Positions 1 through 57,633 of a stretch of 57,633 bases of DNA are shown here, piece by piece; the stretch's first letter is position 1; every line of letters begins with the position of its first letter. Below the pieces are notes generated by a model that searched no databases, was not told the DNA's origin, and was given only the letters and a program-made list of their open reading frames with translations. The position numbers were made by a program, and so were the translations under genes. Source of the DNA: an uncultured Clostridia bacterium (GTDB lineage Bacteria > Bacillota > Clostridia > Oscillospirales > Ruminococcaceae). Where the stretch lies: the NCBI GenBank assembly GCA_947625155.1, contig CANQNG010000010.1, positions 1 to 57,633 of the forward strand, in the 5' to 3' direction.

Positions 1-4
1 CGCA

Positions 5-39
5 GCAAAGCGACCATGCTCGTCGCTTAGTCACTTTGC
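5..39. repeat. Stem-loop at left edge of window
   Basis: A 7-bp stem (AAGCGAC at 8-14 with GTCGCTT at 22-28) is nested beside a competing outer pairing (GCAAAG at 5-10 with CTTTGC at 34-39). A T-rich run follows at 41-50. It could be the terminator of a gene left of the window, or the end of the palindromic repeat cluster that begins at 85. No gene is visible in 1-380. Confidence 0.4.
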
Positions 40-84
40 ATATTTTTTCTCTTAAAAGTTTGTCTAACTTTTTGGGGACGGTTC

Positions 85-270
85 AAAACAGCATCCATGC
101 TGTTTTTGGACTTCACCCCCTGAAAATGGCGAAGTATAGAAGTGTTTCGCCGCCTGCGGGCGGCGACCAGAGGGCGCTGCCCTCTGGACACCCGCCAGCT
201 TTTTTGAAAAAAAGCTGGAGCAAAAAACTTTTGTTTTTCCTCCCAATGCGGCTACGCCGCAAAGGTCGGA
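85..270. repeat. Composite palindromic intergenic repeat cluster
   Basis: Five perfect short hairpins stand in a row: 85-94/97-106 (AAAACAGCAT), 148-154/159-165 (CGCCGCC), 167-175/179-187 (CCAGAGGGC), 195-205/208-218 (CCAGCTTTTTT) and 247-252/256-261 (TGCGGC). The last lies between CCTCCCAAT (239-247) and AAAGGTCGG (261-269), flanks that recur at 21951-21981 with a different stem. The arrangement resembles the REP/MITE-like intergenic repeats common in Ruminococcaceae. This assignment is by memory of such elements, not by search. No coding potential is credible here. Confidence 0.7.
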
Positions 271-318
271 ATAATTCCAAAAACCCCCTGTTTGTCCACT
301 CCTCTGGATCATGGACGG

Positions 319-347
319 TTGACAAGTGCCGTGTTTTATGGTAATAT
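319..347 (+). promoter_or_regulatory. Sigma-A promoter for the Nudix gene
   Basis: A TTGACA -35 box (319-324) and a TAATAT -10 box (342-347) are separated by 17 bases, with a TG just upstream of the -10. An overlapping TATAAT at 345-350 would give a 20-base spacer, which is less favourable. The start codon lies about 30 bases downstream. Confidence 0.65.
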
Positions 348-380
348 AATAAAAACAAGATCAGAAAAGGAGTTCCTAAA

Positions 381-878
381 ATGGAATACTGGGATATTTA
401 TGATGTCAATAAAAAGCGGACGGGACGCACGATGCAGCGCAATGACTTCACCATGCAGCCGGGGGACTATCACCTGACTGTGCTGGGTGTCGTCTGCCGC
501 CCGGACGGAAAATTCCTCATCACGAAGCGGGCAATGGACAAGCACTGGGCACCCGGCTGGTGGGAAGTCAGCGGCGGCGGCGTTATGGCAGGGGAAGATC
601 CGGATCACGCTGTCCGCCGTGAAGTGCTGGAGGAGACCGGACTGGATGTGCAGAACGCACAGGGCGGCTATTTGTTCAGCTACCGGCGGGAGAGCGAGGG
701 GGACAATTACTTTGTGGATGTTTACCGCTTTGTGATGGGATTCGAGGAGAAAGACGTAAAGCCGCAGATGACCGAGATGCAGGGTTTCCGGCTTGCTGAC
801 AAGGCAGAGATCGAAGCACTTGCCGCACAGGGCATCTTCCTTCACTACGACAGCATCCGGCAGGTATTTGATCTGTAA
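381..878 (+). CDS. Nudix hydrolase
   Basis: This is a 165-residue Nudix-fold hydrolase, a family that cleaves nucleoside diphosphates linked to another moiety, or in one branch isomerises isopentenyl diphosphate. The Nudix box is complete around residues 68-90, with the core REVLEETGLD after a GGGVMAGED lead-in. The N-terminus (WDIYDVNKKRTG) resembles the subgroup that includes IPP isomerase-like and YfcD-like proteins, so the substrate cannot be called. The ATG at 381 has an AAAAGGAG ribosome site, and a sigma-A promoter sits at 319-347. It is a single-gene unit, since pspA has its own promoter just downstream. Confidence 0.85.
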   Translation: MEYWDIYDVNKKRTGRTMQRNDFTMQPGDYHLTVLGVVCRPDGKFLITKRAMDKHWAPGWWEVSGGGVMAGEDPDHAVRREVLEETGLDVQNAQGGYLFSYRRESEGDNYFVDVYRFVMGFEEKDVKPQMTEMQGFRLADKAEIEALAAQGIFLHYDSIRQVFDL

Positions 879-920
879 TAGCTGCTCTCACTGCATTTTG
901 TGGAAATATTACAAAAACCC

Positions 921-949
921 TTGACATTTCCCGGGCTATGTGGTATGAT
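921..949 (+). promoter_or_regulatory. Sigma-A promoter for pspA
   Basis: TTGACA (921-926) and TATGAT (944-949) are 17 bases apart, with TGG immediately before the -10. No sigma-54 type -24/-12 promoter or PspF site is seen, unlike the enterobacterial psp operon. Confidence 0.75.
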
Positions 950-1005
950 AAAGATAAGCAGGTGCAGGCAGAGGATAAGCCTGCCAATGATTGGAGGAAC
1001 GAATA

Positions 1006-1779
1006 ATGGGTATTTTTTCACGCATCAGTGACATTTTTAAGTCAAATGTCAACGACCTGATCGACCGTGCGGAGGATCCGGAGAAAATGGTAAAGCAGAT
1101 CATCATGGATATGGACAAGGAACTTCAGAAGTCTACACAGGCACTCGGCAAGGCAGTTGCCAGCGAGCGCATGGCAGAGAAGCAGCTCAATGATGCCGTC
1201 AGAAAGTCTGCTGACTGGGAAGCAAAGGCAAAGGCAGCTCTTGCCTCTGGCAATACCGACCTTGCCAAGCGTGCCCTTGCCCAGAAGGTGAAGGCAGACG
1301 AGGAAGTGGCTACTTACCGGGAAATGCATGAGACCATTTCCAACCAGACCGAAGCCATCAAGACACAGGTCGAGACCCTGAAAGCAAAGATGGCAGAGGC
1401 AAAAAGCCGTCAGGCAATGCTGATCGCCCGCTCTCAGATGGCAGATACACAAAAGAGCCTTGCACAGTCTATTGGCGGCATTGACACTTCCAGTTCGTTT
1501 GATAAGTTCAACCGCATGGAAGAAAAGGTCATGCGCAAGGAAGCCGAGGCAGAAGCTTTCTCCCAGATGGCAGGCGCATCCGTTGCCAAGGACTATGAGA
1601 CTTTTGAGCAGATCGAGCAGAATGCCAAGGTGGACAGCGAGCTGCAGCGCCTGATGGCAGAGCTGGGTCAGACTACCCCGACTGCTGAGGGCGAGCCGTC
1701 TCTGGAGGAGCAGATCGCTGCTGCGGAAGCTGCCGCAGAAGCTGCTGCCGCCGAGGGCACAGCCGCAGCTGCTGAATGA
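1006..1779 (+). CDS. pspA: PspA/IM30 family membrane-stress protein
   Basis: This is a PspA/Vipp1 (IM30) family protein of 257 residues, part of the bacterial ESCRT-III-like superfamily. Such proteins bind and stabilise stressed cytoplasmic membranes by forming oligomeric rods or rings. The N-terminus MGIFSRISDIFKSNVNDLID is the amphipathic helix, followed by long charged heptad-rich helices to about residue 220. A low-complexity Ala/Glu tail (residues 230-257) may be a lineage feature. The ATG at 1006 is preferred over 991 because GGAGG lies 8 bases upstream of it. It has its own promoter and a terminator at 1791, so it is monocistronic. No pspB, pspC or liaRS-type partner is adjacent. Confidence 0.92.
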   Translation: MGIFSRISDIFKSNVNDLIDRAEDPEKMVKQIIMDMDKELQKSTQALGKAVASERMAEKQLNDAVRKSADWEAKAKAALASGNTDLAKRALAQKVKADEEVATYREMHETISNQTEAIKTQVETLKAKMAEAKSRQAMLIARSQMADTQKSLAQSIGGIDTSSSFDKFNRMEEKVMRKEAEAEAFSQMAGASVAKDYETFEQIEQNAKVDSELQRLMAELGQTTPTAEGEPSLEEQIAAAEAAAEAAAAEGTAAAAE

Positions 1780-1790
1780 AACGCAAAGAG

Positions 1791-1826
1791 ATGTACCCTG
1801 TGCTGCGGCACGGGGTGCATTTTTTT
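1791..1826 (+). terminator. Rho-independent terminator of pspA
   Basis: A GC-rich hairpin (ATGTACCCTGTGC against GCACGGGGTGCAT, tetraloop-like TGCG) is followed directly by a run of T at 1820-1826. The next promoter begins within the T tract. Confidence 0.85.
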
Positions 1827-1829
1827 GTC

Positions 1830-1857
1830 TTGACATTTTCCTGAAATATGGTATAAT
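1830..1857 (+). promoter_or_regulatory. Sigma-A promoter for the tepA-uppP-ftsK run
   Basis: TTGACA (1830-1835) and TATAAT (1852-1857) are spaced 16 bases apart, with an extended TGG before the -10. It immediately follows the pspA terminator. It is the only clear promoter before the long co-oriented run that reaches plsC and ispH-rpsA. Confidence 0.8.
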
Positions 1858-1937
1858 AAGAATAGGTGTTCCCATGGGGGCATAATTTGCCTGCGCAAAG
1901 GCATACTACTTTTATCAAACGGAAAGGAGTATGCCGC

Positions 1938-2705
1938 ATGGAAAAGGATATGGGTGAAATACACACGCCCCGTGAAAAAGACCCCGGGGAACAGGAGGAC
2001 ACCAGTGAGGTGCAGCAGCAGCTTGACGAAGCGGAGCTGATCGAAAAGACCGGCGCAGTCCGCCCGCAGGATGCCAAGCACCTGATCCACTGCCTGACCG
2101 TGATCGGACAGGTGGAAGGGCATTATGTGCTGTCCTCCCAGAACAAGACCACCAAGTATGAGCATATCATCCCCGCACTGGTCGCCATTGAGCAGGACAG
2201 GAGCATCGAGGGGCTGATCATCATCCTGAATACGGTCGGCGGAGATGTGGAAGCAGGGCTTGCCATTGCGGAGCTGATCGCCGGGATGAGAACGCCGACA
2301 GTCTCACTGGTGGTCGGCGGGGGACATTCGATCGGTGTGCCGCTTTCGGTGAGTGCAAAGTGCTCGTTCATCGTGCCGTCTGCGTCCATGACGATCCACC
2401 CGGTGCGAGTCAACGGCATGATGCTGGGCGTTCCGCAGAGTCTGGCGTATATCGGACGGATCCAAGACAGGATCGTGGAGTTTGTCGTGCGCAACAGCCG
2501 CATCTCCGAGGAGGATCTGCGCCGTCTGATGATGAACACCGAAGAGCTTGCCACGGATGTGGGTTCGGTGGTCTCCGGCGCACAGGCGGTGGAGCTGGGA
2601 CTGATCGACCGCATGGGCAGCCTGAGCGATGCAGTGGAGGCACTGTATACACTCATCGAGGAGGGCGAGCCCCGTTATCCGGATGAAAAGCCGGAACAAC
2701 AGTGA
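1938..2705 (+). CDS. tepA: ClpP-like serine protease, TepA/YmfB type
   Basis: This 255-residue protein has a ClpP/crotonase fold and resembles B. subtilis TepA (YmfB), a cytoplasmic protease first described as translocation-enhancing. A catalytic Ser is visible in GGGHSIGVPLS, with an active-site His in the following SMTIHP segment. Oxyanion-strand glycines appear in NTVGGDVEAG. About 50 acidic N-terminal residues precede the fold. The ATG at 1938 carries AAAGGAG with an 8-base spacer. The neighbour ftsK is shared with B. subtilis, where ymfB (tepA) lies directly before spoIIIE, so gene order supports the call. Protease activity and substrate are inferred from the family. Confidence 0.85.
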   Translation: MEKDMGEIHTPREKDPGEQEDTSEVQQQLDEAELIEKTGAVRPQDAKHLIHCLTVIGQVEGHYVLSSQNKTTKYEHIIPALVAIEQDRSIEGLIIILNTVGGDVEAGLAIAELIAGMRTPTVSLVVGGGHSIGVPLSVSAKCSFIVPSASMTIHPVRVNGMMLGVPQSLAYIGRIQDRIVEFVVRNSRISEEDLRRLMMNTEELATDVGSVVSGAQAVELGLIDRMGSLSDAVEALYTLIEEGEPRYPDEKPEQQ

Positions 2706-2711
2706 CAAAAA

Positions 2712-2737
2712 TGGTATGCAGCTCCGGCTGCATACCA
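2712..2737 (+). other. Perfect hairpin with UCCG tetraloop between tepA and uppP
   Basis: An 11-bp perfect stem (TGGTATGCAGC at 2712-2722 with GCTGCATACCA at 2727-2737) closes a TCCG loop, a stable UNCG-type tetraloop in RNA. No T run follows, so it is more likely an mRNA processing or stability element than a terminator. Confidence 0.6.
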
Positions 2738-2761
2738 AATCTACAGATCGGAGAGCTACAT

Positions 2762-3613
2762 ATGACGATTTTGGATGCGATCTTACAGGGCATCATTCAG
2801 GGACTGACAGAGTTCCTGCCGGTGAGCAGTTCAGGGCATTTGATGCTGTATTCCCACATCACAGGGCAGGCAGGCGAGGAGGGGAACTTCCTGTTTTCGG
2901 CATTCCTGCATTTAGGCACGCTGCTGGCAGTCTGCCTTGCGTTCCGGAGCACGGTCGTGGCGCTTGCGAAAGAGGGCGGTGCGATGGTGGCAGATCTGTT
3001 CACCGGGAAGCTGTTCCGGAAAGGTCTTGGCAACCCGGAACGCCGGATGCTGTACATGATGATCTTGTCTCTTGTGGTGCTCGTGCCGTTCTATTTCCTG
3101 CGTGACTTCATCGAGGGCGTAGCACAGAAGTACCTGATCGCTCTGGGGTGCTTTTTCCTGTATACGAGCGTGATCCTGTTCCTCTCCGACAAATGCGTGA
3201 ACGGACACAAAGGACCGGGCGAACTGACATGGAAAGATGCACTGGTCGTAGGCTTGTTTCAGGCAGTCGCACTGCTGCCGGGCGTTTCGAGAAGCGGTTC
3301 TACCATTTGCAGCGGCTTGTTCGTGGGCATGGACCGTGATACTGCCGTAAAATATTCTTTCATGCTGGGCATCCCGACCATTTTGGCAGGCTGTCTTGTG
3401 GAGATCAAGGATGCAGCGGAGGCAGGCGCACTGGGCATGGAACAGTTCCCGCTGTTCGTGGTCGGCTTTATCGTTGCCGCCGTTGTGGGCGTGCTGGCTA
3501 TCCGCATGGTGGACCTGCTGGTGAAGTCCAATAAATTCAAGTATTTTGCAGTTTACACACTGCTGCTGGGTCTGGCAGTAGTCGGCTTCGGCGTTTACAG
3601 ACTGGCTCACTGA
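2762..3613 (+). CDS. uppP: Undecaprenyl-diphosphate phosphatase
   Basis: This is the UppP (BacA) integral membrane enzyme of 283 residues. It dephosphorylates undecaprenyl diphosphate to regenerate the lipid carrier for peptidoglycan synthesis. The family motifs are present: QGLTEFLPVSSSGHL near residues 12-26 (the E-rich and SSSGH region) and PGVSRSGSTIC near residue 176. Multiple hydrophobic helices span the length. The start at 2762 has GGAGAG upstream; an in-frame extension to 2702 would read through the UCCG hairpin and is rejected. It supplies the carrier used by the MurG/FtsW/PBP pathway encoded at 28-38 kb. Confidence 0.93.
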   Translation: MTILDAILQGIIQGLTEFLPVSSSGHLMLYSHITGQAGEEGNFLFSAFLHLGTLLAVCLAFRSTVVALAKEGGAMVADLFTGKLFRKGLGNPERRMLYMMILSLVVLVPFYFLRDFIEGVAQKYLIALGCFFLYTSVILFLSDKCVNGHKGPGELTWKDALVVGLFQAVALLPGVSRSGSTICSGLFVGMDRDTAVKYSFMLGIPTILAGCLVEIKDAAEAGALGMEQFPLFVVGFIVAAVVGVLAIRMVDLLVKSNKFKYFAVYTLLLGLAVVGFGVYRLAH

Positions 3614-3639
3614 ACGAGACATAGAGAAAGGAGATCCCA

Positions 3640-6120
3640 TTGGCTGAAAAAAAGAAAAAAGCCGCATCGGGTAAGACGAACAAAGAAAGTACGCCGAGTT
3701 CTTCCAAAGCACCTTCCAAGCACGAAGCACAGAACCAGCAGTATGCGGTCATCCTGTTCGCATTTGCCGTGCTGGTGCTGCTGCTGGCACTGGTCGAGGG
3801 CAGCAGCGGCTGGAAAGTGATGCATCAGGCATTATGGGGATCTTTCGGCGTTACGCTGCTGCTTGTGCCGGCAGCGCTCTGTTACATTGCGGTCATGCTG
3901 GATAAAGATGCGACACCGCAGAAGCTGGCACGGCAGGGCGGTCTGGTCTTGCTGGCGACCGTTTTCACGAGCTGTTTTCTGGAGATCATGCTGGGCGGCG
4001 GCAGGATGCTCGGCGCAAAGCCGCAGGAGCTGCTCCCGATCCTCTATCAGGAGGGACAGGCATGGCGCGGCGGCGGAATGATCAGCATCATTGCCTATCC
4101 GCTCCAGTCGCTGTTCGGCGACATCGGGTCGAAGATCCTGATCTGCCTGCTCCTGTTCGTCAGCATCATGCTGATGATGAAGAAAACGCTTTCGGATCTG
4201 CTGCATCTGCTGACAGCACCTGTCCGCTTCCTGAAAGACCTGATCTTTGAGGAGCAGGAAGAGGAGGAGCTGCTGGAACAAGAGGAGCAGCAGTTTGCGG
4301 TAGAGACGGAAAAGCAGGCTTTGAAAATGGCAAAGAGATCCAAGCCCAAGCCGGAACGTACCCAAGAGCCGCAGTTCCTGATCGATATCCCCATGCCGGA
4401 AGAGCCGGCTGCGCCCGCCGTGCAGGAGGAAGTGCCTGCCGCCGAAACGCAGCCCGTCCCGGAGACGCTCCCTGCACCGCCGCCCCCGGCAGACCCGGAG
4501 CAGGATGCCGCACTGGAGGAATTGATCCGGAAAGCGACTGCCACGAAGAAAAAGACCAAGGAGGACGAAAAGCTCGAAGCGATGCTCCAGATCGCCGACG
4601 AAGTGGCACAGCAGGCGGAGAACCGTTTCCCGGAGCGCCCCTACCAGATGCCGAGGCTCGATTTCCTGAACAAGGGCGAATCCCATGCCAAAGACCCCGG
4701 CGCAGGGGCAGAACTGCGGGAAAAGGCAGACTTGCTGCAAGAAGTGCTCAAGAGCTTCAACGTGGAGGCAAGAATTACCAATATTGCAAGAGGTCCGTCC
4801 GTTACCCGCTATGAGGTACAGCCGGCAGCCGGTGTCAAGGTCAGCCGTGTGACGAGCCTTGCCAATGACATTGCCCTGAATTTCGCCACAGAGGGCGTGC
4901 GCATGGAAGCCCCTATCCCCGGAAAGCCTGCCATCGGCATCGAAGTGCCGAATTCCAAGCGGGATACCGTCTCGCTCCGGGAGCTGCTCGAGACCCGGCA
5001 GTTTGCGGAATCGAGAAGCAAGCTCACCTTCGGGGTGGGCAGGGATATTGCCGGCAATGTCATCATCGGCGATATTGCCAAAATGCCCCACATGATCATT
5101 GCCGGGGCGACCGGTTCCGGTAAATCCGTCTGCACGAACTCGATCATCATGAGCATCCTCTACCATGCGACCCCCGATGAGGTCAAGCTCATCCTGATCG
5201 ATCCGAAGATCGTAGAATTTCGGGTGTATGACGGTATCCCGCATCTGCTGATCCCCGTTGTCACCGACCCGAAGAAAGCAGCCGGTGCGCTCAACTGGGC
5301 AGTGCAGGAAATGCTCAAGCGCTATGATGTGTTTGCGGAGAACGGTGTCCGCAACTTAGAGGAGTTCAATGCGCTGGCAGTAAAGGATGAGGCGCTCACC
5401 CGCATGCCGCAGATCGTCATCTGTATCGATGAGCTTGCCGAGCTGATGATGACCGCTTCCAAGGAAGTCGAAGATGCGGTCTGCCGTCTGGCACAGCTTG
5501 CCAGAGCCGCAGGCATGCACCTGATCATTGCCACACAGCGTCCGACGACTAATATCATTACCGGTCTTATCAAGGCAAATATCCCGAGCCGTATCGCCCT
5601 TTCCGTCAAATCCCAGATCGACTCCCGTGTGATCCTCGATATGGGCGGGGCGGAAACACTGCTGGGCAACGGCGATATGCTCTACCTGCCGAACGGTCAG
5701 CCCAAACCCGTCCGTGTGCAGGGCTGCTTCGTCTCCACGGCGGAGATCGAAAAAGTCGTGAATTTCATTCGATCCCAGTCCACGAGCGAATATGATGAGA
5801 GTATCATGCAGGCAGTGGATAAACTGACTGTCGATACCGGCGAGGACAACAAGCCGGAGGATACTGCGCAGGGCGAACAGCTCGAACTGGACGAGGATGC
5901 CAGCCTGATCGAACAGGCAATTGAAGTGGTCGTGGCAGCCGGACAGGCTTCCACCAGCAATTTGCAGCGCCGCCTGCGGCTTGGCTACGGACGGGCGGCA
6001 AGGATCATGGATGAGCTGGAAAAAATGGGCATCATCGGACCTTATGAGGGCGCAAAGCCCCGCCGTGTCTTGCTGACCAAGGCACAGCTTGACGAGAGAA
6101 AACTGCGCAATATGAAGTAG
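3640..6120 (+). CDS. ftsK: DNA translocase FtsK/SpoIIIE
   Basis: This is an 826-residue septum-anchored DNA pump that moves chromosomal DNA through the closing septum. Four hydrophobic segments lie in about residues 35-180. A Pro/Glu-rich linker follows (about 200-330), then the RecA-like motor with Walker A GATGSGKS near residue 488 and Walker B IVICIDE near 595. A C-terminal winged-helix gamma domain spans about 755-826 and would read KOPS/SRS polarity sequences. The start is TTG at 3640, chosen because AAAGGAG lies 6 bases upstream. It is the fourth gene after the pspA terminator region and is followed by the metallo-hydrolase after 7 bases. FtsK and SpoIIIE cannot be told apart by sequence reading alone. 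Confidence 0.93.
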   Translation: MAEKKKKAASGKTNKESTPSSSKAPSKHEAQNQQYAVILFAFAVLVLLLALVEGSSGWKVMHQALWGSFGVTLLLVPAALCYIAVMLDKDATPQKLARQGGLVLLATVFTSCFLEIMLGGGRMLGAKPQELLPILYQEGQAWRGGGMISIIAYPLQSLFGDIGSKILICLLLFVSIMLMMKKTLSDLLHLLTAPVRFLKDLIFEEQEEEELLEQEEQQFAVETEKQALKMAKRSKPKPERTQEPQFLIDIPMPEEPAAPAVQEEVPAAETQPVPETLPAPPPPADPEQDAALEELIRKATATKKKTKEDEKLEAMLQIADEVAQQAENRFPERPYQMPRLDFLNKGESHAKDPGAGAELREKADLLQEVLKSFNVEARITNIARGPSVTRYEVQPAAGVKVSRVTSLANDIALNFATEGVRMEAPIPGKPAIGIEVPNSKRDTVSLRELLETRQFAESRSKLTFGVGRDIAGNVIIGDIAKMPHMIIAGATGSGKSVCTNSIIMSILYHATPDEVKLILIDPKIVEFRVYDGIPHLLIPVVTDPKKAAGALNWAVQEMLKRYDVFAENGVRNLEEFNALAVKDEALTRMPQIVICIDELAELMMTASKEVEDAVCRLAQLARAAGMHLIIATQRPTTNIITGLIKANIPSRIALSVKSQIDSRVILDMGGAETLLGNGDMLYLPNGQPKPVRVQGCFVSTAEIEKVVNFIRSQSTSEYDESIMQAVDKLTVDTGEDNKPEDTAQGEQLELDEDASLIEQAIEVVVAAGQASTSNLQRRLRLGYGRAARIMDELEKMGIIGPYEGAKPRRVLLTKAQLDERKLRNMK

Positions 6121-6127
6121 GTGAGTT

Positions 6128-7066
6128 ATGCGTATCCAGAGAAGAGCGCCTGTCTTTGAAACGAACAAGTCCAAGTCCCGCAGTATCTGGCTGTACTGTG
6201 CTGTGATCTTTTTGCTGTCTCTGATCGTTCTGTACAGGGGCAGATTGAGCTGGGAGCAGGAGCAGCGGACGGCAGACTTTGCCGATGCGGAATTTCAGGT
6301 ACATGTCATAGATGTCGGACAGGGAGACAGTATTCTGGTAACGGCTGACGGACATGCCATGCTGATCGATGCAGCAGGATCCAGTGCAGCCGGTGCGATC
6401 ACGGACTATCTGGCACAGCAGCAGATCACGTCATTGGACTATGCTGTGGCAACGCATCTCCATGCCGACCATATCGGCGGCTTTCCGGCGGTATGGGAAG
6501 CCGTAAAGCCTGAACATATCGTAGGATCTGTCTGCCCGGACGATCTGCTGCCGACCTCAAAGACCTATGAACGGTATCTGGATGCCGCAGAGGCTTCCGG
6601 GGCGGACTATACAGAAATGCAGGCAGGGGACAGCTTCACGCTCGGCAATGCTGTTGTGGAGGTGTTAGCACCTGTTACAGACGAAGCAAAGGATCTCAAC
6701 GATACTTCTCTGGTGCTGCGGGTGCAGTATGACGATGTGGTCTGCATTTTCACGGGCGATATGGAAAACGCAGAGGAAGAAACGGTGCTGGAACAGGGCA
6801 GCGACCTGAAAGCAGATCTCCTGAAAGTCGGACACCACGGCAGTGATACCTCCACCGGAGCAGCGTTCCTTGCCGAGGTGGAGCCAACATATGCGGCGAT
6901 CTCCTGCGGTGTGGATAATTCTTACGGGCATCCTGCCAAGGAAACGCTGGAAAAGCTGGCAGGATACACCGATCATGTGTACATCACCGCCGAGGACGGC
7001 GATATTGTATTTTTGTATGACAAGGACACCGGAAACGTCAGCATGACAGCTTCTGGTAAGGAGTAA
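6128..7066 (+). CDS. ComEC/Rec2-related metallo-beta-lactamase-fold hydrolase
   Basis: This 312-residue protein has one N-terminal membrane anchor (about residues 20-42) and an extracytoplasmic metallo-beta-lactamase domain related to the C-terminal domain of the competence channel ComEC. The metal site is visible: THLHADHIGG (HxHxDH) near residue 114 and VGHHGSD near residue 237. HVIDVGQGDS at about residue 58 is the characteristic first strand of this branch. No ComEC channel part is present, so it is a stand-alone hydrolase, perhaps acting on extracellular DNA or phosphodiesters. The gene starts 7 bases after ftsK and is followed by a DUF3006 gene, a common pairing. Confidence 0.85.
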   Translation: MRIQRRAPVFETNKSKSRSIWLYCAVIFLLSLIVLYRGRLSWEQEQRTADFADAEFQVHVIDVGQGDSILVTADGHAMLIDAAGSSAAGAITDYLAQQQITSLDYAVATHLHADHIGGFPAVWEAVKPEHIVGSVCPDDLLPTSKTYERYLDAAEASGADYTEMQAGDSFTLGNAVVEVLAPVTDEAKDLNDTSLVLRVQYDDVVCIFTGDMENAEEETVLEQGSDLKADLLKVGHHGSDTSTGAAFLAEVEPTYAAISCGVDNSYGHPAKETLEKLAGYTDHVYITAEDGDIVFLYDKDTGNVSMTASGKE

Positions 7067-7068
7067 GT

Positions 7069-7284
7069 ATGTATAGTGTAGACCGTATCGAAAGTGAGTT
7101 TGCCGTTTTGGAGACAGAAGGGGCAGCCGTCAATGTGCCGCTGACCGATCTGCCGGACGGCATTCACGAGGGCGACATGCTGGAGCAGACCGCAGACGGC
7201 TGGGTGATCTGCCGGGAAGAAACTGTTTCCCGCCGGGATGCCCTTGCAGAACGCCGCCGGAGACTGCTGGGAGGCAAGCCTTGA
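7069..7284 (+). CDS. DUF3006 domain protein
   Basis: This small 71-residue protein matches the DUF3006 pattern: a beta-rich start (SVDRIESEFAVLE) followed by a short DLPDGIHEGDML core and an Arg-rich helix at the end. DUF3006 proteins recur next to ComEC-like metallo-hydrolases, and this one starts 2 bases after such a gene with an AAGGAG site. The family has no established function. A subunit or regulator of the adjacent hydrolase is inference from linkage only. Confidence 0.8.
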   Translation: MYSVDRIESEFAVLETEGAAVNVPLTDLPDGIHEGDMLEQTADGWVICREETVSRRDALAERRRRLLGGKP

Positions 7285-8531
7285 AAACGATCATTGTCGG
7301 CGGCGGTGCGGCAGGCTGCTTTGCGGCTGTGCAGGCAGCGAAAGCCGGGGAGCAGGTGACGATCCTCGAACGGAATGACCGCATCGGGAAAAAGCTGCGC
7401 ATCACCGGAAAGGGGCGCTGCAATGTCACAAATAACTGTGACACGGAAACGCTGCTGCGGAATATCCCGCACGGCGGGCGGTTTCTGTACAGTGCCTTTG
7501 CAGCGTGCAGCCCGCAGGATGTGATGGCATTTTTCGAGGGGCTGGGCGTTGCCCTGAAAACGGAGCGAGGAGACCGGGTGTTCCCGGTCAGCGATCAGGC
7601 TGCCGAGATCGTGGAAGCACTGCATACCGAGCTGCGCCGCCTGCGGGTGGATCTCGTCCATGACCGGGTGACAGACCTGATAATGGAGAGAGATCTTTGC
7701 AAAGGCGTGCGCTGCGGCGGAAAGATCGTTACTGCCGACCGTGTCATCGTTGCAGCGGGCGGAGCGACCTATCCGCTGACCGGTTCGGAGGGGGACGGCT
7801 ACACACTTGCAAAGCAGGCAGGGCACACGGTCACACCGCTGCGCCCGTCCCTTGTGCCGCTTGAAACGCTGGAACGTGACTGCGCCGAAATGATGGGCAT
7901 CTCCCTGCGGAACGTGACGCTTACCCTGAAAAAGGACGGCAAGCCGGTCTTTTCGGAGCTGGGGGAGCTGCTTTTCACGCATTTCGGGCTGTCAGGACCG
8001 CTGGTGCTGAGTGCTTCTGCCCATATGGAGGGGGACGGTGTGTATACGCTGCACATCGACATGAAACCGGCACTGACCCCCGAACAGCTTGACAAACGGC
8101 TGCAAAGGGAGATACAGGCAGCCCCGAACAAGGCGCTGCCGGGCTTGCTGCGCAGGCTGCTGCCGTCCGGCATGGTATCGCCCGTGATCGGGCGGTGCGG
8201 GATACTGCCCTATATCAAGGGCAATGCCCTCACCAAGCCGCAGCGACAGCGCATCTGCCGGGAACTGAAAGACCTTGCCTTTTCCGTCCGGGGCACAAGA
8301 CCCATGGCAGAGGGCATCATCACAAGGGGCGGCGTGCTTTGCAAAGAGATCGACCCAAAGACTATGGCATCCCGTCTGGTGCGGGGGCTGTACTTCGCCG
8401 GTGAGGTGCTGGACTGTGACGGCTATACGGGCGGCTTTAATTTGCAGATCGCATGGGCGACGGCATATCTTGCAGGAAATGCCTGCCGGCATCAGGGCAG
8501 AGCTACATACAATAAAGGAGAAACAGTATGA
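7281..8531 (+). CDS. NAD(P)/FAD-dependent oxidoreductase, HI0933/BaiN family
   Basis: This 416-residue flavoprotein belongs to the HI0933 (YhiN/BaiN-like) family. The N-terminus IVGGGAAGCFAA is the FAD-binding Rossmann GxGxxG. GKGRCNVTNN at about residue 45 is a family signature, and a C-terminal LYFAGEVLDCDGYTGGFNLQ closes the FAD site. The start is TTG at 7281, with GGGAGG upstream and a TTGA overlap with the DUF3006 stop. The biochemical role of most members is unknown; BaiN of gut clostridia has been linked to bile acid dehydroxylation, but orthology to that activity is not claimed here. The gene overlaps cmk by 4 bases. Confidence 0.88.
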   Translation: MKTIIVGGGAAGCFAAVQAAKAGEQVTILERNDRIGKKLRITGKGRCNVTNNCDTETLLRNIPHGGRFLYSAFAACSPQDVMAFFEGLGVALKTERGDRVFPVSDQAAEIVEALHTELRRLRVDLVHDRVTDLIMERDLCKGVRCGGKIVTADRVIVAAGGATYPLTGSEGDGYTLAKQAGHTVTPLRPSLVPLETLERDCAEMMGISLRNVTLTLKKDGKPVFSELGELLFTHFGLSGPLVLSASAHMEGDGVYTLHIDMKPALTPEQLDKRLQREIQAAPNKALPGLLRRLLPSGMVSPVIGRCGILPYIKGNALTKPQRQRICRELKDLAFSVRGTRPMAEGIITRGGVLCKEIDPKTMASRLVRGLYFAGEVLDCDGYTGGFNLQIAWATAYLAGNACRHQGRATYNKGETV

Positions 8532-9193
8532 AAACCATTAACATCGCCATTGACGGACCGAGCGGGGCAGGCAAGAGCAGTATTTCAAGGGCTGTTGCCG
8601 CTGATCTGGGCTTCATCCATGTGGACACGGGTGCTATGTACCGTGCTGTGGGGCTGTATGCCATCCGGCATGACTGCCTGTCACCGGAAAAGCTTGCCCC
8701 GGTCGTGGAGGATATTGCCATTGACCTGAAATTCATCGGGGGCGCACAGCGTGTCCTGCTGGACGGCGAGGACGTTTCCGACCATATCCGCACCCCGGAA
8801 GTTTCCATGGCGGCATCCGTGGTGTCTGCCATTCCAGAAGTCCGTGCGCATTTGCTTGACCTGCAAAAGAAAATGGCTGCTGAAAATAATATACTGATGG
8901 ACGGCAGGGACATCGGTTCGGTGATCCTGCCCCATGCCGATCTGAAAATTTTCCTGACCGCTTCTGCGGAGGAACGGGCAAGCCGGCGGTATCTCGAATT
9001 GCGTGAAAAGCCAGACTGTCCGCCCTACGAGGAGATCCTCAAGGACATCCAGCAGCGTGACTATAACGACACGCACCGGGAGATCGCCCCGCTCCGGCAG
9101 GCGGAGGATGCGGTATTGGTCGATACTTCCAATATGGGCTTCCATGAAGTGGTGGATCATATCAAGGCGCTGATACAGGAAAAGCTGGACTGA
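8528..9193 (+). CDS. cmk: Cytidylate kinase
   Basis: This is a 221-residue CMP/dCMP kinase that transfers phosphate from ATP to CMP in the pyrimidine nucleotide pathway. The P-loop GPSGAGKSS is at residues 9-17. The CMP-binding segment DTGAMYRA lies at about residues 35-42, and DGRDIGSVILP marks the conserved NMP-site Asp/Arg. The ATG at 8528 overlaps the previous stop (ATGA) and has AAAGGAG upstream, which suggests translational coupling. The order cmk-plsC-ispH-rpsA is a conserved arrangement in Clostridia. Confidence 0.96.
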   Translation: MKTINIAIDGPSGAGKSSISRAVAADLGFIHVDTGAMYRAVGLYAIRHDCLSPEKLAPVVEDIAIDLKFIGGAQRVLLDGEDVSDHIRTPEVSMAASVVSAIPEVRAHLLDLQKKMAAENNILMDGRDIGSVILPHADLKIFLTASAEERASRRYLELREKPDCPPYEEILKDIQQRDYNDTHREIAPLRQAEDAVLVDTSNMGFHEVVDHIKALIQEKLD

Positions 9194-9201
9194 GGTGGGT
9201 A

Positions 9202-9837
9202 ATGTACTATGTAGTTGTATTTCTGGTGCGCATTGCCATGCACATCTGGTACGATCTGCGCTTTGAGGGGCGTGAGAACATCCCGAAAGGCAGGGCTTGC
9301 GTCTACGCCTCGAATCACAGGACCTACGCCGACCCGGTACTGGTGACACTGGCAGGACATGGACGGTTCAGCTTCATGGCAAAGTCGGAACTGTTCGAGG
9401 GGAACAAATTATTTGCATGGCTGATCCGCTGGCTGGGGGCGTTTCCCGTCGAGCGTGGCAAGGGCGACACGGCGGCGATCGATAAGGCGATCGACAATGT
9501 GCAGCACGGTGTCAACCTGCTGATCTTCCCGGAAGGCACACGCAGCAAGGACGGTTCGGTCGGCAGGGGCAAGACGGGCGTTGCCCTGATCGCTGCAAGG
9601 GCAGGGGCAGACGTGCTCCCGGTCGGTGTGAACTTCACGGGTAAGCTGCACTTCCGGAGCAAGATCGTTGTCCGCATCGGCAAGCCCATTCCGGCAAGTG
9701 CCTTAACACTGGCGGAGGGACTTTCGGACAAGGAAATGCTCCGCTATCTGAAAAAGAATGTGATGCCCCCGATCATGGACGGCATCCGGTCGCTGGTGGA
9801 TGCACCGCCGGAACTGCCCGTACAGACGGAGGGATAG
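9202..9837 (+). CDS. plsC: 1-acyl-sn-glycerol-3-phosphate acyltransferase
   Basis: This 211-residue PlsC-family acyltransferase converts lysophosphatidic acid to phosphatidic acid at the membrane. The catalytic HX4D motif is seen as NHRTYADP near residue 33, and the glycerophosphate-binding motif as FPEGTRSKDG near residue 110. The N-terminal 20 residues are hydrophobic. It is 8 bases downstream of cmk and 8 bases upstream of ispH-rpsA, so it is probably cotranscribed with both. Confidence 0.93.
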   Translation: MYYVVVFLVRIAMHIWYDLRFEGRENIPKGRACVYASNHRTYADPVLVTLAGHGRFSFMAKSELFEGNKLFAWLIRWLGAFPVERGKGDTAAIDKAIDNVQHGVNLLIFPEGTRSKDGSVGRGKTGVALIAARAGADVLPVGVNFTGKLHFRSKIVVRIGKPIPASALTLAEGLSDKEMLRYLKKNVMPPIMDGIRSLVDAPPELPVQTEG

Positions 9838-9845
9838 GAGGAACT

Positions 9846-11783
9846 ATGGCAAAACTGACAGTTTCAAAGTCTGCTGGCTTCTGCTTCGGCGTGGACCGGG
9901 CAGTGCAGATGGTCTACAAGGCGCTGGAGGAGGGCAAGCCTGTGGCGACATTGGGACCGATCATCCACAATACAGACGTGGTCAATGACATGATCTCACG
10001 GGGCGCACGGATCATTGACGATGTGTCCGAGCTGCGGGAAGGGGAATATGTGGTCATCCGTTCCCATGGCGTGGGCAGAAAGATCTACGAGGAGATCGCT
10101 AAGCGGGGGAATCCGGTCATCGATGCGACCTGTCCGTTCGTGGCAAGGATCCACAAGATCGCCGCTGAACAGACGGAGCAGGGACGCTTTATCCTGATCG
10201 CCGGTGATGAGGATCACCCGGAGGTGCAGGGGATAGTTGGACATTGTGACGAAAATTGCTTTGTTTTCCGAGATGAATTTGTGCTAAAAAACTTTTTTGA
10301 AAAAAATTCAGAAAAAAAGCTTGCAATTATTTCGCAAACCACTTATAATAATATAATATGGGAGAAGTGTTTGAAGGTTCTTCCTAAGGATCATCCGAAT
10401 ATTGTTGTATATGACACGATCTGTACTGCGACCGAGCAGCGTCAGAGCGACACAGCGGCGTTGGCGGCAGCATCCGATCTGATGATCGTGATCGGCGGAC
10501 GGCACAGTTCCAATACCGTGAAGCTGTACGACATCTGCAAGAGCTATTGCAGGGCATATCATATTGAGAATGCGGACGAGCTTGACACTTTAGACCTGAC
10601 CAATGCCGATAAAATAGGCATTACGGCTGGTGCTTCCACACCGGCTCATATAATTAAGGAGGTTGTTACGACTATGGAAGAAATTCTGAATAGGGAAGGC
10701 AATGAGGAGGAGATCGATTTTGCGCAGGCGATCGAGGAGACCTTCAAGAAATTACATACGGGAGCAAGGGTCAAGGGTACTGTCATGGCTGTCAACAACA
10801 GTGAAGTTATCGTAGATCTGGGCGCAAAGCAGACAGGTACCGTTCCGGCATCTGAGCTGACCAACGACCCGTCCAAAAAGCCTGCCGATCTGGTCTCTGT
10901 CGGCGATGAGATCGACCTGATCGTCATCAAAGTGAGCGATCAGGACGGCATGGCTACGCTCTCCAAGAAGCGTGTGGACGAGCAGGCAGGCGTGGAGAAA
11001 GTCACAGAAGCCAAGGAGAACGGCACGGTACTGGAGGGTACTGTCAGCGGCATCGTCAAGGGCGGTGTGAATGTATACTATGAGGGCGTGCGTGTGTTCA
11101 TCCCGGCTTCCCAGACAGGTATGCCGAAGGATACGGAGCTGGATGTGCTGAAGGGACAGACAGTCCGCTTCATCATCATCGAGGCACCGGAACGCAGAAA
11201 GAGCGCTGTCGGCTCTATCAAGGCAGTTGCCCGCAAAGAAAAGGAAGCTGCCAAGGCAAAGTTCTGGGAAACTGCCGAGATCGGCAAGGAGTACGAGGGC
11301 GAGGTCAAGTCCCTGACCAGCTATGGTGCATTCGTGGATCTGGGCGGCATTGACGGCATGGTACACATTTCCGAGCTGTCTTGGAATCGCATCAAGCACC
11401 CGAATCAGGTCGTATCTGTCGGCGATATGCTGAAAGTCTATATCAAGGATCTGGACAAGGAGCACGACCGCATTTCTCTGGGTTACAAGAGAGCAGAGGA
11501 CAACCCGTGGGAGAAATTCCTTGCTAACTATGAAGTCGGCGACATCGTAGATGCCAAGATCGTGTCCATTACCAGCTTCGGTGCATTCGCACAGATCATC
11601 GAGGGCGTGGATGGCTTGATCCACATTTCCCAGCTGGCTGACCGCCGTGTGGAGAATGTCCGTGATGTGGTATCCGTAGGCGATGAGGTACGGGTGAAGA
11701 TCACCAACATCGACACCGAGAGCAAGCGTATCTCCCTTTCTATGCGTGAAGTCATCGAGGACGAAGGCGAGGACGAGGAATAA
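9846..11783 (+). CDS. ispH: Bifunctional IspH (HMBPP reductase) - ribosomal protein S1 fusion
   Basis: This 645-residue fusion joins the last enzyme of the MEP isoprenoid pathway, IspH (residues about 1-276), to ribosomal protein S1 (about 277-645). The IspH half keeps the three Fe-S cysteines (GFCFGV, DATCPFV, DTICTAT) and the HPEVQG motif. The S1 half carries four S1 RNA-binding repeats, recognisable by repeated KGTVMAV, EGTVSGIVKGG, EGEVKSLTSYGAFVDLGG and SITSFGAFAQI. The fusion is known in many Clostridia. Bases about 10240-10400 within the IspH part are strikingly AT-rich, with a promoter-like site. A strong internal ribosome site precedes an in-frame ATG exactly at the domain junction. 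The gene ends in tandem terminators. Confidence 0.95.
   Translation: MAKLTVSKSAGFCFGVDRAVQMVYKALEEGKPVATLGPIIHNTDVVNDMISRGARIIDDVSELREGEYVVIRSHGVGRKIYEEIAKRGNPVIDATCPFVARIHKIAAEQTEQGRFILIAGDEDHPEVQGIVGHCDENCFVFRDEFVLKNFFEKNSEKKLAIISQTTYNNIIWEKCLKVLPKDHPNIVVYDTICTATEQRQSDTAALAAASDLMIVIGGRHSSNTVKLYDICKSYCRAYHIENADELDTLDLTNADKIGITAGASTPAHIIKEVVTTMEEILNREGNEEEIDFAQAIEETFKKLHTGARVKGTVMAVNNSEVIVDLGAKQTGTVPASELTNDPSKKPADLVSVGDEIDLIVIKVSDQDGMATLSKKRVDEQAGVEKVTEAKENGTVLEGTVSGIVKGGVNVYYEGVRVFIPASQTGMPKDTELDVLKGQTVRFIIIEAPERRKSAVGSIKAVARKEKEAAKAKFWETAEIGKEYEGEVKSLTSYGAFVDLGGIDGMVHISELSWNRIKHPNQVVSVGDMLKVYIKDLDKEHDRISLGYKRAEDNPWEKFLANYEVGDIVDAKIVSITSFGAFAQIIEGVDGLIHISQLADRRVENVRDVVSVGDEVRVKITNIDTESKRISLSMREVIEDEGEDEE
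10321..10349 (+). promoter_or_regulatory. Possible internal promoter inside ispH
   Basis: TTGCAA (10321-10326) and TATAAT (10344-10349), 17 bases apart, lie within the ispH coding region in an AT-rich patch that contrasts with its GC-rich surroundings. A transcript from here would encode only the S1 half. Confidence 0.45.
10656..10676 (+). promoter_or_regulatory. rpsA: Internal ribosome binding site and start for free S1
   Basis: AAGGAGG (10656-10662) precedes an ATG at 10674 by 11 bases. That ATG is in the fusion frame at codon 277. The resulting protein would start MEEILNREGNEEE and contain all four S1 repeats (369 residues), similar to free clostridial S1. The Shine-Dalgarno is as strong as those of the real genes around it. 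Confidence 0.6.
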
Positions 11784-11798
11784 GCTATCGTTTAAGAT

Positions 11799-11858
11799 GC
11801 GCTCCCCTTTTCAGGGGAGCGCTTTTTGTATGATCATCCGATCATACACTACTTTTTT
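11799..11858 (+). terminator. Tandem terminators after ispH-rpsA
   Basis: The first hairpin is GCGCTCCCC (11799-11807) with GGGGAGCGC (11814-11822), followed by TTTTT. The second is GTATGATC (11828-11835) with GATCATAC (11840-11847), followed after five bases by TTTTTT. The second dyad could alternatively be an operator for the operon that follows. Confidence 0.8.
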
Positions 11859-11888
11859 ACAGCAGAATGCCGAAAAAAGAAAAGCACC

Positions 11889-11918
11889 TTGTCACTGCCC
11901 TGCCGTTTGTGTTATAAT
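11889..11918 (+). promoter_or_regulatory. Promoter of the MoxR-VWA-SWIM operon
   Basis: TTGTCA (11889-11894) and TATAAT (11913-11918) are separated by 18 bases. It is the only clear promoter before the five tightly packed genes 11999-19474. Confidence 0.7.
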
Positions 11919-11998
11919 GAAAGAAACAGAACTGTACAGAAGCTGTGCGCCATGAGACATCGGGAGCAACAGCAGGAATGATCTGAGGGAGGAATACC

Positions 11999-13108
11999 AT
12001 GGAACAGGATCTTATCAAGCCCCCTGTGGAACTGCGCTATGCAGAGGAGCTGTCTGCGCTGAAGGCTGCGGATACCGGGCGCAGACCGGAGAACTGGAAA
12101 CTTTCTCCAAAGGCAGTCCGCACCTTTATCCTCGGCGGTACGGTGACACTGCCGGACGGACAAAAGCGGGATATTTCCCGGAAATTCTACGGCAACGATG
12201 CCCTTGTGGAGCGCTGTATCATCACCCTTGCCGGCAACCGGGGGCTGATGCTCGTCGGTGAGCCGGGCACAGCAAAGACCATGCTTTCGGAGCTGCTGTC
12301 TGCTGCCATTTGCGGCAGGAGTACCAACACCGTACAGGGCACTGCCGGCACAACGGAGGACATGATCAAATATAGCTGGAACTATGCGCTTTTGCTCTCG
12401 AAAGGTCCCTGCCGGGAGGCACTCGTGCCTGCGCCGCTGCTCATCGGCATGGAGGAGGGGATCTTTGCACGCTTTGAGGAAATTACCCGTACCCCTGCGG
12501 AAATTCAGGACAGCCTGATCTCCGTCATGAGCGACCAGATCCTGAACATTCCGGAACTGGGGGATGCGGGGCTTGTTTTCGCACGTCCGGGGTTCAACAT
12601 CATCGGCACAGCCAACACAAGGGACAAGGGTGTCAACGAAATGTCCGGTGCGCTGAAGCGGCGTTTCAACTTTGAGACAGTATCTCCCGTGCGGGATGTG
12701 AAGCTCGAAAAGGAGATCATCCTCCGGGAAGCCAATGATCTTGCCAAGGCAGGACACATCGACTGCCCGATAGACCGGGACGTTGCCGAACTGCTCGCCG
12801 TGACCTATCATGAACTGCGGGAGGGACAGAGCGCCGAGGGGACTAAGGTCGAGAAGCCCGCAGCCGTCATGAGTACGGCAGAGGCAGTTTCTGTCTATTT
12901 CCAGACACTTTGCCATGCATGGTATTATGGGAACGGCACTATGGAACTGCCTGTGCTGACAGAAAACCTGCTGGGTGCTGTCTGCAAGGAAAACCGTGAT
13001 GACCTCGAGCGCCTGCGATCCTATTTCAACACAGCCGTCAAGCAGAAAAGCACCCGGGAGGGCGGGATATGGGAAGCCTATTTCAAGACAGCAGCATACC
13101 TGAAATAA
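11999..13108 (+). CDS. MoxR-family AAA+ ATPase (YehL-like)
   Basis: This 369-residue AAA+ ATPase belongs to the MoxR group, whose members partner with VWA-domain proteins as remodelling chaperones. Walker A is GEPGTAKTM near residue 86. The Walker B/sensor region reads EEITRTPAEIQDSLIS near residue 160, and sensor 1 GTANTRDKG near 203. The best-known relative by gene order is E. coli YehL. The ATG at 11999 has GGGAGG with a good spacer and its own promoter. Its stop (TAA at 13106) overlaps a downstream ATG, so the next gene is coupled. It is the motor of the system, by family inference. Confidence 0.88.
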   Translation: MEQDLIKPPVELRYAEELSALKAADTGRRPENWKLSPKAVRTFILGGTVTLPDGQKRDISRKFYGNDALVERCIITLAGNRGLMLVGEPGTAKTMLSELLSAAICGRSTNTVQGTAGTTEDMIKYSWNYALLLSKGPCREALVPAPLLIGMEEGIFARFEEITRTPAEIQDSLISVMSDQILNIPELGDAGLVFARPGFNIIGTANTRDKGVNEMSGALKRRFNFETVSPVRDVKLEKEIILREANDLAKAGHIDCPIDRDVAELLAVTYHELREGQSAEGTKVEKPAAVMSTAEAVSVYFQTLCHAWYYGNGTMELPVLTENLLGAVCKENRDDLERLRSYFNTAVKQKSTREGGIWEAYFKTAAYLK

Positions 13109-15459
13109 TGCCGGATCCGCCGGAGGGCGTGCGTTTTTTTCCGGTGCGGCATCACAGCCCGGTCTGTGCGTATCAGCTCCGGAACTATGTACGTGGGTAC
13201 CAGCCGGAACTGATCCTGATCGAGGGCCCGGAAAATGCCAATGACCTGATCCCGGTGTTGACGGATGAACATACCACGCTCCCGGCGGCGATCTATTACT
13301 TCTACAAGGACAAGAAGCAGTATGTCAGCGAGGAGGCGGAGGACTATCACTGCTATTACCCGTTTCTGTACAGCTCCCCGGAGTATGCTGCCATGGACGA
13401 AGCCAAACGGCTGGGCATCCCGGCAAGATTCATCGATCTGCCCTATAGCGAGATCTTGATCCATACCAGTGAGTCTGCCGGACTGCGCCGGGAGCAGGAA
13501 CGCCACAGCTATGCGGATGACAGCCATTTGGTGCAGAGCCGTTTCTACCAGAAGATCTGCGAAAAGACGGGGCTGCGGAACTTTGAGGAATTCTGGGAGA
13601 AATATTTTGAGATCGCCGGGCTGCGCCTGACTCCGGAAGCTTTTCTGCGGCAGATGTTCACCTACTGCACTTTGACACGGGAGAGCATACCGCCTGAACA
13701 AATGGAGCAGGACGGCACGAATGCCCGTGAGCAGCACATGGCATACCGCATCCGGGAGGCAATGCAGCAATATAAAAGGATACTGGTCGTGACGGGTGGA
13801 TCGCATTCGGGAGCGCTCGCACGGCTGGTGCGAACAGCGGTAAAGCCGATCCGCCTGCACAAATTCTCGGAGGGGCAGGAGGGCTGCTACCCGATCGCCT
13901 ATTCCTATGAAGCCGCAGATGCCCTGAACGGCTATGCATCCGGCATGCAGCATCCGGGCTTTTATGACAAGGTGACACAGGCACTTGCCGATGCAGAAAC
14001 ATCGGAAGGCATCTACGCAGCCTGCTGCCTTGATCTGCTGACGAAGACCGCAAAGGCAAGCGCCAAAAAGGATATTCCCGTTTCGATCTCGGACATCACT
14101 GCCGCATGGTCGCTGGCGGAGGGGCTTGCGGCATTGCGGGGCAGTGCTGAGCCGGGCTTTGCGGAAGTCTGGGACGGTGTGACGGGCGCACTGATCAAGG
14201 GCGAAAAGACCGTTGCCGCCGCCGTGCCGTTGGAGCTGCTCATCCAATTGGGCGCAGGTGAGGGGATCGGGCATATCGGTGACACAAAGCATGTGCCGCC
14301 GCTGATACAGGATCTCATACAGACCTGTGCCGTCCTGCGCCTGAAAGCGGATACTGCCGTACCGCAGGAGACAGAGATCTCCCTGTTCACTGGGGAAAAG
14401 GAACTCGCCAAGAGCCATTTTCTGCACCGGATGGTATTTCTGGGTACGGGCTTCTGTAAACGGAAGAAAGGACCGGATCTGCATGCCGGCAAGGACAGGA
14501 GCCGTGTGCGGGAGGTCTGGAGCTATTGCCGCAGTCCGCAGGTCGATGCGGTGCTGGTCGAACGGACGACGGACGGAGCGACCATTGCAGAAGCCTGCCG
14601 GAGCATCGCTGCCAAGCGTATCCGGCAGGAGCGCCGCTGTGCTATTGCAGCAGGTGTGTGCGTGGACTGCTTTCTCATGGGGATCGCACTGACGGGCGAA
14701 GATGTAACGGTCATGGAAGAAATTCTGGCAGGCGACGGAGATCTCTTTTCGCTGGGGAAGGGCTTGCAGTATTTTGACATGCTCCATGAACTGCGGCAGC
14801 TTTACCGGGCTGAGGATCCGTCTTTGCTGCGGTATATCACGCAATGCTTTCAGGCGCTGTTGATACAGCTCCCGTCTATGGCGCAGTGTCCGGCAGAGCA
14901 GGCGCAGGACTGCATCCGCATTTGCCGTCTGTTGTATGGGATCACCGGGCGGCTGCTGACGGACAGGCGGGCGGAATTCCGGGAGGCGCTGATCTCCCTG
15001 ACAGAACGCCCGGACAAAGAACCGTCCGTGTTCGGGGCAGCGATGGGCTTGCTGTATGCCATGGATGCTGCCTGTCTGCAACAGGCAGAAGCAGCGATGC
15101 AGGGCTACCTGATGGGGTCGCAGGAGATGCGCAAGCAGGGGGCATTGTACCTGAAAGGCTTGTTTGAGACGGCAAGGGACATCGTACTGGGAGAGAGCCG
15201 GTTCTTGGAGATGACGGATGCACTGCTGAGTGGGATGGATCATGCAGATCTCATGGAGATCCTGCCGTCTATGCGGTTGGCATTCAGCTATTTCACACCG
15301 TCTGAAACACAGCAGATCGCCGAAGCAGTATCTGCGCTGCACGGCGGGAAAGCGGATCAGGTGCTGCATGAGGCGGCACTGGATGAGCTGCTCTGTGCTT
15401 TCGGGGCTGAACTGGATGCGGAGATCTTCCGGGAAATGCGGGCGAACGGAGGGAACTGA
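13069..15459 (+). CDS. DUF5682 family protein (YehM-like)
   Basis: This 796-residue protein of unknown biochemical function matches the DUF5682 pattern. The N-terminal VRHHSPVCA (about residues 25-33) is followed by LILIEGPENA and by YYPFLYSSPEYAA. VVTGGSHSGAL (about residue 242) adds a second conserved His/Ser cluster. The N-terminal domain's strand-EGP pattern recalls TraB/ChaN/erythromycin-esterase-like hydrolases, which is speculation. The C-terminal half is helical with Cys/Leu-rich repeats. The chosen start at 13069 has GGAGGG 5 to 6 bases upstream and overlaps the ATPase gene by 40 bases; an ATG at 13108 in a TAATG overlap is the alternative. Such proteins occur with MoxR, VWA and SWIM genes. 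Confidence 0.8.
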   Translation: MGSLFQDSSIPEIMPDPPEGVRFFPVRHHSPVCAYQLRNYVRGYQPELILIEGPENANDLIPVLTDEHTTLPAAIYYFYKDKKQYVSEEAEDYHCYYPFLYSSPEYAAMDEAKRLGIPARFIDLPYSEILIHTSESAGLRREQERHSYADDSHLVQSRFYQKICEKTGLRNFEEFWEKYFEIAGLRLTPEAFLRQMFTYCTLTRESIPPEQMEQDGTNAREQHMAYRIREAMQQYKRILVVTGGSHSGALARLVRTAVKPIRLHKFSEGQEGCYPIAYSYEAADALNGYASGMQHPGFYDKVTQALADAETSEGIYAACCLDLLTKTAKASAKKDIPVSISDITAAWSLAEGLAALRGSAEPGFAEVWDGVTGALIKGEKTVAAAVPLELLIQLGAGEGIGHIGDTKHVPPLIQDLIQTCAVLRLKADTAVPQETEISLFTGEKELAKSHFLHRMVFLGTGFCKRKKGPDLHAGKDRSRVREVWSYCRSPQVDAVLVERTTDGATIAEACRSIAAKRIRQERRCAIAAGVCVDCFLMGIALTGEDVTVMEEILAGDGDLFSLGKGLQYFDMLHELRQLYRAEDPSLLRYITQCFQALLIQLPSMAQCPAEQAQDCIRICRLLYGITGRLLTDRRAEFREALISLTERPDKEPSVFGAAMGLLYAMDAACLQQAEAAMQGYLMGSQEMRKQGALYLKGLFETARDIVLGESRFLEMTDALLSGMDHADLMEILPSMRLAFSYFTPSETQQIAEAVSALHGGKADQVLHEAALDELLCAFGAELDAEIFREMRANGGN

Positions 15460-15461
15460 GC

Positions 15462-16367
15462 ATGGAACTGGGATACACCTGTCCGGCACGGGAACAGGCA
15501 AAAGCGGCGCTCCGGGCTGCTTATGCGGCGTATAGAGACGTTTATGATGTGCCTATCGAGCAGTGCGTTTATGAGAATCTGAGTCATTACTACCGGAAGT
15601 CGCTTTACCCGGATGCGGAGCAGATCCATACCCTGACCACGCTCTTTCACCTGATCGGAACGGATCATGCGGCAAAGGCAAGGCTTGCCTGTTTTGTAGA
15701 GGAAGATATGGTGCGGACACAGTGCCATCTGCAGGCTGCTGCCAAATGCCATGCGATGTCCTATGCCATGTACCTGACACAGCGTCAGCCGCCCACGCAG
15801 GAAATTGCGGCAGGCTATGCAGCAAGCGGGTACTTTGAACTGCTCGAATACCGGCTGGTCGCAGCAGGAGAGGAAAAGGTGGCAGCGGCACTTGCCAGAA
15901 GCTCGAAGCTGTATGGTCTGCTCTTTGCCGGGGATGTGGAGCGGTTCGGGCAGCTGCTCCGGGCAATACCGGAAGATCCTGCAAAGCCGTCCTATCATAT
16001 CAGCGTGACAAAGCCGATCTATGAAGCCATGCTAAAACGGGATACTGCGGCATTTCAGGAGCGTATCGGGGAGCGGATCCGGAACTACCGGGCGCTGTCT
16101 GCTGACCAGCAGCCTGTTGTAGATGTGGTGACGATCGCACTTTGCAAGTTGGCACAGCGGTTCGGGATCCGGTACTATCCTGCTGTTGCTGAAGTGCCGG
16201 AGGTCTTTCTGACACAGGAAGCCCCGCACCGCCCGGACTGCCGCATTCCCGACCCTGACCACTGCGAACAGGTGTTCCGCTTATGGGGAGACCAGATGCC
16301 GGGGCTTACAGAGATACGGCAGAAGCTTTACTTAATGGACAAGAACGGGAGGTATCCGGCGTGGTGA
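15462..16367 (+). CDS. Helical protein of unknown function in the MoxR-VWA operon
   Basis: This is a 301-residue soluble, almost entirely alpha-helical protein. I do not recognise a confident family. The central part (about residues 170-250, with PIYEAMLKRDTAAFQERI and later ALCKLAQRFGI) has the rhythm of Imm49-like or TPR-like helical repeats, which is only a visual impression. It starts 2 bases after the DUF5682 gene with GGAGGG, and its stop overlaps the VWA start. It is an additional component compared with the four-gene E. coli yehLMPQ set, so it may be the lineage-specific adaptor, effector or immunity part. Confidence 0.75.
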   Translation: MELGYTCPAREQAKAALRAAYAAYRDVYDVPIEQCVYENLSHYYRKSLYPDAEQIHTLTTLFHLIGTDHAAKARLACFVEEDMVRTQCHLQAAAKCHAMSYAMYLTQRQPPTQEIAAGYAASGYFELLEYRLVAAGEEKVAAALARSSKLYGLLFAGDVERFGQLLRAIPEDPAKPSYHISVTKPIYEAMLKRDTAAFQERIGERIRNYRALSADQQPVVDVVTIALCKLAQRFGIRYYPAVAEVPEVFLTQEAPHRPDCRIPDPDHCEQVFRLWGDQMPGLTEIRQKLYLMDKNGRYPAW

Positions 16368-17491
16368 CAGAGGAACAGATCCTGAACCGCTGGCGGCTGG
16401 TGCTTGGCAAACAGGCAGAAACATCCATTGATTTCAGCGGAGGGGAAGAGATACAGACCCTCTCGGACATGGAGGAGCTGCTGGAATATCTGTATGGCAG
16501 GGCAGGCGGCGAGGATGTCCGTGAGGAAGGGCGCTCCGGCGGACGGGGACCGTCCCGTTTACAGGCGGTGGAATGGATCACCAAAGTGCGTGAGCTGTTT
16601 CCCCGGCAGACTGCCGAAGTGCTGGAAAAGCATGCACTGGAGGAGTTCCACATGACGGAGCTGCTCACGGACAAGAGCATGCTGGAAAAGATCACGCCGG
16701 ATATGGATCTGCTGAAGACCATTCTCCAGCTCAAGCACCTGATGAAAGGCGAAGTGCTGGAGACGGCGAAGAGGATCGCCGCACAGGTGGCGGAGAAACT
16801 GCGGAAGAAACTGGAAAACAGCGTGCGGCGTTCCATTCTGGGGCGCATCGACCGGAACACATCCAGCCCCTTGCATTCCGCAAGAGATCTGGACATCCGA
16901 AAGACCATCCGCCGCAACCTGAAGCACTACGACCCCGAAACACAGCAGCTGATCTTACAGGACGTGTATTTCAGCGGCCGTGTGAAACGATACAGCACAT
17001 GGCGTTTCATCATTGCCATTGACGAAAGCGGTTCGATGTTGGGGTCGGTGATCTATTCGGCGGTCATGGCGCAGATCTTAGCGAAACTGCCCTTTGCGGA
17101 CGTGAAGCTGATCATTTTTGACACGAACGTGGTCGATCTCTCCGGGGAGACGGAAGATCCTGCGGAGATACTCATGAGCGTGCAGCTTGGCGGCGGCACG
17201 GACATCGGAAAGGCGCTCGCCTATTGCGAGGGCTTGGTAGAGACCCCTGCCAAGACCTGCATCCTATGCGTGACCGACCTCTACGAGGGCGGTGCGGAGT
17301 CCCGGCTGCTGAACACATGCCGCAACATTCTGGAAAGCGGTGCGAAGCTCAATTTCCTCACCGCACTGGACGAAGCCGCTGCCCCTGCCTATGACCGTCG
17401 GTTAGGGCAAAAATTAGCGGACATGGGGGCATTTGTGGGGGCACTCACACCGGATCAGCTCGGAGACTATATCGGGCGTATGTTCGGGTAA
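16361..17491 (+). CDS. VWA-domain protein (YehP-like)
   Basis: This protein of about 376 residues has a C-terminal von Willebrand factor A domain. The metal-ion-dependent adhesion site is complete: IAIDESGSM (DxSxS), GGGTDIGKA (the Thr) and CVTDLYEGG (the distal Asp). VWA proteins of this kind bind MoxR ATPases as substrate adaptors. The N-terminal 200 residues are helical and basic. The GTG at 16361 is chosen because GGGAGG ends 8 bases upstream; a GTG at 16364 in a GTGA overlap is equally possible. An ATG at 16283 would give an extra 26 residues deep inside the previous gene and lacks a ribosome site. Relative by order: E. coli YehP. Confidence 0.85.
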   Translation: MVTEEQILNRWRLVLGKQAETSIDFSGGEEIQTLSDMEELLEYLYGRAGGEDVREEGRSGGRGPSRLQAVEWITKVRELFPRQTAEVLEKHALEEFHMTELLTDKSMLEKITPDMDLLKTILQLKHLMKGEVLETAKRIAAQVAEKLRKKLENSVRRSILGRIDRNTSSPLHSARDLDIRKTIRRNLKHYDPETQQLILQDVYFSGRVKRYSTWRFIIAIDESGSMLGSVIYSAVMAQILAKLPFADVKLIIFDTNVVDLSGETEDPAEILMSVQLGGGTDIGKALAYCEGLVETPAKTCILCVTDLYEGGAESRLLNTCRNILESGAKLNFLTALDEAAAPAYDRRLGQKLADMGAFVGALTPDQLGDYIGRMFG

Positions 17492-17500
17492 GGAGGGCGT

Positions 17501-19474
17501 ATGGAAAAATGGCTGAATGCGCTTGCCGCTGCCGATGAAGCGTACCTGATCGGCATGTCCAACAAGGGCATTTACAAGCGTGCCTGTAAGGATGCACAGG
17601 AGGCAGAAGCATCCGTGACCTATGCGGCAGACTGTGCGGCAGTGAGCATCGGGGGAGAGGTCTGCCAGATCAGAGATCCGCTGTGGGAGAGCAGCTGTTC
17701 CTGTCCGTCCCGGAGCGTCTGCCGTCACCTGATCGCTGCCATGCTCTGGCTGAAAGATCACAGCGAAGAACAGCCCTCTGCCGATGCACCGGAGGAGAGT
17801 TTCCCGGAGACACTGCGGAACGCCTTGACAGCATTCCCGGCGGAGAAGCTGAAAAGCATCTTCTCCGGGAAATGGCGGACACTTGTCGGACAGCTTTCCG
17901 AGATCCGTCTCGAGGAGGGGAGCGTGCTGGCAGGCACACTGCCGGACGGAACGGCAGTGCGCTTGCTGTACCCGCTGGAGGGTTCTTCCTGTTCGTGTCA
18001 TAAAAAGGACATCTGTCCGCACAAGGCTGCGGTCATTGCGGCGTGGCAGGTCAAAGAGGGCTTGCTTTCCCCGGGAGCGCTCCAGCCGGAACAAAAAGCG
18101 CTCCCGGCGGCGGAAGCAGACCGCATCCGGGAGAGTGCTGCCCGCAGCTATGCGCTGCTCTGCGAGGTGCTGCATTGGGGTCTGGTGCGCCTGCCGGAGA
18201 ACATTGCTGACCACATGGAAGTTGCAGCCGTGCAGAGCCATGCCCTGAAAATGGCAGATGCGGAACGGGCGCTCCGGGACATTGGCAGCCGTCTTTCCGA
18301 CAGCCGCAGCCGGCGGGCAGTGTTCCGGAACGAGATGTTCCTGCGGAAACTGTGCAGCACTGCCCGGATGCTGGAACGTTTGCAGGATACGGAGATCACA
18401 GAAACACAGCTAGGAGAATTCCGGCAGAGTTATAGTGACTATCCGGGTGATCTGCATCTCCTGCCGCTCGGACTGCGGGAAGTGCAGGGGGAATATGAGG
18501 GACGGGTGTACTATTTTCTGGATCTCGATGAAACGGCAGAACGGCGGTTCTACACGCTGTCCGACATTCGCCCGGCATTCTACGAGGGTGTGAAGCAGAA
18601 ACGGCGGGCAACGATGGTCTGGGATCTCAATGTGCCGCTGCGGTCGCTGATGCGTTCCCGTCTGGTGCTGCGGGGGGCAAAGGTCAATGGCGGAAAGCTT
18701 TCTGCTTCGCAGGAGACAAGGCTTGTCAGTCAAACAGAGGCAAACTTGGACTGCACACAGGTGCGGGAGCTGCTGCATACGGATCTCCGGGAGCTGGCGG
18801 TGTGGCTTTCGGAGCAGGGGGAGCTGGAGACGGACAGGCTCTGTCTGGTGCATCCGGCAGCCTGTACGGGGTGTCAGTTTGACACGCACACACAGCAGCT
18901 GGAAATAAAACTGCTTGACCATGCGGGAGATCGTATTGCCATCCGGGTGCGCTACCGGGCGGAGACAAAGAAACTGATCAGCCAGCTCGAAGGCATTGCC
19001 CGAAAGATGCTCGAACACCCCGAAAAGGACTATGTATGGCTGTGTACGGCACAGTTTGAGGGGGGCAAGCTGACCCTGTTCCCGATCGATATGTATGACT
19101 TCATCCACACCCCCGAACCGCAGCCCTACACGCTCCCTACAGAGTTCTGCCGCCGGGAAAACCGCTATGCGCCGGAAATTCTCCAGTTCTTAGACGAGGT
19201 GGAGAACAGTCTGTGCGCTCTGCTGCAAAGCGGTGTGGAGAACGGTGCGGACAAGCAGCTTGCCGGATCTGCGGAACGGTTTGGTATGCACGGACTTGCC
19301 GGGCTGCTGCGTACACTCTTCGACGAGACAGAACGGTTCCGGCATTCGACAGACAGCGGGCTGACGGCAGTGATGCAAGCAATGACCGCCGTGCAGCATT
19401 ACACGGCGGTCGGTCGGAAAAAATTGGAACTGATCTGTGCGCTGCAAGCCATGTCAGACGGCAGCATGCTCTAA
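17501..19474 (+). CDS. SWIM zinc-finger protein (YehQ-like)
   Basis: This 657-residue protein has two SWIM-type zinc-binding motifs: CSCPSRSVCRH near residues 66-76 and CSCHKKDICPH near residues 164-174, both fitting CxC-Xn-CxH. SWIM domains are usually DNA- or protein-binding. The remainder is a mixed alpha/beta region with no motif I recognise. It starts 9 bases after the VWA gene with AAGGAGGG and ends the operon. It overlaps the convergent sugar-kinase gene by 21 bases with no terminator between. Relative by order and domain: E. coli YehQ. Confidence 0.85.
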   Translation: MEKWLNALAAADEAYLIGMSNKGIYKRACKDAQEAEASVTYAADCAAVSIGGEVCQIRDPLWESSCSCPSRSVCRHLIAAMLWLKDHSEEQPSADAPEESFPETLRNALTAFPAEKLKSIFSGKWRTLVGQLSEIRLEEGSVLAGTLPDGTAVRLLYPLEGSSCSCHKKDICPHKAAVIAAWQVKEGLLSPGALQPEQKALPAAEADRIRESAARSYALLCEVLHWGLVRLPENIADHMEVAAVQSHALKMADAERALRDIGSRLSDSRSRRAVFRNEMFLRKLCSTARMLERLQDTEITETQLGEFRQSYSDYPGDLHLLPLGLREVQGEYEGRVYYFLDLDETAERRFYTLSDIRPAFYEGVKQKRRATMVWDLNVPLRSLMRSRLVLRGAKVNGGKLSASQETRLVSQTEANLDCTQVRELLHTDLRELAVWLSEQGELETDRLCLVHPAACTGCQFDTHTQQLEIKLLDHAGDRIAIRVRYRAETKKLISQLEGIARKMLEHPEKDYVWLCTAQFEGGKLTLFPIDMYDFIHTPEPQPYTLPTEFCRRENRYAPEILQFLDEVENSLCALLQSGVENGADKQLAGSAERFGMHGLAGLLRTLFDETERFRHSTDSGLTAVMQAMTAVQHYTAVGRKKLELICALQAMSDGSML

Positions 19475-20371
19475 GAAAGCAAACAGCTTTTCGGTCTCCT
19501 CCTGTTCGGCGAGCTTTCCGGAAAAGACGCTTGCACTTGCGGCAGCAATGCCCATGTGCAGCGCCTTTTTTGCATCCCCGAAACGTTCATAGCCGGTCAG
19601 GAATCCCGCCAGCATGGAATCGCCTGCCCCCGTGGTATTGCGTGCATTGCCCCGGAGCGCACGGCGTGTGAAGCTTTCCCCGTCCGGTGTGACAAGTACG
19701 CTGCCCCGTTCACCCATGGAGACCAGCACATACTGTGCGCCGCTGTCCTGCAATTTCCGGGCATAGCGTTCTGCTTCGGCAGGGGTGTTCAGGCGCACCC
19801 CGAACAGTTCGCCCAGTTCATGATGATTGGGCTTGATGACGAACGGATGGTGCGCTAAAGTGTTCCGGAGCAGCGCCCCGGTCGTATCCACTGCAAAGCG
19901 GATGCCCTTTCCCTGCAATGCCTGCATGATGTCGGCATAAACAGTTTCCGGAAGTCCTGGCGGCACACTGCCGGCAAGGACAAGGGTATCGCCTGCCTGC
20001 AAAGCGGAAAGCTTCTGCATCAGTGCAGCAAGGCTTTCTAGAGGAACGGGTGCGCCGCTGCCGTTCAGCTCCGTGTCTGTTTCGGCATGGAGCTTGACAT
20101 TGAGGCGGGTGCTGCCTTCCGGGAGCGTCAGAAATTCCGCTGGGATGCCCATTCCTGCAAGCAGCATTTCCAAAAGCTGCCCCGTCAGTCCTGCCGTGAA
20201 ACAGAATGCCTTTGTTGGCACACCCAAATGATGCAGCACGGCGGAGACGTTGATGCCTTTTCCGCCGGGCAGGAGCTGTTCTTCGTGGATGCGGTTGACT
20301 TCACCGGGCTTGAGGTGTTCGGCACGGATGTGATGATCCAGTGCAGGGTTGAGCGTGAGAGTAGCGATCAT
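19454..20371 (-). CDS. pfkB: PfkB-family 1-phosphofructokinase / tagatose-6-phosphate kinase
   Basis: This is a 305-residue ribokinase-family sugar kinase of the FruK/LacC branch, which phosphorylates fructose 1-phosphate or tagatose 6-phosphate. MIATLTLNPALDHHI is the branch-typical N-terminus. Also visible are PGGKGINVSAVLHHLG, KPNHHELGELFG and the catalytic TTGAGDSMLAGF near residue 247. The ATG at 20371 has AAGGAAAGG upstream; earlier in-frame codons would extend into the radA gene and have no homology. No fructose PTS or DeoR-type fruR lies nearby, so the sugar is not certain. It lies 40 bases after radA on the same strand and probably shares its transcript. Confidence 0.85.
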   Translation of the reverse strand: MIATLTLNPALDHHIRAEHLKPGEVNRIHEEQLLPGGKGINVSAVLHHLGVPTKAFCFTAGLTGQLLEMLLAGMGIPAEFLTLPEGSTRLNVKLHAETDTELNGSGAPVPLESLAALMQKLSALQAGDTLVLAGSVPPGLPETVYADIMQALQGKGIRFAVDTTGALLRNTLAHHPFVIKPNHHELGELFGVRLNTPAEAERYARKLQDSGAQYVLVSMGERGSVLVTPDGESFTRRALRGNARNTTGAGDSMLAGFLTGYERFGDAKKALHMGIAAASASVFSGKLAEQEETEKLFAFLEHAAV

Positions 20372-20411
20372 AGGGAATTTCCTTTCCTTGGGTATCATGG
20401 CGGGTCGTTTT

Positions 20412-21800
20412 TCAGGATGCGGTCTCCTGTTCGGCGGCAAGTTTGGCAAGGGCGCTGAACGCCTGCCGGAGAGAGCTGACCCCGAAAATGCGCAGCTTGC
20501 GGGAACTTTTCGGGAGCGCCGGAAGTGCCTGCTTGGGAACGATGCACACCTCAAAGCCCATGCGCTGTGCTTCCTGTACCCGCTTGATGATGTGGGACAC
20601 ATTGCGTATCTCTCCGGCAAGTCCTACTTCCCCGATGGCAATGAGCTTGTCGGGAAGTACCCTGTCCGTCAGCGAGGAATAGAGTGCCAGTGCGACCGGC
20701 AGATCTCCGGCGGGTTCGTCGAGCTTGAAGCCGCCGACAATGTTCAAGTAGACATCCAATGCCCCGTAACTCAGCCCGAAGCGCTTTTCCAGAACGGCAA
20801 GGATCAGGCTCATGCGGTTGTAGTCGAAGCCGGTCGCCGTGCGTTTCGGGGAAGCAAAGCCGCTTTTGGAGACGAGCGTCTGCACCTCTGCCAAGATCGG
20901 GCGTGAGCCTTCCATGACACAGGCGATACACGTACCGGAAACGCCCAGCGGTCTCCCGGCAAGGAGCATTTGTGAGGGATTTTCGACTTCCTGCAAGCCC
21001 TTTTCCTGCATATCGAACACCCCGATCTCGTTGGTAGAGCCGAAACGGTTTTTCACCGCCCGCAGTATCCGGTAGCTCATGTGCCGTTCGCCCTCAAAGA
21101 ACAGCACCGTGTCCACGATATGTTCCATGACTTTCGGACCGGCGATCGCACCGTCCTTGTTGACATGCCCGACAATGAAAGTCGGTATTTCAAGGCGTTT
21201 TGCCGTATGCATGAACAAGTTGGTACACTCCCGCACCTGCGTGAGGCTGCCGGGCGTGGAGGAGATCTGCGTGATCTGCATGGTCTGGATGGAGTCAATG
21301 ATGACCACATCCGGTTTGGAGACGGTAATGGTATCGCTGACGGTTTCTGCATCCGTTTCGGTCAGGATATAGAGCTTGTCAGAGGATACGCCAAGGCGCT
21401 CCGCACGGAGTTTGAGCTGCCGGGCAGATTCCTCTCCGGAGACATAGAGGACATTGTGGCTTTTGCCGAGGAACTGGCAGATCTGCAGCAGCAGGGTAGA
21501 CTTGCCGATGCCCGGTTCACCGCCGAGCAGAACGATCGAGCCTTTCACAAGCCCGCCGCCGAGCACCCGGTCAAGCTCTCCGCAGCCGGTGCTGTAGCGG
21601 ATCTCATGTTCCGTGCTGATGTCGTCGATCAGGTGGATGCGGTCGGACAGGTCGTTCAGGGAACGGCGGCTGCCGGGGGAGGCGGGGAGCGCTTCTTCGA
21701 GTGTGTTCCATCTGCCGCAGCCGGGACAGCAGCCGTTCCATTTGGAGCTGCTGTAGCCGCATTCGGTGCAGATGTAGGAGATCCGGTCATGTTTTGCCAT
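20412..21800 (-). CDS. radA: DNA repair protein RadA
   Basis: This 462-residue RadA (Sms) is a RecA-like, DnaB-related ATPase that helps branch migration in recombinational repair. The N-terminal C4 zinc finger (CTECGYSSSKWNGCCPGC) spans residues 11-28. Walker A is GGEPGIGKST near residue 93, the RadA-specific KNRFGSTNE motif is near residue 246, and a Lon-like C-terminal domain follows. The start has AAGGAAG and a sigma-A promoter at 21871-21843. In many Firmicutes radA follows clpC or precedes disA; here it precedes a sugar kinase. Confidence 0.95.
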   Translation of the reverse strand: MAKHDRISYICTECGYSSSKWNGCCPGCGRWNTLEEALPASPGSRRSLNDLSDRIHLIDDISTEHEIRYSTGCGELDRVLGGGLVKGSIVLLGGEPGIGKSTLLLQICQFLGKSHNVLYVSGEESARQLKLRAERLGVSSDKLYILTETDAETVSDTITVSKPDVVIIDSIQTMQITQISSTPGSLTQVRECTNLFMHTAKRLEIPTFIVGHVNKDGAIAGPKVMEHIVDTVLFFEGERHMSYRILRAVKNRFGSTNEIGVFDMQEKGLQEVENPSQMLLAGRPLGVSGTCIACVMEGSRPILAEVQTLVSKSGFASPKRTATGFDYNRMSLILAVLEKRFGLSYGALDVYLNIVGGFKLDEPAGDLPVALALYSSLTDRVLPDKLIAIGEVGLAGEIRNVSHIIKRVQEAQRMGFEVCIVPKQALPALPKSSRKLRIFGVSSLRQAFSALAKLAAEQETAS

Positions 21801-21842
21801 AGAAAACTTCCTTTTTGAGTTTTGGGAAACGATACTGTTTTT

Positions 21843-21871
21843 ATTCTATCACAGGGGGGCTGTTTTGTCAA
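21843..21871 (-). promoter_or_regulatory. Sigma-A promoter for radA
   Basis: Reading on the minus strand, TTGACA (21871-21866) and TAGAAT (21848-21843) are separated by 17 bases, about 40 bases before the radA start. Confidence 0.75.
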
Positions 21872-21874
21872 GCA

Positions 21875-21996
21875 CCGGCAGGCTGCCGGCTCCGTTGTGC
21901 CTCCCAATCGCCTTCGGCGCAAAGGGCAGCGTGACGCTGCACCCGTTTTGCCTCCCAATGCCGCCAGAGGCGGCAAAGGTCGGCTTGCCCGACTGG
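21875..21996. repeat. Second palindromic repeat cluster (CCTCCCAAT / AAAGG family)
   Basis: Hairpins stand in a row: CCGGCAG (21875-21881)/CTGCCGG (21883-21889), CGCC/GGCG at 21909-21919, GCAGCG (21926-21931)/CGCTGC (21935-21940) and TGCCGCC (21959-21965)/GGCGGCA (21969-21975). Two of them are framed by CCTCCCAAT upstream and AAAGG downstream, the same flanks as at 239-269. The rest of the 346-base gap between radA and the aquaporin gene (to 22146) holds the radA promoter and the aquaporin terminator; I see nothing in 21997-22088. Confidence 0.7.
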
Positions 21997-22089
21997 TAGT
22001 GCTGCTTAATTTGGCTGCTTGACTGCTAATTTTATCTTACCTGAAACAGAGTAGGTGCACATAATAACCATAATTTATCCACTCCCGCA

Positions 22090-22122
22090 AAATAAAGACC
22101 CCTCTCCCGGAACGGAGAGGGG
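22090..22122 (-). terminator. Terminator of the aquaporin gene
   Basis: On the minus strand a 9-bp stem (22122-22114 with 22107-22099; CCCCTCTCC and its complement) is followed by TCTTTATTTT. It lies about 25 bases past the aquaporin stop. Confidence 0.8.
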
Positions 22123-22146
22123 CGAGAGAAAAGCCTAACAGTGAGC

Positions 22147-22863
22147 TTACTTTGTTTCTTCCTTGCTTTCGCTTTCCAAGAATTTGTAGCAGCCTGCCGC
22201 AAGTGCAGCGCCCACCAGAGGACCAACGATGAACACCCAGAGCTGCACGATCGGGGTCGTGTTGCCGGTCAGTGCGGCAAAGACAGCAGGACCAAGGCTT
22301 CTTGCCGGATTGACGGAAGTACCGGTCAGACCGATGCCGAGGATGTGTACCAGTACCAGCGTAAAGCCGATCACGATACCGCCAAATGAGCCGTGTCCGG
22401 CTTTTTTGGATGTGACACCCAGAATGGTGAGTACAAAGAAGAAGGTCAGGACGATCTCAACGAGGAGACCGGCAAAGATGCTGCCGTTTACGCCAGCAAG
22501 TCCGTTCGAGCCGAAACCGCCTGTCTGGTCCGTTACGTTGCCGAAGCTGAAAATGCCAGCTAAAACACCGGAGCCGAGCAGTGCGCCGATGCACTGAGAA
22601 ATGACATAGCCCACGAAATCAGCGACTGTCATGCCGCCGCTGAGCAGGACACCGAGCGAAACTGCCGGATTGATGTGACACCCGGAAATGTTCCCGACAC
22701 AGTAAGCCATACCAACGATCGTCAGACCGAATGCCAGCGCCGTGAGGATGTACCCGCCGCCATTTGCAGCATCACAGCCGACCAGCATAGCAGTGCCGCA
22801 GCCGAGGATGACCAGTGCCATTGTGCCGATACATTCGGCAACATACTTTTTGATCGCGTTCAT
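22147..22863 (-). CDS. aqpZ: Aquaporin Z-like water channel
   Basis: This is a 238-residue MIP-family channel with six membrane helices and both NPA loops: HINPAVSLG and SVNPARSLG. The four residues lining the AqpZ selectivity filter appear conserved: Phe in ALAFGLT, His in VLVHILG, Thr in GLTGTSVNPAR and the Arg after the second NPA. This favours water over glycerol, unlike GlpF. The ATG at 22863 has AGGAGG with a 9-base spacer. It has its own promoter and terminator. The C-terminus ends in a short charged tail (ESESKEETK). Confidence 0.9.
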   Translation of the reverse strand: MNAIKKYVAECIGTMALVILGCGTAMLVGCDAANGGGYILTALAFGLTIVGMAYCVGNISGCHINPAVSLGVLLSGGMTVADFVGYVISQCIGALLGSGVLAGIFSFGNVTDQTGGFGSNGLAGVNGSIFAGLLVEIVLTFFFVLTILGVTSKKAGHGSFGGIVIGFTLVLVHILGIGLTGTSVNPARSLGPAVFAALTGNTTPIVQLWVFIVGPLVGAALAAGCYKFLESESKEETK

Positions 22864-22912
22864 TTTGTTTACCTCCTGAATGTGTTTTTTTAAGGGAACG
22901 CACCCTTTCTTT

Positions 22913-22941
22913 ATTATAGCATGTTTTTCCTGCTTTGTAAA
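22913..22941 (-). promoter_or_regulatory. Promoter of the aquaporin gene
   Basis: On the minus strand, TTTACA (22941-22936) and TATAAT (22918-22913) are 17 bases apart. The interval 22864-23195 holds this promoter and the divergent ABC transporter promoter, and no gene. Confidence 0.75.
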
Positions 22942-23084
22942 GGGGAAATGCAGTATTTTTTGAATGATCGTATTGATCCTGCAATGGCTATGCAGGATGC
23001 GCAGGTGCATGGATCAAACTGCATGAAACTCCTTGACATTGTATATCTGGGATCGGTCAAACTGACAAAAAAATGACAAACTGC

Positions 23085-23113
23085 TTTACAAATTTTTTCT
23101 TCTGTGCTATACT
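23085..23113 (+). promoter_or_regulatory. Promoter of the ABC transporter gene
   Basis: TTTACA (23085-23090) and TATACT (23108-23113) are separated by 17 bases. The predicted transcript starts near 23120, leaving a leader of about 75 bases. Confidence 0.75.
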
Positions 23114-23127
23114 AAATGCGTAGTTGG

Positions 23128-23160
23128 GGCAGGAAGCAGGTGTGTTTTTCCTGCCTTTTT
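23128..23160 (+). terminator. Attenuator-like terminator in the ABC transporter leader
   Basis: GGCAGGAA (23128-23135) pairs with TTCCTGCC (23148-23155), and TTTTT follows at 23156-23160. It begins only about 8 bases past the predicted transcription start and ends 36 bases before the start codon, so it would terminate the transporter's own mRNA unless overridden. Confidence 0.6.
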
Positions 23161-23195
23161 ATGCTTATCGCTGACAAGGAGGGACTGTATCATCT

Positions 23196-26100
23196 ATGCT
23201 GGAACTCAAAGGCATCAAGAAGGATTACTTAGCGGGTGAAAATACCGTCCATGCCCTCAAGGGCATTGACCTGCAATTCCGCTCCGGGGAATTTGTCTCT
23301 ATTTTAGGACCGTCCGGCTGCGGCAAGACGACCATGCTGAATATCATCGGCGGACTTGACCAGTACACGGAGGGCGACCTCATCATTAACGGCAATTCTA
23401 CCAAGAAATTCAAGGATAAGAACTGGGACACCTACCGCAACCATTCCATCGGCTTTGTGTTCCAGAGCTATAACCTCATCCCGCACCAGACCGTGCTCCA
23501 GAATGTGGAACTTGCCCTGACGCTTTCGGGCGTGAAGAAGTCCGAACGCCGGGAACGTGCGAAGAAAGCCCTCGAAGAAGTCGGACTGGGCGGACAGCTG
23601 CACAAGCGTCCGAGCGAAATGTCCGGCGGGCAAATGCAGCGTGTGGCAATTGCCCGTGCGCTGGTAAACGATCCGGATATCATCCTTGCCGATGAGCCGA
23701 CCGGTGCGCTGGATACAGAAACTTCCGTGCAGGTCATGGAGATCCTGAAAAAAATTGCCAGCGACCGCCTGATCATCATGGTCACGCACAATCCGGAGCT
23801 TGCGGAGAAATATTCTACCCGTATCATCCGGATGCTGGACGGTGAGATCAAGAGCGACTCCATGCCCCTCACCGATGCGGAACGTGCTGCCGAAGCCGAA
23901 AAAGACAAGACAGCCAATGAAGCCAACAGCAAAAAGAAAAGACCCTCCATGTCCTTTGCAACGGCATTCGGGCTTTCCCTCAAAAATCTGTTCACGAAAA
24001 AGGGCAGGACGATGCTGACCTCTTTTGCGGGGAGCATCGGTATCATCGGTATTGCGCTGGTGCTGTCCATTTCGCAGGGCTTTCAGGCATATATCGATGC
24101 AGTGCAGGAGGATACGCTTGCCTCCTATCCGATCACGATCGAGGCGACTACCATTGACCTGACAACGCTGATGCAGACATTCCTCGGCGTGAGCAGTGAC
24201 GAGGTGACACACGGCAATGATGCGGTCTACGAAAAGCCGGCTGTCTATGACCTGATGGAATCCATGAACGATCTGGAAGCGACCGAGAACGATCTCCGTT
24301 CGCTCAAGGCATACATTGAAAAGGAACGTGCCAAAGAGGACAGCAGTTTGGCAAATGCGCTTTCGGGCATCCAGTACGGCTACGACCTGAAACTGCTGGT
24401 CTACACCAAGAACGTGGACGGCACGATCATCTGCTCCGACACGCAGGAATTATTGCAGGAGCTGGTGAGCGAGAGCATTGATGTGGACATGAGCGCCATG
24501 GTGGATATGCGTAATTCCATGTTCGGGGTGTCGGAGTCCCAGTCCTCCAGTTTCGGGACACCGCCGCTGTGGCAGGAGATGCTGCCCGGCGACAACGGCG
24601 CAGCGGTCAGCGACCTGCTGAAAAGCCAGTATGATGTGGTCTACGGCGACTGGGCGGACGATTATGATGAAGTCATGCTGGTTCTGGACGAGAACAATGA
24701 GATCGACGATGTGACGCTGTATGCGCTTGGTCTGGAATCCAAGGAAGTCATGGATCAGATCATGGATGCGGCTGTGAACCATACCAAGCTGGATGAAAAG
24801 GAGACCAAACATTGGAGCTATGAGGAGATCTGTGACATGGAATACCGTGTCGTGCTCAATTCCGAGTGCTACACCTATGAGGCGCTGACAGACACCTACT
24901 CCGATCTGCGGGACAGTGAAGCAGGGCTGAAATACCTGTACGAAAACGCACTGCCTTTGAAAGTGGCAGGTATTATCCGCCCGAATGAGGAAACGGAGTC
25001 TGCCATGCTGAACGGTTCGATCGCCTATACTTCCAAGCTCACGGAGTATGTTGTGGAGCAGATGCAGGACTGCGAGGCATTGCAGGCACAGATGGAGGAC
25101 GAGGACAGGGATATTTTCACGGGGCTGCCCTTTGAGGAGAGCACCGGAGACCTGACCAATGCCGAAAAGCAGGCGGCGTTCATTGACTTTGCCGAGGACA
25201 CCCCGAAAGCCATGAAGCCCGACCTGTACATCAAGATGCAGTCCATCCCGACCGAGGAACAGCTTGACGATATGACCGAGCAGGGGATGAAAGGCAAGAC
25301 CCGCAAAGATATGGAGCAAGCCATGCTGCAAGCCCTGACCGAGCAGATGGGCATGGCAGAGTCCGATGTCAAGGACTATGTTGCCGATATGGATGATGAC
25401 GAGCTGGAGGATGCGTTCCGGGTGATGGTGCAGGAGCAGGCAAAGATGCAGTATGCCGCACAGGTGGCACAGCAGTTTGCGGAAGTCCCGGCAGAACAGG
25501 TGACAGCCATGTTACAGGCGGAACTGGACGACCCCGATGAGGAACGGTTTGCCTCTTACTATGATGAACTGCTGACTTTCTCCGAAAGCACCTATGAGGA
25601 TAATCTTGTCAAGCTGGGCAATGCGGATCTGGATGAGCCGGCGACGATCAACCTCTTTGCCTCTTCTTTTGAGAATAAGGACATTATAGAGGATGTGATC
25701 GCTGACTACAACGAGACAGTCGATGAGGTACACCAGATCACCTATACCGACTATATCGGGCTGATGATGAGCAGCATTACAGCCATTATCAATACCATCA
25801 CGTATGTGCTGATCGCATTTGTTGCCATTTCACTGGTCGTTTCTTCGATCATGATCGGTGTCATCACACTGATCTCCGTGCAGGAGCGCACCAAGGAGAT
25901 CGGTATCCTCCGGGCTATCGGCGCTTCCAAACGGGACGTGTCGAGCATGTTCAATGCGGAAACGCTCATTATTGGCTTTACTTCGGGCTTGTTGGGCGTG
26001 CTGGTGACATATCTGATGTGCATCCCGATCAATCAGGTCATCCATGCACTGACCGGCATCCTGTCCCTGAATGCCGTGCTTCCGGTAAATGCGGCTATCA

Positions 26101-26201
26101 TTCTGGTCTGCATCAGTATGGCACTGACACTGATCGCCGGCATCATCCCTTCGAGAAGTGCTGCCAAGAAAGACCCTGTTGTGGCACTGCGTACAGAATA
26201 A
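23196..26201 (+). CDS. ABC transporter, fused ATPase and FtsX-type permease
   Basis: This 1001-residue protein fuses a LolD/MacB-type ATPase to an FtsX/MacB-type permease. Residues 1-225 hold Walker A GPSGCGKTT, the Q-loop FQSYN, the signature MSGGQMQRVAIA and Walker B IILADEP. One membrane helix follows near 275-295, then an extracellular domain of about 540 residues rich in Asp, Glu and Met. Three C-terminal helices (about 850-990) end the protein. This is the type VII mechanotransmission architecture, used for export or for sensing. The large acidic extracellular domain is not one I recognise. The start has AGGAGG with a long 12-base spacer. It is a single gene with its own promoter, leader hairpin and terminator; no response regulator is adjacent. 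Confidence 0.88.
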   Translation: MLELKGIKKDYLAGENTVHALKGIDLQFRSGEFVSILGPSGCGKTTMLNIIGGLDQYTEGDLIINGNSTKKFKDKNWDTYRNHSIGFVFQSYNLIPHQTVLQNVELALTLSGVKKSERRERAKKALEEVGLGGQLHKRPSEMSGGQMQRVAIARALVNDPDIILADEPTGALDTETSVQVMEILKKIASDRLIIMVTHNPELAEKYSTRIIRMLDGEIKSDSMPLTDAERAAEAEKDKTANEANSKKKRPSMSFATAFGLSLKNLFTKKGRTMLTSFAGSIGIIGIALVLSISQGFQAYIDAVQEDTLASYPITIEATTIDLTTLMQTFLGVSSDEVTHGNDAVYEKPAVYDLMESMNDLEATENDLRSLKAYIEKERAKEDSSLANALSGIQYGYDLKLLVYTKNVDGTIICSDTQELLQELVSESIDVDMSAMVDMRNSMFGVSESQSSSFGTPPLWQEMLPGDNGAAVSDLLKSQYDVVYGDWADDYDEVMLVLDENNEIDDVTLYALGLESKEVMDQIMDAAVNHTKLDEKETKHWSYEEICDMEYRVVLNSECYTYEALTDTYSDLRDSEAGLKYLYENALPLKVAGIIRPNEETESAMLNGSIAYTSKLTEYVVEQMQDCEALQAQMEDEDRDIFTGLPFEESTGDLTNAEKQAAFIDFAEDTPKAMKPDLYIKMQSIPTEEQLDDMTEQGMKGKTRKDMEQAMLQALTEQMGMAESDVKDYVADMDDDELEDAFRVMVQEQAKMQYAAQVAQQFAEVPAEQVTAMLQAELDDPDEERFASYYDELLTFSESTYEDNLVKLGNADLDEPATINLFASSFENKDIIEDVIADYNETVDEVHQITYTDYIGLMMSSITAIINTITYVLIAFVAISLVVSSIMIGVITLISVQERTKEIGILRAIGASKRDVSSMFNAETLIIGFTSGLLGVLVTYLMCIPINQVIHALTGILSLNAVLPVNAAIILVCISMALTLIAGIIPSRSAAKKDPVVALRTE

Positions 26202-26204
26202 CAG

Positions 26205-26240
26205 AATGCCTCCCTGCCAGAAGCGGGGAGGCATTTGCTA
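26205..26240. terminator. Bidirectional terminator between convergent genes
   Basis: AATGCCTCCC (26205-26214) pairs with GGGAGGCATT (26226-26235). It separates the ABC transporter from the convergent glycosyltransferase gene, whose stop is at 26238. T runs are modest on both strands. Confidence 0.7.
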
Positions 26241-27755
26241 TCCGAAGATCACAAGCCCGTAGATCGTAAAGCTGATCGCCATGAATACACCGCCCGCAGC
26301 CCCAAGCAGCTTGCGGATAAAGGCTTTTTTTCCGAGCCGTTTCATCCACATGCCAAGGAAAAGCAGTGTCACATAGATCAGCGGCGTGGCATAGCGGGCA
26401 TTCTCCGTGCAGACCTGCGGATAGGCAAGGCAGAAGCCTGTATAGCTGACTAAAGTCACAAGGTAGGTGAGGAGGAGGGCTTGCTTTTCGGCGGTGAACG
26501 TCCGACAGCATTCCCGCACCATAGCGAAAAGTGCCGTTCCTGCCAGTATCACCTGCGCCCAGAACAGAAGATCTCCCAGCCCGGCAATGCGGGGGTAGTA
26601 GTCCGTATTGACAAACTCGTCAAATACTGCCGTTTTCAGCAGCCCGATCAGGGGGTTGTATTCATTATAGGTCTGTCCGTCCGTGGTAAAGCAGTCGTAG
26701 ATATACCGGAACTGTTCCGGCGAAAAGTTGAGCAGTCTCTGCCAGACGGGGATATTTCCCACATACTGTCCGCTGCTTTCCCCCAATGCCGGGATGTAGG
26801 TAAGCGGTACGCCCCATTTCACGAAGTTTCGCAGTCCCCACCCCAGTCCGAGGGGCAAACTGATGCAGCCGAACAGGGTGTACTGTTTCAGGAGAGGTCG
26901 AAGCTGTTTTCGGTTTTGTTTCAGGACGGTCAGGAACAGAACAGCAACAGCCGGTGCAGCCATCCATGCGGAAAGCTTTGTCAGCATGCCCAGCCCGACA
27001 GAAAAGCCAAGCGCTGTGATCGCCGAGAGCTTCGGCTTGCTGTACCACCGCAAAGCAAGCAGCAGGGTGACAAGCATACACAGGATACTCAGCATATCGT
27101 TGTTGAGGCTTCCGGACAGGATGAGAAAGGTAGGATGCAGCGCCATGATGCCCATGGGCAGCGAGAAGGCGATCCCCTTGAGCTGAAAATGTTTTAGCAG
27201 CATGCCAAATACTGCCAGTGCCATGCACGAGTACACGAATGGGAGCACCTGTACGCTTTCATACAGTGCCGCTTCGGAAATTCCCGTCAATTCTATCAGC
27301 TTCATCCACACGGCGGAAAGGATGTAGTGCAGCGGCGGATGATAGAACTGCCACCGTTCCCGCACATCAAAGTCCGGCAGGTGTCCTTCCTGCAAAAGAT
27401 AGCGGATATAGTCCGTGTGTCCCCGGGTCAGGGAAAAGCGTTCCGCATCGTGCTGAAAATAGTAGTACGGCGCACGCAGGATATAGCCGAGCCGCAAAAA
27501 TGTCCCCATTCCCCACAGGAGCGTCCCGTTCTGCCAGCCGGACAGCATTCCCCGTATCATCCGGTACACCCACACGCACCCCAGCAGCCAGCTCATCCCC
27601 ACAAATACCCACCCGGCAGCCTTTTGCGGACTGCCGGCAGGGAACAGACTGCTCAGCGTGCCGAATGCAAAACTGATGACAAGTGCAGCCCCGATCGGGC
27701 AGGCACGGCATAGCTTATTTAGAGATCTCCCTATTTTTCGCAATTTTTGTTTCAT
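26238..27755 (-). CDS. Multi-spanning membrane glycosyltransferase (GT-C / PMT-like)
   Basis: This 505-residue polytopic protein has about ten or more hydrophobic helices and a GT-C layout. HDAERFSLTRGHTDYI and the following RWQFYHPPLHYI near residues 105-145 fit the acidic first loop and the HPP motif of ArnT/PMT-like lipid-linked sugar transferases. Such enzymes move a sugar from a polyprenyl-phosphate donor to an acceptor outside the membrane. The acceptor is unknown. The ATG at 27755 has GGAGG at a suitable distance. It is a lone gene with its own promoter at 27862-27834. Confidence 0.75.
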   Translation of the reverse strand: MKQKLRKIGRSLNKLCRACPIGAALVISFAFGTLSSLFPAGSPQKAAGWVFVGMSWLLGCVWVYRMIRGMLSGWQNGTLLWGMGTFLRLGYILRAPYYYFQHDAERFSLTRGHTDYIRYLLQEGHLPDFDVRERWQFYHPPLHYILSAVWMKLIELTGISEAALYESVQVLPFVYSCMALAVFGMLLKHFQLKGIAFSLPMGIMALHPTFLILSGSLNNDMLSILCMLVTLLLALRWYSKPKLSAITALGFSVGLGMLTKLSAWMAAPAVAVLFLTVLKQNRKQLRPLLKQYTLFGCISLPLGLGWGLRNFVKWGVPLTYIPALGESSGQYVGNIPVWQRLLNFSPEQFRYIYDCFTTDGQTYNEYNPLIGLLKTAVFDEFVNTDYYPRIAGLGDLLFWAQVILAGTALFAMVRECCRTFTAEKQALLLTYLVTLVSYTGFCLAYPQVCTENARYATPLIYVTLLFLGMWMKRLGKKAFIRKLLGAAGGVFMAISFTIYGLVIFG

Positions 27756-27833
27756 GAAAAAACGCCTCCACCATTACCCACACTTCTCCACGATCTTCTA
27801 CGATCTCCCACCGTTTTCCCGGCGCTTTTTTCT

Positions 27834-27862
27834 ATTGTACCATACAATTGGATAAAATGCAA
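27834..27862 (-). promoter_or_regulatory. Promoter of the membrane glycosyltransferase gene
   Basis: On the minus strand, TTGCAT (27862-27857) and TACAAT (27839-27834), preceded by TGG, are 17 bases apart. In the 457-base gap 27756-28212 there are only this promoter, the divergent mraZ promoter and the mraZ leader. I see nothing else in 27863-27990 apart from AT-rich sequence. Confidence 0.7.
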
Positions 27863-27993
27863 GAGGCTGTCGGAACTTGTCGGCTTTCCATTTATCCATT
27901 TAACATGTTTTTTGGGATTTTTTGTATGACAAGCTGTATGAAATTTATGAAAGGTAGCTAAAAATTGGGGATGAATTTAGTCTAAATGCTATA

Positions 27994-28022
27994 TTGCACT
28001 CTGCTGTGAAATATGGTATAAT
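27994..28022 (+). promoter_or_regulatory. Main promoter of the division and cell wall (dcw) cluster
   Basis: TTGCAC (27994-27999) and TATAAT (28017-28022), preceded by TGG, have a 17-base spacer. It gives an unusually long leader of about 185 bases before mraZ. It is the only obvious promoter before the ftsZ promoter at 41106. Confidence 0.8.
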
Positions 28023-28166
28023 AAAATAGTCAGAGGAATTACTGCGCAATTTTTTGGTGGGGGATCATCCCTAAACAAAGCGCCCGCCAGAAAAAAAGAA
28101 ATACCGCACAGGTGTCCCTGACAGAACAAAGAGAGAACAGTAGAGCAAAAGAAAGGATGACACCCG

Positions 28167-28213
28167 CCGCTGCCGTAAGGCAGCACGGGAGCAGAACGGC
28201 AGGTGAGCAGCGG
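28167..28213 (+). promoter_or_regulatory. Alternative hairpins over the mraZ ribosome site
   Basis: GCTGCC (28169-28174) and GGCAGC (28179-28184) form a hairpin with a GTAA tetraloop. The same left arm can instead pair further down: CTGCCGT (28170-28176) with ACGGCAG (28196-28202), or CCGCTGC (28167-28173) with GCAGCGG (28207-28213). The latter two would cover the AGGTGA ribosome site and the GTG start of mraZ. Confidence 0.4.
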
Positions 28214-28671
28214 TGGAAGAAACGGAAATGCAGGTGCAGCCGGAGGAGCTTGATCTGACAGGCACATACCGGCACAATCTGGATGCAAAGAACCGTATCA
28301 ATTTCCCCGCCAAGCTCCGTGAACGATTTGGTGAGACTTTCTGGATCGCACGTGGGACGAGCGGTCACTTTCTGGCAGTGTATTCTGTGGAAGGGTGGAG
28401 GAATGTCATGCGGCAGATCCGCAACATGACAGGTCGGCAGGGCGAAAAATTGCGCCGCTGGATCTGTTCGGGTGCGGTGGAAGTCACACCAGACAAGCAG
28501 GGCAGAGTCCTGATCCCTGCGCCCCTTTGCAGCTATGCCAGCCTGACAGATGAGGTCGTCATTGCAGGCGCTGGCACCAAGGTGGAGATCTGGAGCGCTG
28601 ACCTGTGGGACGAGGACGATTCTGGTTTTGACCCGTCAGAAGCGCCTCAGATCGAGGAGATCTGCCTGTAA
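28213..28671 (+). CDS. mraZ: Transcriptional regulator MraZ
   Basis: This is a 152-residue MraZ, a DNA-binding SpoVT/AbrB-like protein that binds the dcw promoter and represses or tunes the cluster. Two MraZ repeats are visible: GTYRHNLDAKNRINFPAKLR (about residues 17-36) and a second around VTPDKQGRVLIPAPL. The N-terminus carries about 13 residues more than usual. GTG at 28213 is chosen for its AGGTGA site; an ATG at 28228 is the alternative. I do not see the regular spaced TGGG-type MraZ operator repeats near the promoter. Confidence 0.92.
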   Translation: MEETEMQVQPEELDLTGTYRHNLDAKNRINFPAKLRERFGETFWIARGTSGHFLAVYSVEGWRNVMRQIRNMTGRQGEKLRRWICSGAVEVTPDKQGRVLIPAPLCSYASLTDEVVIAGAGTKVEIWSADLWDEDDSGFDPSEAPQIEEICL

Positions 28672-28683
28672 GGAGGTGCTGGG

Positions 28684-29607
28684 ATGGAGTTTGAACACAT
28701 ACCGGTGCTTCTTTCGGAGACGCTTGCCGGGCTTGCTGTCCGTCCTGACGGCGTTTATGTGGACGGGACGGTCGGAGGCGCAGGACATGCCAGAGAGATC
28801 GCCTCTCGGCTGGGAGAAAACGGGCTGCTGATCGGTCTTGACCGTGACCCGGATGCCATAGCAGCAGCAGAGGAACGTCTTGCAGGCTTTCCAGCAAAGG
28901 TGGTACATGCCAATTATTCACAGATGCGGGCAGTGCTTGACAGGATACATATTGAGAACGTGGACGGGATATTGCTGGATCTGGGGGTATCTTCCCATCA
29001 GCTCGATGAGGCAGCACGGGGGTTTTCGTATCATGCGGATGCGCCGCTGGACATGCGCATGAGTCAGGAGGGTTTGAGCGCAAAGGAGATCGTCAATACA
29101 TGGGATGCAAAGCAGTTGGCGGACATCCTGCACCGGTATGGGGAAGAACGCTTTGCGGGCAGCATTGCGGCGAATATTGTCAGACAAAGACAGACCGCAC
29201 CGATCGAAACGACCGGACAGCTCGCAGAGATCGTGACAGCATCCGTTCCGCAGAAATACCGCAGGGAAAAGAATCCGTGCAAAAAGACCTTTCAGGCGGT
29301 CCGGATCGCGGTGAATGACGAATTCGGGCATCTGAAACTGGGGTTGGAGGCAGCATTTTCCTGCCTGAAGCCGGGCGGCAGGCTGGCAGTCATCACCTTT
29401 CATTCCTTGGAGGACAGGATCGTCAAGCAGCAGTTTGCCGCATGGTGCAGCGGCTGTACTTGTCCGCCGGACTTTCCACAGTGCGTCTGCGGAAAAAAGC
29501 CGCAGGCAAGACTTGTTACCCGAAAGCCCGTCACGGCGGGGGAGGAGGAGCTTGCACAGAACCGCCGCAGCCGCAGCGCAAAGCTCAGACTCTTGGAAAG
29601 GAGTTAG
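28684..29607 (+). CDS. rsmH: 16S rRNA (cytosine(1402)-N(4))-methyltransferase
   Basis: This 307-residue RsmH (MraW) methylates N4 of C1402 in 16S rRNA using S-adenosylmethionine. The SAM motif GTVGGAGHA is near residue 29. LLDLGVSSHQLDEAARGFS is near residue 99 and the C-terminal IVKQQF signature follows FHSLEDR. AAGGAGGTG lies just before the ATG, 12 bases after mraZ. Its position second in the dcw cluster is the standard one. Confidence 0.96.
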   Translation: MEFEHIPVLLSETLAGLAVRPDGVYVDGTVGGAGHAREIASRLGENGLLIGLDRDPDAIAAAEERLAGFPAKVVHANYSQMRAVLDRIHIENVDGILLDLGVSSHQLDEAARGFSYHADAPLDMRMSQEGLSAKEIVNTWDAKQLADILHRYGEERFAGSIAANIVRQRQTAPIETTGQLAEIVTASVPQKYRREKNPCKKTFQAVRIAVNDEFGHLKLGLEAAFSCLKPGGRLAVITFHSLEDRIVKQQFAAWCSGCTCPPDFPQCVCGKKPQARLVTRKPVTAGEEELAQNRRSRSAKLRLLERS

Positions 29608-29613
29608 TTGTAT

Positions 29614-30090
29614 ATGGCTATTTATGAGCGTTCCGGCAGTACGTCCCCGGCGCAGCCGTCGTCAGCGCCGCCCTCATATCAGCCGAAGCACAACGATCAG
29701 ATCGAAATGGGCAACAATCAGGGCAGGAGAGGTTCGGCAGTCAAGCTGATCCTTGGCGTATTTATCGGGTTCGGCATGCTGGGGGCAGTGATCTACAGCA
29801 ATGTGGAACTGCTGCAGATCAGCAATCAGATCACGCAGACCGAAAAAGTCTACACCGATCTGCAAAGCGAAAATGTGCGCATGCAGTCGGAGATCGCCAG
29901 CAATACTTCCAGTAAGAATATACAGGAATATGCGGAAAATGTGCTTGGCATGAACCCGCTGGACCAGTCACAGGTCGAGTATGTACAGATCCAGACAAAT
30001 GATGTGGTAGAGATCCCGGAGGAGGAACAGAATATTTTTGTCAGGATCAAGCTCTGGTTCGATAGTTTTGTGGAATACCTCAGGGGCTGA
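29614..30090 (+). CDS. FtsL/DivIC-like septum protein
   Basis: This 158-residue bitopic protein has a cytoplasmic N-terminus of about 45 residues, a single membrane helix (LILGVFIGFGMLGAVIY, about residues 45-62) and an extracytoplasmic leucine-zipper-like coiled coil. It ends in an NVLGMNPLDQSQVEYVQI segment typical of FtsL/DivIC. Position and topology indicate the FtsL role in the FtsQ-FtsL-FtsB complex. The ATG at 29614 is preferred over a TTG at 29608 because GGAAAGGAG is better spaced. Sequence conservation of this family is low, so the name rests on context. Confidence 0.82.
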   Translation: MAIYERSGSTSPAQPSSAPPSYQPKHNDQIEMGNNQGRRGSAVKLILGVFIGFGMLGAVIYSNVELLQISNQITQTEKVYTDLQSENVRMQSEIASNTSSKNIQEYAENVLGMNPLDQSQVEYVQIQTNDVVEIPEEEQNIFVRIKLWFDSFVEYLRG

Positions 30091-30170
30091 ACAGAATACA
30101 TATAGAATGAGCTGAAAGGTGTTCCCGTTTATCCGATGGCAGAAAGAAAAGAAGGAGACAAAACGAGTGC

Positions 30171-30237
30171 GCAGGCAGTTTTCATCCGTCCGATACAGAA
30201 AAAAGGCAATAGCCCGGACGGATGGAGCTGCGCCTGC
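30171..30237 (+). other. Long stem-loop between ftsL-like gene and PBP gene
   Basis: An inner 10-bp perfect stem (CATCCGTCCG 30183-30192 with CGGACGGATG 30215-30224) is enclosed by an outer 6-bp stem (GCAGGC 30171-30176 with GCCTGC 30232-30237). It sits in a 220-base gap, unusual for this otherwise compact cluster. Confidence 0.55.
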
Positions 30238-30254
30238 AAAGAGGAACGAGCCGG

Positions 30255-30287
30255 AACAGGCGGGCGGACTTTCAGCCTGCCTGTTTT
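30255..30287 (+). terminator. Terminator-like hairpin just before the PBP ribosome site
   Basis: AACAGGCGGGC (30255-30265) pairs with GCCTGCCTGTT (30275-30285), 11 positions with one G-T wobble, followed by TT and more T residues from 30284. The PBP ribosome site AAGGAG begins about 10 bases later, so it is placed to reduce read-through into the PBP and murE. Confidence 0.6.
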
Positions 30288-30310
30288 CACTATTTTAAGG
30301 AGTTGATCAT

Positions 30311-32635
30311 GTGGCAAGGAAAGAGTACGAACCGTCTGTCAGCATGAACAAAAGGCTGATCATCGGTATCCTGCTGCCGATCTTTATCGTGGTGGGATAT
30401 GTGGTATGGGGGCTGTTCAAGCTGACCGTGATCGACCACAGGAACTATGCGGCAATGGCAAATGAGACGCATTTCACAAATAAGACCATCACCGCCGGCA
30501 GGGGCAGTATCTATGATGCCAACGGAGAGCCTCTTGCGTGGAGCGCAACAGTCTATAAGGTGTTCATGGATCCCAAGACTTTCCGGGAGGAAATGGACGA
30601 CATCGAGAAGATCATGGAAAAGCGGGAAGAAAGGGTCGAAAACGGGGAAACGCTCCCCGCTGATGAACGGATCGTCACCCGTGAGGAACTTCAGGCGGAG
30701 ATCGTGGGGTATCTTGCGGAGAAGCTGGGGATCTCGGAGGATACCGTCCGTACTGCCATGGAGAAAGACACCCAGTATTACGTCCTCAAAACGCAGGTGG
30801 AAAAAACCGCAGCCGATGAGATCGCAGCCTATTTTGACGAGCTTGGCATGGTATCCATCACGACCGAAGAGGACTCCAAGCGCTACTATCCCCAGAATGA
30901 GCTTGCCGCACAGGTGATCGGCTTTACCAACAGCGACGGCAAAGGACAGTACGGGCTGGAGGCAGAGTATGATGATTACCTGTCCGGCATAAACGGCAGG
31001 GTCACAACGGCTGTGGACGGTCTGGGCAATCTCATGCCCTATCGGTATTCCACGACCTACGAGGCGCAGGAGGGCAGCTCCCTGTACCTGACGCTGGATA
31101 CTACGCTGCAATATTATCTGGAAAAGAATTTGCAGGAAATGTGCGAGAAGCACAACGTCAAGAACCGTGCCTGCGGCATCCTCATGAATGCCAAGACCGG
31201 TGCGATCTATGCGATGGGTACCTACCCGTCCTTTGACCTGAACGATCCGTCTGAGATCTATGACGAAGCTACCCGGAAAGCGCTGGAGGCGCTCCCGGAG
31301 GAAGAATATCAGGAAGCCTATGTTGCCGCCCGTGAGGAGCAGTGGAAGAACAAGACGATCACAGAGCCGTACATCCCGGGTTCGGTGTTCAAGATCTTTA
31401 CATCGTCCGCTGCCATTGAGGAGCATGTCGTCGATCCGGAAACATTTGGCTACTACTGTGACGGTGCCTACGAGATCCCCGGTGCGGATCCTATCAAATG
31501 CCATAAGATAGGCGGACACGGACAGCAGACTTTTTCACGGGCACTGACCAATTCCTGCAACCCGGCATTCATTGAAGTGGGACAGAAGCTTGGGGTCGAG
31601 AAATTCTGTAACTATTTCAGCGCTTTCGGGCTGACGGAAAAGACGAACATCGACCTGCCCGGCGAAGTTTCGAGTATTTACATTGAGGAAGAACGGATGA
31701 GCCGGGTCGATCTGGCATCCAGTTCTTTCGGGCAGGCAAACAAGCTGACCGCCATCGAGATGATCACCGGCATTGCCGCAGCCGTCAACGGCGGCTATCT
31801 GGTAGAACCGCATGTGGTGAGCCGCATCGTATCCAGTGACGGCAATGTCCTGAAAACGTTCGATACGAATGTGAAGCGGCAAGTCATTTCTGAGGAGACT
31901 TCAGCCGAAATGCGCAAGCTCCTGCAAGCGGTCGTGGATGACAACGGCGGGTCTAATGCCTATATCAAGGGCTATGCCATCGGCGGCAAATCCGGTACGT
32001 CCGAAAAGCTGGACGAATACCCCAAGGATAATATGCAGTATGTGGCATCCTATGCCTGCTTTGCGCCGGCAGACGACCCGGAAGTCGTGCTGCTGATCTT
32101 AGCCGATGAGCCGAACACGGCAAACAACCAGTATTACGGTTCGATCGTGTGCGCACCTGCTGCGAGCAATATCATGGCAGATACGCTGAAATATTTAGGC
32201 TACTATCCGGAATACACGGACGAGGAGTATGCACAGCTCGATGCGACTGTCCCGCTGCTGATCGATGCGGATATAGAAAAGGCAAAGAGCACCATCGAAG
32301 CGCTGAACCTGAAATACGAGGTCGTCGGTGAAGGGAACACCGTCGTCGGACAGTGTCCCATGACGGGAGCGACGATCTCGGCAAACGGCACGATGATCCT
32401 TTACACCGAGGAGAACTATGTAGCCGAGACAGCGGAAGTGCCGGATCTGACCGGAAAGACAGCCAGCGAAGCCAATGCGCTGCTGACCGATCTGCACCTG
32501 AACTTTGTCGCCAGCGGTGCTTCTGCCGACCGTGAGGACGTGCGGGTGCAGTCCCAGTCCGTTGAAGCAGGCACTACCGTTCCGGTCGGCACGGTCATCA
32601 AGCTCAACTACATCAATAACAGTCAGGGCGACTGA
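30311..32635 (+). CDS. Class B penicillin-binding protein with two PASTA domains (FtsI/SpoVD type)
   Basis: This is a 774-residue transpeptidase that crosslinks septal or spore-cortex peptidoglycan. A cytoplasmic tail and one membrane helix (about residues 17-38) are followed by the dimerisation domain, starting at AGRGSIYDANG. The catalytic motifs are PGSVFK (SxxK, near residue 357), SCN (near 415) and KSGT (near 560). Two PASTA domains end the protein (about 650-707 and 712-774), a layout shared by SpoVD and by Streptococcus-like PBP2x. GTG at 30311 with AAGGAG is the start. FtsI and SpoVD roles cannot be separated; no second class B PBP lies in the window. Confidence 0.93.
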   Translation: MARKEYEPSVSMNKRLIIGILLPIFIVVGYVVWGLFKLTVIDHRNYAAMANETHFTNKTITAGRGSIYDANGEPLAWSATVYKVFMDPKTFREEMDDIEKIMEKREERVENGETLPADERIVTREELQAEIVGYLAEKLGISEDTVRTAMEKDTQYYVLKTQVEKTAADEIAAYFDELGMVSITTEEDSKRYYPQNELAAQVIGFTNSDGKGQYGLEAEYDDYLSGINGRVTTAVDGLGNLMPYRYSTTYEAQEGSSLYLTLDTTLQYYLEKNLQEMCEKHNVKNRACGILMNAKTGAIYAMGTYPSFDLNDPSEIYDEATRKALEALPEEEYQEAYVAAREEQWKNKTITEPYIPGSVFKIFTSSAAIEEHVVDPETFGYYCDGAYEIPGADPIKCHKIGGHGQQTFSRALTNSCNPAFIEVGQKLGVEKFCNYFSAFGLTEKTNIDLPGEVSSIYIEEERMSRVDLASSSFGQANKLTAIEMITGIAAAVNGGYLVEPHVVSRIVSSDGNVLKTFDTNVKRQVISEETSAEMRKLLQAVVDDNGGSNAYIKGYAIGGKSGTSEKLDEYPKDNMQYVASYACFAPADDPEVVLLILADEPNTANNQYYGSIVCAPAASNIMADTLKYLGYYPEYTDEEYAQLDATVPLLIDADIEKAKSTIEALNLKYEVVGEGNTVVGQCPMTGATISANGTMILYTEENYVAETAEVPDLTGKTASEANALLTDLHLNFVASGASADREDVRVQSQSVEAGTTVPVGTVIKLNYINNSQGD

Positions 32636-32649
32636 TGGGAGGAACAGCT

Positions 32650-34092
32650 ATGAAGCTTTTGGAACTGCTGGAAAACAGGATCCCCACCACATTGGGAGAG
32701 ACAGAGATCACAGCGATCACAGACGATGACCGGAAGGTCGTTCCGGGATGCCTGTTTGTCTGTATCAAGGGAGAACGTTTTGACGGACACAACGCCGCTG
32801 CGGCGGCGCTGGAAAGGGGAGCGGCAGCCGTTGTTGCGGAGCGTGACCTTGGGCTTGGGGAGAGGCAATTGCTCACGGACGATACCCGTGCGGAATACGG
32901 GCGGCTCTGTGCGGCATGGTTCGGACACCCGGAACGGAAAATGCGCTTCATCGGCGTGACCGGCACGAACGGCAAAACGACGATCACCACCCTCATCAAA
33001 TGTATCCTTGAGCAAAGCGGACACAAGGTCGGACTGATCGGGACGATACAGAACGAGATCGGGGCAGAGGTCATCCACACGGACAATACTACGCCGCTGC
33101 CCTTTGACCTGATGGCACTGTTTGCCCGTATGTATGAAAGCGGATGCGACGTGGTCGTCATGGAAGTTTCCTCGTTCGGGCTGGTGCAAAAGCGGATCGG
33201 ACCGACACATTTTGAGGTGGCAGTCTTTACGAACCTGACACAGGATCATCTGGACTATCACAAGACCATGGAAGCCTACTACGATGCCAAGCGGATGCTG
33301 TTTGACATCTGCGACAAGGCTGTCATCCATATCGGGGACGATTACGGGGAACGCCTGTATGACGAAATTTCCTGTGAGAAATATAACTACGGCACAGCCG
33401 ATGCGCATTTCACCTATACCCCCGTTTCCGTGAAGGCAAACGGCACGGTGTTTCGTCTGCGGCAGAGCTGCGGGGAAATGGAGATCTCCATGCGGCTGAC
33501 CGGCTATTTCAATGTGGCAAATGCAACAGCAGCCTATGCCGTGTGCAAGCTGATGGGCGTGCCGGATGCACAGATACTGCCGGCATTGCAGAATTGTCCG
33601 GGCGTCAAGGGCAGATGCGAGGTCATCCCGACCGGGAGAGATTTTTCGGTGATCTGCGACTATGCGCATACACCGGATGCCATTGAGAATATTTTAAGCA
33701 ATGTAAAGCGCTATACAGAGGGAAAACTGGTGTGCCTGTTCGGCTGCGGCGGCAATCGTGACAAGGGCAAGCGTCCCCTCATGGCACAGGCAGCGGCACG
33801 CTATGCCGACAAGCTGATCGTCACCTCGGATAATCCGAGAGATGAGGACCCGGAAGCTATCATTCAGGACATTCTTGCCGGACTGGAGAATAGTACCGTT
33901 CCGTATGAGGTCGTGACCGACCGTGCCGAAGCCATTGCCTATGCACTGCGGACGGCAGGGACAGGGGACGTGATCGTGCTTGCCGGAAAGGGACACGAGG
34001 ACTACCAGATCTTTGCAAATGACCGTCATATCCACTTTGACGAACGGGAAGTCGTTGCCGAGGCACTGAAAGCCATGGCACAGGAGGCATGA
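32650..34092 (+). CDS. murE: UDP-MurNAc-tripeptide ligase (meso-DAP adding)
   Basis: This is a 480-residue Mur ligase that adds the third amino acid to UDP-MurNAc-L-Ala-D-Glu. The P-loop GVTGTNGKTT is near residue 104. The DNPRDEDP segment (near residue 394) is the DNPR motif characteristic of meso-diaminopimelate-adding enzymes, as opposed to the lysine type. The ATG at 32650 has GGGAGG; an ATG at 32635 overlapping the PBP stop lacks a ribosome site. It is coupled to murF, which starts 3 bases after. Confidence 0.95.
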   Translation: MKLLELLENRIPTTLGETEITAITDDDRKVVPGCLFVCIKGERFDGHNAAAAALERGAAAVVAERDLGLGERQLLTDDTRAEYGRLCAAWFGHPERKMRFIGVTGTNGKTTITTLIKCILEQSGHKVGLIGTIQNEIGAEVIHTDNTTPLPFDLMALFARMYESGCDVVVMEVSSFGLVQKRIGPTHFEVAVFTNLTQDHLDYHKTMEAYYDAKRMLFDICDKAVIHIGDDYGERLYDEISCEKYNYGTADAHFTYTPVSVKANGTVFRLRQSCGEMEISMRLTGYFNVANATAAYAVCKLMGVPDAQILPALQNCPGVKGRCEVIPTGRDFSVICDYAHTPDAIENILSNVKRYTEGKLVCLFGCGGNRDKGKRPLMAQAAARYADKLIVTSDNPRDEDPEAIIQDILAGLENSTVPYEVVTDRAEAIAYALRTAGTGDVIVLAGKGHEDYQIFANDRHIHFDEREVVAEALKAMAQEA

Positions 34093-34095
34093 ACC

Positions 34096-35445
34096 ATGGA
34101 AAGCATTTCGCTGCGGGAGATCGCGGACTATCTGCATACAGATGCGCCGCTTGAGGCGGAGATCACAGCCGTCAGCACGGACACAAGGGCGCTCCCGGCA
34201 GGCTGCCTGTTTCTGGCGCTGCGGGGGAAGAAATTTGACGGGCATGATTTTGTACAGCAGGCAATTGCCGGCGGTGCGGTCGCCGCAGTGACGGATACGC
34301 CCATTGAGGACTGCCCCTGCCTTGTGGTGGCAGATACCGGGCAGGCACTGCTTGACATTGCATCGCTGTACCGGAGCAAATTTGACATTCCGGTGATCGG
34401 CATTACCGGCAGTGTGGGCAAGACGACTACGAAAGAACTGACCGCCTGTGTGATCGGCAAGCATTGTCCGACGCTCAGGACGGAAGCCAATCTGAACAAT
34501 GAGATCGGCATGCCGAAAACGCTGCTCGGCTTGACGAAAGAGCATGGTGCAGCCGTTCTGGAAATGGGCATGAACCATTTCGGGGAGATCTCCCGCATGA
34601 GCCGGAGCGCAAAGCCGACCATTGCCATTATCACGAATATCGGCTTTTCCCATGTGGAGCATCTCGGCTCGCAGGAAGGCATTTTGCAGGCAAAGCTGGA
34701 GATGCTGGAGGGCATGGCAGCAGATGCGCCGCTGATCACATCGGCAGACGACAGGCTGCTTGCTCCCCTGAAAGAAACGCTTTCTCGCCCGGTCTACACA
34801 TTTTCGGTCGAGGGGAACTCAGCGGACGTGTGGGCTGAGGACATCAAGGAGGAGAATGGTGTCACGACCTTTACGGTATGCACCGGAGAAAAACGGCTGC
34901 TTGCCGTGCTTCCGGCAGTCGGGGCGCATAATGTGAAGAATGCCCTTGCCGCCTACCTTGCCGGGGTGCTGATCGGCATGCCTGATCAGGAGATCCTCTG
35001 CGGACTGGCAGAATACCGCCCGTCCGGCAACCGGCAGAATATTCTGGAAAAAAACGGGCAGACTGTGATCGCAGACTGTTATAATGCAAGCCCGGACTCC
35101 ATGCGTGCTGCGCTGGGCGTTCTGGGGGATCTGCCCTGTGCGGGAAAGCGCATCGCAGTGCTGGGCGATATGCTGGAGCTGGGTGCGATGAGCGAAAAGC
35201 TCCATGCAGAAGTCGGAAAAATGGCAGCCGCCGCTAATATCGACATGCTGTTCTGCTATGGCAAGGAGGCAGAGACCATCGCTGCCCATGCCGGAACAGC
35301 GCATGAAATTTTCACGACATGTGATGCGCAGGCACTGATCACAAAGCTCCGTGAAACTGCCCAAGAGGGCGATGCCGTTCTCTTCAAGGCAAGCCACGGC
35401 ATGCACCTTGAGACTGTCATGGAAGCGGTCTACGGAAAGCTGTAA
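34096..35445 (+). CDS. murF: UDP-MurNAc-tripeptide-D-Ala-D-Ala ligase
   Basis: This 449-residue Mur ligase adds D-Ala-D-Ala to the UDP-MurNAc tripeptide, the last cytoplasmic precursor step. P-loop GITGSVGKTTTKEL is near residue 102. EMGMNHFGEI and a carbamylated-lysine region follow, and YNASPDSM marks the C-terminal domain. The ribosome site AGGAGG lies in the murE stop region. The stop TAA overlaps the ATG of the MraY-like gene (TAATG), so the two are probably translationally coupled. Confidence 0.95.
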   Translation: MESISLREIADYLHTDAPLEAEITAVSTDTRALPAGCLFLALRGKKFDGHDFVQQAIAGGAVAAVTDTPIEDCPCLVVADTGQALLDIASLYRSKFDIPVIGITGSVGKTTTKELTACVIGKHCPTLRTEANLNNEIGMPKTLLGLTKEHGAAVLEMGMNHFGEISRMSRSAKPTIAIITNIGFSHVEHLGSQEGILQAKLEMLEGMAADAPLITSADDRLLAPLKETLSRPVYTFSVEGNSADVWAEDIKEENGVTTFTVCTGEKRLLAVLPAVGAHNVKNALAAYLAGVLIGMPDQEILCGLAEYRPSGNRQNILEKNGQTVIADCYNASPDSMRAALGVLGDLPCAGKRIAVLGDMLELGAMSEKLHAEVGKMAAAANIDMLFCYGKEAETIAAHAGTAHEIFTTCDAQALITKLRETAQEGDAVLFKASHGMHLETVMEAVYGKL

Positions 35446-36374
35446 TGCCCGTCTGGCTGCAATTGACGGCTGCGCTTTCGGCAGCATTGGCAGCGGGCAT
35501 CATGGGGATCGCCTATGTGCCGTTCCTGCAAAAGCTCCGCTTTTGTGAACCGGAGGAGAGCCGGGAACAGAAAGAAGCTGCCGGAGAAAAGCTCCGCCCG
35601 ACCCTCTGCGGGGTGCTGGCGGTGTTCGGCTGTACGTTCGGGCTGGTACTGGGCTATACGCTCTATTTGCAGTTCGGGGAAGCAGACCGGACGGACAGGA
35701 GCTTTCAGGAGGCGCTGTTTCAGCTCCAGTGCTGGTATGCCTATGGGATACTGGCGGCGCTGTTAGGGCTTGCGGTGGATGTCATGGCGGTCCACAGGCG
35801 CATCCGCTATCGGGTGAAGCCGTTCTGGCAGGCTGCTGTGATGTTTGTGGCTGCGTATGTGATGCAATTGGCAGGGATGCAGGTGCTGCAAACGGAGGAG
35901 ACCGGGCTGCGGGCTTTGCTTGCGGCAGGGATGCTGACCTTGAGCTGGGGCGTGATGCAGCCGACCGACAGAGAAGCGGACGGTGCAGGTATTACAGCGT
36001 CCGGCATTCTGATGGCATGTCTGGCTGTGATACATCTTGCGGATGACAGAGTGCTGCCGGCGCTGCTTTCGCTGACGGCAGCGGGGGCTTGCATGGGGTG
36101 CATGGTCTGGGATCTTCCGCCTGCAAAGTGCAGACTTGGCACGGTCGGCAGCAGTTGGCTGGGGGCGCTGCTCCCTGTCCTGTGTCCGGACAGGCGGACG
36201 TTGTGCCTGTGTATGGCGGTGTATCTTGTGAATGTACTGCCGCTTCTGCGGAAAAAGGAGAGAAAGACACTGCTTGCAAGCATGGACGGCAGCAAGCCAT
36301 GGAAACGTCTTGCGGTCTTTGCCGGATATGCGGGCTTTTGTGGGGTACTGGCTGTCTGGCTGGCAGTACAATGA
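35445..36374 (+). CDS. MraY-like membrane protein lacking catalytic motifs
   Basis: This 309-residue polytopic membrane protein stands exactly where mraY belongs, between murF and ftsW. It aligns by eye along MraY: YVPFLQKLRF to the IPFLRRLKF start, RPTLCG to the GTPTMGG motif, and PPAKCRLGTVGSSWLG to the HPAKVFMGDTGSLALG loop. The catalytic residues are changed: the DD of the first Asp motif reads VD (GLAVDVMAV), TDGLDGL reads TDREADGA, GDTGS reads GTVGS and the HHH loop is missing. It therefore looks like a catalytically dead paralogue kept under coupling to murF. An active MraY must be encoded elsewhere. Confidence 0.7.
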   Translation: MPVWLQLTAALSAALAAGIMGIAYVPFLQKLRFCEPEESREQKEAAGEKLRPTLCGVLAVFGCTFGLVLGYTLYLQFGEADRTDRSFQEALFQLQCWYAYGILAALLGLAVDVMAVHRRIRYRVKPFWQAAVMFVAAYVMQLAGMQVLQTEETGLRALLAAGMLTLSWGVMQPTDREADGAGITASGILMACLAVIHLADDRVLPALLSLTAAGACMGCMVWDLPPAKCRLGTVGSSWLGALLPVLCPDRRTLCLCMAVYLVNVLPLLRKKERKTLLASMDGSKPWKRLAVFAGYAGFCGVLAVWLAVQ

Positions 36375-36387
36375 TAGGAGGAAACAC

Positions 36388-37605
36388 ATGGACTCAAACA
36401 CGAACAGACAGGTCACGGAGCGCAGACGGGTAAGGTTCGGCTATCCGGACATCACATTCAGCATCGTCGTCCTGATCTTGCTGGGGCTTGGCATCGTGAT
36501 GATGTTTTCCGCAAGCTATGCCATTGCCATCAATGAAAACAAGCCGGGTTATTTCTATGCGCTCCGGCAGGCGATCTTTGCAGGGATCGGGCTGATCGTT
36601 ATGCTGATCGTCACATTTGTGGACTATCACGTATGGGCAAAAAAGGGCTTTGCTGTGATCATCTATATCGCATCGGTACTGCTGCTGTGGGCGGTGCAGT
36701 TCATCGGCACAGACCTCGATACGGGCAACAAGCGCTGGATCGATCTGGGGATCACGACGTTTCAGCCGTCAGAGCTTGCCAAGTTTGCGATCGTTGTGCT
36801 GTTCGCCTATCTGATCGACAAGAATTATGACAAAATGAAAAAATTTACGACCGGCGCACTTCCGGCATATATCTTGCTGGGCATGGTCGCATTGCCGCTG
36901 GTGTTCCAGCCGCACTACTCCTGTATCATCCTGATCGTGATGATCGGGACGGTCATGATCTTTGTCGGCGGCTCGAAGTGGTGGCATATCGCGATCTTCG
37001 TGCTGCTGGGCGTTGCAGCACTGGCAGCGATCATGATCTACATGGTGCAGAGTGGACGGGTCACGTATATCACGACACGGTTCAACTGCTGGCTGCATCC
37101 GTTTGAGGAGGAATACTTGGGCGATACATGGCAGACCCGGCAGTCCCTCATCGCCATCGGTTCGGGGGGATTGTTCGGTCTGGGACTGGGGGAATCGAGG
37201 CAGAAATACCTCTACCTGCCCGAATCCGAAAATGACTTTGTGTTTGCCATCGTCTGCGAGGAACTGGGGCTGGTCGGTGCGATCATGGTCATCCTGCTGT
37301 TTGTGCTGCTGATCATGCAGGGCTTTCATATTGCGACACACAGCAAGGACAAATTCGGCATGATGCTGTCTGTCGGCTTTACGCTCCAGATCGCTTTGCA
37401 GGCATTCATGAACATTGCCGTAGTCGCCAATCTGATGCCGAATACCGGGATCAGTCTGCCGTTCTTCTCCTACGGCGGTACGGCGCTGATCATGCAGCTT
37501 GTGGAAATGGGCATTGTCCTGAACGTTTCCCGGTCACGGGACACCGTGGTCAAGGTCGCAAAGTCCGTCCCCCCGCCTGAACCGGTCTACCGGCAGGAGG
37601 CATGA
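36388..37605 (+). CDS. ftsW: Peptidoglycan glycosyltransferase FtsW (SEDS family)
   Basis: This 405-residue SEDS polymerase with about ten membrane helices joins lipid II into glycan strands, together with a class B PBP. GNKRWIDLGITTFQPSELAK is near residue 115, and the C-terminal NTGISLPFFSYGGTALI motif near residue 352 is typical for FtsW. The ATG at 36388 has ATAGGAGG; longer in-frame forms extend into the upstream gene. It sits 13 bases after the MraY-like gene. RodA is a possible alternative name, but the dcw location favours FtsW. Confidence 0.92.
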   Translation: MDSNTNRQVTERRRVRFGYPDITFSIVVLILLGLGIVMMFSASYAIAINENKPGYFYALRQAIFAGIGLIVMLIVTFVDYHVWAKKGFAVIIYIASVLLLWAVQFIGTDLDTGNKRWIDLGITTFQPSELAKFAIVVLFAYLIDKNYDKMKKFTTGALPAYILLGMVALPLVFQPHYSCIILIVMIGTVMIFVGGSKWWHIAIFVLLGVAALAAIMIYMVQSGRVTYITTRFNCWLHPFEEEYLGDTWQTRQSLIAIGSGGLFGLGLGESRQKYLYLPESENDFVFAIVCEELGLVGAIMVILLFVLLIMQGFHIATHSKDKFGMMLSVGFTLQIALQAFMNIAVVANLMPNTGISLPFFSYGGTALIMQLVEMGIVLNVSRSRDTVVKVAKSVPPPEPVYRQEA

Positions 37606-37632
37606 TCCGAACAGAAGGAGGAGACTGAACGC

Positions 37633-38757
37633 ATGAAGGTGTTATTGGCTGGCGGCGGCACGGGCGGACACATTAACCCGGCGCTTGCCATCGCAGGTAT
37701 CATTGCAGCGCATATGCCGGACACGGTATTTCTGTTTGCCGGAACGCCCGGTGGTATGGAGGCAAAGCTGATCCCGCAGGCGGGCTACCAGCTTGCCCCG
37801 ATCAAAGTTGCCGGATTTCAGCGGAAACTGTCCGTGAAGAACATCGGCAGGAACATCAAAGCAGCATGGTATCTTGCCGGTTCCGGACCGAGGGCAAAGC
37901 AGATCATCCGGGAATTTCAGCCTGATCTTGCCATTGGCACGGGCGGCTATGTGGCAGGACCTGTCATCCGCATGGCGGCGAAAATGGGGATCCCCACCGC
38001 CATCCACGAACAGAACGCCTACCCCGGTGTCACGAACCGCTTGCTTGCGAAAGAAGTAGACCATGTGATGCTGACCGTGAAAGAGGCACTGGACTACTTT
38101 GAAAAGGACATAAGCTATACCGTGACCGGGCTGCCTGTCCGTGCGGCTTTGCTGAAAAAGACAAAGCAGCAGGCAAGGGCAGAGCTTGGGTTTGACGACA
38201 GCTTTACGATCTTGTCTTTTGGCGGGAGCCTTGGGGCAGGGTGCATCAATGACACCATGGCGGAGGTGCTGAAGTGGCACACCTCGCAGGGGCTGCCCGT
38301 CAACCATATCCACGGCTACGGCGGCATGGGGAAGGAGACCTTTCCCCAGAAAATGGAAAGCTATGGCATCCCCCTGAAAAGCAGCCGCCTGCGCATCACA
38401 GAATACATCAACGATATGGACACCTGCATGGCGGCTGCCGATCTGGTGGTCTGCCGTTCCGGGGCAAATGCACTTGCGGAGCTGGAGGCGCTTGGCAAGC
38501 CGTCCATCCTGATACCGTCCCCCATCGTTGCTGGTGATCACCAGTATCATAATGCTATGGTGCTCGGGAAAGCCGGCGCAGCACAGGTCATCGTGCAAAA
38601 AAATGTCACCAACGAGGACATGATACACCGCATCGACACGCTGCTGCATGACCGTCCGCTGCTGCAAAGCATGGCACAGAATGCGGCTGCCCTTGCTGTG
38701 CGGGACACGGACGAACGCATCTGGGGCGTGATCGAGGGGCTTCTGCAAAGGAAATAG
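37633..38757 (+). CDS. murG: Lipid II synthase MurG
   Basis: This 374-residue GT28 glycosyltransferase adds GlcNAc to lipid I on the cytoplasmic face. The N-terminal GGGTGGHINPALAIA loop, TGGYVAGP near residue 103 and HEQNAYPG are MurG signatures. The C-terminal donor-site region reads CRSGANALAELEALGKPSILIP. AAGGAGGAG lies 10 bases before the ATG. It requires the product of an active MraY, which is not seen in this window. Confidence 0.95.
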   Translation: MKVLLAGGGTGGHINPALAIAGIIAAHMPDTVFLFAGTPGGMEAKLIPQAGYQLAPIKVAGFQRKLSVKNIGRNIKAAWYLAGSGPRAKQIIREFQPDLAIGTGGYVAGPVIRMAAKMGIPTAIHEQNAYPGVTNRLLAKEVDHVMLTVKEALDYFEKDISYTVTGLPVRAALLKKTKQQARAELGFDDSFTILSFGGSLGAGCINDTMAEVLKWHTSQGLPVNHIHGYGGMGKETFPQKMESYGIPLKSSRLRITEYINDMDTCMAAADLVVCRSGANALAELEALGKPSILIPSPIVAGDHQYHNAMVLGKAGAAQVIVQKNVTNEDMIHRIDTLLHDRPLLQSMAQNAAALAVRDTDERIWGVIEGLLQRK

Positions 38758-38771
38758 CCTCTGCACCAAAT

Positions 38772-38808
38772 CCCTCTCCTTTTCATACTATGCAGGGAAA
38801 GGAGTGGG
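38772..38808 (+). promoter_or_regulatory. Hairpin that hides the murA ribosome site
   Basis: CCCTCTCCTTT (38772-38782) pairs with AAAGGAGTGGG (38798-38808) with one T-T mismatch and a 15-base loop. The right arm contains the AAAGGAG Shine-Dalgarno of murA (ATG at 38813), so folding would block initiation. Confidence 0.5.
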
Positions 38809-38812
38809 GGAA

Positions 38813-40063
38813 ATGCAAAAATTCGTCATACAGGGCGGCAGAAGGCTGGAGGGAGATATTGCCGTACAAGGGGCAAAAAACAGCGCTCTACCCATTCTGG
38901 CAGCAGCCCTGCTGTGTGAGGGCGAGAGCATTCTCGAAAACTGTCCGAAACTTTCGGATGTTTATGCCGCATGCCGGATCCTTGGCAGTGTCGGCTGCCG
39001 GTGCAAAATGGAAGGGCATACCGTTGTGATCGGCGGCTGTCCTGTTTACCCGCAGATACCGGAGACACTGATGCAGGAAATGCGGTCGTCCATCATTTTC
39101 CTTGGTGCGATGCTCGGCAGGCTGGGAAGCTGCACTTTGGGCTTTCCGGGCGGGTGTGAGCTGGGACCAAGACCGATCGACCTGCACCTGTCGGCGCTCC
39201 GGCGCATGGGGGTGCGCATCCGGGAAGAAAACGGCATTCTGTTCTGCGACACGCCGCACGGGCTTCACGGGGCAAGGATCCATCTGCAATTTCCGTCCGT
39301 GGGAGCGACCGAAAATATTCTCCTTGCCGCTGTGCTGGCAAAGGGGGAAACGATCCTTACCAATGCGGCTAGAGAGCCGGAGATCCTCGACCTTGCCGGC
39401 TACCTGTTGAAATGCGGTGCGAACATCGAGGGGGCAGGCAGCAGCACGATCCGGGTGCAGGGCGTGAAACAGCTTGACGGCTGTACATACCGTATCATGC
39501 CGGACAGGATCGTCACGGCGACATGGCTCGCAGCGGCAGCCATTACCGGCGGAGAACTGCGGCTGCTGCAAACGGATGCGGCAAGTCTGGTGGGCATTCT
39601 GGATGTGCTGGAGGAAATGAACGGCAAGTGCAGCCATACGCCTGACAGTATCTGCTTTTCAGCCGTCAGACCGCTGAGAGCCGTCCGCTATCTGAAAACC
39701 ATGCCCTATCCGGGTTTCCCGACGGATGCACAGGCGATCGTCATGGCTGTCCTGTGTCAGGCAAGCGGGACTTCCGTGATAGAGGAGACGATCTTTGAAA
39801 ACCGCTTTCGGCATGTGGATGCGCTCTGCCGGATGGGGGCAGATATCCAAGTCGCCGGGCGTGTTGCTGTGGTACACGGTGTCCGGCGGTTACAGGGGGC
39901 ACAGGTGAGTGCGACTGACCTGCGGGGCGGAGCTGCGCTGCTGGTCGCCGGACTTGGGGCAGAGGGAGAGACTGCCATCACGGAAATTTCCCATATAGAC
40001 AGGGGCTATGACAGCCCGGAGCAGGTGCTGCGCTCGGTCGGTGCAGCCATTGAGAGAATCTGA
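38813..40063 (+). CDS. murA: UDP-N-acetylglucosamine 1-carboxyvinyltransferase
   Basis: This 416-residue MurA transfers enolpyruvate to UDP-GlcNAc, the first committed peptidoglycan step and the target of fosfomycin. The N-terminal GAKNSALPILAAALL holds the substrate Lys/Asn. The catalytic loop FPGGCELGPRPIDLH keeps the Cys that is alkylated by fosfomycin. The ATG at 38813 is favoured over a GTG at 38804 because the latter lies inside the Shine-Dalgarno. The ribosome site lies in a hairpin. It is 55 bases after murG and 18 bases before ftsQ. Confidence 0.94.
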   Translation: MQKFVIQGGRRLEGDIAVQGAKNSALPILAAALLCEGESILENCPKLSDVYAACRILGSVGCRCKMEGHTVVIGGCPVYPQIPETLMQEMRSSIIFLGAMLGRLGSCTLGFPGGCELGPRPIDLHLSALRRMGVRIREENGILFCDTPHGLHGARIHLQFPSVGATENILLAAVLAKGETILTNAAREPEILDLAGYLLKCGANIEGAGSSTIRVQGVKQLDGCTYRIMPDRIVTATWLAAAAITGGELRLLQTDAASLVGILDVLEEMNGKCSHTPDSICFSAVRPLRAVRYLKTMPYPGFPTDAQAIVMAVLCQASGTSVIEETIFENRFRHVDALCRMGADIQVAGRVAVVHGVRRLQGAQVSATDLRGGAALLVAGLGAEGETAITEISHIDRGYDSPEQVLRSVGAAIERI

Positions 40064-40081
40064 AAAGGATGGTCGATACGT

Positions 40082-41014
40082 GTGAGAGATGTAGAAAAGA
40101 CGAGTATGGAACATGAAACGAATACCCGCCGTACCCGCCGCCGCAAGCGCGGTCGTCCTCTGTATGCCTTTCTGGTGGTGGTACTGGCAGGAACGGTGAT
40201 CGTCACGCTGTCGATGACGGTATTTTTCAACATAAAGACCATCCGTGTGACTGGGAATGCGGACAGCTACACGGCGGAGGATATCGTGCGTGCGACCGGC
40301 ATCCAGATCGGGGACAATATGATGCGCCTGAATACCCGGGAAGCCGAGCAGAAAGCGATCGATTCTCTGATCTATGTGGAAAGTCTGGTCATTGACCGGC
40401 AGTTCCCGAATACGCTGGAGATCCAAGTACAGAAGTGTACCCCGGCTTATAATGTCGTGTATGAGTACGGAACGCTGATCGTGAGCGAACACGGGCGCAT
40501 TTTAGAGGATACCATGGACCCGATGAGCGGGCTTGTGACGATCCGGGGCTATGACCCGGAGGAAACAACGCCCGGCAAGACCATTGCAGCCAAAACAGAA
40601 CGGAGCGACAAGATCTTTTCCGAGCTGCGTGATCTGATCTATCAGGGGGAGCTTGGTGTGCCGATCGTGGATATCGATATGACGGATCAGAACGATATTA
40701 TGGTGAATTTTGATGACCGTATCTACTTCGACATGGGCAACTGGAGCGAGATCCCCTATAAGATCAGCTTTGCGGAGCAGGTCATTGCCGAGCAGCCGGC
40801 GGATAAGGAAGGCTATCTGGTCATGATCGGTACCAACCAGTGTTCGTTCCGCAACAAGGAGGACTACGAGGCTTCTCGGGATGCCGTGAACGATCCCGAT
40901 ATTTTGGACGGTCTGCTCTCCGGGGAGACGTCTGAGCCGGCAGGAGAGGGGGAAACTCTGCCGGGCGGGGACGAAAATGCTGCTGATGAGCCGGAGGAAG
41001 ATGCGGCAGAATAA
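40082..41014 (+). CDS. ftsQ: Cell division protein FtsQ/DivIB
   Basis: This 310-residue bitopic septum protein has an Arg/Lys-rich cytoplasmic tail (residues 1-34) and one membrane helix (about 35-53). The POTRA domain opens with FNIKTIRVTGNADSYT and is followed by the beta domain. The last 30 or so residues are strongly acidic (Glu/Asp/Gly-rich). It scaffolds FtsL and FtsB/DivIC. GTG at 40082 is the start; the upstream AAGG is at a long distance, so initiation may be weak, or the ATG at 40106 may be used. Confidence 0.88.
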   Translation: MRDVEKTSMEHETNTRRTRRRKRGRPLYAFLVVVLAGTVIVTLSMTVFFNIKTIRVTGNADSYTAEDIVRATGIQIGDNMMRLNTREAEQKAIDSLIYVESLVIDRQFPNTLEIQVQKCTPAYNVVYEYGTLIVSEHGRILEDTMDPMSGLVTIRGYDPEETTPGKTIAAKTERSDKIFSELRDLIYQGELGVPIVDIDMTDQNDIMVNFDDRIYFDMGNWSEIPYKISFAEQVIAEQPADKEGYLVMIGTNQCSFRNKEDYEASRDAVNDPDILDGLLSGETSEPAGEGETLPGGDENAADEPEEDAAE

Positions 41015-41105
41015 ATGTTTCGTGTGCATTTTTGTTAAGATCACGCAAAAAAAAGGGGCATAACTTGTCGGTAATAGGAAAAAATTAGATTTTAGCAAAA
41101 AACTA

Positions 41106-41134
41106 TTGCAAAATCCGGCGGGATGTGTTACAAT
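41106..41134 (+). promoter_or_regulatory. Promoter of ftsZ
   Basis: TTGCAA (41106-41111) and TACAAT (41129-41134) are 17 bases apart. It gives a leader of about 65 bases with no clear hairpin and lets ftsZ be expressed separately from the wall genes. Confidence 0.75.
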
Positions 41135-41206
41135 AATACTGTATCAAATTGTGTATAGGTATATTTGCACAAATATTGGAAATACATTTTGGTAGGAGGA
41201 AAAATA

Positions 41207-42340
41207 ATGACGGATTTCATCTATGAAGATGCGTTTGAGCCGGATGTAAACATTAAGGTGATCGGTGTCGGCGGCGGCGGCGGCAATGCCCTGAACTGCA
41301 TGGTAGATTCCGGCGTGAGCGACATCGAATATGTGACGATCAATACGGATGCCAAGGCACTCAAGAATTCCAAAGCACCTACCCGCATCCAGATCGGTGC
41401 GAAGCTGACAAAGGGCAGAGGTGCAGGCAATAAGCCGGAGATCGGTCAGCACAGCGCCGAGGAGAATATCGAGGAGATCGAGGCAGCGCTCCGGGGGGCG
41501 GACATGGTGTTCATCACTGCCGGTATGGGCGGCGGCACGGGTACGGGCGCAGCTCCGATCGTTGCCAAGGCTGCACAGCAGATGGGCATTCTGACCGTGG
41601 CTGTCGTGACCAAGCCCTTTGCCTTTGAACGTGAGCAGAAGATGGCACAGGCAGAAGCCGGCATCAATGAGCTGAAGAAATATGTGGATTCCCTGATCGT
41701 GATCCCGAATGAGAGACTGCTGGTCGGTCTGGAGAAACCCCTCACCATGAAGGAGTCCTTTGCACTTTCCGATGACATCCTCAAGACCGGTGTCAAGAGC
41801 ATTGCTGACCTCATTGTGGAGGAAGGCTACATCAACCTTGATTTTGCCGATGTGTCCACGACCATGAAGGGCGCAGGCTATGCACATATGGCGATCGGTC
41901 ACGGGCAGGGCAAGGACAAGGCTTCTGAGGCTGCTAAGGCTGTTATCTCCAGCCCGCTGCTGGAAACTTCTATTGCCGGTGCGAAGCGCCTGCTGATCAA
42001 TATTGCGATGTCCGAGGATACACTGGCTTCCGATGTGGATACCGCTTCTAAGATGATCACCGAGGCTGCTGCGCCGGATGTTCAGTTTATCTTTGGCGCC
42101 GCTTTCAAGAGCGATATGCAGGATGAAATGTCCATTACGGTCATTGCTGCGGATTTTTCGGACTCCTCCGAGATCAGGGAGGAAACTGCCCCTGCTGCGG
42201 AAGGACCAGAAGAAGAACAGCCGATCCCGATCGATAATCCACTGCTGGAGGATGCCAAAATGGACTTCGGTGCCACTGCCAAGTCCGGCACAAGCGATTT
42301 CGATATGAGCGAGATCTTTGATATTCTGGGCGGAAAGTAA
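41207..42340 (+). CDS. ftsZ: Cell division protein FtsZ
   Basis: This 377-residue tubulin-like GTPase forms the division ring. The G-box GGGTGTGAAP is near residue 108, the N-terminal GVGGGGGNALNCM loop is near residue 18, and the T7 loop reads NLDFADVSTTM. The acidic linker (about residues 315-365) ends in SDFDMSEIFDILGGK. The usual C-terminal DIPxFLR peptide that binds FtsA, SepF and ZapD is not seen. The ATG at 41207 has GGAGG; an upstream ATG at 41165 lacks one. No ftsA is adjacent. Confidence 0.96.
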   Translation: MTDFIYEDAFEPDVNIKVIGVGGGGGNALNCMVDSGVSDIEYVTINTDAKALKNSKAPTRIQIGAKLTKGRGAGNKPEIGQHSAEENIEEIEAALRGADMVFITAGMGGGTGTGAAPIVAKAAQQMGILTVAVVTKPFAFEREQKMAQAEAGINELKKYVDSLIVIPNERLLVGLEKPLTMKESFALSDDILKTGVKSIADLIVEEGYINLDFADVSTTMKGAGYAHMAIGHGQGKDKASEAAKAVISSPLLETSIAGAKRLLINIAMSEDTLASDVDTASKMITEAAAPDVQFIFGAAFKSDMQDEMSITVIAADFSDSSEIREETAPAAEGPEEEQPIPIDNPLLEDAKMDFGATAKSGTSDFDMSEIFDILGGK

Positions 42341-42360
42341 TGGCTGCATCGCAGTATCTA

Positions 42361-42390
42361 CCGGCTGATCGTGGATCAGCCGGTTTTTCT
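42361..42390 (+). terminator. Terminator of ftsZ
   Basis: CCGGCTGATC (42361-42370) pairs perfectly with GATCAGCCGG (42374-42383) over a GTG loop and is followed by TTTTTCTTT. Confidence 0.9.
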
Positions 42391-42438
42391 TTGTAAAAAA
42401 TGCACAAATTTCAGAGGTGGATTTTTACGAAAATTCCC

Positions 42439-42467
42439 TTGAAACATTGAAAAAAATATGGTATAAT
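42439..42467 (+). promoter_or_regulatory. Promoter of the DivIVA-like gene
   Basis: TTGAAA (42439-42444) and TATAAT (42462-42467), with TGG before the -10, are separated by 17 bases. Confidence 0.8.
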
Positions 42468-42543
42468 AACTATAATAATGAATACAGAACGGGTATACTA
42501 ATTAGGGAGGTAGCTCGTTTTCTGTGAAAAGGAGAGGTTCATC

Positions 42544-44031
42544 ATGGCAGACATCCCAAGCAATATCCTGAAACCGGTGAAGTTCGGAGGTCTTGACCCG
42601 ACATCTGTTACAATGTATATCGACGAGCTGAATTCAAAGATGACGGAGCTTGAAAGGGAAAACGAAGAGCTTCGTTCCGGTGCGGATGCACAGCAGTCCA
42701 AGCTGGTCCAGGAATATAAGCGTGATCTGGAAGTTGCACAGAAGAAGGCAGCAGATGCGGAAAAGGCTGCGCAGGGCAGTGCTGCACAGATCAAGGCTGC
42801 TAATGATAAAGCGATCCAGCTTGCTGCGGCATTGAAAGCGGAAAAGGAAGGCAGAGCTTCGGATGCCCAGAAGATGAAACAGCTTCTCCAGCAGGCACAG
42901 GCAAAGGCAAGTGCTGTTGACGAGGGGAAAATGCGGGAGTATCAGCAGGAGATCGTTTCCCTCAAGGGCGAGATCAGCCAGCTCACGATGGAAAATTCTC
43001 AGCTCAAGACTTCTGCCAATGCAAGCGGGGAGTTGTCTGCATCGGTCGATCAGCTTCAGGGCGAACTGGATAAGGTCAGGGCAGAACTTGCCAAGGCTGA
43101 AAAAGCCCGTGACACTGCCGAGGCAGCCCTTAAGACCGCTGAGTCAGAAAAGGAAAAGAGCGTTTCTGAGCTGAATTCACAGAAGTCAGAACTGGAGAGG
43201 AAAGTTTCAGAGCTGGAGGAAAAGGTCGCCGAACTGGAAGAAAAGGCAAGCGAGAGCACGCTGTTTGCACCGGAAATGGATATGGCTGCCCTGTACGCCG
43301 ATGCCCAGAAGAATGCGAACCAGCTCGTATTCAAGGCAAAGGCAAAGGCAGATGAAACGATCAAGAGTGCCGATGAAAAGGCAAAAAAGACCATTGCGGA
43401 TGCCGAAGCACAGGCTGAAAAGACGGTCGCTGATGCGAATGCTGAGGCTGAAAAGATCGTCAGCGATGCCAATGACCGGGCTGCCAATGCCAATAACGAG
43501 GCGGATGCCATTATCAATAAGGCGAATGAGGAGGCTGCCGCCGAGCGTGAGCGCTGCAGGAAGGAAACGGCTGAACAGGAGGCTAAGATCCGTCAGTTGA
43601 CATCTACGGTACATTCCATGCTGTCCATTGAGATCGAGGGCGTGGAGAAAAGCATCAAGGAAGCGGGCGACCTCATGGCACAGGCTGCCCAGACGATGGA
43701 AAGACGGCTCGGTTCAGCCAATTCCATTATTTCTGAGGCAAAAGAGAGCGTAGACGAAACTGCCAAGGTCACGGATGATAAGATGGATGCCATCATGAGT
43801 GGGAAAGCTGCACCGGAAACGGTCAGCCGTGCTGTTCCTAAGGCTGCTGCATCTTCTGATAATTTTGCGGACTCCATGCTGGATGATTTTGCCTCTCTGC
43901 CGGATCCGGAGGAGAAGTTCAGCAAGCCCGCCAAGGATCAGCCAACGCCCATGCCGAAAGCACCGAAAGCTGCTGCATTCAGCATGAGCGATCTGGTAAA
44001 GGAAGCTGAAGCTAACGTCAGTGACGATTAA
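42544..44031 (+). CDS. DivIVA-like coiled-coil protein
   Basis: This 495-residue protein starts with a DivIVA-like N-terminal domain: FGGLDPTSVTMYIDEL then MTELERENEELR, about residues 13-48. DivIVA domains bind negatively curved membrane at septa and poles. A very long Ala/Lys/Glu coiled coil covers about residues 40-400, with imperfect repeats of the type KAKADETIKSADEKA between 255 and 330. The C-terminal 90 residues are less ordered and Pro-rich. It is far longer than the usual DivIVA (about 165-230 residues). Its own promoter and the place next to ftsZ suggest a division or morphology role. Confidence 0.75.
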   Translation: MADIPSNILKPVKFGGLDPTSVTMYIDELNSKMTELERENEELRSGADAQQSKLVQEYKRDLEVAQKKAADAEKAAQGSAAQIKAANDKAIQLAAALKAEKEGRASDAQKMKQLLQQAQAKASAVDEGKMREYQQEIVSLKGEISQLTMENSQLKTSANASGELSASVDQLQGELDKVRAELAKAEKARDTAEAALKTAESEKEKSVSELNSQKSELERKVSELEEKVAELEEKASESTLFAPEMDMAALYADAQKNANQLVFKAKAKADETIKSADEKAKKTIADAEAQAEKTVADANAEAEKIVSDANDRAANANNEADAIINKANEEAAAERERCRKETAEQEAKIRQLTSTVHSMLSIEIEGVEKSIKEAGDLMAQAAQTMERRLGSANSIISEAKESVDETAKVTDDKMDAIMSGKAAPETVSRAVPKAAASSDNFADSMLDDFASLPDPEEKFSKPAKDQPTPMPKAPKAAAFSMSDLVKEAEANVSDD

Positions 44032-44049
44032 CGCATGAGGTGAATGCAA

Positions 44050-44622
44050 ATGGCAGACAGTGTGCTGCAAATTCATACAGATGAGATCAGGGAGCTTGCG
44101 GATACGCTGCGTATCGGAGATAAGATCCTGCTCACCGGGTACGTCTATACGGCGAGAGATGCAGCGCACAAGCGCATGATGGCTTTGCTCGATGCGGGAA
44201 AGCCGCTGCCGTTTCGACCGGAGGACGCTGTGATCTACTATGCAGGTCCTACTCCTGCGCCGCCGGGGCGACCGATCGGTTCGTGCGGACCGACGACCTC
44301 CGGGCGGATGGATCCCTATGCACCACGGCTGCTTGACGCAGGTCTGGCAGCCATGATCGGCAAGGGAAAACGTTCGCAGGCGGTACGGGATGCCTTGGTG
44401 CGCTGCCATGCGGTCTATTTCTGTGCGGTCGGCGGTGCAGGCGCACTTGCCGCAAGATGTATCAAAGAGTGCAAGGTCATTGCCTTTTCAGATCTGGGCT
44501 GTGAATCCGTGAAACGGCTTTACGTGGAGCGTTTTCCGCTTGCGGTGTGTAATGATGTTCACGGCGGCGACCTGTTTTCGGCAGGCAGGGAACAGTTCCG
44601 GCGGGTGCTGGCGGATGCTTGA
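44050..44622 (+). CDS. fumB: Class I fumarate hydratase, beta (C-terminal) subunit
   Basis: This 190-residue protein matches the beta subunit of two-subunit, Fe-S class I fumarases and L(+)-tartrate dehydratases. DKILLTGYVYTARDAAHKRM is near residue 26, GPTTSGRMDPY near 82, and the GAGALAA and FSDLGCE segments follow. It hydrates fumarate to malate only with the alpha subunit, which carries the cluster and is not in the window. The ATG at 44050 is favoured by spacing from GAGGTG. It lies 18 bases after the DivIVA-like gene and overlaps the sigma factor gene by 8 bases, an unusual setting. Confidence 0.88.
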   Translation: MADSVLQIHTDEIRELADTLRIGDKILLTGYVYTARDAAHKRMMALLDAGKPLPFRPEDAVIYYAGPTPAPPGRPIGSCGPTTSGRMDPYAPRLLDAGLAAMIGKGKRSQAVRDALVRCHAVYFCAVGGAGALAARCIKECKVIAFSDLGCESVKRLYVERFPLAVCNDVHGGDLFSAGREQFRRVLADA

Positions 44623-45181
44623 GACACAGAGATCCGATGAGATCCTTGCAGAGCAGGCAAAGTCCTCCGTGGAAGCGGAGGGAGAGCTGCTGGCAAGGTA
44701 TCTGCCGCTGATACGCTATTATGCGGGTCGATTTTCAGGGTGCTGTGATGCAGAGGATCTGGTGCAGGAGGGACTGATCGCCTTGCTCTATGCCATCCCG
44801 CAGTTTGAACCGTCACAGCGGTTCGCTGCTTTTGCGCAGGTATGTATCGCTAACCGGATGCGCAGTTTTGTGCGCCGGGAAAGCAAGGCGGCAGAGCCGA
44901 CGGAGGATCTGGTGCAGAAGCTCGAGGCAGACGGAACGCTGGTCGAAACGGAAACGCCGGAGAGCATTTTCCTTGAAAAAGAAAATTATACCCACTGCCG
45001 CATGCAGGTGATGGCTAAATTGTCCGACCGGGAGTGGGAGATACTGCAATGTATTTTAGACGGTGCATCCTACGAGGAGGCAGCCGGGCGGCTCGGTACG
45101 ACCCGGAAATCTGTCGATAATGCTATGCAGCGTATACGCAGAAAGATGCGTGCCGTGCGGAGTTCGGAAAACTCCGGGTGA
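44615..45181 (+). CDS. Sigma-70 family RNA polymerase sigma factor, SigH-like
   Basis: This is a 188-residue sigma factor resembling SigH (Spo0H), which directs transition-state and early sporulation genes. Region 2 reads DLVQEGLIALLYAIPQFEP and FAQVCIANRMRSFVRRESK. Region 4 reads LDGASYEEAAGRLGTTRKSV then DNAMQRIRRKM, close to the SigH pattern. ATG at 44615 overlaps the fumarase stop, with only a weak GGCGG ribosome site, so it depends on coupling. ECF-like alternatives are less likely because of the SigH-type region 4. Confidence 0.8.
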   Translation: MLETQRSDEILAEQAKSSVEAEGELLARYLPLIRYYAGRFSGCCDAEDLVQEGLIALLYAIPQFEPSQRFAAFAQVCIANRMRSFVRRESKAAEPTEDLVQKLEADGTLVETETPESIFLEKENYTHCRMQVMAKLSDREWEILQCILDGASYEEAAGRLGTTRKSVDNAMQRIRRKMRAVRSSENSG

Positions 45182-45342
45182 TAAGTTCGTTTCCCGCAAG
45201 GGTGCGATAGAAGGGCTTGTAGCTTAATCAGAGCGTTGTTTCATCTATCTTTGTTAGTGACAAATATAAGTGATCAAAGGTGTCGGTTTCACCCCGTCCG
45301 TAGTCCGAAATTTTATAATAACACAAAGTGAGGTATAACAAC
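45182..45342 (+). other. Leader region with tRNA-like segment before the zinc-ribbon gene
   Basis: A segment at about 45213-45234 (GGGCTTGTAGCTTAATCAGA and following GCG) looks like the acceptor and D-arm of a tRNA, and 45280-45294 has a GGTG/CACC hairpin like a T-arm. There is no matching 3' acceptor strand and no normal anticodon arm, so it is not a working tRNA. A -10 box TATAAT lies at 45314-45319 with no good -35. Confidence 0.3.
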
Positions 45343-45618
45343 ATGTACGAGGACAAGACATTAGTATGCAAGGATTGCGGCGAGGAATTTGTATTCACTG
45401 CCGGAGAGCAGGAATTCTACGCTGAAAAGGGCTTTGAGCATGAGCCGCAGAGATGCCGCAACTGCCGTGCAGCCAGAAAGGGCGCTTCCAGAGCACCCAG
45501 AGAGATGTTTACTGCTGTTTGCGCCGGGTGCGGCGGCGAAGCAAGAGTACCGTTCCAGCCCCGTGAGGACAGACCGGTCTATTGCAGCGAGTGCTTTGCA
45601 AAGATGCGTGAAGAATAA
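45343..45618 (+). CDS. Small zinc-ribbon protein
   Basis: This 91-residue protein has two CxxC pairs in the N-terminal half (LVCKDCGEEF and RCRNCRAARK, residues about 8-50) and two more in the C-terminal half (VCAGCGGEA and YCSECFAKM). It therefore resembles a double zinc ribbon. Proteins of this type are widespread in Clostridia and have no known function; they could bind nucleic acid or protein. The ATG at 45343 has GAGGT at 10 bases; a GTG at 45328 is an alternative. Confidence 0.8.
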   Translation: MYEDKTLVCKDCGEEFVFTAGEQEFYAEKGFEHEPQRCRNCRAARKGASRAPREMFTAVCAGCGGEARVPFQPREDRPVYCSECFAKMREE

Positions 45619-45674
45619 GGAACAAGGGGAGTACGGCTTTTGCTGTGCTTCCTGTTTACAGGGAGGTCAAAGCA

Positions 45675-45878
45675 ATGACTGTTACAAAGGATTCCGTGAT
45701 CGGGGAGATCCTCGATGCTGATTTTGATGCAGCACCGTATTTTCTGGAAATGGGCATGCACTGTCTGGGATGCCCGGCTTCCAGAGCGGAAACGATCGAG
45801 GAGGCTTGCGCCGTACACGGTGTTGAGCCAGATGCACTGGTTGAGAAGCTCAACCAGTATTTCCAGAATAAGCAGTAA
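45675..45878 (+). CDS. DUF1858 domain protein
   Basis: This 67-residue protein has the DUF1858 pattern: an N-terminal TKDSVIGEILDADFDAAPYF and a CLGCPAS motif near residue 32. Such small proteins often accompany hybrid-cluster or redox enzymes and may bind a metal or cluster; the function is unknown. Start ATG at 45675 has GGGAGG. A GC-rich hairpin follows the stop. Confidence 0.85.
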   Translation: MTVTKDSVIGEILDADFDAAPYFLEMGMHCLGCPASRAETIEEACAVHGVEPDALVEKLNQYFQNKQ

Positions 45879-45885
45879 GGTTCGG

Positions 45886-45906
45886 GGCTGCGCACCATCG
45901 CAGCCC
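45886..45906 (+). terminator. Weak terminator-like hairpin before trmK
   Basis: GGGCTGCG (45886-45893) pairs with CGCAGCCC (45899-45906), but only a poor T run follows. It overlaps the region where the trmK ribosome site would be expected, and no Shine-Dalgarno is visible there. Confidence 0.45.
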
Positions 45907-45915
45907 TGAATTGTT

Positions 45916-46587
45916 ATGCTGCAGGCAAGACTGAGGGCATGTGCCGACCTGATCCGTCCGGGGGCACATGTCTGTGATGTGGGAACAGACCATGCACTGC
46001 TGCCGGTTTTTCTGTACAGACAGGGAATTGTCGGTGATGTCATCGCCGCTGACATTGCACAAGGACCTCTTGCGGCAGCGGAGGCGACGATCGCCCGGTA
46101 CGGACTGTCCGGGCGCATCCATACGATACTTTCGGACGGCTTGCAGGCAGTGCCGCCGGAAGGCTTGACGGATATTGTGATCGCTGGTATGGGCGGAGAG
46201 ACGATCATCCATATTCTGGAGACCTGCCCGTGGTCACTGGCGGGAAAAAGCCTGATCTTACAGCCGATGACCAAAGCGCCCGACCTGCGTGAATGGCTCT
46301 ATGCGCATGGGTTTGCCATTGAAAGGGAAGTGTGCGCACGGGAGGGGAAATTTCTGTATGCGGTCATGCGTGCTGTTTATACGGGAGAGAAATTGCTTCC
46401 GGGTGCAGTGCTGCGGCATTTCGGACGGCTCGACCTGACGGATGCGGACTGCCTTGCCTATGCAGAACGGCAGTATCTGCGGGTATGCAAGGCAAGAGAC
46501 GGCAGCGGTGATGCGGCAATTATAGCAGAGGCACAGGCGCTTTCTGCGGTTCTGGAGGTGTATCATGAAGATCGGGGAGATCTATAA
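45916..46587 (+). CDS. trmK: tRNA (adenine(22)-N(1))-methyltransferase
   Basis: This 223-residue SAM-dependent enzyme modifies A22 in the D-loop of some tRNAs. LRACADLIRPGAHVCDVGTD is the N-terminal SAM site (near residue 6) and IVIAGMGGETI near residue 88 is the TrmK catalytic/SAM motif. The start at 45916 fits the family N-terminus, although no ribosome site is seen. The last 23 bases overlap the NIF3-like gene, a pair conserved in Firmicutes (trmK-yqfO). Confidence 0.9.
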   Translation: MLQARLRACADLIRPGAHVCDVGTDHALLPVFLYRQGIVGDVIAADIAQGPLAAAEATIARYGLSGRIHTILSDGLQAVPPEGLTDIVIAGMGGETIIHILETCPWSLAGKSLILQPMTKAPDLREWLYAHGFAIEREVCAREGKFLYAVMRAVYTGEKLLPGAVLRHFGRLDLTDADCLAYAERQYLRVCKARDGSGDAAIIAEAQALSAVLEVYHEDRGDL

Positions 46588-47320
46588 GGCAGTCGATGCC
46601 TTTGCACCGTTTGCGATGCAGGAAGCGTGGGACAATTCCGGCTTGCTGGTCGGTGCGCCGGAGGAAGAAATTGACCGTGTGCTGGTGACGCTGGATATTT
46701 CTGTCGGGGCAGTGCGGCAGGCGGCGGAGACTGGCTGCGGGCTGATCATTTCGCATCATCCCGTGATCTTCTCCCCCCTGAAACAGCTTGCCCCGGCAAG
46801 CCCTGTCTATCAGCTTGCACGGCATGGGATCGGGGCGATCTGCTGCCATACACCACTGGATGTGGCAGAGGGCGGCATCAATGACCTGCTGATCGGCAGG
46901 CTGCGTGGGGTGCTTCCCCTTTCGGACGAGGTGGAACTGCTGGACTGCGGGCGCATCGTGAATTTGCTGAATGCACTGCCGCCTGTGGAGATCGCTGAAG
47001 CGGCGAAAAAATGCCTTGGCTGTCTGGTGGTGCGCTGTTCGGCAGGCATGGAGCATCCGGTGAAACGGCTGGCGGTCTGCTCCGGTTCAGGGGCATCCAT
47101 GCTGGAGGAACTGAACGGGCGGTGCGATGTGTTCCTGACTGGAGATGTGAAACATGACCGCTGGTACAAGGCACAGGAACTTGGCATTGCCCTGATCGAC
47201 TGTGGGCATTATGCAACGGAGATCCTCATGGTCGCCTATGTTGCCGACAAGCTGCGGGAGGCTTTCCCGGAACTGGACGTTCAGGGATTCGTGGAAGGCG
47301 AACCGACGCTGTACATTTGA
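46565..47320 (+). CDS. Nif3-like dinuclear metal protein (DUF34)
   Basis: This 251-residue protein belongs to the Nif3/YbgI/DUF34 family, which binds a di-iron or di-zinc centre. Conserved elements are the N-terminal QEAWDNSGLLVG, ISHHPVIFSP near residue 62 and the C-terminal LTGDVKHDRWYKAQ and GHYATE with metal-binding His/Asp. The function is not settled; a role in metal trafficking or cofactor metabolism is proposed for the family. The start at 46565 has GGAGGT inside trmK, so it is coupled. Confidence 0.9.
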   Translation: MKIGEIYKAVDAFAPFAMQEAWDNSGLLVGAPEEEIDRVLVTLDISVGAVRQAAETGCGLIISHHPVIFSPLKQLAPASPVYQLARHGIGAICCHTPLDVAEGGINDLLIGRLRGVLPLSDEVELLDCGRIVNLLNALPPVEIAEAAKKCLGCLVVRCSAGMEHPVKRLAVCSGSGASMLEELNGRCDVFLTGDVKHDRWYKAQELGIALIDCGHYATEILMVAYVADKLREAFPELDVQGFVEGEPTLYI

Positions 47321-47335
47321 GAAAGGGAGACGGCT

Positions 47336-49084
47336 ATGGCATTTGACGGCGCATATCTGTATGCGATACGACAGGAGATCGGACCGCTGACCGGTGCAAG
47401 GGCTGACAAGATCTGTCAGCCCTCTAGAGATGAGATCGTGCTGCATCTGCGGGGGTATTCGGGCATGTCGAAGCTGCTGATCAGCACGGCAGGGGACAGT
47501 GCTAGGATCCATCTGACAGAGAATTCCATTGAAAATCCGGCAGCCCCGCCCATGTTCTGCATGCTGCTGCGCAAGCATCTGGGCGGCGGACGGCTGACTG
47601 CTGTCCGGCAGGACGGATTGGAGCGCATTCTGTTTCTGGATTTTGACTGCACGAATGAAATGGGAGACAAGGTGCAGCTCACGCTTGCCTGTGAGGTCAT
47701 GGGGCGGTACTCCAACTGTATTCTGATCGGTGCAGATGGCAAAGTCATTGACAGCCTGAAACGCAATGCCGATGTCACACGGGAACGGGTGCTGCTGCCC
47801 GGTTTCCCGTATGAAATGCCGCACCGGGCAAGACGGCTGAATTTTCTGGAAGCAGAGGACAATACGATCATCAGCGCCTTGCTGCTTGCACCCGACCAGC
47901 GGCTGGATAAGGCGATCGTCGAGGTGTTCGAGGGTGTTTCGCCCCTGTTGGCAAGGGAATGGGCATACTATGTCAGCCGGGATCCCCTGCGCAGCCATGC
48001 GTTGACCCAAGACCAGCAGGAACGCCTGCTGTTTACGGTACACCGGACGGCTGAAATGCTCCGGAACGGTACGTGCCAGTTCCACATCCTGCAAACGCCG
48101 GAGGGTGCGCTCAAGGACTACACGTTCCTGCGCCCGGCGCAGTACGGGGCTTTGCTTGTTGTCAAGCCGATGCCGACCGCAAGCCGGACACTGGATGCGT
48201 TCTACACCGAGCGTGACCTGCGGGCGAGGATGAAACAGCGGGCAAATGATCTGTTCAAGCTGATCCTGACACGCTCCCAGAGGGTGACACGCAAACTTGC
48301 CAGCCAGCGGGAGGAGCTTGCGGAAACGGGTAAAATGGAGCAGAACAAGCTGTACGGCGACCTGCTTTCGGCGAATCTGTACCGCCTGCAAAAGGGCGAT
48401 ACGGCGGCAGCGGTGGAAAATTTTTACGAGGAGAGCTGCCCGGAAGTGCGCATCCCGTTACAGGTGGATCTGACCCCTGCCCAGAATGCACAGCGGTATT
48501 ATATCCTTTACCGGAAAGCGGCAACTGCCAAAGAAAAGCTTGCCGAACAGATCAAGCAGGGGGAGGCGGAACTTGCCTATCTGGAAAGCGTGTTTGATGT
48601 GCTGAGCCGTGCAGAAACGGAAGCGGATCTGCTGCTGCTGCGGGAGGAGCTTGTCCAGCAGGGTTATCTGCGTAACCGAAGCCAGAAGCAGAAGCCCCCG
48701 AAGCAGCTCCCGCCGATGCAGTACCGTTCCTCGGATGGCTTTCCGATCCTTGTCGGCAGGAACAACCGGCAGAACGACCAGCTCACCTTGAAACAGGCAG
48801 CCAAGAATGACATCTGGCTGCATACACAAAATATCCCCGGCTCACACGTCATCATCGTGACGGATGGACAGGCGGCAAGTGAGACTGCCATCCGGGAAGC
48901 TGCCGTGCTTGCGGCATATCACAGCAGGGCAAGGGATTCGGCGCAGGTGCCTGTGGATTTCACGAAGGTGCGCTTTGTCAGAAAGCCTGCTGGGGCAAGA
49001 CCGGGCATGGTGATCTTCACTGACCAGCAGACACTCTATGTCAGACCGGATGCTGCTCTCTGCGAAACGCTGGAGGTGCGGTGA
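47336..49084 (+). CDS. rqcH: NFACT protein RqcH (ribosome quality control)
   Basis: This 582-residue Rqc2/NEMF/FbpA-type protein binds stalled 50S subunits and adds C-terminal alanine tails to nascent chains. The NFACT-N domain is at 1-180, with LLRKHLGGGRL near residue 77. Two coiled helices follow (about 290-430), then the NFACT-R domain starting near DGFPILVGRNNRQND (about residue 465) with the KNDIWLHTQNIPGSH motif. The conserved Asp-Arg of NFACT-N reads Glu-Arg here (GLERI), a conservative change. The start has GGGAGA. It overlaps the glycosylase gene (TGATG). Confidence 0.92.
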   Translation: MAFDGAYLYAIRQEIGPLTGARADKICQPSRDEIVLHLRGYSGMSKLLISTAGDSARIHLTENSIENPAAPPMFCMLLRKHLGGGRLTAVRQDGLERILFLDFDCTNEMGDKVQLTLACEVMGRYSNCILIGADGKVIDSLKRNADVTRERVLLPGFPYEMPHRARRLNFLEAEDNTIISALLLAPDQRLDKAIVEVFEGVSPLLAREWAYYVSRDPLRSHALTQDQQERLLFTVHRTAEMLRNGTCQFHILQTPEGALKDYTFLRPAQYGALLVVKPMPTASRTLDAFYTERDLRARMKQRANDLFKLILTRSQRVTRKLASQREELAETGKMEQNKLYGDLLSANLYRLQKGDTAAAVENFYEESCPEVRIPLQVDLTPAQNAQRYYILYRKAATAKEKLAEQIKQGEAELAYLESVFDVLSRAETEADLLLLREELVQQGYLRNRSQKQKPPKQLPPMQYRSSDGFPILVGRNNRQNDQLTLKQAAKNDIWLHTQNIPGSHVIIVTDGQAASETAIREAAVLAAYHSRARDSAQVPVDFTKVRFVRKPAGARPGMVIFTDQQTLYVRPDAALCETLEVR

Positions 49085-49620
49085 TGCAAAGGCTTGACCC
49101 GGCATTCTTTCACCGGGATTGTCTGGAGGTCGCTCCGGCACTTGTGGGGAAGTACCTTGCCCGGAAACTGCCGGACGGGACAGTCCTGCGGGAGCGTATC
49201 GCCGAAACAGAAGCCTACCGGGGGACGGAAGATCTTGCCTGCCATGCAGCTAAGGGCAGAACGCCCCGGAATGCGGTCTTATGGGGAGAAAGCGGTCTGC
49301 TCTATGTGTATCTCTGCTACGGGGTGCATTATCTGCTGAACGTCATCACCGGAGAGCCGGAGCAGCCGCAGGGCGTACTCATCCGGGCGGGTGCGGTACA
49401 TGACGGACCGGGCAAGCTCACGAAATATCTACAGATCGACAAGCGATATAACGGCATTTTCCTTTCGGGATGCACAGACCTGTGGTTCGAGGACAGCGGA
49501 GAAGCCTGTACCTTTCACACAGACGTGCGGGTCGGCATTGACTATGCCGGAGAGGAATGGAAAAACAAACCATGGCGGTTCATTCTGGACTGCCCCAAGG
49601 AAAGGAAGAACAGACTATGA
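49084..49620 (+). CDS. 3-methyladenine DNA glycosylase (AAG/MPG family)
   Basis: This 178-residue DNA repair enzyme removes alkylated and deaminated purines. ETEAYRGTEDLACHA near residue 41 carries the catalytic Glu. GLLYVYLCYGVHYLLNVIT near residue 78 is the intercalating Tyr loop and structural core. The length is at the short end for the family, and the C-terminus (FILDCPKERKNRL) lacks the usual tail. Start ATG at 49084 overlaps the rqcH stop with GGAGGTG upstream, and the end overlaps the next gene (ATGA). Confidence 0.93.
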   Translation: MQRLDPAFFHRDCLEVAPALVGKYLARKLPDGTVLRERIAETEAYRGTEDLACHAAKGRTPRNAVLWGESGLLYVYLCYGVHYLLNVITGEPEQPQGVLIRAGAVHDGPGKLTKYLQIDKRYNGIFLSGCTDLWFEDSGEACTFHTDVRVGIDYAGEEWKNKPWRFILDCPKERKNRL

Positions 49621-50642
49621 TGCACTTTTTCAGAAAGCTCCCCATTCCGCAGGAGATCAAGAAGCAGTTCCCGCTTTCCGAAGCGGCTGCTGCCCGCAAG
49701 GCACAGCGGGATGCGGAGATCGCAGACATTTTTACCGGAAAGTCGGATAAAATGGTGCTGATCATCGGACCGTGTTCGGCAGACCGGGAAGATGCGGTCA
49801 TGGAGTACCTGAGCCGCCTTGCCGTCCTGCAAGAGGAGGTAAAGGACAAGATCTTCTTCATCCCCCGCATTTACACGAATAAGCCCCGCACGAACGGCAC
49901 GGGCTACAAGGGCATGGTACACCAGCCCGACCCGACCAAGGCGGAGGATATGCTTGCCGGGCTGATCTCGATCCGGAAACTGCACACACGTGCGATCGAG
50001 GAGGTCGGTTTCACCTGTGCAGATGAGATGCTCTACCCGGAGAATTACCGCTATCTGTCTGACCTGCTCTCCTATGTGGCAGTCGGCGCACGGAGCGTGG
50101 AGAACCAGCAGCACCGCCTGACAGCAAGCGGCATGGATATTCCCACAGGCATGAAGAACCCGACCAGCGGCGACCTGTCGGTCATGTTCAATTCCATCTA
50201 TGCGGCACAGAGCAGTCATACCTTTCTGTACCGCGGCTGGGAAGTGCAGACATCGGGGAATCCGCTGTGCCATGCGATCTTGCGTGGCTATGTGAACAAG
50301 CACGGCGAATCTTTGCCGAATTATCACTATGAAGATCTGCTGCTGACTCACCGGCTGTATACGGAAAAGGAGCTGATCCATCCGGCAGTGATCGTGGACA
50401 CCAACCATGCCAATTCCAACAAGTGCTATCTGGAGCAGCCCCGTATCCTGAGCGAGGTGCTGCACTGCTGCCGCCATAATGCGGATATCCGCCGCATGGT
50501 CAAGGGCTTCATGGTGGAGAGCTATCTGGAGGACGGCAACCAGAAGATCGGGGAGGGCGTTTTCGGGAAGTCCATCACCGACCCCTGCCTTGGCTGGGAC
50601 AAAACAAAGGAACTCGTATTGCGCATGGCAGATCAGCTATAA
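49617..50642 (+). CDS. 3-deoxy-7-phosphoheptulonate synthase (DAHP synthase, class I)
   Basis: This 341-residue class I alpha DAHP synthase (AroF/AroG/AroH type) condenses phosphoenolpyruvate and erythrose 4-phosphate in the first step of aromatic biosynthesis. IIGPCSADREDAVMEYL near residue 43, RTNGTGYKGMVHQPDP near 93 and VDTNHANSNK near 260 are the family motifs. The start (49617) overlaps the glycosylase stop, and an ATG at 49620 is equally possible. No other aro gene is in the window, so the feedback amino acid is unknown. Confidence 0.93.
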   Translation: MMHFFRKLPIPQEIKKQFPLSEAAAARKAQRDAEIADIFTGKSDKMVLIIGPCSADREDAVMEYLSRLAVLQEEVKDKIFFIPRIYTNKPRTNGTGYKGMVHQPDPTKAEDMLAGLISIRKLHTRAIEEVGFTCADEMLYPENYRYLSDLLSYVAVGARSVENQQHRLTASGMDIPTGMKNPTSGDLSVMFNSIYAAQSSHTFLYRGWEVQTSGNPLCHAILRGYVNKHGESLPNYHYEDLLLTHRLYTEKELIHPAVIVDTNHANSNKCYLEQPRILSEVLHCCRHNADIRRMVKGFMVESYLEDGNQKIGEGVFGKSITDPCLGWDKTKELVLRMADQL

Positions 50643-50699
50643 GGTATTGAAAGGGAGCGGGGATATCCACGGGGAAAAATGTATATGGAGGTAAGCAGT

Positions 50700-52970
50700 A
50701 TGTTCAGAAGAAGTTTTTCGGGAATGCTGGCGGCGGTGTGTCTGCTGGCAAGCATTCCGGCTGTCCCGTCAGCGGCAGCGGACAGCTACACGATGCAGGT
50801 GGAGGTCGATCTTGGCGGAGAGCGCAAGGAGATCAGCCCCTACATCTATGGTGTGAATGAGTACACCAGCAGCAACCTCAAGACGGTGACGGTACACAGT
50901 ACCCGGCAGGGCGGCAACCGCTACACCGGCTACAACTGGGAGACGAACTGGTCCAATGCGGGTTCTGACTGGCAGCACAGCTCCGATACCAATATCGGTG
51001 ACGTGTCGGACGGTCCGGCATTTGCGGCACAGCAGCTTTCCAAGACCTGTGTGGAGCGGGATATCCCCTATAAGCTGGCGACCTTGCAGCTTGCCGGGTA
51101 TGTGTCTGCCGACAAGGCAGGAACGGTCACGGAGGCAGAGGCAGCGCCCTCTGACCGTTGGAACAAGGTGGAATTCCGCAAGGACGGGGCGCTTTCACTC
51201 GAACCCGACCTGACGGACGGCGTAGTTTACATGGATGAGTATGTCAATTACCTCGTCAAGAAACTCGGGGATGCCTCTACGGAAGCAGGCATTCAGGCAT
51301 ACAGTCTGGACAATGAGCCTGTACTCTGGAACGATACCCACCCCCGTCTGCATCCGGAGGAAGTCTCCAACAGCGAGTTGGTCTCCAAGAGCATCGAACT
51401 GGCACAGGTCGTCAAGGAGATCGACCCGAAGGCAGAGGTCTTTGGTCCTGCTTTCTGGGGCATGCTGCCCTGTATCAATGCAGGCAGCGGCGATACGTTC
51501 ACGGATCCTGACTGGGAGGCAGTCAAGGGCAATTATACATGGTACCTCGACTACTACCTTGACCAGATGGCACAGGCAGAAAAAGAAGCCGGCAAGCGGC
51601 TGCTCGATGTGGTGGATGTGCATTACTATGCACAGGACTGCTCCACGGATGAGGCGATCTTACAGGCTGCCAGAAGTCTGTATGACCCCACCTATGTAGA
51701 GAATAGCTGGCTCCAGCCGTACTTTGGGCAGTATTTTCCGTTCCTGCCGAACATTCAGGCATCCATTGACAAGTACTATCCGGGCACTAAAATTGCGATC
51801 TCAGAGTACAACCTTGCCAATATCGCAAACGAAAAGGATACCGGGAGATCTGTAGTCTCTGCCATTGCGGAAGCTGAAGCGCTTGGCTGCTTTGCGGATA
51901 ACGGCATTTACTTTGCGACATACTGGGGCACGCTGGCTGACTGCCCGTATGCTGCATCTGCTATCAACCTCTACACGAACTATGACGGCGAGGGCAATGG
52001 ATTCGGCGATACGCTGGTCGCTGCAAAGACAGAAGATGTTTCCAAGGCATATGCCTATGCTGCCATTGACGGGGATGATGGATCGGAAGTGACAATGGTA
52101 CTCTCCAACAAGGACATGACACAGACAGAGTCGGCAGAGATCACGCTGACCGGGACTGAGGAACAGTATCAGAGTGCGGTGGTCTATGCTATCACACAGG
52201 AACATTCAGATATTCGTATCATTGACGTGCAGAATGATCTGTCCGGCAACAAACTCACGGTCGAGCTGCCGCCGCTTTCTGTGGCACAGATCGTGCTTTC
52301 CGATGGACCGACAGATAAAACACTGTACGAAGCACCGGATATTACGGTCAAGGAAGTTACCTACCAGTTCAGCGAACTGGAAAAGTCCGTGAGCGGTTTC
52401 CCAATGATACCGTTGGGAGACAAGGCACATCTGGAAAAGATCGTTATTAATGCAACAGTATCTTCCGATGCCGGTTCTGCTTATGGCGGCGGCGGTGGTG
52501 CACTTTGCTTTAATCAGGTCGTTCCGGACGGAAAGACTGCTGCTGTCTGGGGGAACAAGCCATTCTCCTTTGCACTGGGGACGGCAGATATTGAGGTACC
52601 GTTTGATAATATATTTACCGTCAGCAAGGATGCCGAAGCCGGCACGTCCGAGGAAGTCGAGGGCGTGACACTGGACGAGTATACCGAATTGCAGGGCAAC
52701 TGGTGGGCATATTCCGAAAAGTATGAAAAAGGTAAGGATATTTCTGTGACATACAATTCCGTGACGCTTGTCTATGAATATGATAATGCAAGCGGTGATG
52801 TGAACGATGACGGAGCGCTCACGGTGGCTGACCTTGTTGCATTCCAGAAGTGGCTGCTGGCAGACGGCACGAAGCTGACCGACCCGGAGGAGGCAGACAT
52901 GGAGCCGGACGGTGTGCTGGACGTTTTCGACCTCGCAAAAATGAAGTTCGCACTGCTGAAACAGAAATGA
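50700..52970 (+). CDS. Secreted GH44 glycoside hydrolase with CBM-like module and dockerin
   Basis: This 756-residue exported cellulosomal enzyme opens with a signal peptide (MFRRSFSGMLAAVCLLAS, cleavage near AAADS). The GH44 catalytic core runs to about residue 535: the proton donor Glu is in DNEPVLWND (near residue 205) and the nucleophile Glu in ISEYNLANI (near 368). GH44 enzymes cleave beta-1,4-glucan and xyloglucan. A beta-rich module (about 540-695) resembles the CBMs found with ruminococcal GH44 enzymes, possibly CBM76. A type I-like dockerin ends the protein (about 698-756), with two Ca repeats beginning DVNDDGALTVADL and DMEPDGVLDVFDL. The start at 50700 has GGAGG. It is a monocistron with a terminator at 53002. 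Confidence 0.92.
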   Translation: MFRRSFSGMLAAVCLLASIPAVPSAAADSYTMQVEVDLGGERKEISPYIYGVNEYTSSNLKTVTVHSTRQGGNRYTGYNWETNWSNAGSDWQHSSDTNIGDVSDGPAFAAQQLSKTCVERDIPYKLATLQLAGYVSADKAGTVTEAEAAPSDRWNKVEFRKDGALSLEPDLTDGVVYMDEYVNYLVKKLGDASTEAGIQAYSLDNEPVLWNDTHPRLHPEEVSNSELVSKSIELAQVVKEIDPKAEVFGPAFWGMLPCINAGSGDTFTDPDWEAVKGNYTWYLDYYLDQMAQAEKEAGKRLLDVVDVHYYAQDCSTDEAILQAARSLYDPTYVENSWLQPYFGQYFPFLPNIQASIDKYYPGTKIAISEYNLANIANEKDTGRSVVSAIAEAEALGCFADNGIYFATYWGTLADCPYAASAINLYTNYDGEGNGFGDTLVAAKTEDVSKAYAYAAIDGDDGSEVTMVLSNKDMTQTESAEITLTGTEEQYQSAVVYAITQEHSDIRIIDVQNDLSGNKLTVELPPLSVAQIVLSDGPTDKTLYEAPDITVKEVTYQFSELEKSVSGFPMIPLGDKAHLEKIVINATVSSDAGSAYGGGGGALCFNQVVPDGKTAAVWGNKPFSFALGTADIEVPFDNIFTVSKDAEAGTSEEVEGVTLDEYTELQGNWWAYSEKYEKGKDISVTYNSVTLVYEYDNASGDVNDDGALTVADLVAFQKWLLADGTKLTDPEEADMEPDGVLDVFDLAKMKFALLKQK

Positions 52971-53001
52971 CCCTTTGTATCTCCTGTTTTATAGAAGTAT
53001 A

Positions 53002-53032
53002 GCCCACGAAGTGTCCTACCTCGTGGGCTTTT
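53002..53032 (+). terminator. Terminator of the GH44 gene
   Basis: GCCCACGA (53002-53009) pairs with TCGTGGGC (53021-53028), followed by TTTTCC. Confidence 0.85.
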
Positions 53033-53084
53033 CCGTGCAGTAAAAAAAATTCAGAAAGAGGGGTAAATTTTTTTATCAAAGGGC

Positions 53085-53113
53085 TTGACAAATAGAAATC
53101 ATTATGGTATAAT
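53085..53113 (+). promoter_or_regulatory. Consensus sigma-A promoter of metY
   Basis: TTGACA (53085-53090) and TATAAT (53108-53113), preceded by TGG, have a 17-base spacer. It is the most perfect promoter in the window. Confidence 0.9.
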
Positions 53114-53129
53114 AAAAGCATACAAAACA

Positions 53130-53145
53130 GGTAGGAATACTTACC
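53130..53145 (+). promoter_or_regulatory. Possible operator just downstream of the metY promoter
   Basis: GGTAGGAATACTTACC is a GGTA-N8-TACC dyad lying about 10 to 25 bases past the predicted start site. It resembles sites of Rrf2-type sulfur regulators such as CymR, which would act as a block. The regulator assignment is speculative, and no S-box, T-box or SAM riboswitch is seen. Confidence 0.4.
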
Positions 53146-53168
53146 GATAACAACAGGAGGGATCTATC

Positions 53169-54452
53169 ATGGAAAGAAAGTTACATTTTGAGACTTTACA
53201 GCTACATGTAGGACAGGAGCAGGCAGACCCCGTTACAGACGCAAGAGCCGTACCGATCTACGCTTCGACTTCCTATGTGTTCCACAATTCCCAGCACGCT
53301 GCTGACCGCTTTTCTCTGCGAGATGCCGGCAACATTTACGGCAGACTGACTAACCCGACAGAGGACATCTTTGAACAGCGCATTGCAGCGCTGGAAGGCG
53401 GCTCTGGTGCGCTTGCCGTAGCCTCCGGCGCAGCAGCCATTACTTACACATTTCAGGCGCTGGCGCAGGCGGGTGAGAACATTGTTGCTGCCAAGACGAT
53501 CTACGGCGGTACATACAATCTGTTGGCACATACGCTCCCGCAGTACGGCATCACAGCCAATTTTGCAGAGCCGGATGCCGCATCCCTTGCGGCTGCCATC
53601 AATGACAAGACCAAGGCAATTTTCGTGGAGACACTCGGCAACCCGAATTCCAATGCCATCGACATCGAAGCCGTTGCTGCGGTCGCACACCAGCATGGCA
53701 TTCCGCTGGTTGTGGATTCGACCTTTGCTACGCCCTATCTGGTGCGCCCGATCGAGTACGGCGCAGACATCGTGGTACATTCTGCCACGAAATTCATCGG
53801 CGGACACGGGACAGCCATCGGCGGTGTGATCGTGGACAGCGGCAAATTCGACTGGAAGAAGTCCGGCAGATACCCGTGGATCTCCGAGCCAAATCCGTCC
53901 TACCATGGCATCAGCTTTGCGGATGCGGTAGGTCCTGTGGCATTTGTGACATATATCCGGGCGATCCTGCTGCGTGATACAGGAGCAACGCTTTCGCCGT
54001 TCCATGCTTTCCTGTTCCTGCAGGGGCTGGAAACGCTCTCCCTGCGGGTAGAACGCCACGTGGAGAATGCCCTCAAGATCGTGCAGTACCTGAATGCCCA
54101 CCCACAGGTGGAAGCCGTTCATCACCCCTCCTTGCCGACCGAGCCGACCCATGAGATCTACAAGAAGTATTTCCCGAACGGCGGCGGTTCGATCTTTACG
54201 TTTGAGGTGAAGGGAACGAGAGAGGATGCTATGAAATTTATTGACAATTTGGCGATCTTCTCACTGCTTGCCAATGTTGCCGACGTGAAGTCGCTTGTCA
54301 TTCATCCGGCATCGACTACACACTCCCAGCTCAACGATGAGGAACTTGCCGAGCAGGGCATCAAGCCGAACACCATCCGCCTGTCGATCGGCACGGAACA
54401 CGTGGACGACCTGATCGCAGCCCTTGAAGATGCGTTCCAAGCCATTCGCTAA
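53169..54452 (+). CDS. metY: O-acetylhomoserine sulfhydrylase
   Basis: This is a 427-residue PLP enzyme of the Cys/Met metabolism family that makes homocysteine from O-acetylhomoserine and sulfide. LHFETLQLHVGQEQADP is the typical MetY N-terminus. The PLP Lys lies in SATKFIGGHG near residue 207, and PSYHGISFADAVGP is specific to O-acetylhomoserine (thiol)-lyases. RLSIGTEHVDDLI closes the C-terminus. The ribosome site is AGGAGG. It stands alone between a consensus promoter and a strong terminator. Confidence 0.94.
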   Translation: MERKLHFETLQLHVGQEQADPVTDARAVPIYASTSYVFHNSQHAADRFSLRDAGNIYGRLTNPTEDIFEQRIAALEGGSGALAVASGAAAITYTFQALAQAGENIVAAKTIYGGTYNLLAHTLPQYGITANFAEPDAASLAAAINDKTKAIFVETLGNPNSNAIDIEAVAAVAHQHGIPLVVDSTFATPYLVRPIEYGADIVVHSATKFIGGHGTAIGGVIVDSGKFDWKKSGRYPWISEPNPSYHGISFADAVGPVAFVTYIRAILLRDTGATLSPFHAFLFLQGLETLSLRVERHVENALKIVQYLNAHPQVEAVHHPSLPTEPTHEIYKKYFPNGGGSIFTFEVKGTREDAMKFIDNLAIFSLLANVADVKSLVIHPASTTHSQLNDEELAEQGIKPNTIRLSIGTEHVDDLIAALEDAFQAIR

Positions 54453-54464
54453 TGACAGAAAGAA

Positions 54465-54495
54465 CCCCTCCGGTTTTCCGGAGGGGCTTTGTTCT
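54465..54495. terminator. Bidirectional terminator between metY and sigK
   Basis: CCCCTCCGG (54465-54473) pairs with CCGGAGGGG (54478-54486) over a TTTT loop. CTTTGTTCT follows on the plus strand and TTCTTTCT on the minus strand. It serves both convergent genes. Confidence 0.88.
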
Positions 54496-55177
54496 AAAAT
54501 GGTGTCATGTCATATTTCTCCCGCAGCTTGCCGAGGGCTTTCTTCTCCAGCCGTGAGACATAGGAACGGGAAATATTCAGCTTCCGGGCGACTTCTTTCT
54601 GTGTCAGCGGCATATGTCCGTACAGCCCATAACGGAGCGTGACGATCTCCAGCTCCCTTTCATCCAGACACTCTGTCAGGAATCGCCGGAGCTGCTTGGC
54701 ATGGATCGACAGATCGACCTGTTCCTCCAGATCTGTGCCGTCCTCCAGCGTATCCATCAGTGTAAGGGCATTGCCGTCCTTATCGGTCATCGTGGGTTCA
54801 TTCATGGAAATATCGCCCATATGCTTTTTTTCCGCCCTGAAGTGCATCAGGATCTCATTTTCCACGCATCTTGCCGCATAGGTAGAGAATCTTGCACCTT
54901 TCCGGAAATCGAAAGTATCCACCGCTTTCATCAGACCGAAAGTACCGATAGAAACAAGTTCCTCCGGGTCTTCCGGAGAGCTGCGGTATTTTTTGACGAT
55001 GTGTACCACAAGGCGGAGATTGTGTTCGATGAGCTTGTGTCTGGCTTGCACATTTCCCTGTTCCATTGCCGCAAAGCAGGCAAGCTCTTCCTCCTGCGTG
55101 AGCGGTTTCGGAAAGAGAAACGGCGTATCCGCATGGAGTATCCACAAGATCATCTGACTGAGCAATTCCAGAAGCAT
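54494..55177 (-). CDS. sigK: Sporulation sigma factor SigK
   Basis: This is a 227-residue sigma-70 factor matching SigK, the late mother-cell factor. IEHNLRLVVHIVKKY, ELVSIGTFGLMKAVDTFDF and YAARCVENEILMHFRAEKK (region 2) and SYVSRLEKKALGKL (region 4) follow the SigK pattern. The hydrophobic first 25 residues look like the pro-sequence cleaved by SpoIVFB. The gene is intact, with no skin element. ATG at 55177 is chosen for spacing from AAAGG; 55189 is the alternative. It lies only about 57 bases after hydE on the same strand, so read-through from hydFE is possible. Confidence 0.88.
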   Translation of the reverse strand: MLLELLSQMILWILHADTPFLFPKPLTQEEELACFAAMEQGNVQARHKLIEHNLRLVVHIVKKYRSSPEDPEELVSIGTFGLMKAVDTFDFRKGARFSTYAARCVENEILMHFRAEKKHMGDISMNEPTMTDKDGNALTLMDTLEDGTDLEEQVDLSIHAKQLRRFLTECLDERELEIVTLRYGLYGHMPLTQKEVARKLNISRSYVSRLEKKALGKLREKYDMTPF

Positions 55178-55201
55178 AGGCAGCACCATCCTTTCGGAAC
55201 T

Positions 55202-55232
55202 ACTCTATGCCGGAGGGCTTTTCCTCTATGCC
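55202..55232 (-). repeat. Two 10-bp direct repeats 21 bases apart before sigK
   Basis: CTCTATGCCG occurs at 55202-55211 and 55223-55232. The 21-base period is about two helical turns, as expected for a tandem binding site. It fills the short gap between the hydE stop and sigK. Confidence 0.45.
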
Positions 55233-55234
55233 GA

Positions 55235-56272
55235 TCATACGGATCTCCGGAAACATTTCGCATCGCCCCGGCTGCTGACGATGTGCAGACCGATGCTTTC
55301 TACCCGGCGCTCCAGACAGCCCTTGCACTGTGCAGACTCCTCGCCGGTGCAGATCTTGTTGTCATAGAGCATATACTGCTCCCGCACGGCGGTAGGCGAA
55401 AGATTCGGCATGACGACATTGCCGCCGGTCTGCAATCCCATTTCCCGCCCCAAAGGATGCAGCGTGCCAAGCGCTGTCGTTGCCGGCAGCAGCACGTCCG
55501 GAAACATCAGCCGCAGGATCCCCAGCAGCCGCAGCGTCAGTTTCAGGTCACCGGACGGTTCATCCCGGAACGGTGTGTCCTTGTGCGAAAGGAACGGACC
55601 AATGCCGATCATGTCCGGCTGCAATTTTTGCAGAAACCGCAGATCGGCGATCAGGCAGTCCGTTGTTTGGAATGGACTGCCGACCATTAGCCCTGCACCG
55701 ACCTGATAGCCAATGTGTTTGAGATCGAACAGGCATTGCTGCCGGTGTTCGCAGCTCATGTCAGAGGGGTGCAATTTGGCATAATGCACCGGGTCAGCCG
55801 TTTCGTGCCGCAGCAGATAGCGCTCTGCCCCTGCCTCAAAATAGGCATGATAGCTCTCGTGGGATCTTTCCCCGATGGAAAGCGTGATCGCACAGTCCGG
55901 ATAACGGCTGTGAATGGCACTGACGATCGAGCAGATGCGTTCATCCGTAAAATAGGGATCCTCGCCGCCTTGCAGGACGAATGTCCGGTAGCCAAGTGCA
56001 TATCCTTCGGCGCAGCAGCCCAAGATCTCATCTTCGCTCAGGCGGTAGCGCCTGATCTTCTGGTTGCCCCGCCGAATGCCGCAGTAGAGGCAATTGTTTT
56101 TACAATAATTGGTAAACTCTATCAGTCCCCGCAAATACACATCCGTTCCGTAGTGTTCGAGCCGGACGGCATGGGCAGCGGCTTTCAGCTCTGCATCGTA
56201 GGCATCCGTTTCGAGGAGTGCCCGGAACTGCTCGTCCGACAGGTCACGGTCTTGCCGCAGTGCTTTGATCAT
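55235..56272 (-). CDS. hydE: [FeFe] hydrogenase maturation radical SAM protein HydE
   Basis: This is a 345-residue radical SAM enzyme that helps build the dithiolate-bridged diiron part of the H-cluster. The cluster motif CKNNCLYCG lies near residue 58. The second HydE-type cluster motif is present at the C-terminus (CTGEESAQCKGC, C-x7-C-x2-C). LQGGEDPYF follows the SAM domain. ATG at 56272 is preferred because AAAGG lies 9 bases before it; its start lies within the hydF 3' end, so it is coupled to hydF. HydG is not in the window. Confidence 0.94.
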   Translation of the reverse strand: MIKALRQDRDLSDEQFRALLETDAYDAELKAAAHAVRLEHYGTDVYLRGLIEFTNYCKNNCLYCGIRRGNQKIRRYRLSEDEILGCCAEGYALGYRTFVLQGGEDPYFTDERICSIVSAIHSRYPDCAITLSIGERSHESYHAYFEAGAERYLLRHETADPVHYAKLHPSDMSCEHRQQCLFDLKHIGYQVGAGLMVGSPFQTTDCLIADLRFLQKLQPDMIGIGPFLSHKDTPFRDEPSGDLKLTLRLLGILRLMFPDVLLPATTALGTLHPLGREMGLQTGGNVVMPNLSPTAVREQYMLYDNKICTGEESAQCKGCLERRVESIGLHIVSSRGDAKCFRRSV

Positions 56273-57488
56273 GGTCATCGTCCTTTCCATCTAGGATGTG
56301 CAGCACATCCGGAAACAGCGCCAAACTCCGCCGCAAAATACCATGACAGTGGGCAATTGCCGTTCCGTAATTCGTGATCGGCACGCCCTGTTCTCGGGCG
56401 ATCTCCTGCCGGAACTGCACTTCCTTGGGCGGCAGCATACACGCTCCGCAGTGCACGATCAGAGCGTATTGGCTCAGATCCCGTGGAAATTCCGTTCCGC
56501 TGCTCCAGCTGAGATCCGGTTCACATCCGGCATGGGCACGGATCCATTTCGGTAGCTTGACCGTGCCGATGTCATTGCACTGACGGTGGTGTGTGCAGCC
56601 CTCGGAGATCAGCACCTTGTCTCCGTCGTGCAGCTTGTCCAGTGCGGCTGCGCCCCGGACAACGGTCTCCAGATCCCCCTTGTAGCGGGCAAACAGGATC
56701 GAAAAGGAGGTCAGCGGCACGCTTTCCGGGATGGTCTTTGACACGGATCCAAACGCCTGACTGTCGGTAATGACCATGCGGGGCGGGGCGGGAAGCTTTT
56801 TCAGTGTGAGGGCAAGTTCCGTATCCCGGCAGCAGACGGGTATCGCCCCTTCCTCAAGAGCAGCCCGGATGACCTGCTGTTGGGGGAGAATGAGCCGTCC
56901 CTTGGGAGCAGCCTCATCAATGGGTATGACAAGCACAAGAATATCGCCCGTGGTGATGAGGTCGGCAAGGAGGGGTTTGGGGTTAGTTTCGGGGCGCACC
57001 TGTTTGGCGATCAGCTCCCGGAGGTCGTTGATGTGCGTGCCGTCCTTGGCGCTGACATAGATCTCATGAACGGACTCCGTCTCCGGGATGCCGGTCAGAT
57101 CGGCTTTGTTGTAGACGATGATATAGGGCAGCTTGCGCTTTTGAAATTCGGCAAGGAGCTTTTCGTCGGCAGGCGCTTTTCCGGTCGTGCTGTCCACGAC
57201 CAGTATGGCAATGTCCGTTTTGGCAAGGACACCCAATGTCTTTTCAACACGCAAAGCGCCAAGTTCACCTTCATCATCGATGCCGGCAGTGTCAATGATC
57301 ATCACAGGACCGAGAGGCAGCAGCTCCATGGCTTTGTAGACAGGGTCGGTGGTCGTGCCTCTGACCTCGGAGACAACGGAGAGCGACTGCCCGGTCACGG
57401 CATTGACAACGCTGGATTTTCCGGCATTGCGCCGCCCAAAAAAGGCGATATGGATACGCTCGGAGGAAGGCGTGGAATTCAGGCTCAT
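56244..57488 (-). CDS. hydF: [FeFe] hydrogenase maturation GTPase HydF
   Basis: This 414-residue scaffold GTPase carries the assembled diiron subcluster to the hydrogenase. The GTPase domain has GRRNAGKSS (P-loop, near residue 17), GTTTDP, IDTAG and NKAD. The C-terminal Fe-S domain shows CTHHRQC near residue 306 and HCGACMLPP near residue 355, the CxH...HCxxC cluster site of HydF. ATG at 57488 has AAAGGAG. A sigma-A promoter precedes it. Together with HydE it indicates [FeFe] hydrogenase-based H2 metabolism. Confidence 0.95.
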   Translation of the reverse strand: MSLNSTPSSERIHIAFFGRRNAGKSSVVNAVTGQSLSVVSEVRGTTTDPVYKAMELLPLGPVMIIDTAGIDDEGELGALRVEKTLGVLAKTDIAILVVDSTTGKAPADEKLLAEFQKRKLPYIIVYNKADLTGIPETESVHEIYVSAKDGTHINDLRELIAKQVRPETNPKPLLADLITTGDILVLVIPIDEAAPKGRLILPQQQVIRAALEEGAIPVCCRDTELALTLKKLPAPPRMVITDSQAFGSVSKTIPESVPLTSFSILFARYKGDLETVVRGAAALDKLHDGDKVLISEGCTHHRQCNDIGTVKLPKWIRAHAGCEPDLSWSSGTEFPRDLSQYALIVHCGACMLPPKEVQFRQEIAREQGVPITNYGTAIAHCHGILRRSLALFPDVLHILDGKDDDHDQSTAARP

Positions 57489-57523
57489 AGCAAAAACTCC
57501 TTTCAGGGTGGTATTACTCTTAT

Positions 57524-57552
57524 AGTATATCACAATTTCACCCCTTCGTCAA
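57524..57552 (-). promoter_or_regulatory. Promoter of hydF-hydE
   Basis: On the minus strand, TTGACG (57552-57547) and TATACT (57529-57524) are separated by 17 bases, about 36 bases before the hydF start. Nothing recognisable lies beyond it to the window end. Confidence 0.75.
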
Positions 57553-57633
57553 GGTACACGGAAATCAATTTTCAAAATTAAAAGGATCAAAAGTCACAAA
57601 TTCATTACAAAATGTACAAAAAGCTGGACAAAA

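Follow-up and report, generated by a model that had tools for sequence, protein, structure and literature searches.

A MoxR-class AAA+ ATPase, a VWA protein and three neighbours of other families are encoded side by side in a single operon of an uncultured Ruminococcaceae genome, which raises the question of what these proteins do together and which of them belong to a constant unit. The operon lies in the window, by which we mean the whole stretch of 57,633 nucleotides that was analysed. All five genes are on the forward strand: the AAA gene of YehL type (11999-13108; 369 aa; Pfam AAA_5, 2.1e-31), the DUF5682 gene of YehM type (13069-15459; 796 aa; Pfam DUF5682, 6.9e-102), an orphan gene (15462-16367; 301 aa), the VWA gene of CoxE/YehP type (16364-17491; 375 aa; Pfam VWA_CoxE, 2.1e-41) and the SWIM zinc-finger gene of YehQ type (17501-19474; 657 aa; Pfam SWIM, 8.2e-7, in two stretches). 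The AAA and DUF5682 genes overlap by 40 bases, and the start position of the latter is alike in most aligned homologues from congeners. Two bases separate the DUF5682 and orphan genes, the GTG start codon of the VWA gene at 16364 falls within the stop of the orphan gene, and nine bases lie between the VWA and SWIM genes. These coordinates, overlaps and short gaps bear out the preliminary description, which had proposed five tightly coupled genes at 11999-19474, served by one promoter and ending against a convergent gene. The convergent ORF stops at 19454, overlapping the end of the SWIM gene by 21 bases. At the other end there is one strong sigma-70-like site, TTGTCA-18-TATAAT (11889-11918, forward strand), which matches at 11 of 12 positions and has a TG before the -10 element. 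The promoter scan of the region returned four sites against 3.1 expected by chance, and the weight of this site lies in its placement and quality rather than in number. A terminator-like hairpin of the upstream gene (11799-11822, forward strand; 10 pairs, 8 of them G-C, with a T-rich tail) separates that gene from the operon, in a region where the hairpin scan gave eight sites against 6.5 expected by chance.

The suggested likeness to E. coli yehL, yehM, yehP and yehQ was confirmed for all four homologues, both by Pfam and by the bit scores of the E. coli proteins (locus L013) against those of the window: 323 for AAA, 134 for DUF5682, 294 for VWA and a weak 17 for SWIM. The same four families follow in the same order, in the window on one strand, but the window order is interrupted by an extra gene, the orphan, between DUF5682 and VWA. 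The assignment to the MoxR-VWA class was also correct. Across 54 aligned loci including the window, GEPGTAKT (Walker A), FEE (Walker B region), KRR and the tested asparagine and arginines of the AAA protein were all conserved at 1.0, as was each of the MIDAS residues D, S, S, T and D of the VWA protein. The window SWIM protein has two CxC..CxH motifs; C, C, C and H of the first were conserved at 1.0 in the 54 loci and the second at 0.41. Between the window and locus L042, dN/dS ranged from 0.05 to 0.22 across the five genes, with the orphan gene at 0.19. Excerpts of two papers list YehL as a subfamily of the MoxR AAA+ ATPases in which, as in the window, the AAA+ protein is paired with a VWA partner; these excerpts give no YehL function and do not describe partners of the window type (PMC3893208; PMC11432383).

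Judging from gene content, the usual fifth member of this unit is not the orphan protein but a DUF4132 protein of about 1100 residues. AAA, DUF5682, VWA, SWIM and DUF4132 were found all together in 61 of the 80 relatives kept, and pairwise distances among the families correlated at 0.78-0.97 (54 loci with full-length copies). Among the 38 genomes of the genus, the window genome included, 24 had DUF5682 and 22 had DUF4132, with DUF4132 alone in none (Fisher p 1.2e-8, uncorrected for relatedness). The window genome carries an intact DUF4132 gene on another contig (G000:C3), not adjacent to the quartet, and because of this location the gene had been invisible in the preliminary description. The window operon is a split variant of the yehLMPQ-type unit. 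The E. coli yeh locus differs in that its DUF4132 genes (yehI and others) are upstream and adjacent; they adjoin yehL in three of three strains inspected, which have one to three such genes each, and two of the genes scanned carry WGR. A common promoter for the window operon and the split DUF4132 gene was considered and rejected: TTGYCA and a TGTGTTATAAT-like part recur in each, yet their spacing differs, and we claim no regulatory motif. Relatives occur in at least five phyla, namely Bacillota, Bacteroidota, Pseudomonadota, Deinococcota and Fusobacteriota. Weak DUF5682 matches were seen in two other clostridia (G281 and G259).

The orphan gene, whose product the preliminary description called helical, is by its distribution a lineage-specific accessory outside the constant unit. 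It is present in 2 of the 38 genus genomes. The preliminary description had asked whether all five genes co-occur and move as a unit; the quartet travels together, but the orphan does not belong to it. In 398 genomes of the phylum, the orphan protein had matches in seven at E up to 0.01, the window included; the others were all partial and at E 7e-4 or weaker, and none was convincing. Nothing related was seen among the neighbours of three of these weak sites, and viral contigs contained no relatives of the protein. Its sole Pfam match was to Imm49, and membership in that family was rejected since the score of 14.4 bits (E 0.029) falls below the cut-off of 30.1.

Within the genus, the quartet and DUF4132 share a promoter motif with recA, ligA and sbcD. 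Allowing up to two mismatches, TTGAACATCTGNNATGCTATA occurred at 48 sites in 16 of the 38 genomes, while the reversed control gave 0; a motif-bearing congener has a TTGAACATCTGATATGCTATAAT promoter. Sorted by downstream gene, with identities checked on examples, these sites precede AAA (3), DUF4132 (7), LRR genes (16, four of them within a same-strand run leading into AAA), ligA (6), recA (4), sbcD (2) and two unnamed families (3 and 2), with five unassigned. Under a relaxed pattern, recA carries the motif in 11 of 15 chosen genomes. Of the 24 genomes in the genus that have DUF5682, 11 carry the motif at the quartet operon, at DUF4132 or at both, and the other 13 at neither; the relaxed pattern covered 13 of the 24, and some contigs are cut there. 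In G034 it is present at recA and absent from the quartet and DUF4132. The damage motif is absent from the promoter of the window operon, where a repair-site matrix reached a best score of -12.3 in the upstream region, so that induction in this lineage is only putative. The recA and ligA genes of the window genome lie inside other operons. LRR gene arrays stand between core genes in several congeners, one of which packs 22 tail-bearing genes into 24 kb. As a defining partner the LRR-tail family was ruled out: its members are found away from the operon too, and in genomes lacking DUF5682, for example with 21 matches in G020.

Independent damage-regulator links were found in Deinococcus and E. 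coli. According to part of one report, DRA0166 (DUF4132) and DR2173 (WGR) of D. radiodurans go up with mitomycin C in an IrrE-dependent manner (PMC8533742). In D. deserti, a radiation-type palindrome precedes the five-gene operon Deide_18730-18690, for which the excerpted text names a MoxR ATPase and a VWA protein only, the other members being presumed; its authors place the operon among motif-bearing genes of no obvious relation to DNA repair (PMC2669436). D. radiodurans has DUF4132 without this five-gene operon. Thus, DUF4132 can exist without the operon, which weakens the use of the DUF4132 data for the quartet. The regulatory link in both E. coli and D. radiodurans concerns DUF4132, not the quartet. 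D. taeanensis L252, which has DUF5682, carries a radiation-type palindrome 19 bases ahead of the first gene of a SWIM-DUF5691-AAA-DUF5682-VWA operon. Like the window, this operon has AAA, DUF5682, VWA and SWIM in one run, but it differs from the yehLMPQ-type unit in containing DUF5691 instead of DUF4132 and in its shorter SWIM protein. The palindrome came from a separate pattern search, unaffected by the over-strict radiation pattern (R taken as a plain letter) in our scan for LexA and radiation boxes at eleven gene starts, in which the radiation counts are too strict. For Iodobacter, Sinorhizobium, Rhizobium and Fusobacterium, that scan detected no boxes ahead of the first gene; Methylosinus and Hymenobacter had only weak distant matches, and such matches were seen in L252 as well. 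E. coli molR is included in lists of LexA-regulated genes, as seen in excerpts (PMC11039860, PMC4576408, PMC3978071). A LexA-like box with 4 mismatches in 16 to the palindrome used occupies positions -25 to -10 relative to the first gene in the molR region; the E. coli box was seen ahead of yehF and ahead of the first DUF4132 gene of L148. In a mycobacterium without PafBC, MoxR1, MoxR2 and a VWA protein were lowered (PMC5656591), an observation not counted here as evidence on the YehL kind.

The DUF5682 protein was modelled as an N-terminal domain followed by a helical repeat arm, and the N-terminal domain is predicted to have an EreA/ChaN-like fold. The match came from this domain modelled alone, at 5-14% identity to the compared solved structures; the whole model had no Foldseek match below 0.001, and the sequence profile found no relative among solved structures (best E 0.12). 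Residues H28, E52, D123 and H246 were invariant in 15 diverse proteins. Histidine and glutamate residues of this sort are catalytic in EreC-like enzymes, and some members of the superfamily are not enzymes. Sharing a predicted fold and H/E/H residues with the superfamily, DUF5682 is a putative hydrolase whose site would be formed by histidine, glutamate and histidine, but it differs from that superfamily in its attached repeat arm and in belonging to an AAA+/VWA operon.

We tentatively favour the explanation, possible rather than probable, that the unit is a DNA-damage-linked, yehLMPQ-type MoxR AAA+/VWA remodelling machine with a putative hydrolase and with DUF4132 acting in trans. The window operon would supply most of this machine, which the DUF4132 protein from the other contig would complete in trans. 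The AAA+ protein would form an ATP-driven ring, linked to a client by the MIDAS-bearing VWA protein. Recognition of this client, perhaps on nucleic acid, may fall to the two parts that evolve fastest, SWIM and DUF4132, while DUF5682 would contribute the putative H-E-H site and the repeat arm. The machine would serve family-wide in the DNA-damage response, where it would probably remodel or clear damaged or stalled complexes. The evidence consists of which genes are present, how they co-occur and co-evolve, the conservation of active-site residues, the predicted fold, shared promoter motifs in congeners and one Deinococcus palindrome; complex formation, hydrolase activity, the client and the direction of effect are what we infer. 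A more elaborate version, which we hold to be quite improbable, is a damage-triggered, adaptor-programmed machine whose AAA+/VWA/SWIM/DUF4132 core feeds clients to the DUF5682 hydrolase, thereby dismantling damaged, stalled or foreign complexes. Exchangeable adaptors would pick the clients, these being LRR-tail proteins in congeners and the orphan protein in the window. If true, bacteria would have a response to DNA damage that works on the principle of receptor-directed proteolysis, with relatives of the system in at least five phyla. A literature search, mostly of listings, returned no function assigned to the yehLMPQ-type unit, which is present in most E. coli genomes and widespread elsewhere. 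It is now open to testing through its usual DUF4132 partner, the promoter links to recA, ligA and sbcD together with the damage-regulator links, and the predicted hydrolase-like site of DUF5682. Should the damage-linked remodelling machine be real, a large uncharacterised complex would join the bacterial DNA-damage response.

The preliminary description had noted that MoxR-VWA systems are proposed to be conflict or chaperone modules. Its MoxR-VWA class stands; the conflict part is less supported, as no defence profile fits, the genes are common to most E. coli genomes and the regulation points to DNA damage. In an anti-phage or anti-element system, MoxR-VWA would set a threshold, an invader would be sensed by LRR proteins or other variable ones, and either the DUF5682 hydrolase or the protein with SWIM motifs would act on it, which we regard as somewhat unlikely. 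Such MoxR-VWA systems are known, and excerpts on the ternary ones describe MoxR and VWA with additional proteins, as in the window (Kaur et al. 2020, PMC7159879). However, a search of the five window proteins did not find their third components, be it VMAP, inactive STAND (iSTAND), FtsH or a beta-propeller, and the bpMoxR profile reached 22 bits against a cut-off of 27. PADLOC 2023 gave three weak matches to unrelated or unnamed models (best E 0.016). A patchy distribution in the class is consistent with a conflict role (DUF5682 above cut-off in 3 of 292 genomes, own included, and five at E <= 0.001), as are matches in 31 of 72,556 plasmid records, several of them chromosome-sized, and an Iodobacter plasmid copy with a set of type I restriction genes after it. 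Conversely, a 4-kb query spanning yehL, yehM and the start of yehP was covered at >=80% in 5165 of the 5426 genomes of E. coli, each matching genome having one or two such places (median 1), which is not island-like there. The LRR arrays among core genes of several congeners would suit sensors, but the family turns up beyond the operon and also where DUF5682 is lacking, which argues against this. A damage-type promoter is compatible with a phage response too, yet viral contigs yielded no relative, and the sole phage-record match (MT835988) was dropped for its ordinary-looking bacterial genes.

A role as a general stress chaperone, comparable to RavA-ViaA and with no special DNA link, is unlikely in our view: the promoter motif common to recA, ligA and sbcD speaks against it, as do the links to damage regulators seen in Deinococcus and E. 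coli, while the plain sigma-70-type window promoter agrees with it, as does the interaction of RavA-ViaA-type MoxR-VWA pairs with respiratory complexes reported in an excerpt (PMC3893208). Chaperoned insertion of a metal or cofactor, in the style of CoxD/CoxE or NorQ/NorD, would account for the CoxE family membership of the window VWA protein and for heme-binding ChaN being one named structure near the predicted DUF5682 fold. NorQD acts by remodelling its partner so that metal can be inserted, according to part of one paper (PMC13036017), and a reference title reports E. coli molR as necessary for molybdate use. This explanation is distinctly improbable, given that neighbourhoods inspected by eye had no recurrent metalloenzyme gene and that none of the 38 genus genomes matched the profile for molybdenum-cofactor synthesis (PF06463), whereas 11 of 14 controls did. 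To our knowledge, SWIM, DUF4132 and DUF5682 are not components of CoxDE or NorQD systems. If the damage-linked remodelling machine is real, the molR relatives in this genus are not aptly described by the molybdate label given to the E. coli gene.

The window operon comprises five genes on the forward strand, whose reading frames all lay where the preliminary description had placed them: AAA+ (11999-13108; Pfam AAA_5), DUF5682 (13069-15459; Pfam DUF5682), a lineage-specific orphan of 301 residues (15462-16367), whose one Pfam match, to Imm49, fell below threshold, VWA (GTG at 16364, to 17491; Pfam VWA_CoxE) and SWIM (17501-19474; Pfam SWIM). A single strong promoter-like site lies upstream on the same strand (11889-11918). 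NCBIfam and PADLOC searches of the five proteins returned no useful name. The likeness of the other four to E. coli yeh genes was borne out by homology to YehL, YehM, YehP and YehQ, the last weakly. When named genomes were scanned using a DUF5682 alignment, the nearest named relatives proved to be uncultured Clostridia and Ruminococcus. Further upstream lies a 645-residue ORF (9846-11783) that, judged by eye, we take to join IspH and ribosomal protein S1 domains; IspH-S1 fusions occur in other clostridia. The assembly totals 1.96 Mb in 38 contigs.

The large fifth gene of the conserved unit is not the orphan of the window operon but DUF4132, the family of E. coli yehI. Among the best 80 of 223 relatives from the DUF5682 scan, a set biased to Ruminococcus and scored for gene presence and order regardless of strand or intactness, 61 loci contained all five families. 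The order was AAA-DUF5682-VWA-SWIM-DUF4132 in 49 of these best 80 loci and VWA-SWIM-DUF4132-AAA-DUF5682 in eight; some of the 19 loci lacking the full five end at a contig edge or carry DUF4132 elsewhere. Including the window's own genome, 24 of the 38 genus genomes encode DUF5682 and 22 encode DUF4132. DUF4132 never occurred without DUF5682 in these 38, and only G003 and G028 had DUF5682 without DUF4132 (Fisher p = 1.2e-8, ignoring relatedness and with many genomes incomplete). The window's genome has an intact DUF4132 gene on a different contig (L122:10447-13800, on G000:C3), where it stands solitary among unrelated neighbours. DUF4132 is also separated from the quartet in the congeners G036, G037, G025 and G023. 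In E. coli, yehI adjoins yehL, and the region holds one to three DUF4132 genes per strain in the three strains examined.

Between the five families, matrices of pairwise protein distance correlated at 0.78 to 0.97 across 54 loci with full-length copies, the DUF4132 gene of the window and of locus L042 being taken from its separate location; none of 500 permutations matched any of these values. Mean divergence was 0.23 for AAA, 0.34 for VWA, 0.48 for DUF5682, 0.63 for DUF4132 and 0.64 for SWIM. Since AAA and VWA diverge less than SWIM and DUF4132, this pattern suggests a conserved engine alongside recognition parts that change faster.

The orphan falls outside the conserved unit, occurring in just two of the 38 genus genomes, the window's and one other. 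Its dN/dS between these two is 0.19, indicating purifying selection, and it is an accessory gene of the operon. The same gap can be occupied by leucine-rich repeat (LRR) genes in other congeners. In several, BspA-type LRR genes with a common C-terminal tail are interspersed among the core genes: G016 carries 22 within 24 kb, interleaved with the quartet (G016:C50:126855-151262; L054, L132), from a genome total of 43 tail matches, and G001 has 13 in 19 kb from a total of 32. Because this family is also found elsewhere in the genomes, and in some genomes without DUF5682, we rejected it as a component of the unit and count it as an associate. In G023 and G022, too, LRR genes lie near the DUF4132 gene that is split from the quartet (L127:1176-5597, L128), hinting at an LRR-DUF4132 link. 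A single Leptospira protein combines LRR, WGR and DUF4132 (PMC11674859).

Outside the genus, plasmid records of Iodobacter and Sinorhizobium include DUF4132 in the unit. A second form, SWIM-DUF5691-AAA-DUF5682-VWA, is present in plasmid records of Deinococcus taeanensis and Rhizobium. By gene order and size, Fusobacterium and two other clostridia belong to this form; the 600-residue proteins of the second-form clostridial loci L038 and L039 had no Pfam match. The Methylosinus annotation, in an incomplete gene table, shows no VWA downstream of DUF5682, and in Hymenobacter SWIM is not annotated separately. DUF4132 matched just one of 14 control genomes, that of E. coli, and DUF5682 matched this genome and that of Deinobacterium chartae; therefore, DUF5682 exists without DUF4132 outside the genus. 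A record filed as a bacteriophage (MT835988.1; L259) has AAA, DUF5682 and VWA frames of the family amid ordinary-looking bacterial genes, so the phage label is probably wrong.

Side-by-side comparison of upstream regions revealed TTGAACATCTGNNATGCTATAAT, which precedes AAA in some congeners and DUF4132 in others. Allowing up to two mismatches, 48 sites were found in 16 of the 38 genomes, and the reversed pattern gave none. The sites precede LRR genes (16), DUF4132 (7), ligA (6), recA (4), AAA (3), sbcD (2), two unnamed families (3 and 2, once as second frame) and unassigned genes (5). The motif was discovered at AAA and DUF4132, so the matches there are partly where the search began. No repair gene had been sought in advance, and the LigA, SbcD and RecA identities were verified on examples. 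Four of the 16 motif-bearing LRR genes lie in a same-strand run into AAA (G001, G012, G016, G026), with one additional LRR gene ahead of the motif in G012. The two small unnamed families (L150, L151, L188; L161, L183) share the motif of the recA, ligA and sbcD promoters, and the pieces searched had no Pfam match. A relaxed pattern, located by position against the recA table, lies upstream of recA in 11 of 15 genomes selected mostly for already carrying the motif, and also upstream of AAA in G014. In 11 of the 24 genomes with DUF5682 the motif occurs at the quartet operon, DUF4132 or both; it was not seen there in 13, including G034, which has it at recA, and the window's own, where the region upstream of the operon lacks TTGAACATCTGNNATGCTATAAT and recA and ligA are internal to other operons. 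GAAYAAATRTTC-like palindromes, possibly a repressor site, lie 37 to 89 bases upstream of all nine VWA-first loci, which are close relatives (L060, L061, L063, L064, L065, L067, L073, L099, L120), and at three of 64 AAA-first positions.

Links to damage regulators are seen outside the genus. In D. taeanensis, a radiation-type palindrome with one mismatch lies 19 bases ahead of the leading gene in the second-form operon, with no other in 19.4 kb; its three overlapping matches compare with a shuffle mean of 0.38, and three were reached in one of 200 shuffles. In D. deserti, a radiation motif precedes a five-gene operon that includes genes for a VWA protein and a MoxR ATPase and that the authors report as absent from D. 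radiodurans (PMC2669436); its gene numbers suggest the second form. Mitomycin C raises two D. radiodurans genes, DRA0166 (DUF4132) and DR2173 (WGR), in an IrrE-dependent manner (PMC8533742). In the E. coli DUF4132 region, CTGGATAAAATTACAG lies at -25 to -10 of the first gene in the three strains examined. This gene is presumably molR, given that PMC8533742 connects MolR with WGR. Lists of LexA-regulated genes include E. coli molR (PMC11039860, PMC4576408, PMC3978071). Upstream of other plasmid loci, no convincing boxes were found.

A role linked to DNA damage has links in three lineages with differing regulators. Its basis is wholly regulatory, the links in E. coli and D. radiodurans concern DUF4132 only, and the signal is missing in the window itself. 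A role in metal insertion loses ground, since no metalloenzyme gene was seen travelling with the unit in neighbourhoods judged by eye and molybdenum-cofactor synthesis was found in none of the 38 genus genomes. A role in biological conflict keeps weight through the patchy distribution (three of 292 class genomes above the cut-off), the plasmid copies and the LRR arrays; against it, a yehL-M-P query was at least 80% covered in 5165 of 5426 E. coli genomes.

Our literature search, which had little reach into subscription journals, found no paper giving the unit a function. One paper names yehQ among the genes mutated in butanol-tolerant E. coli strains, for which it gives the strains only (PMC6442406). 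In E. coli EC0900 (L148:14001-17368), yehL is annotated as frameshifted and yehM as having an internal stop; therefore, the yeh genes decay in some strains.
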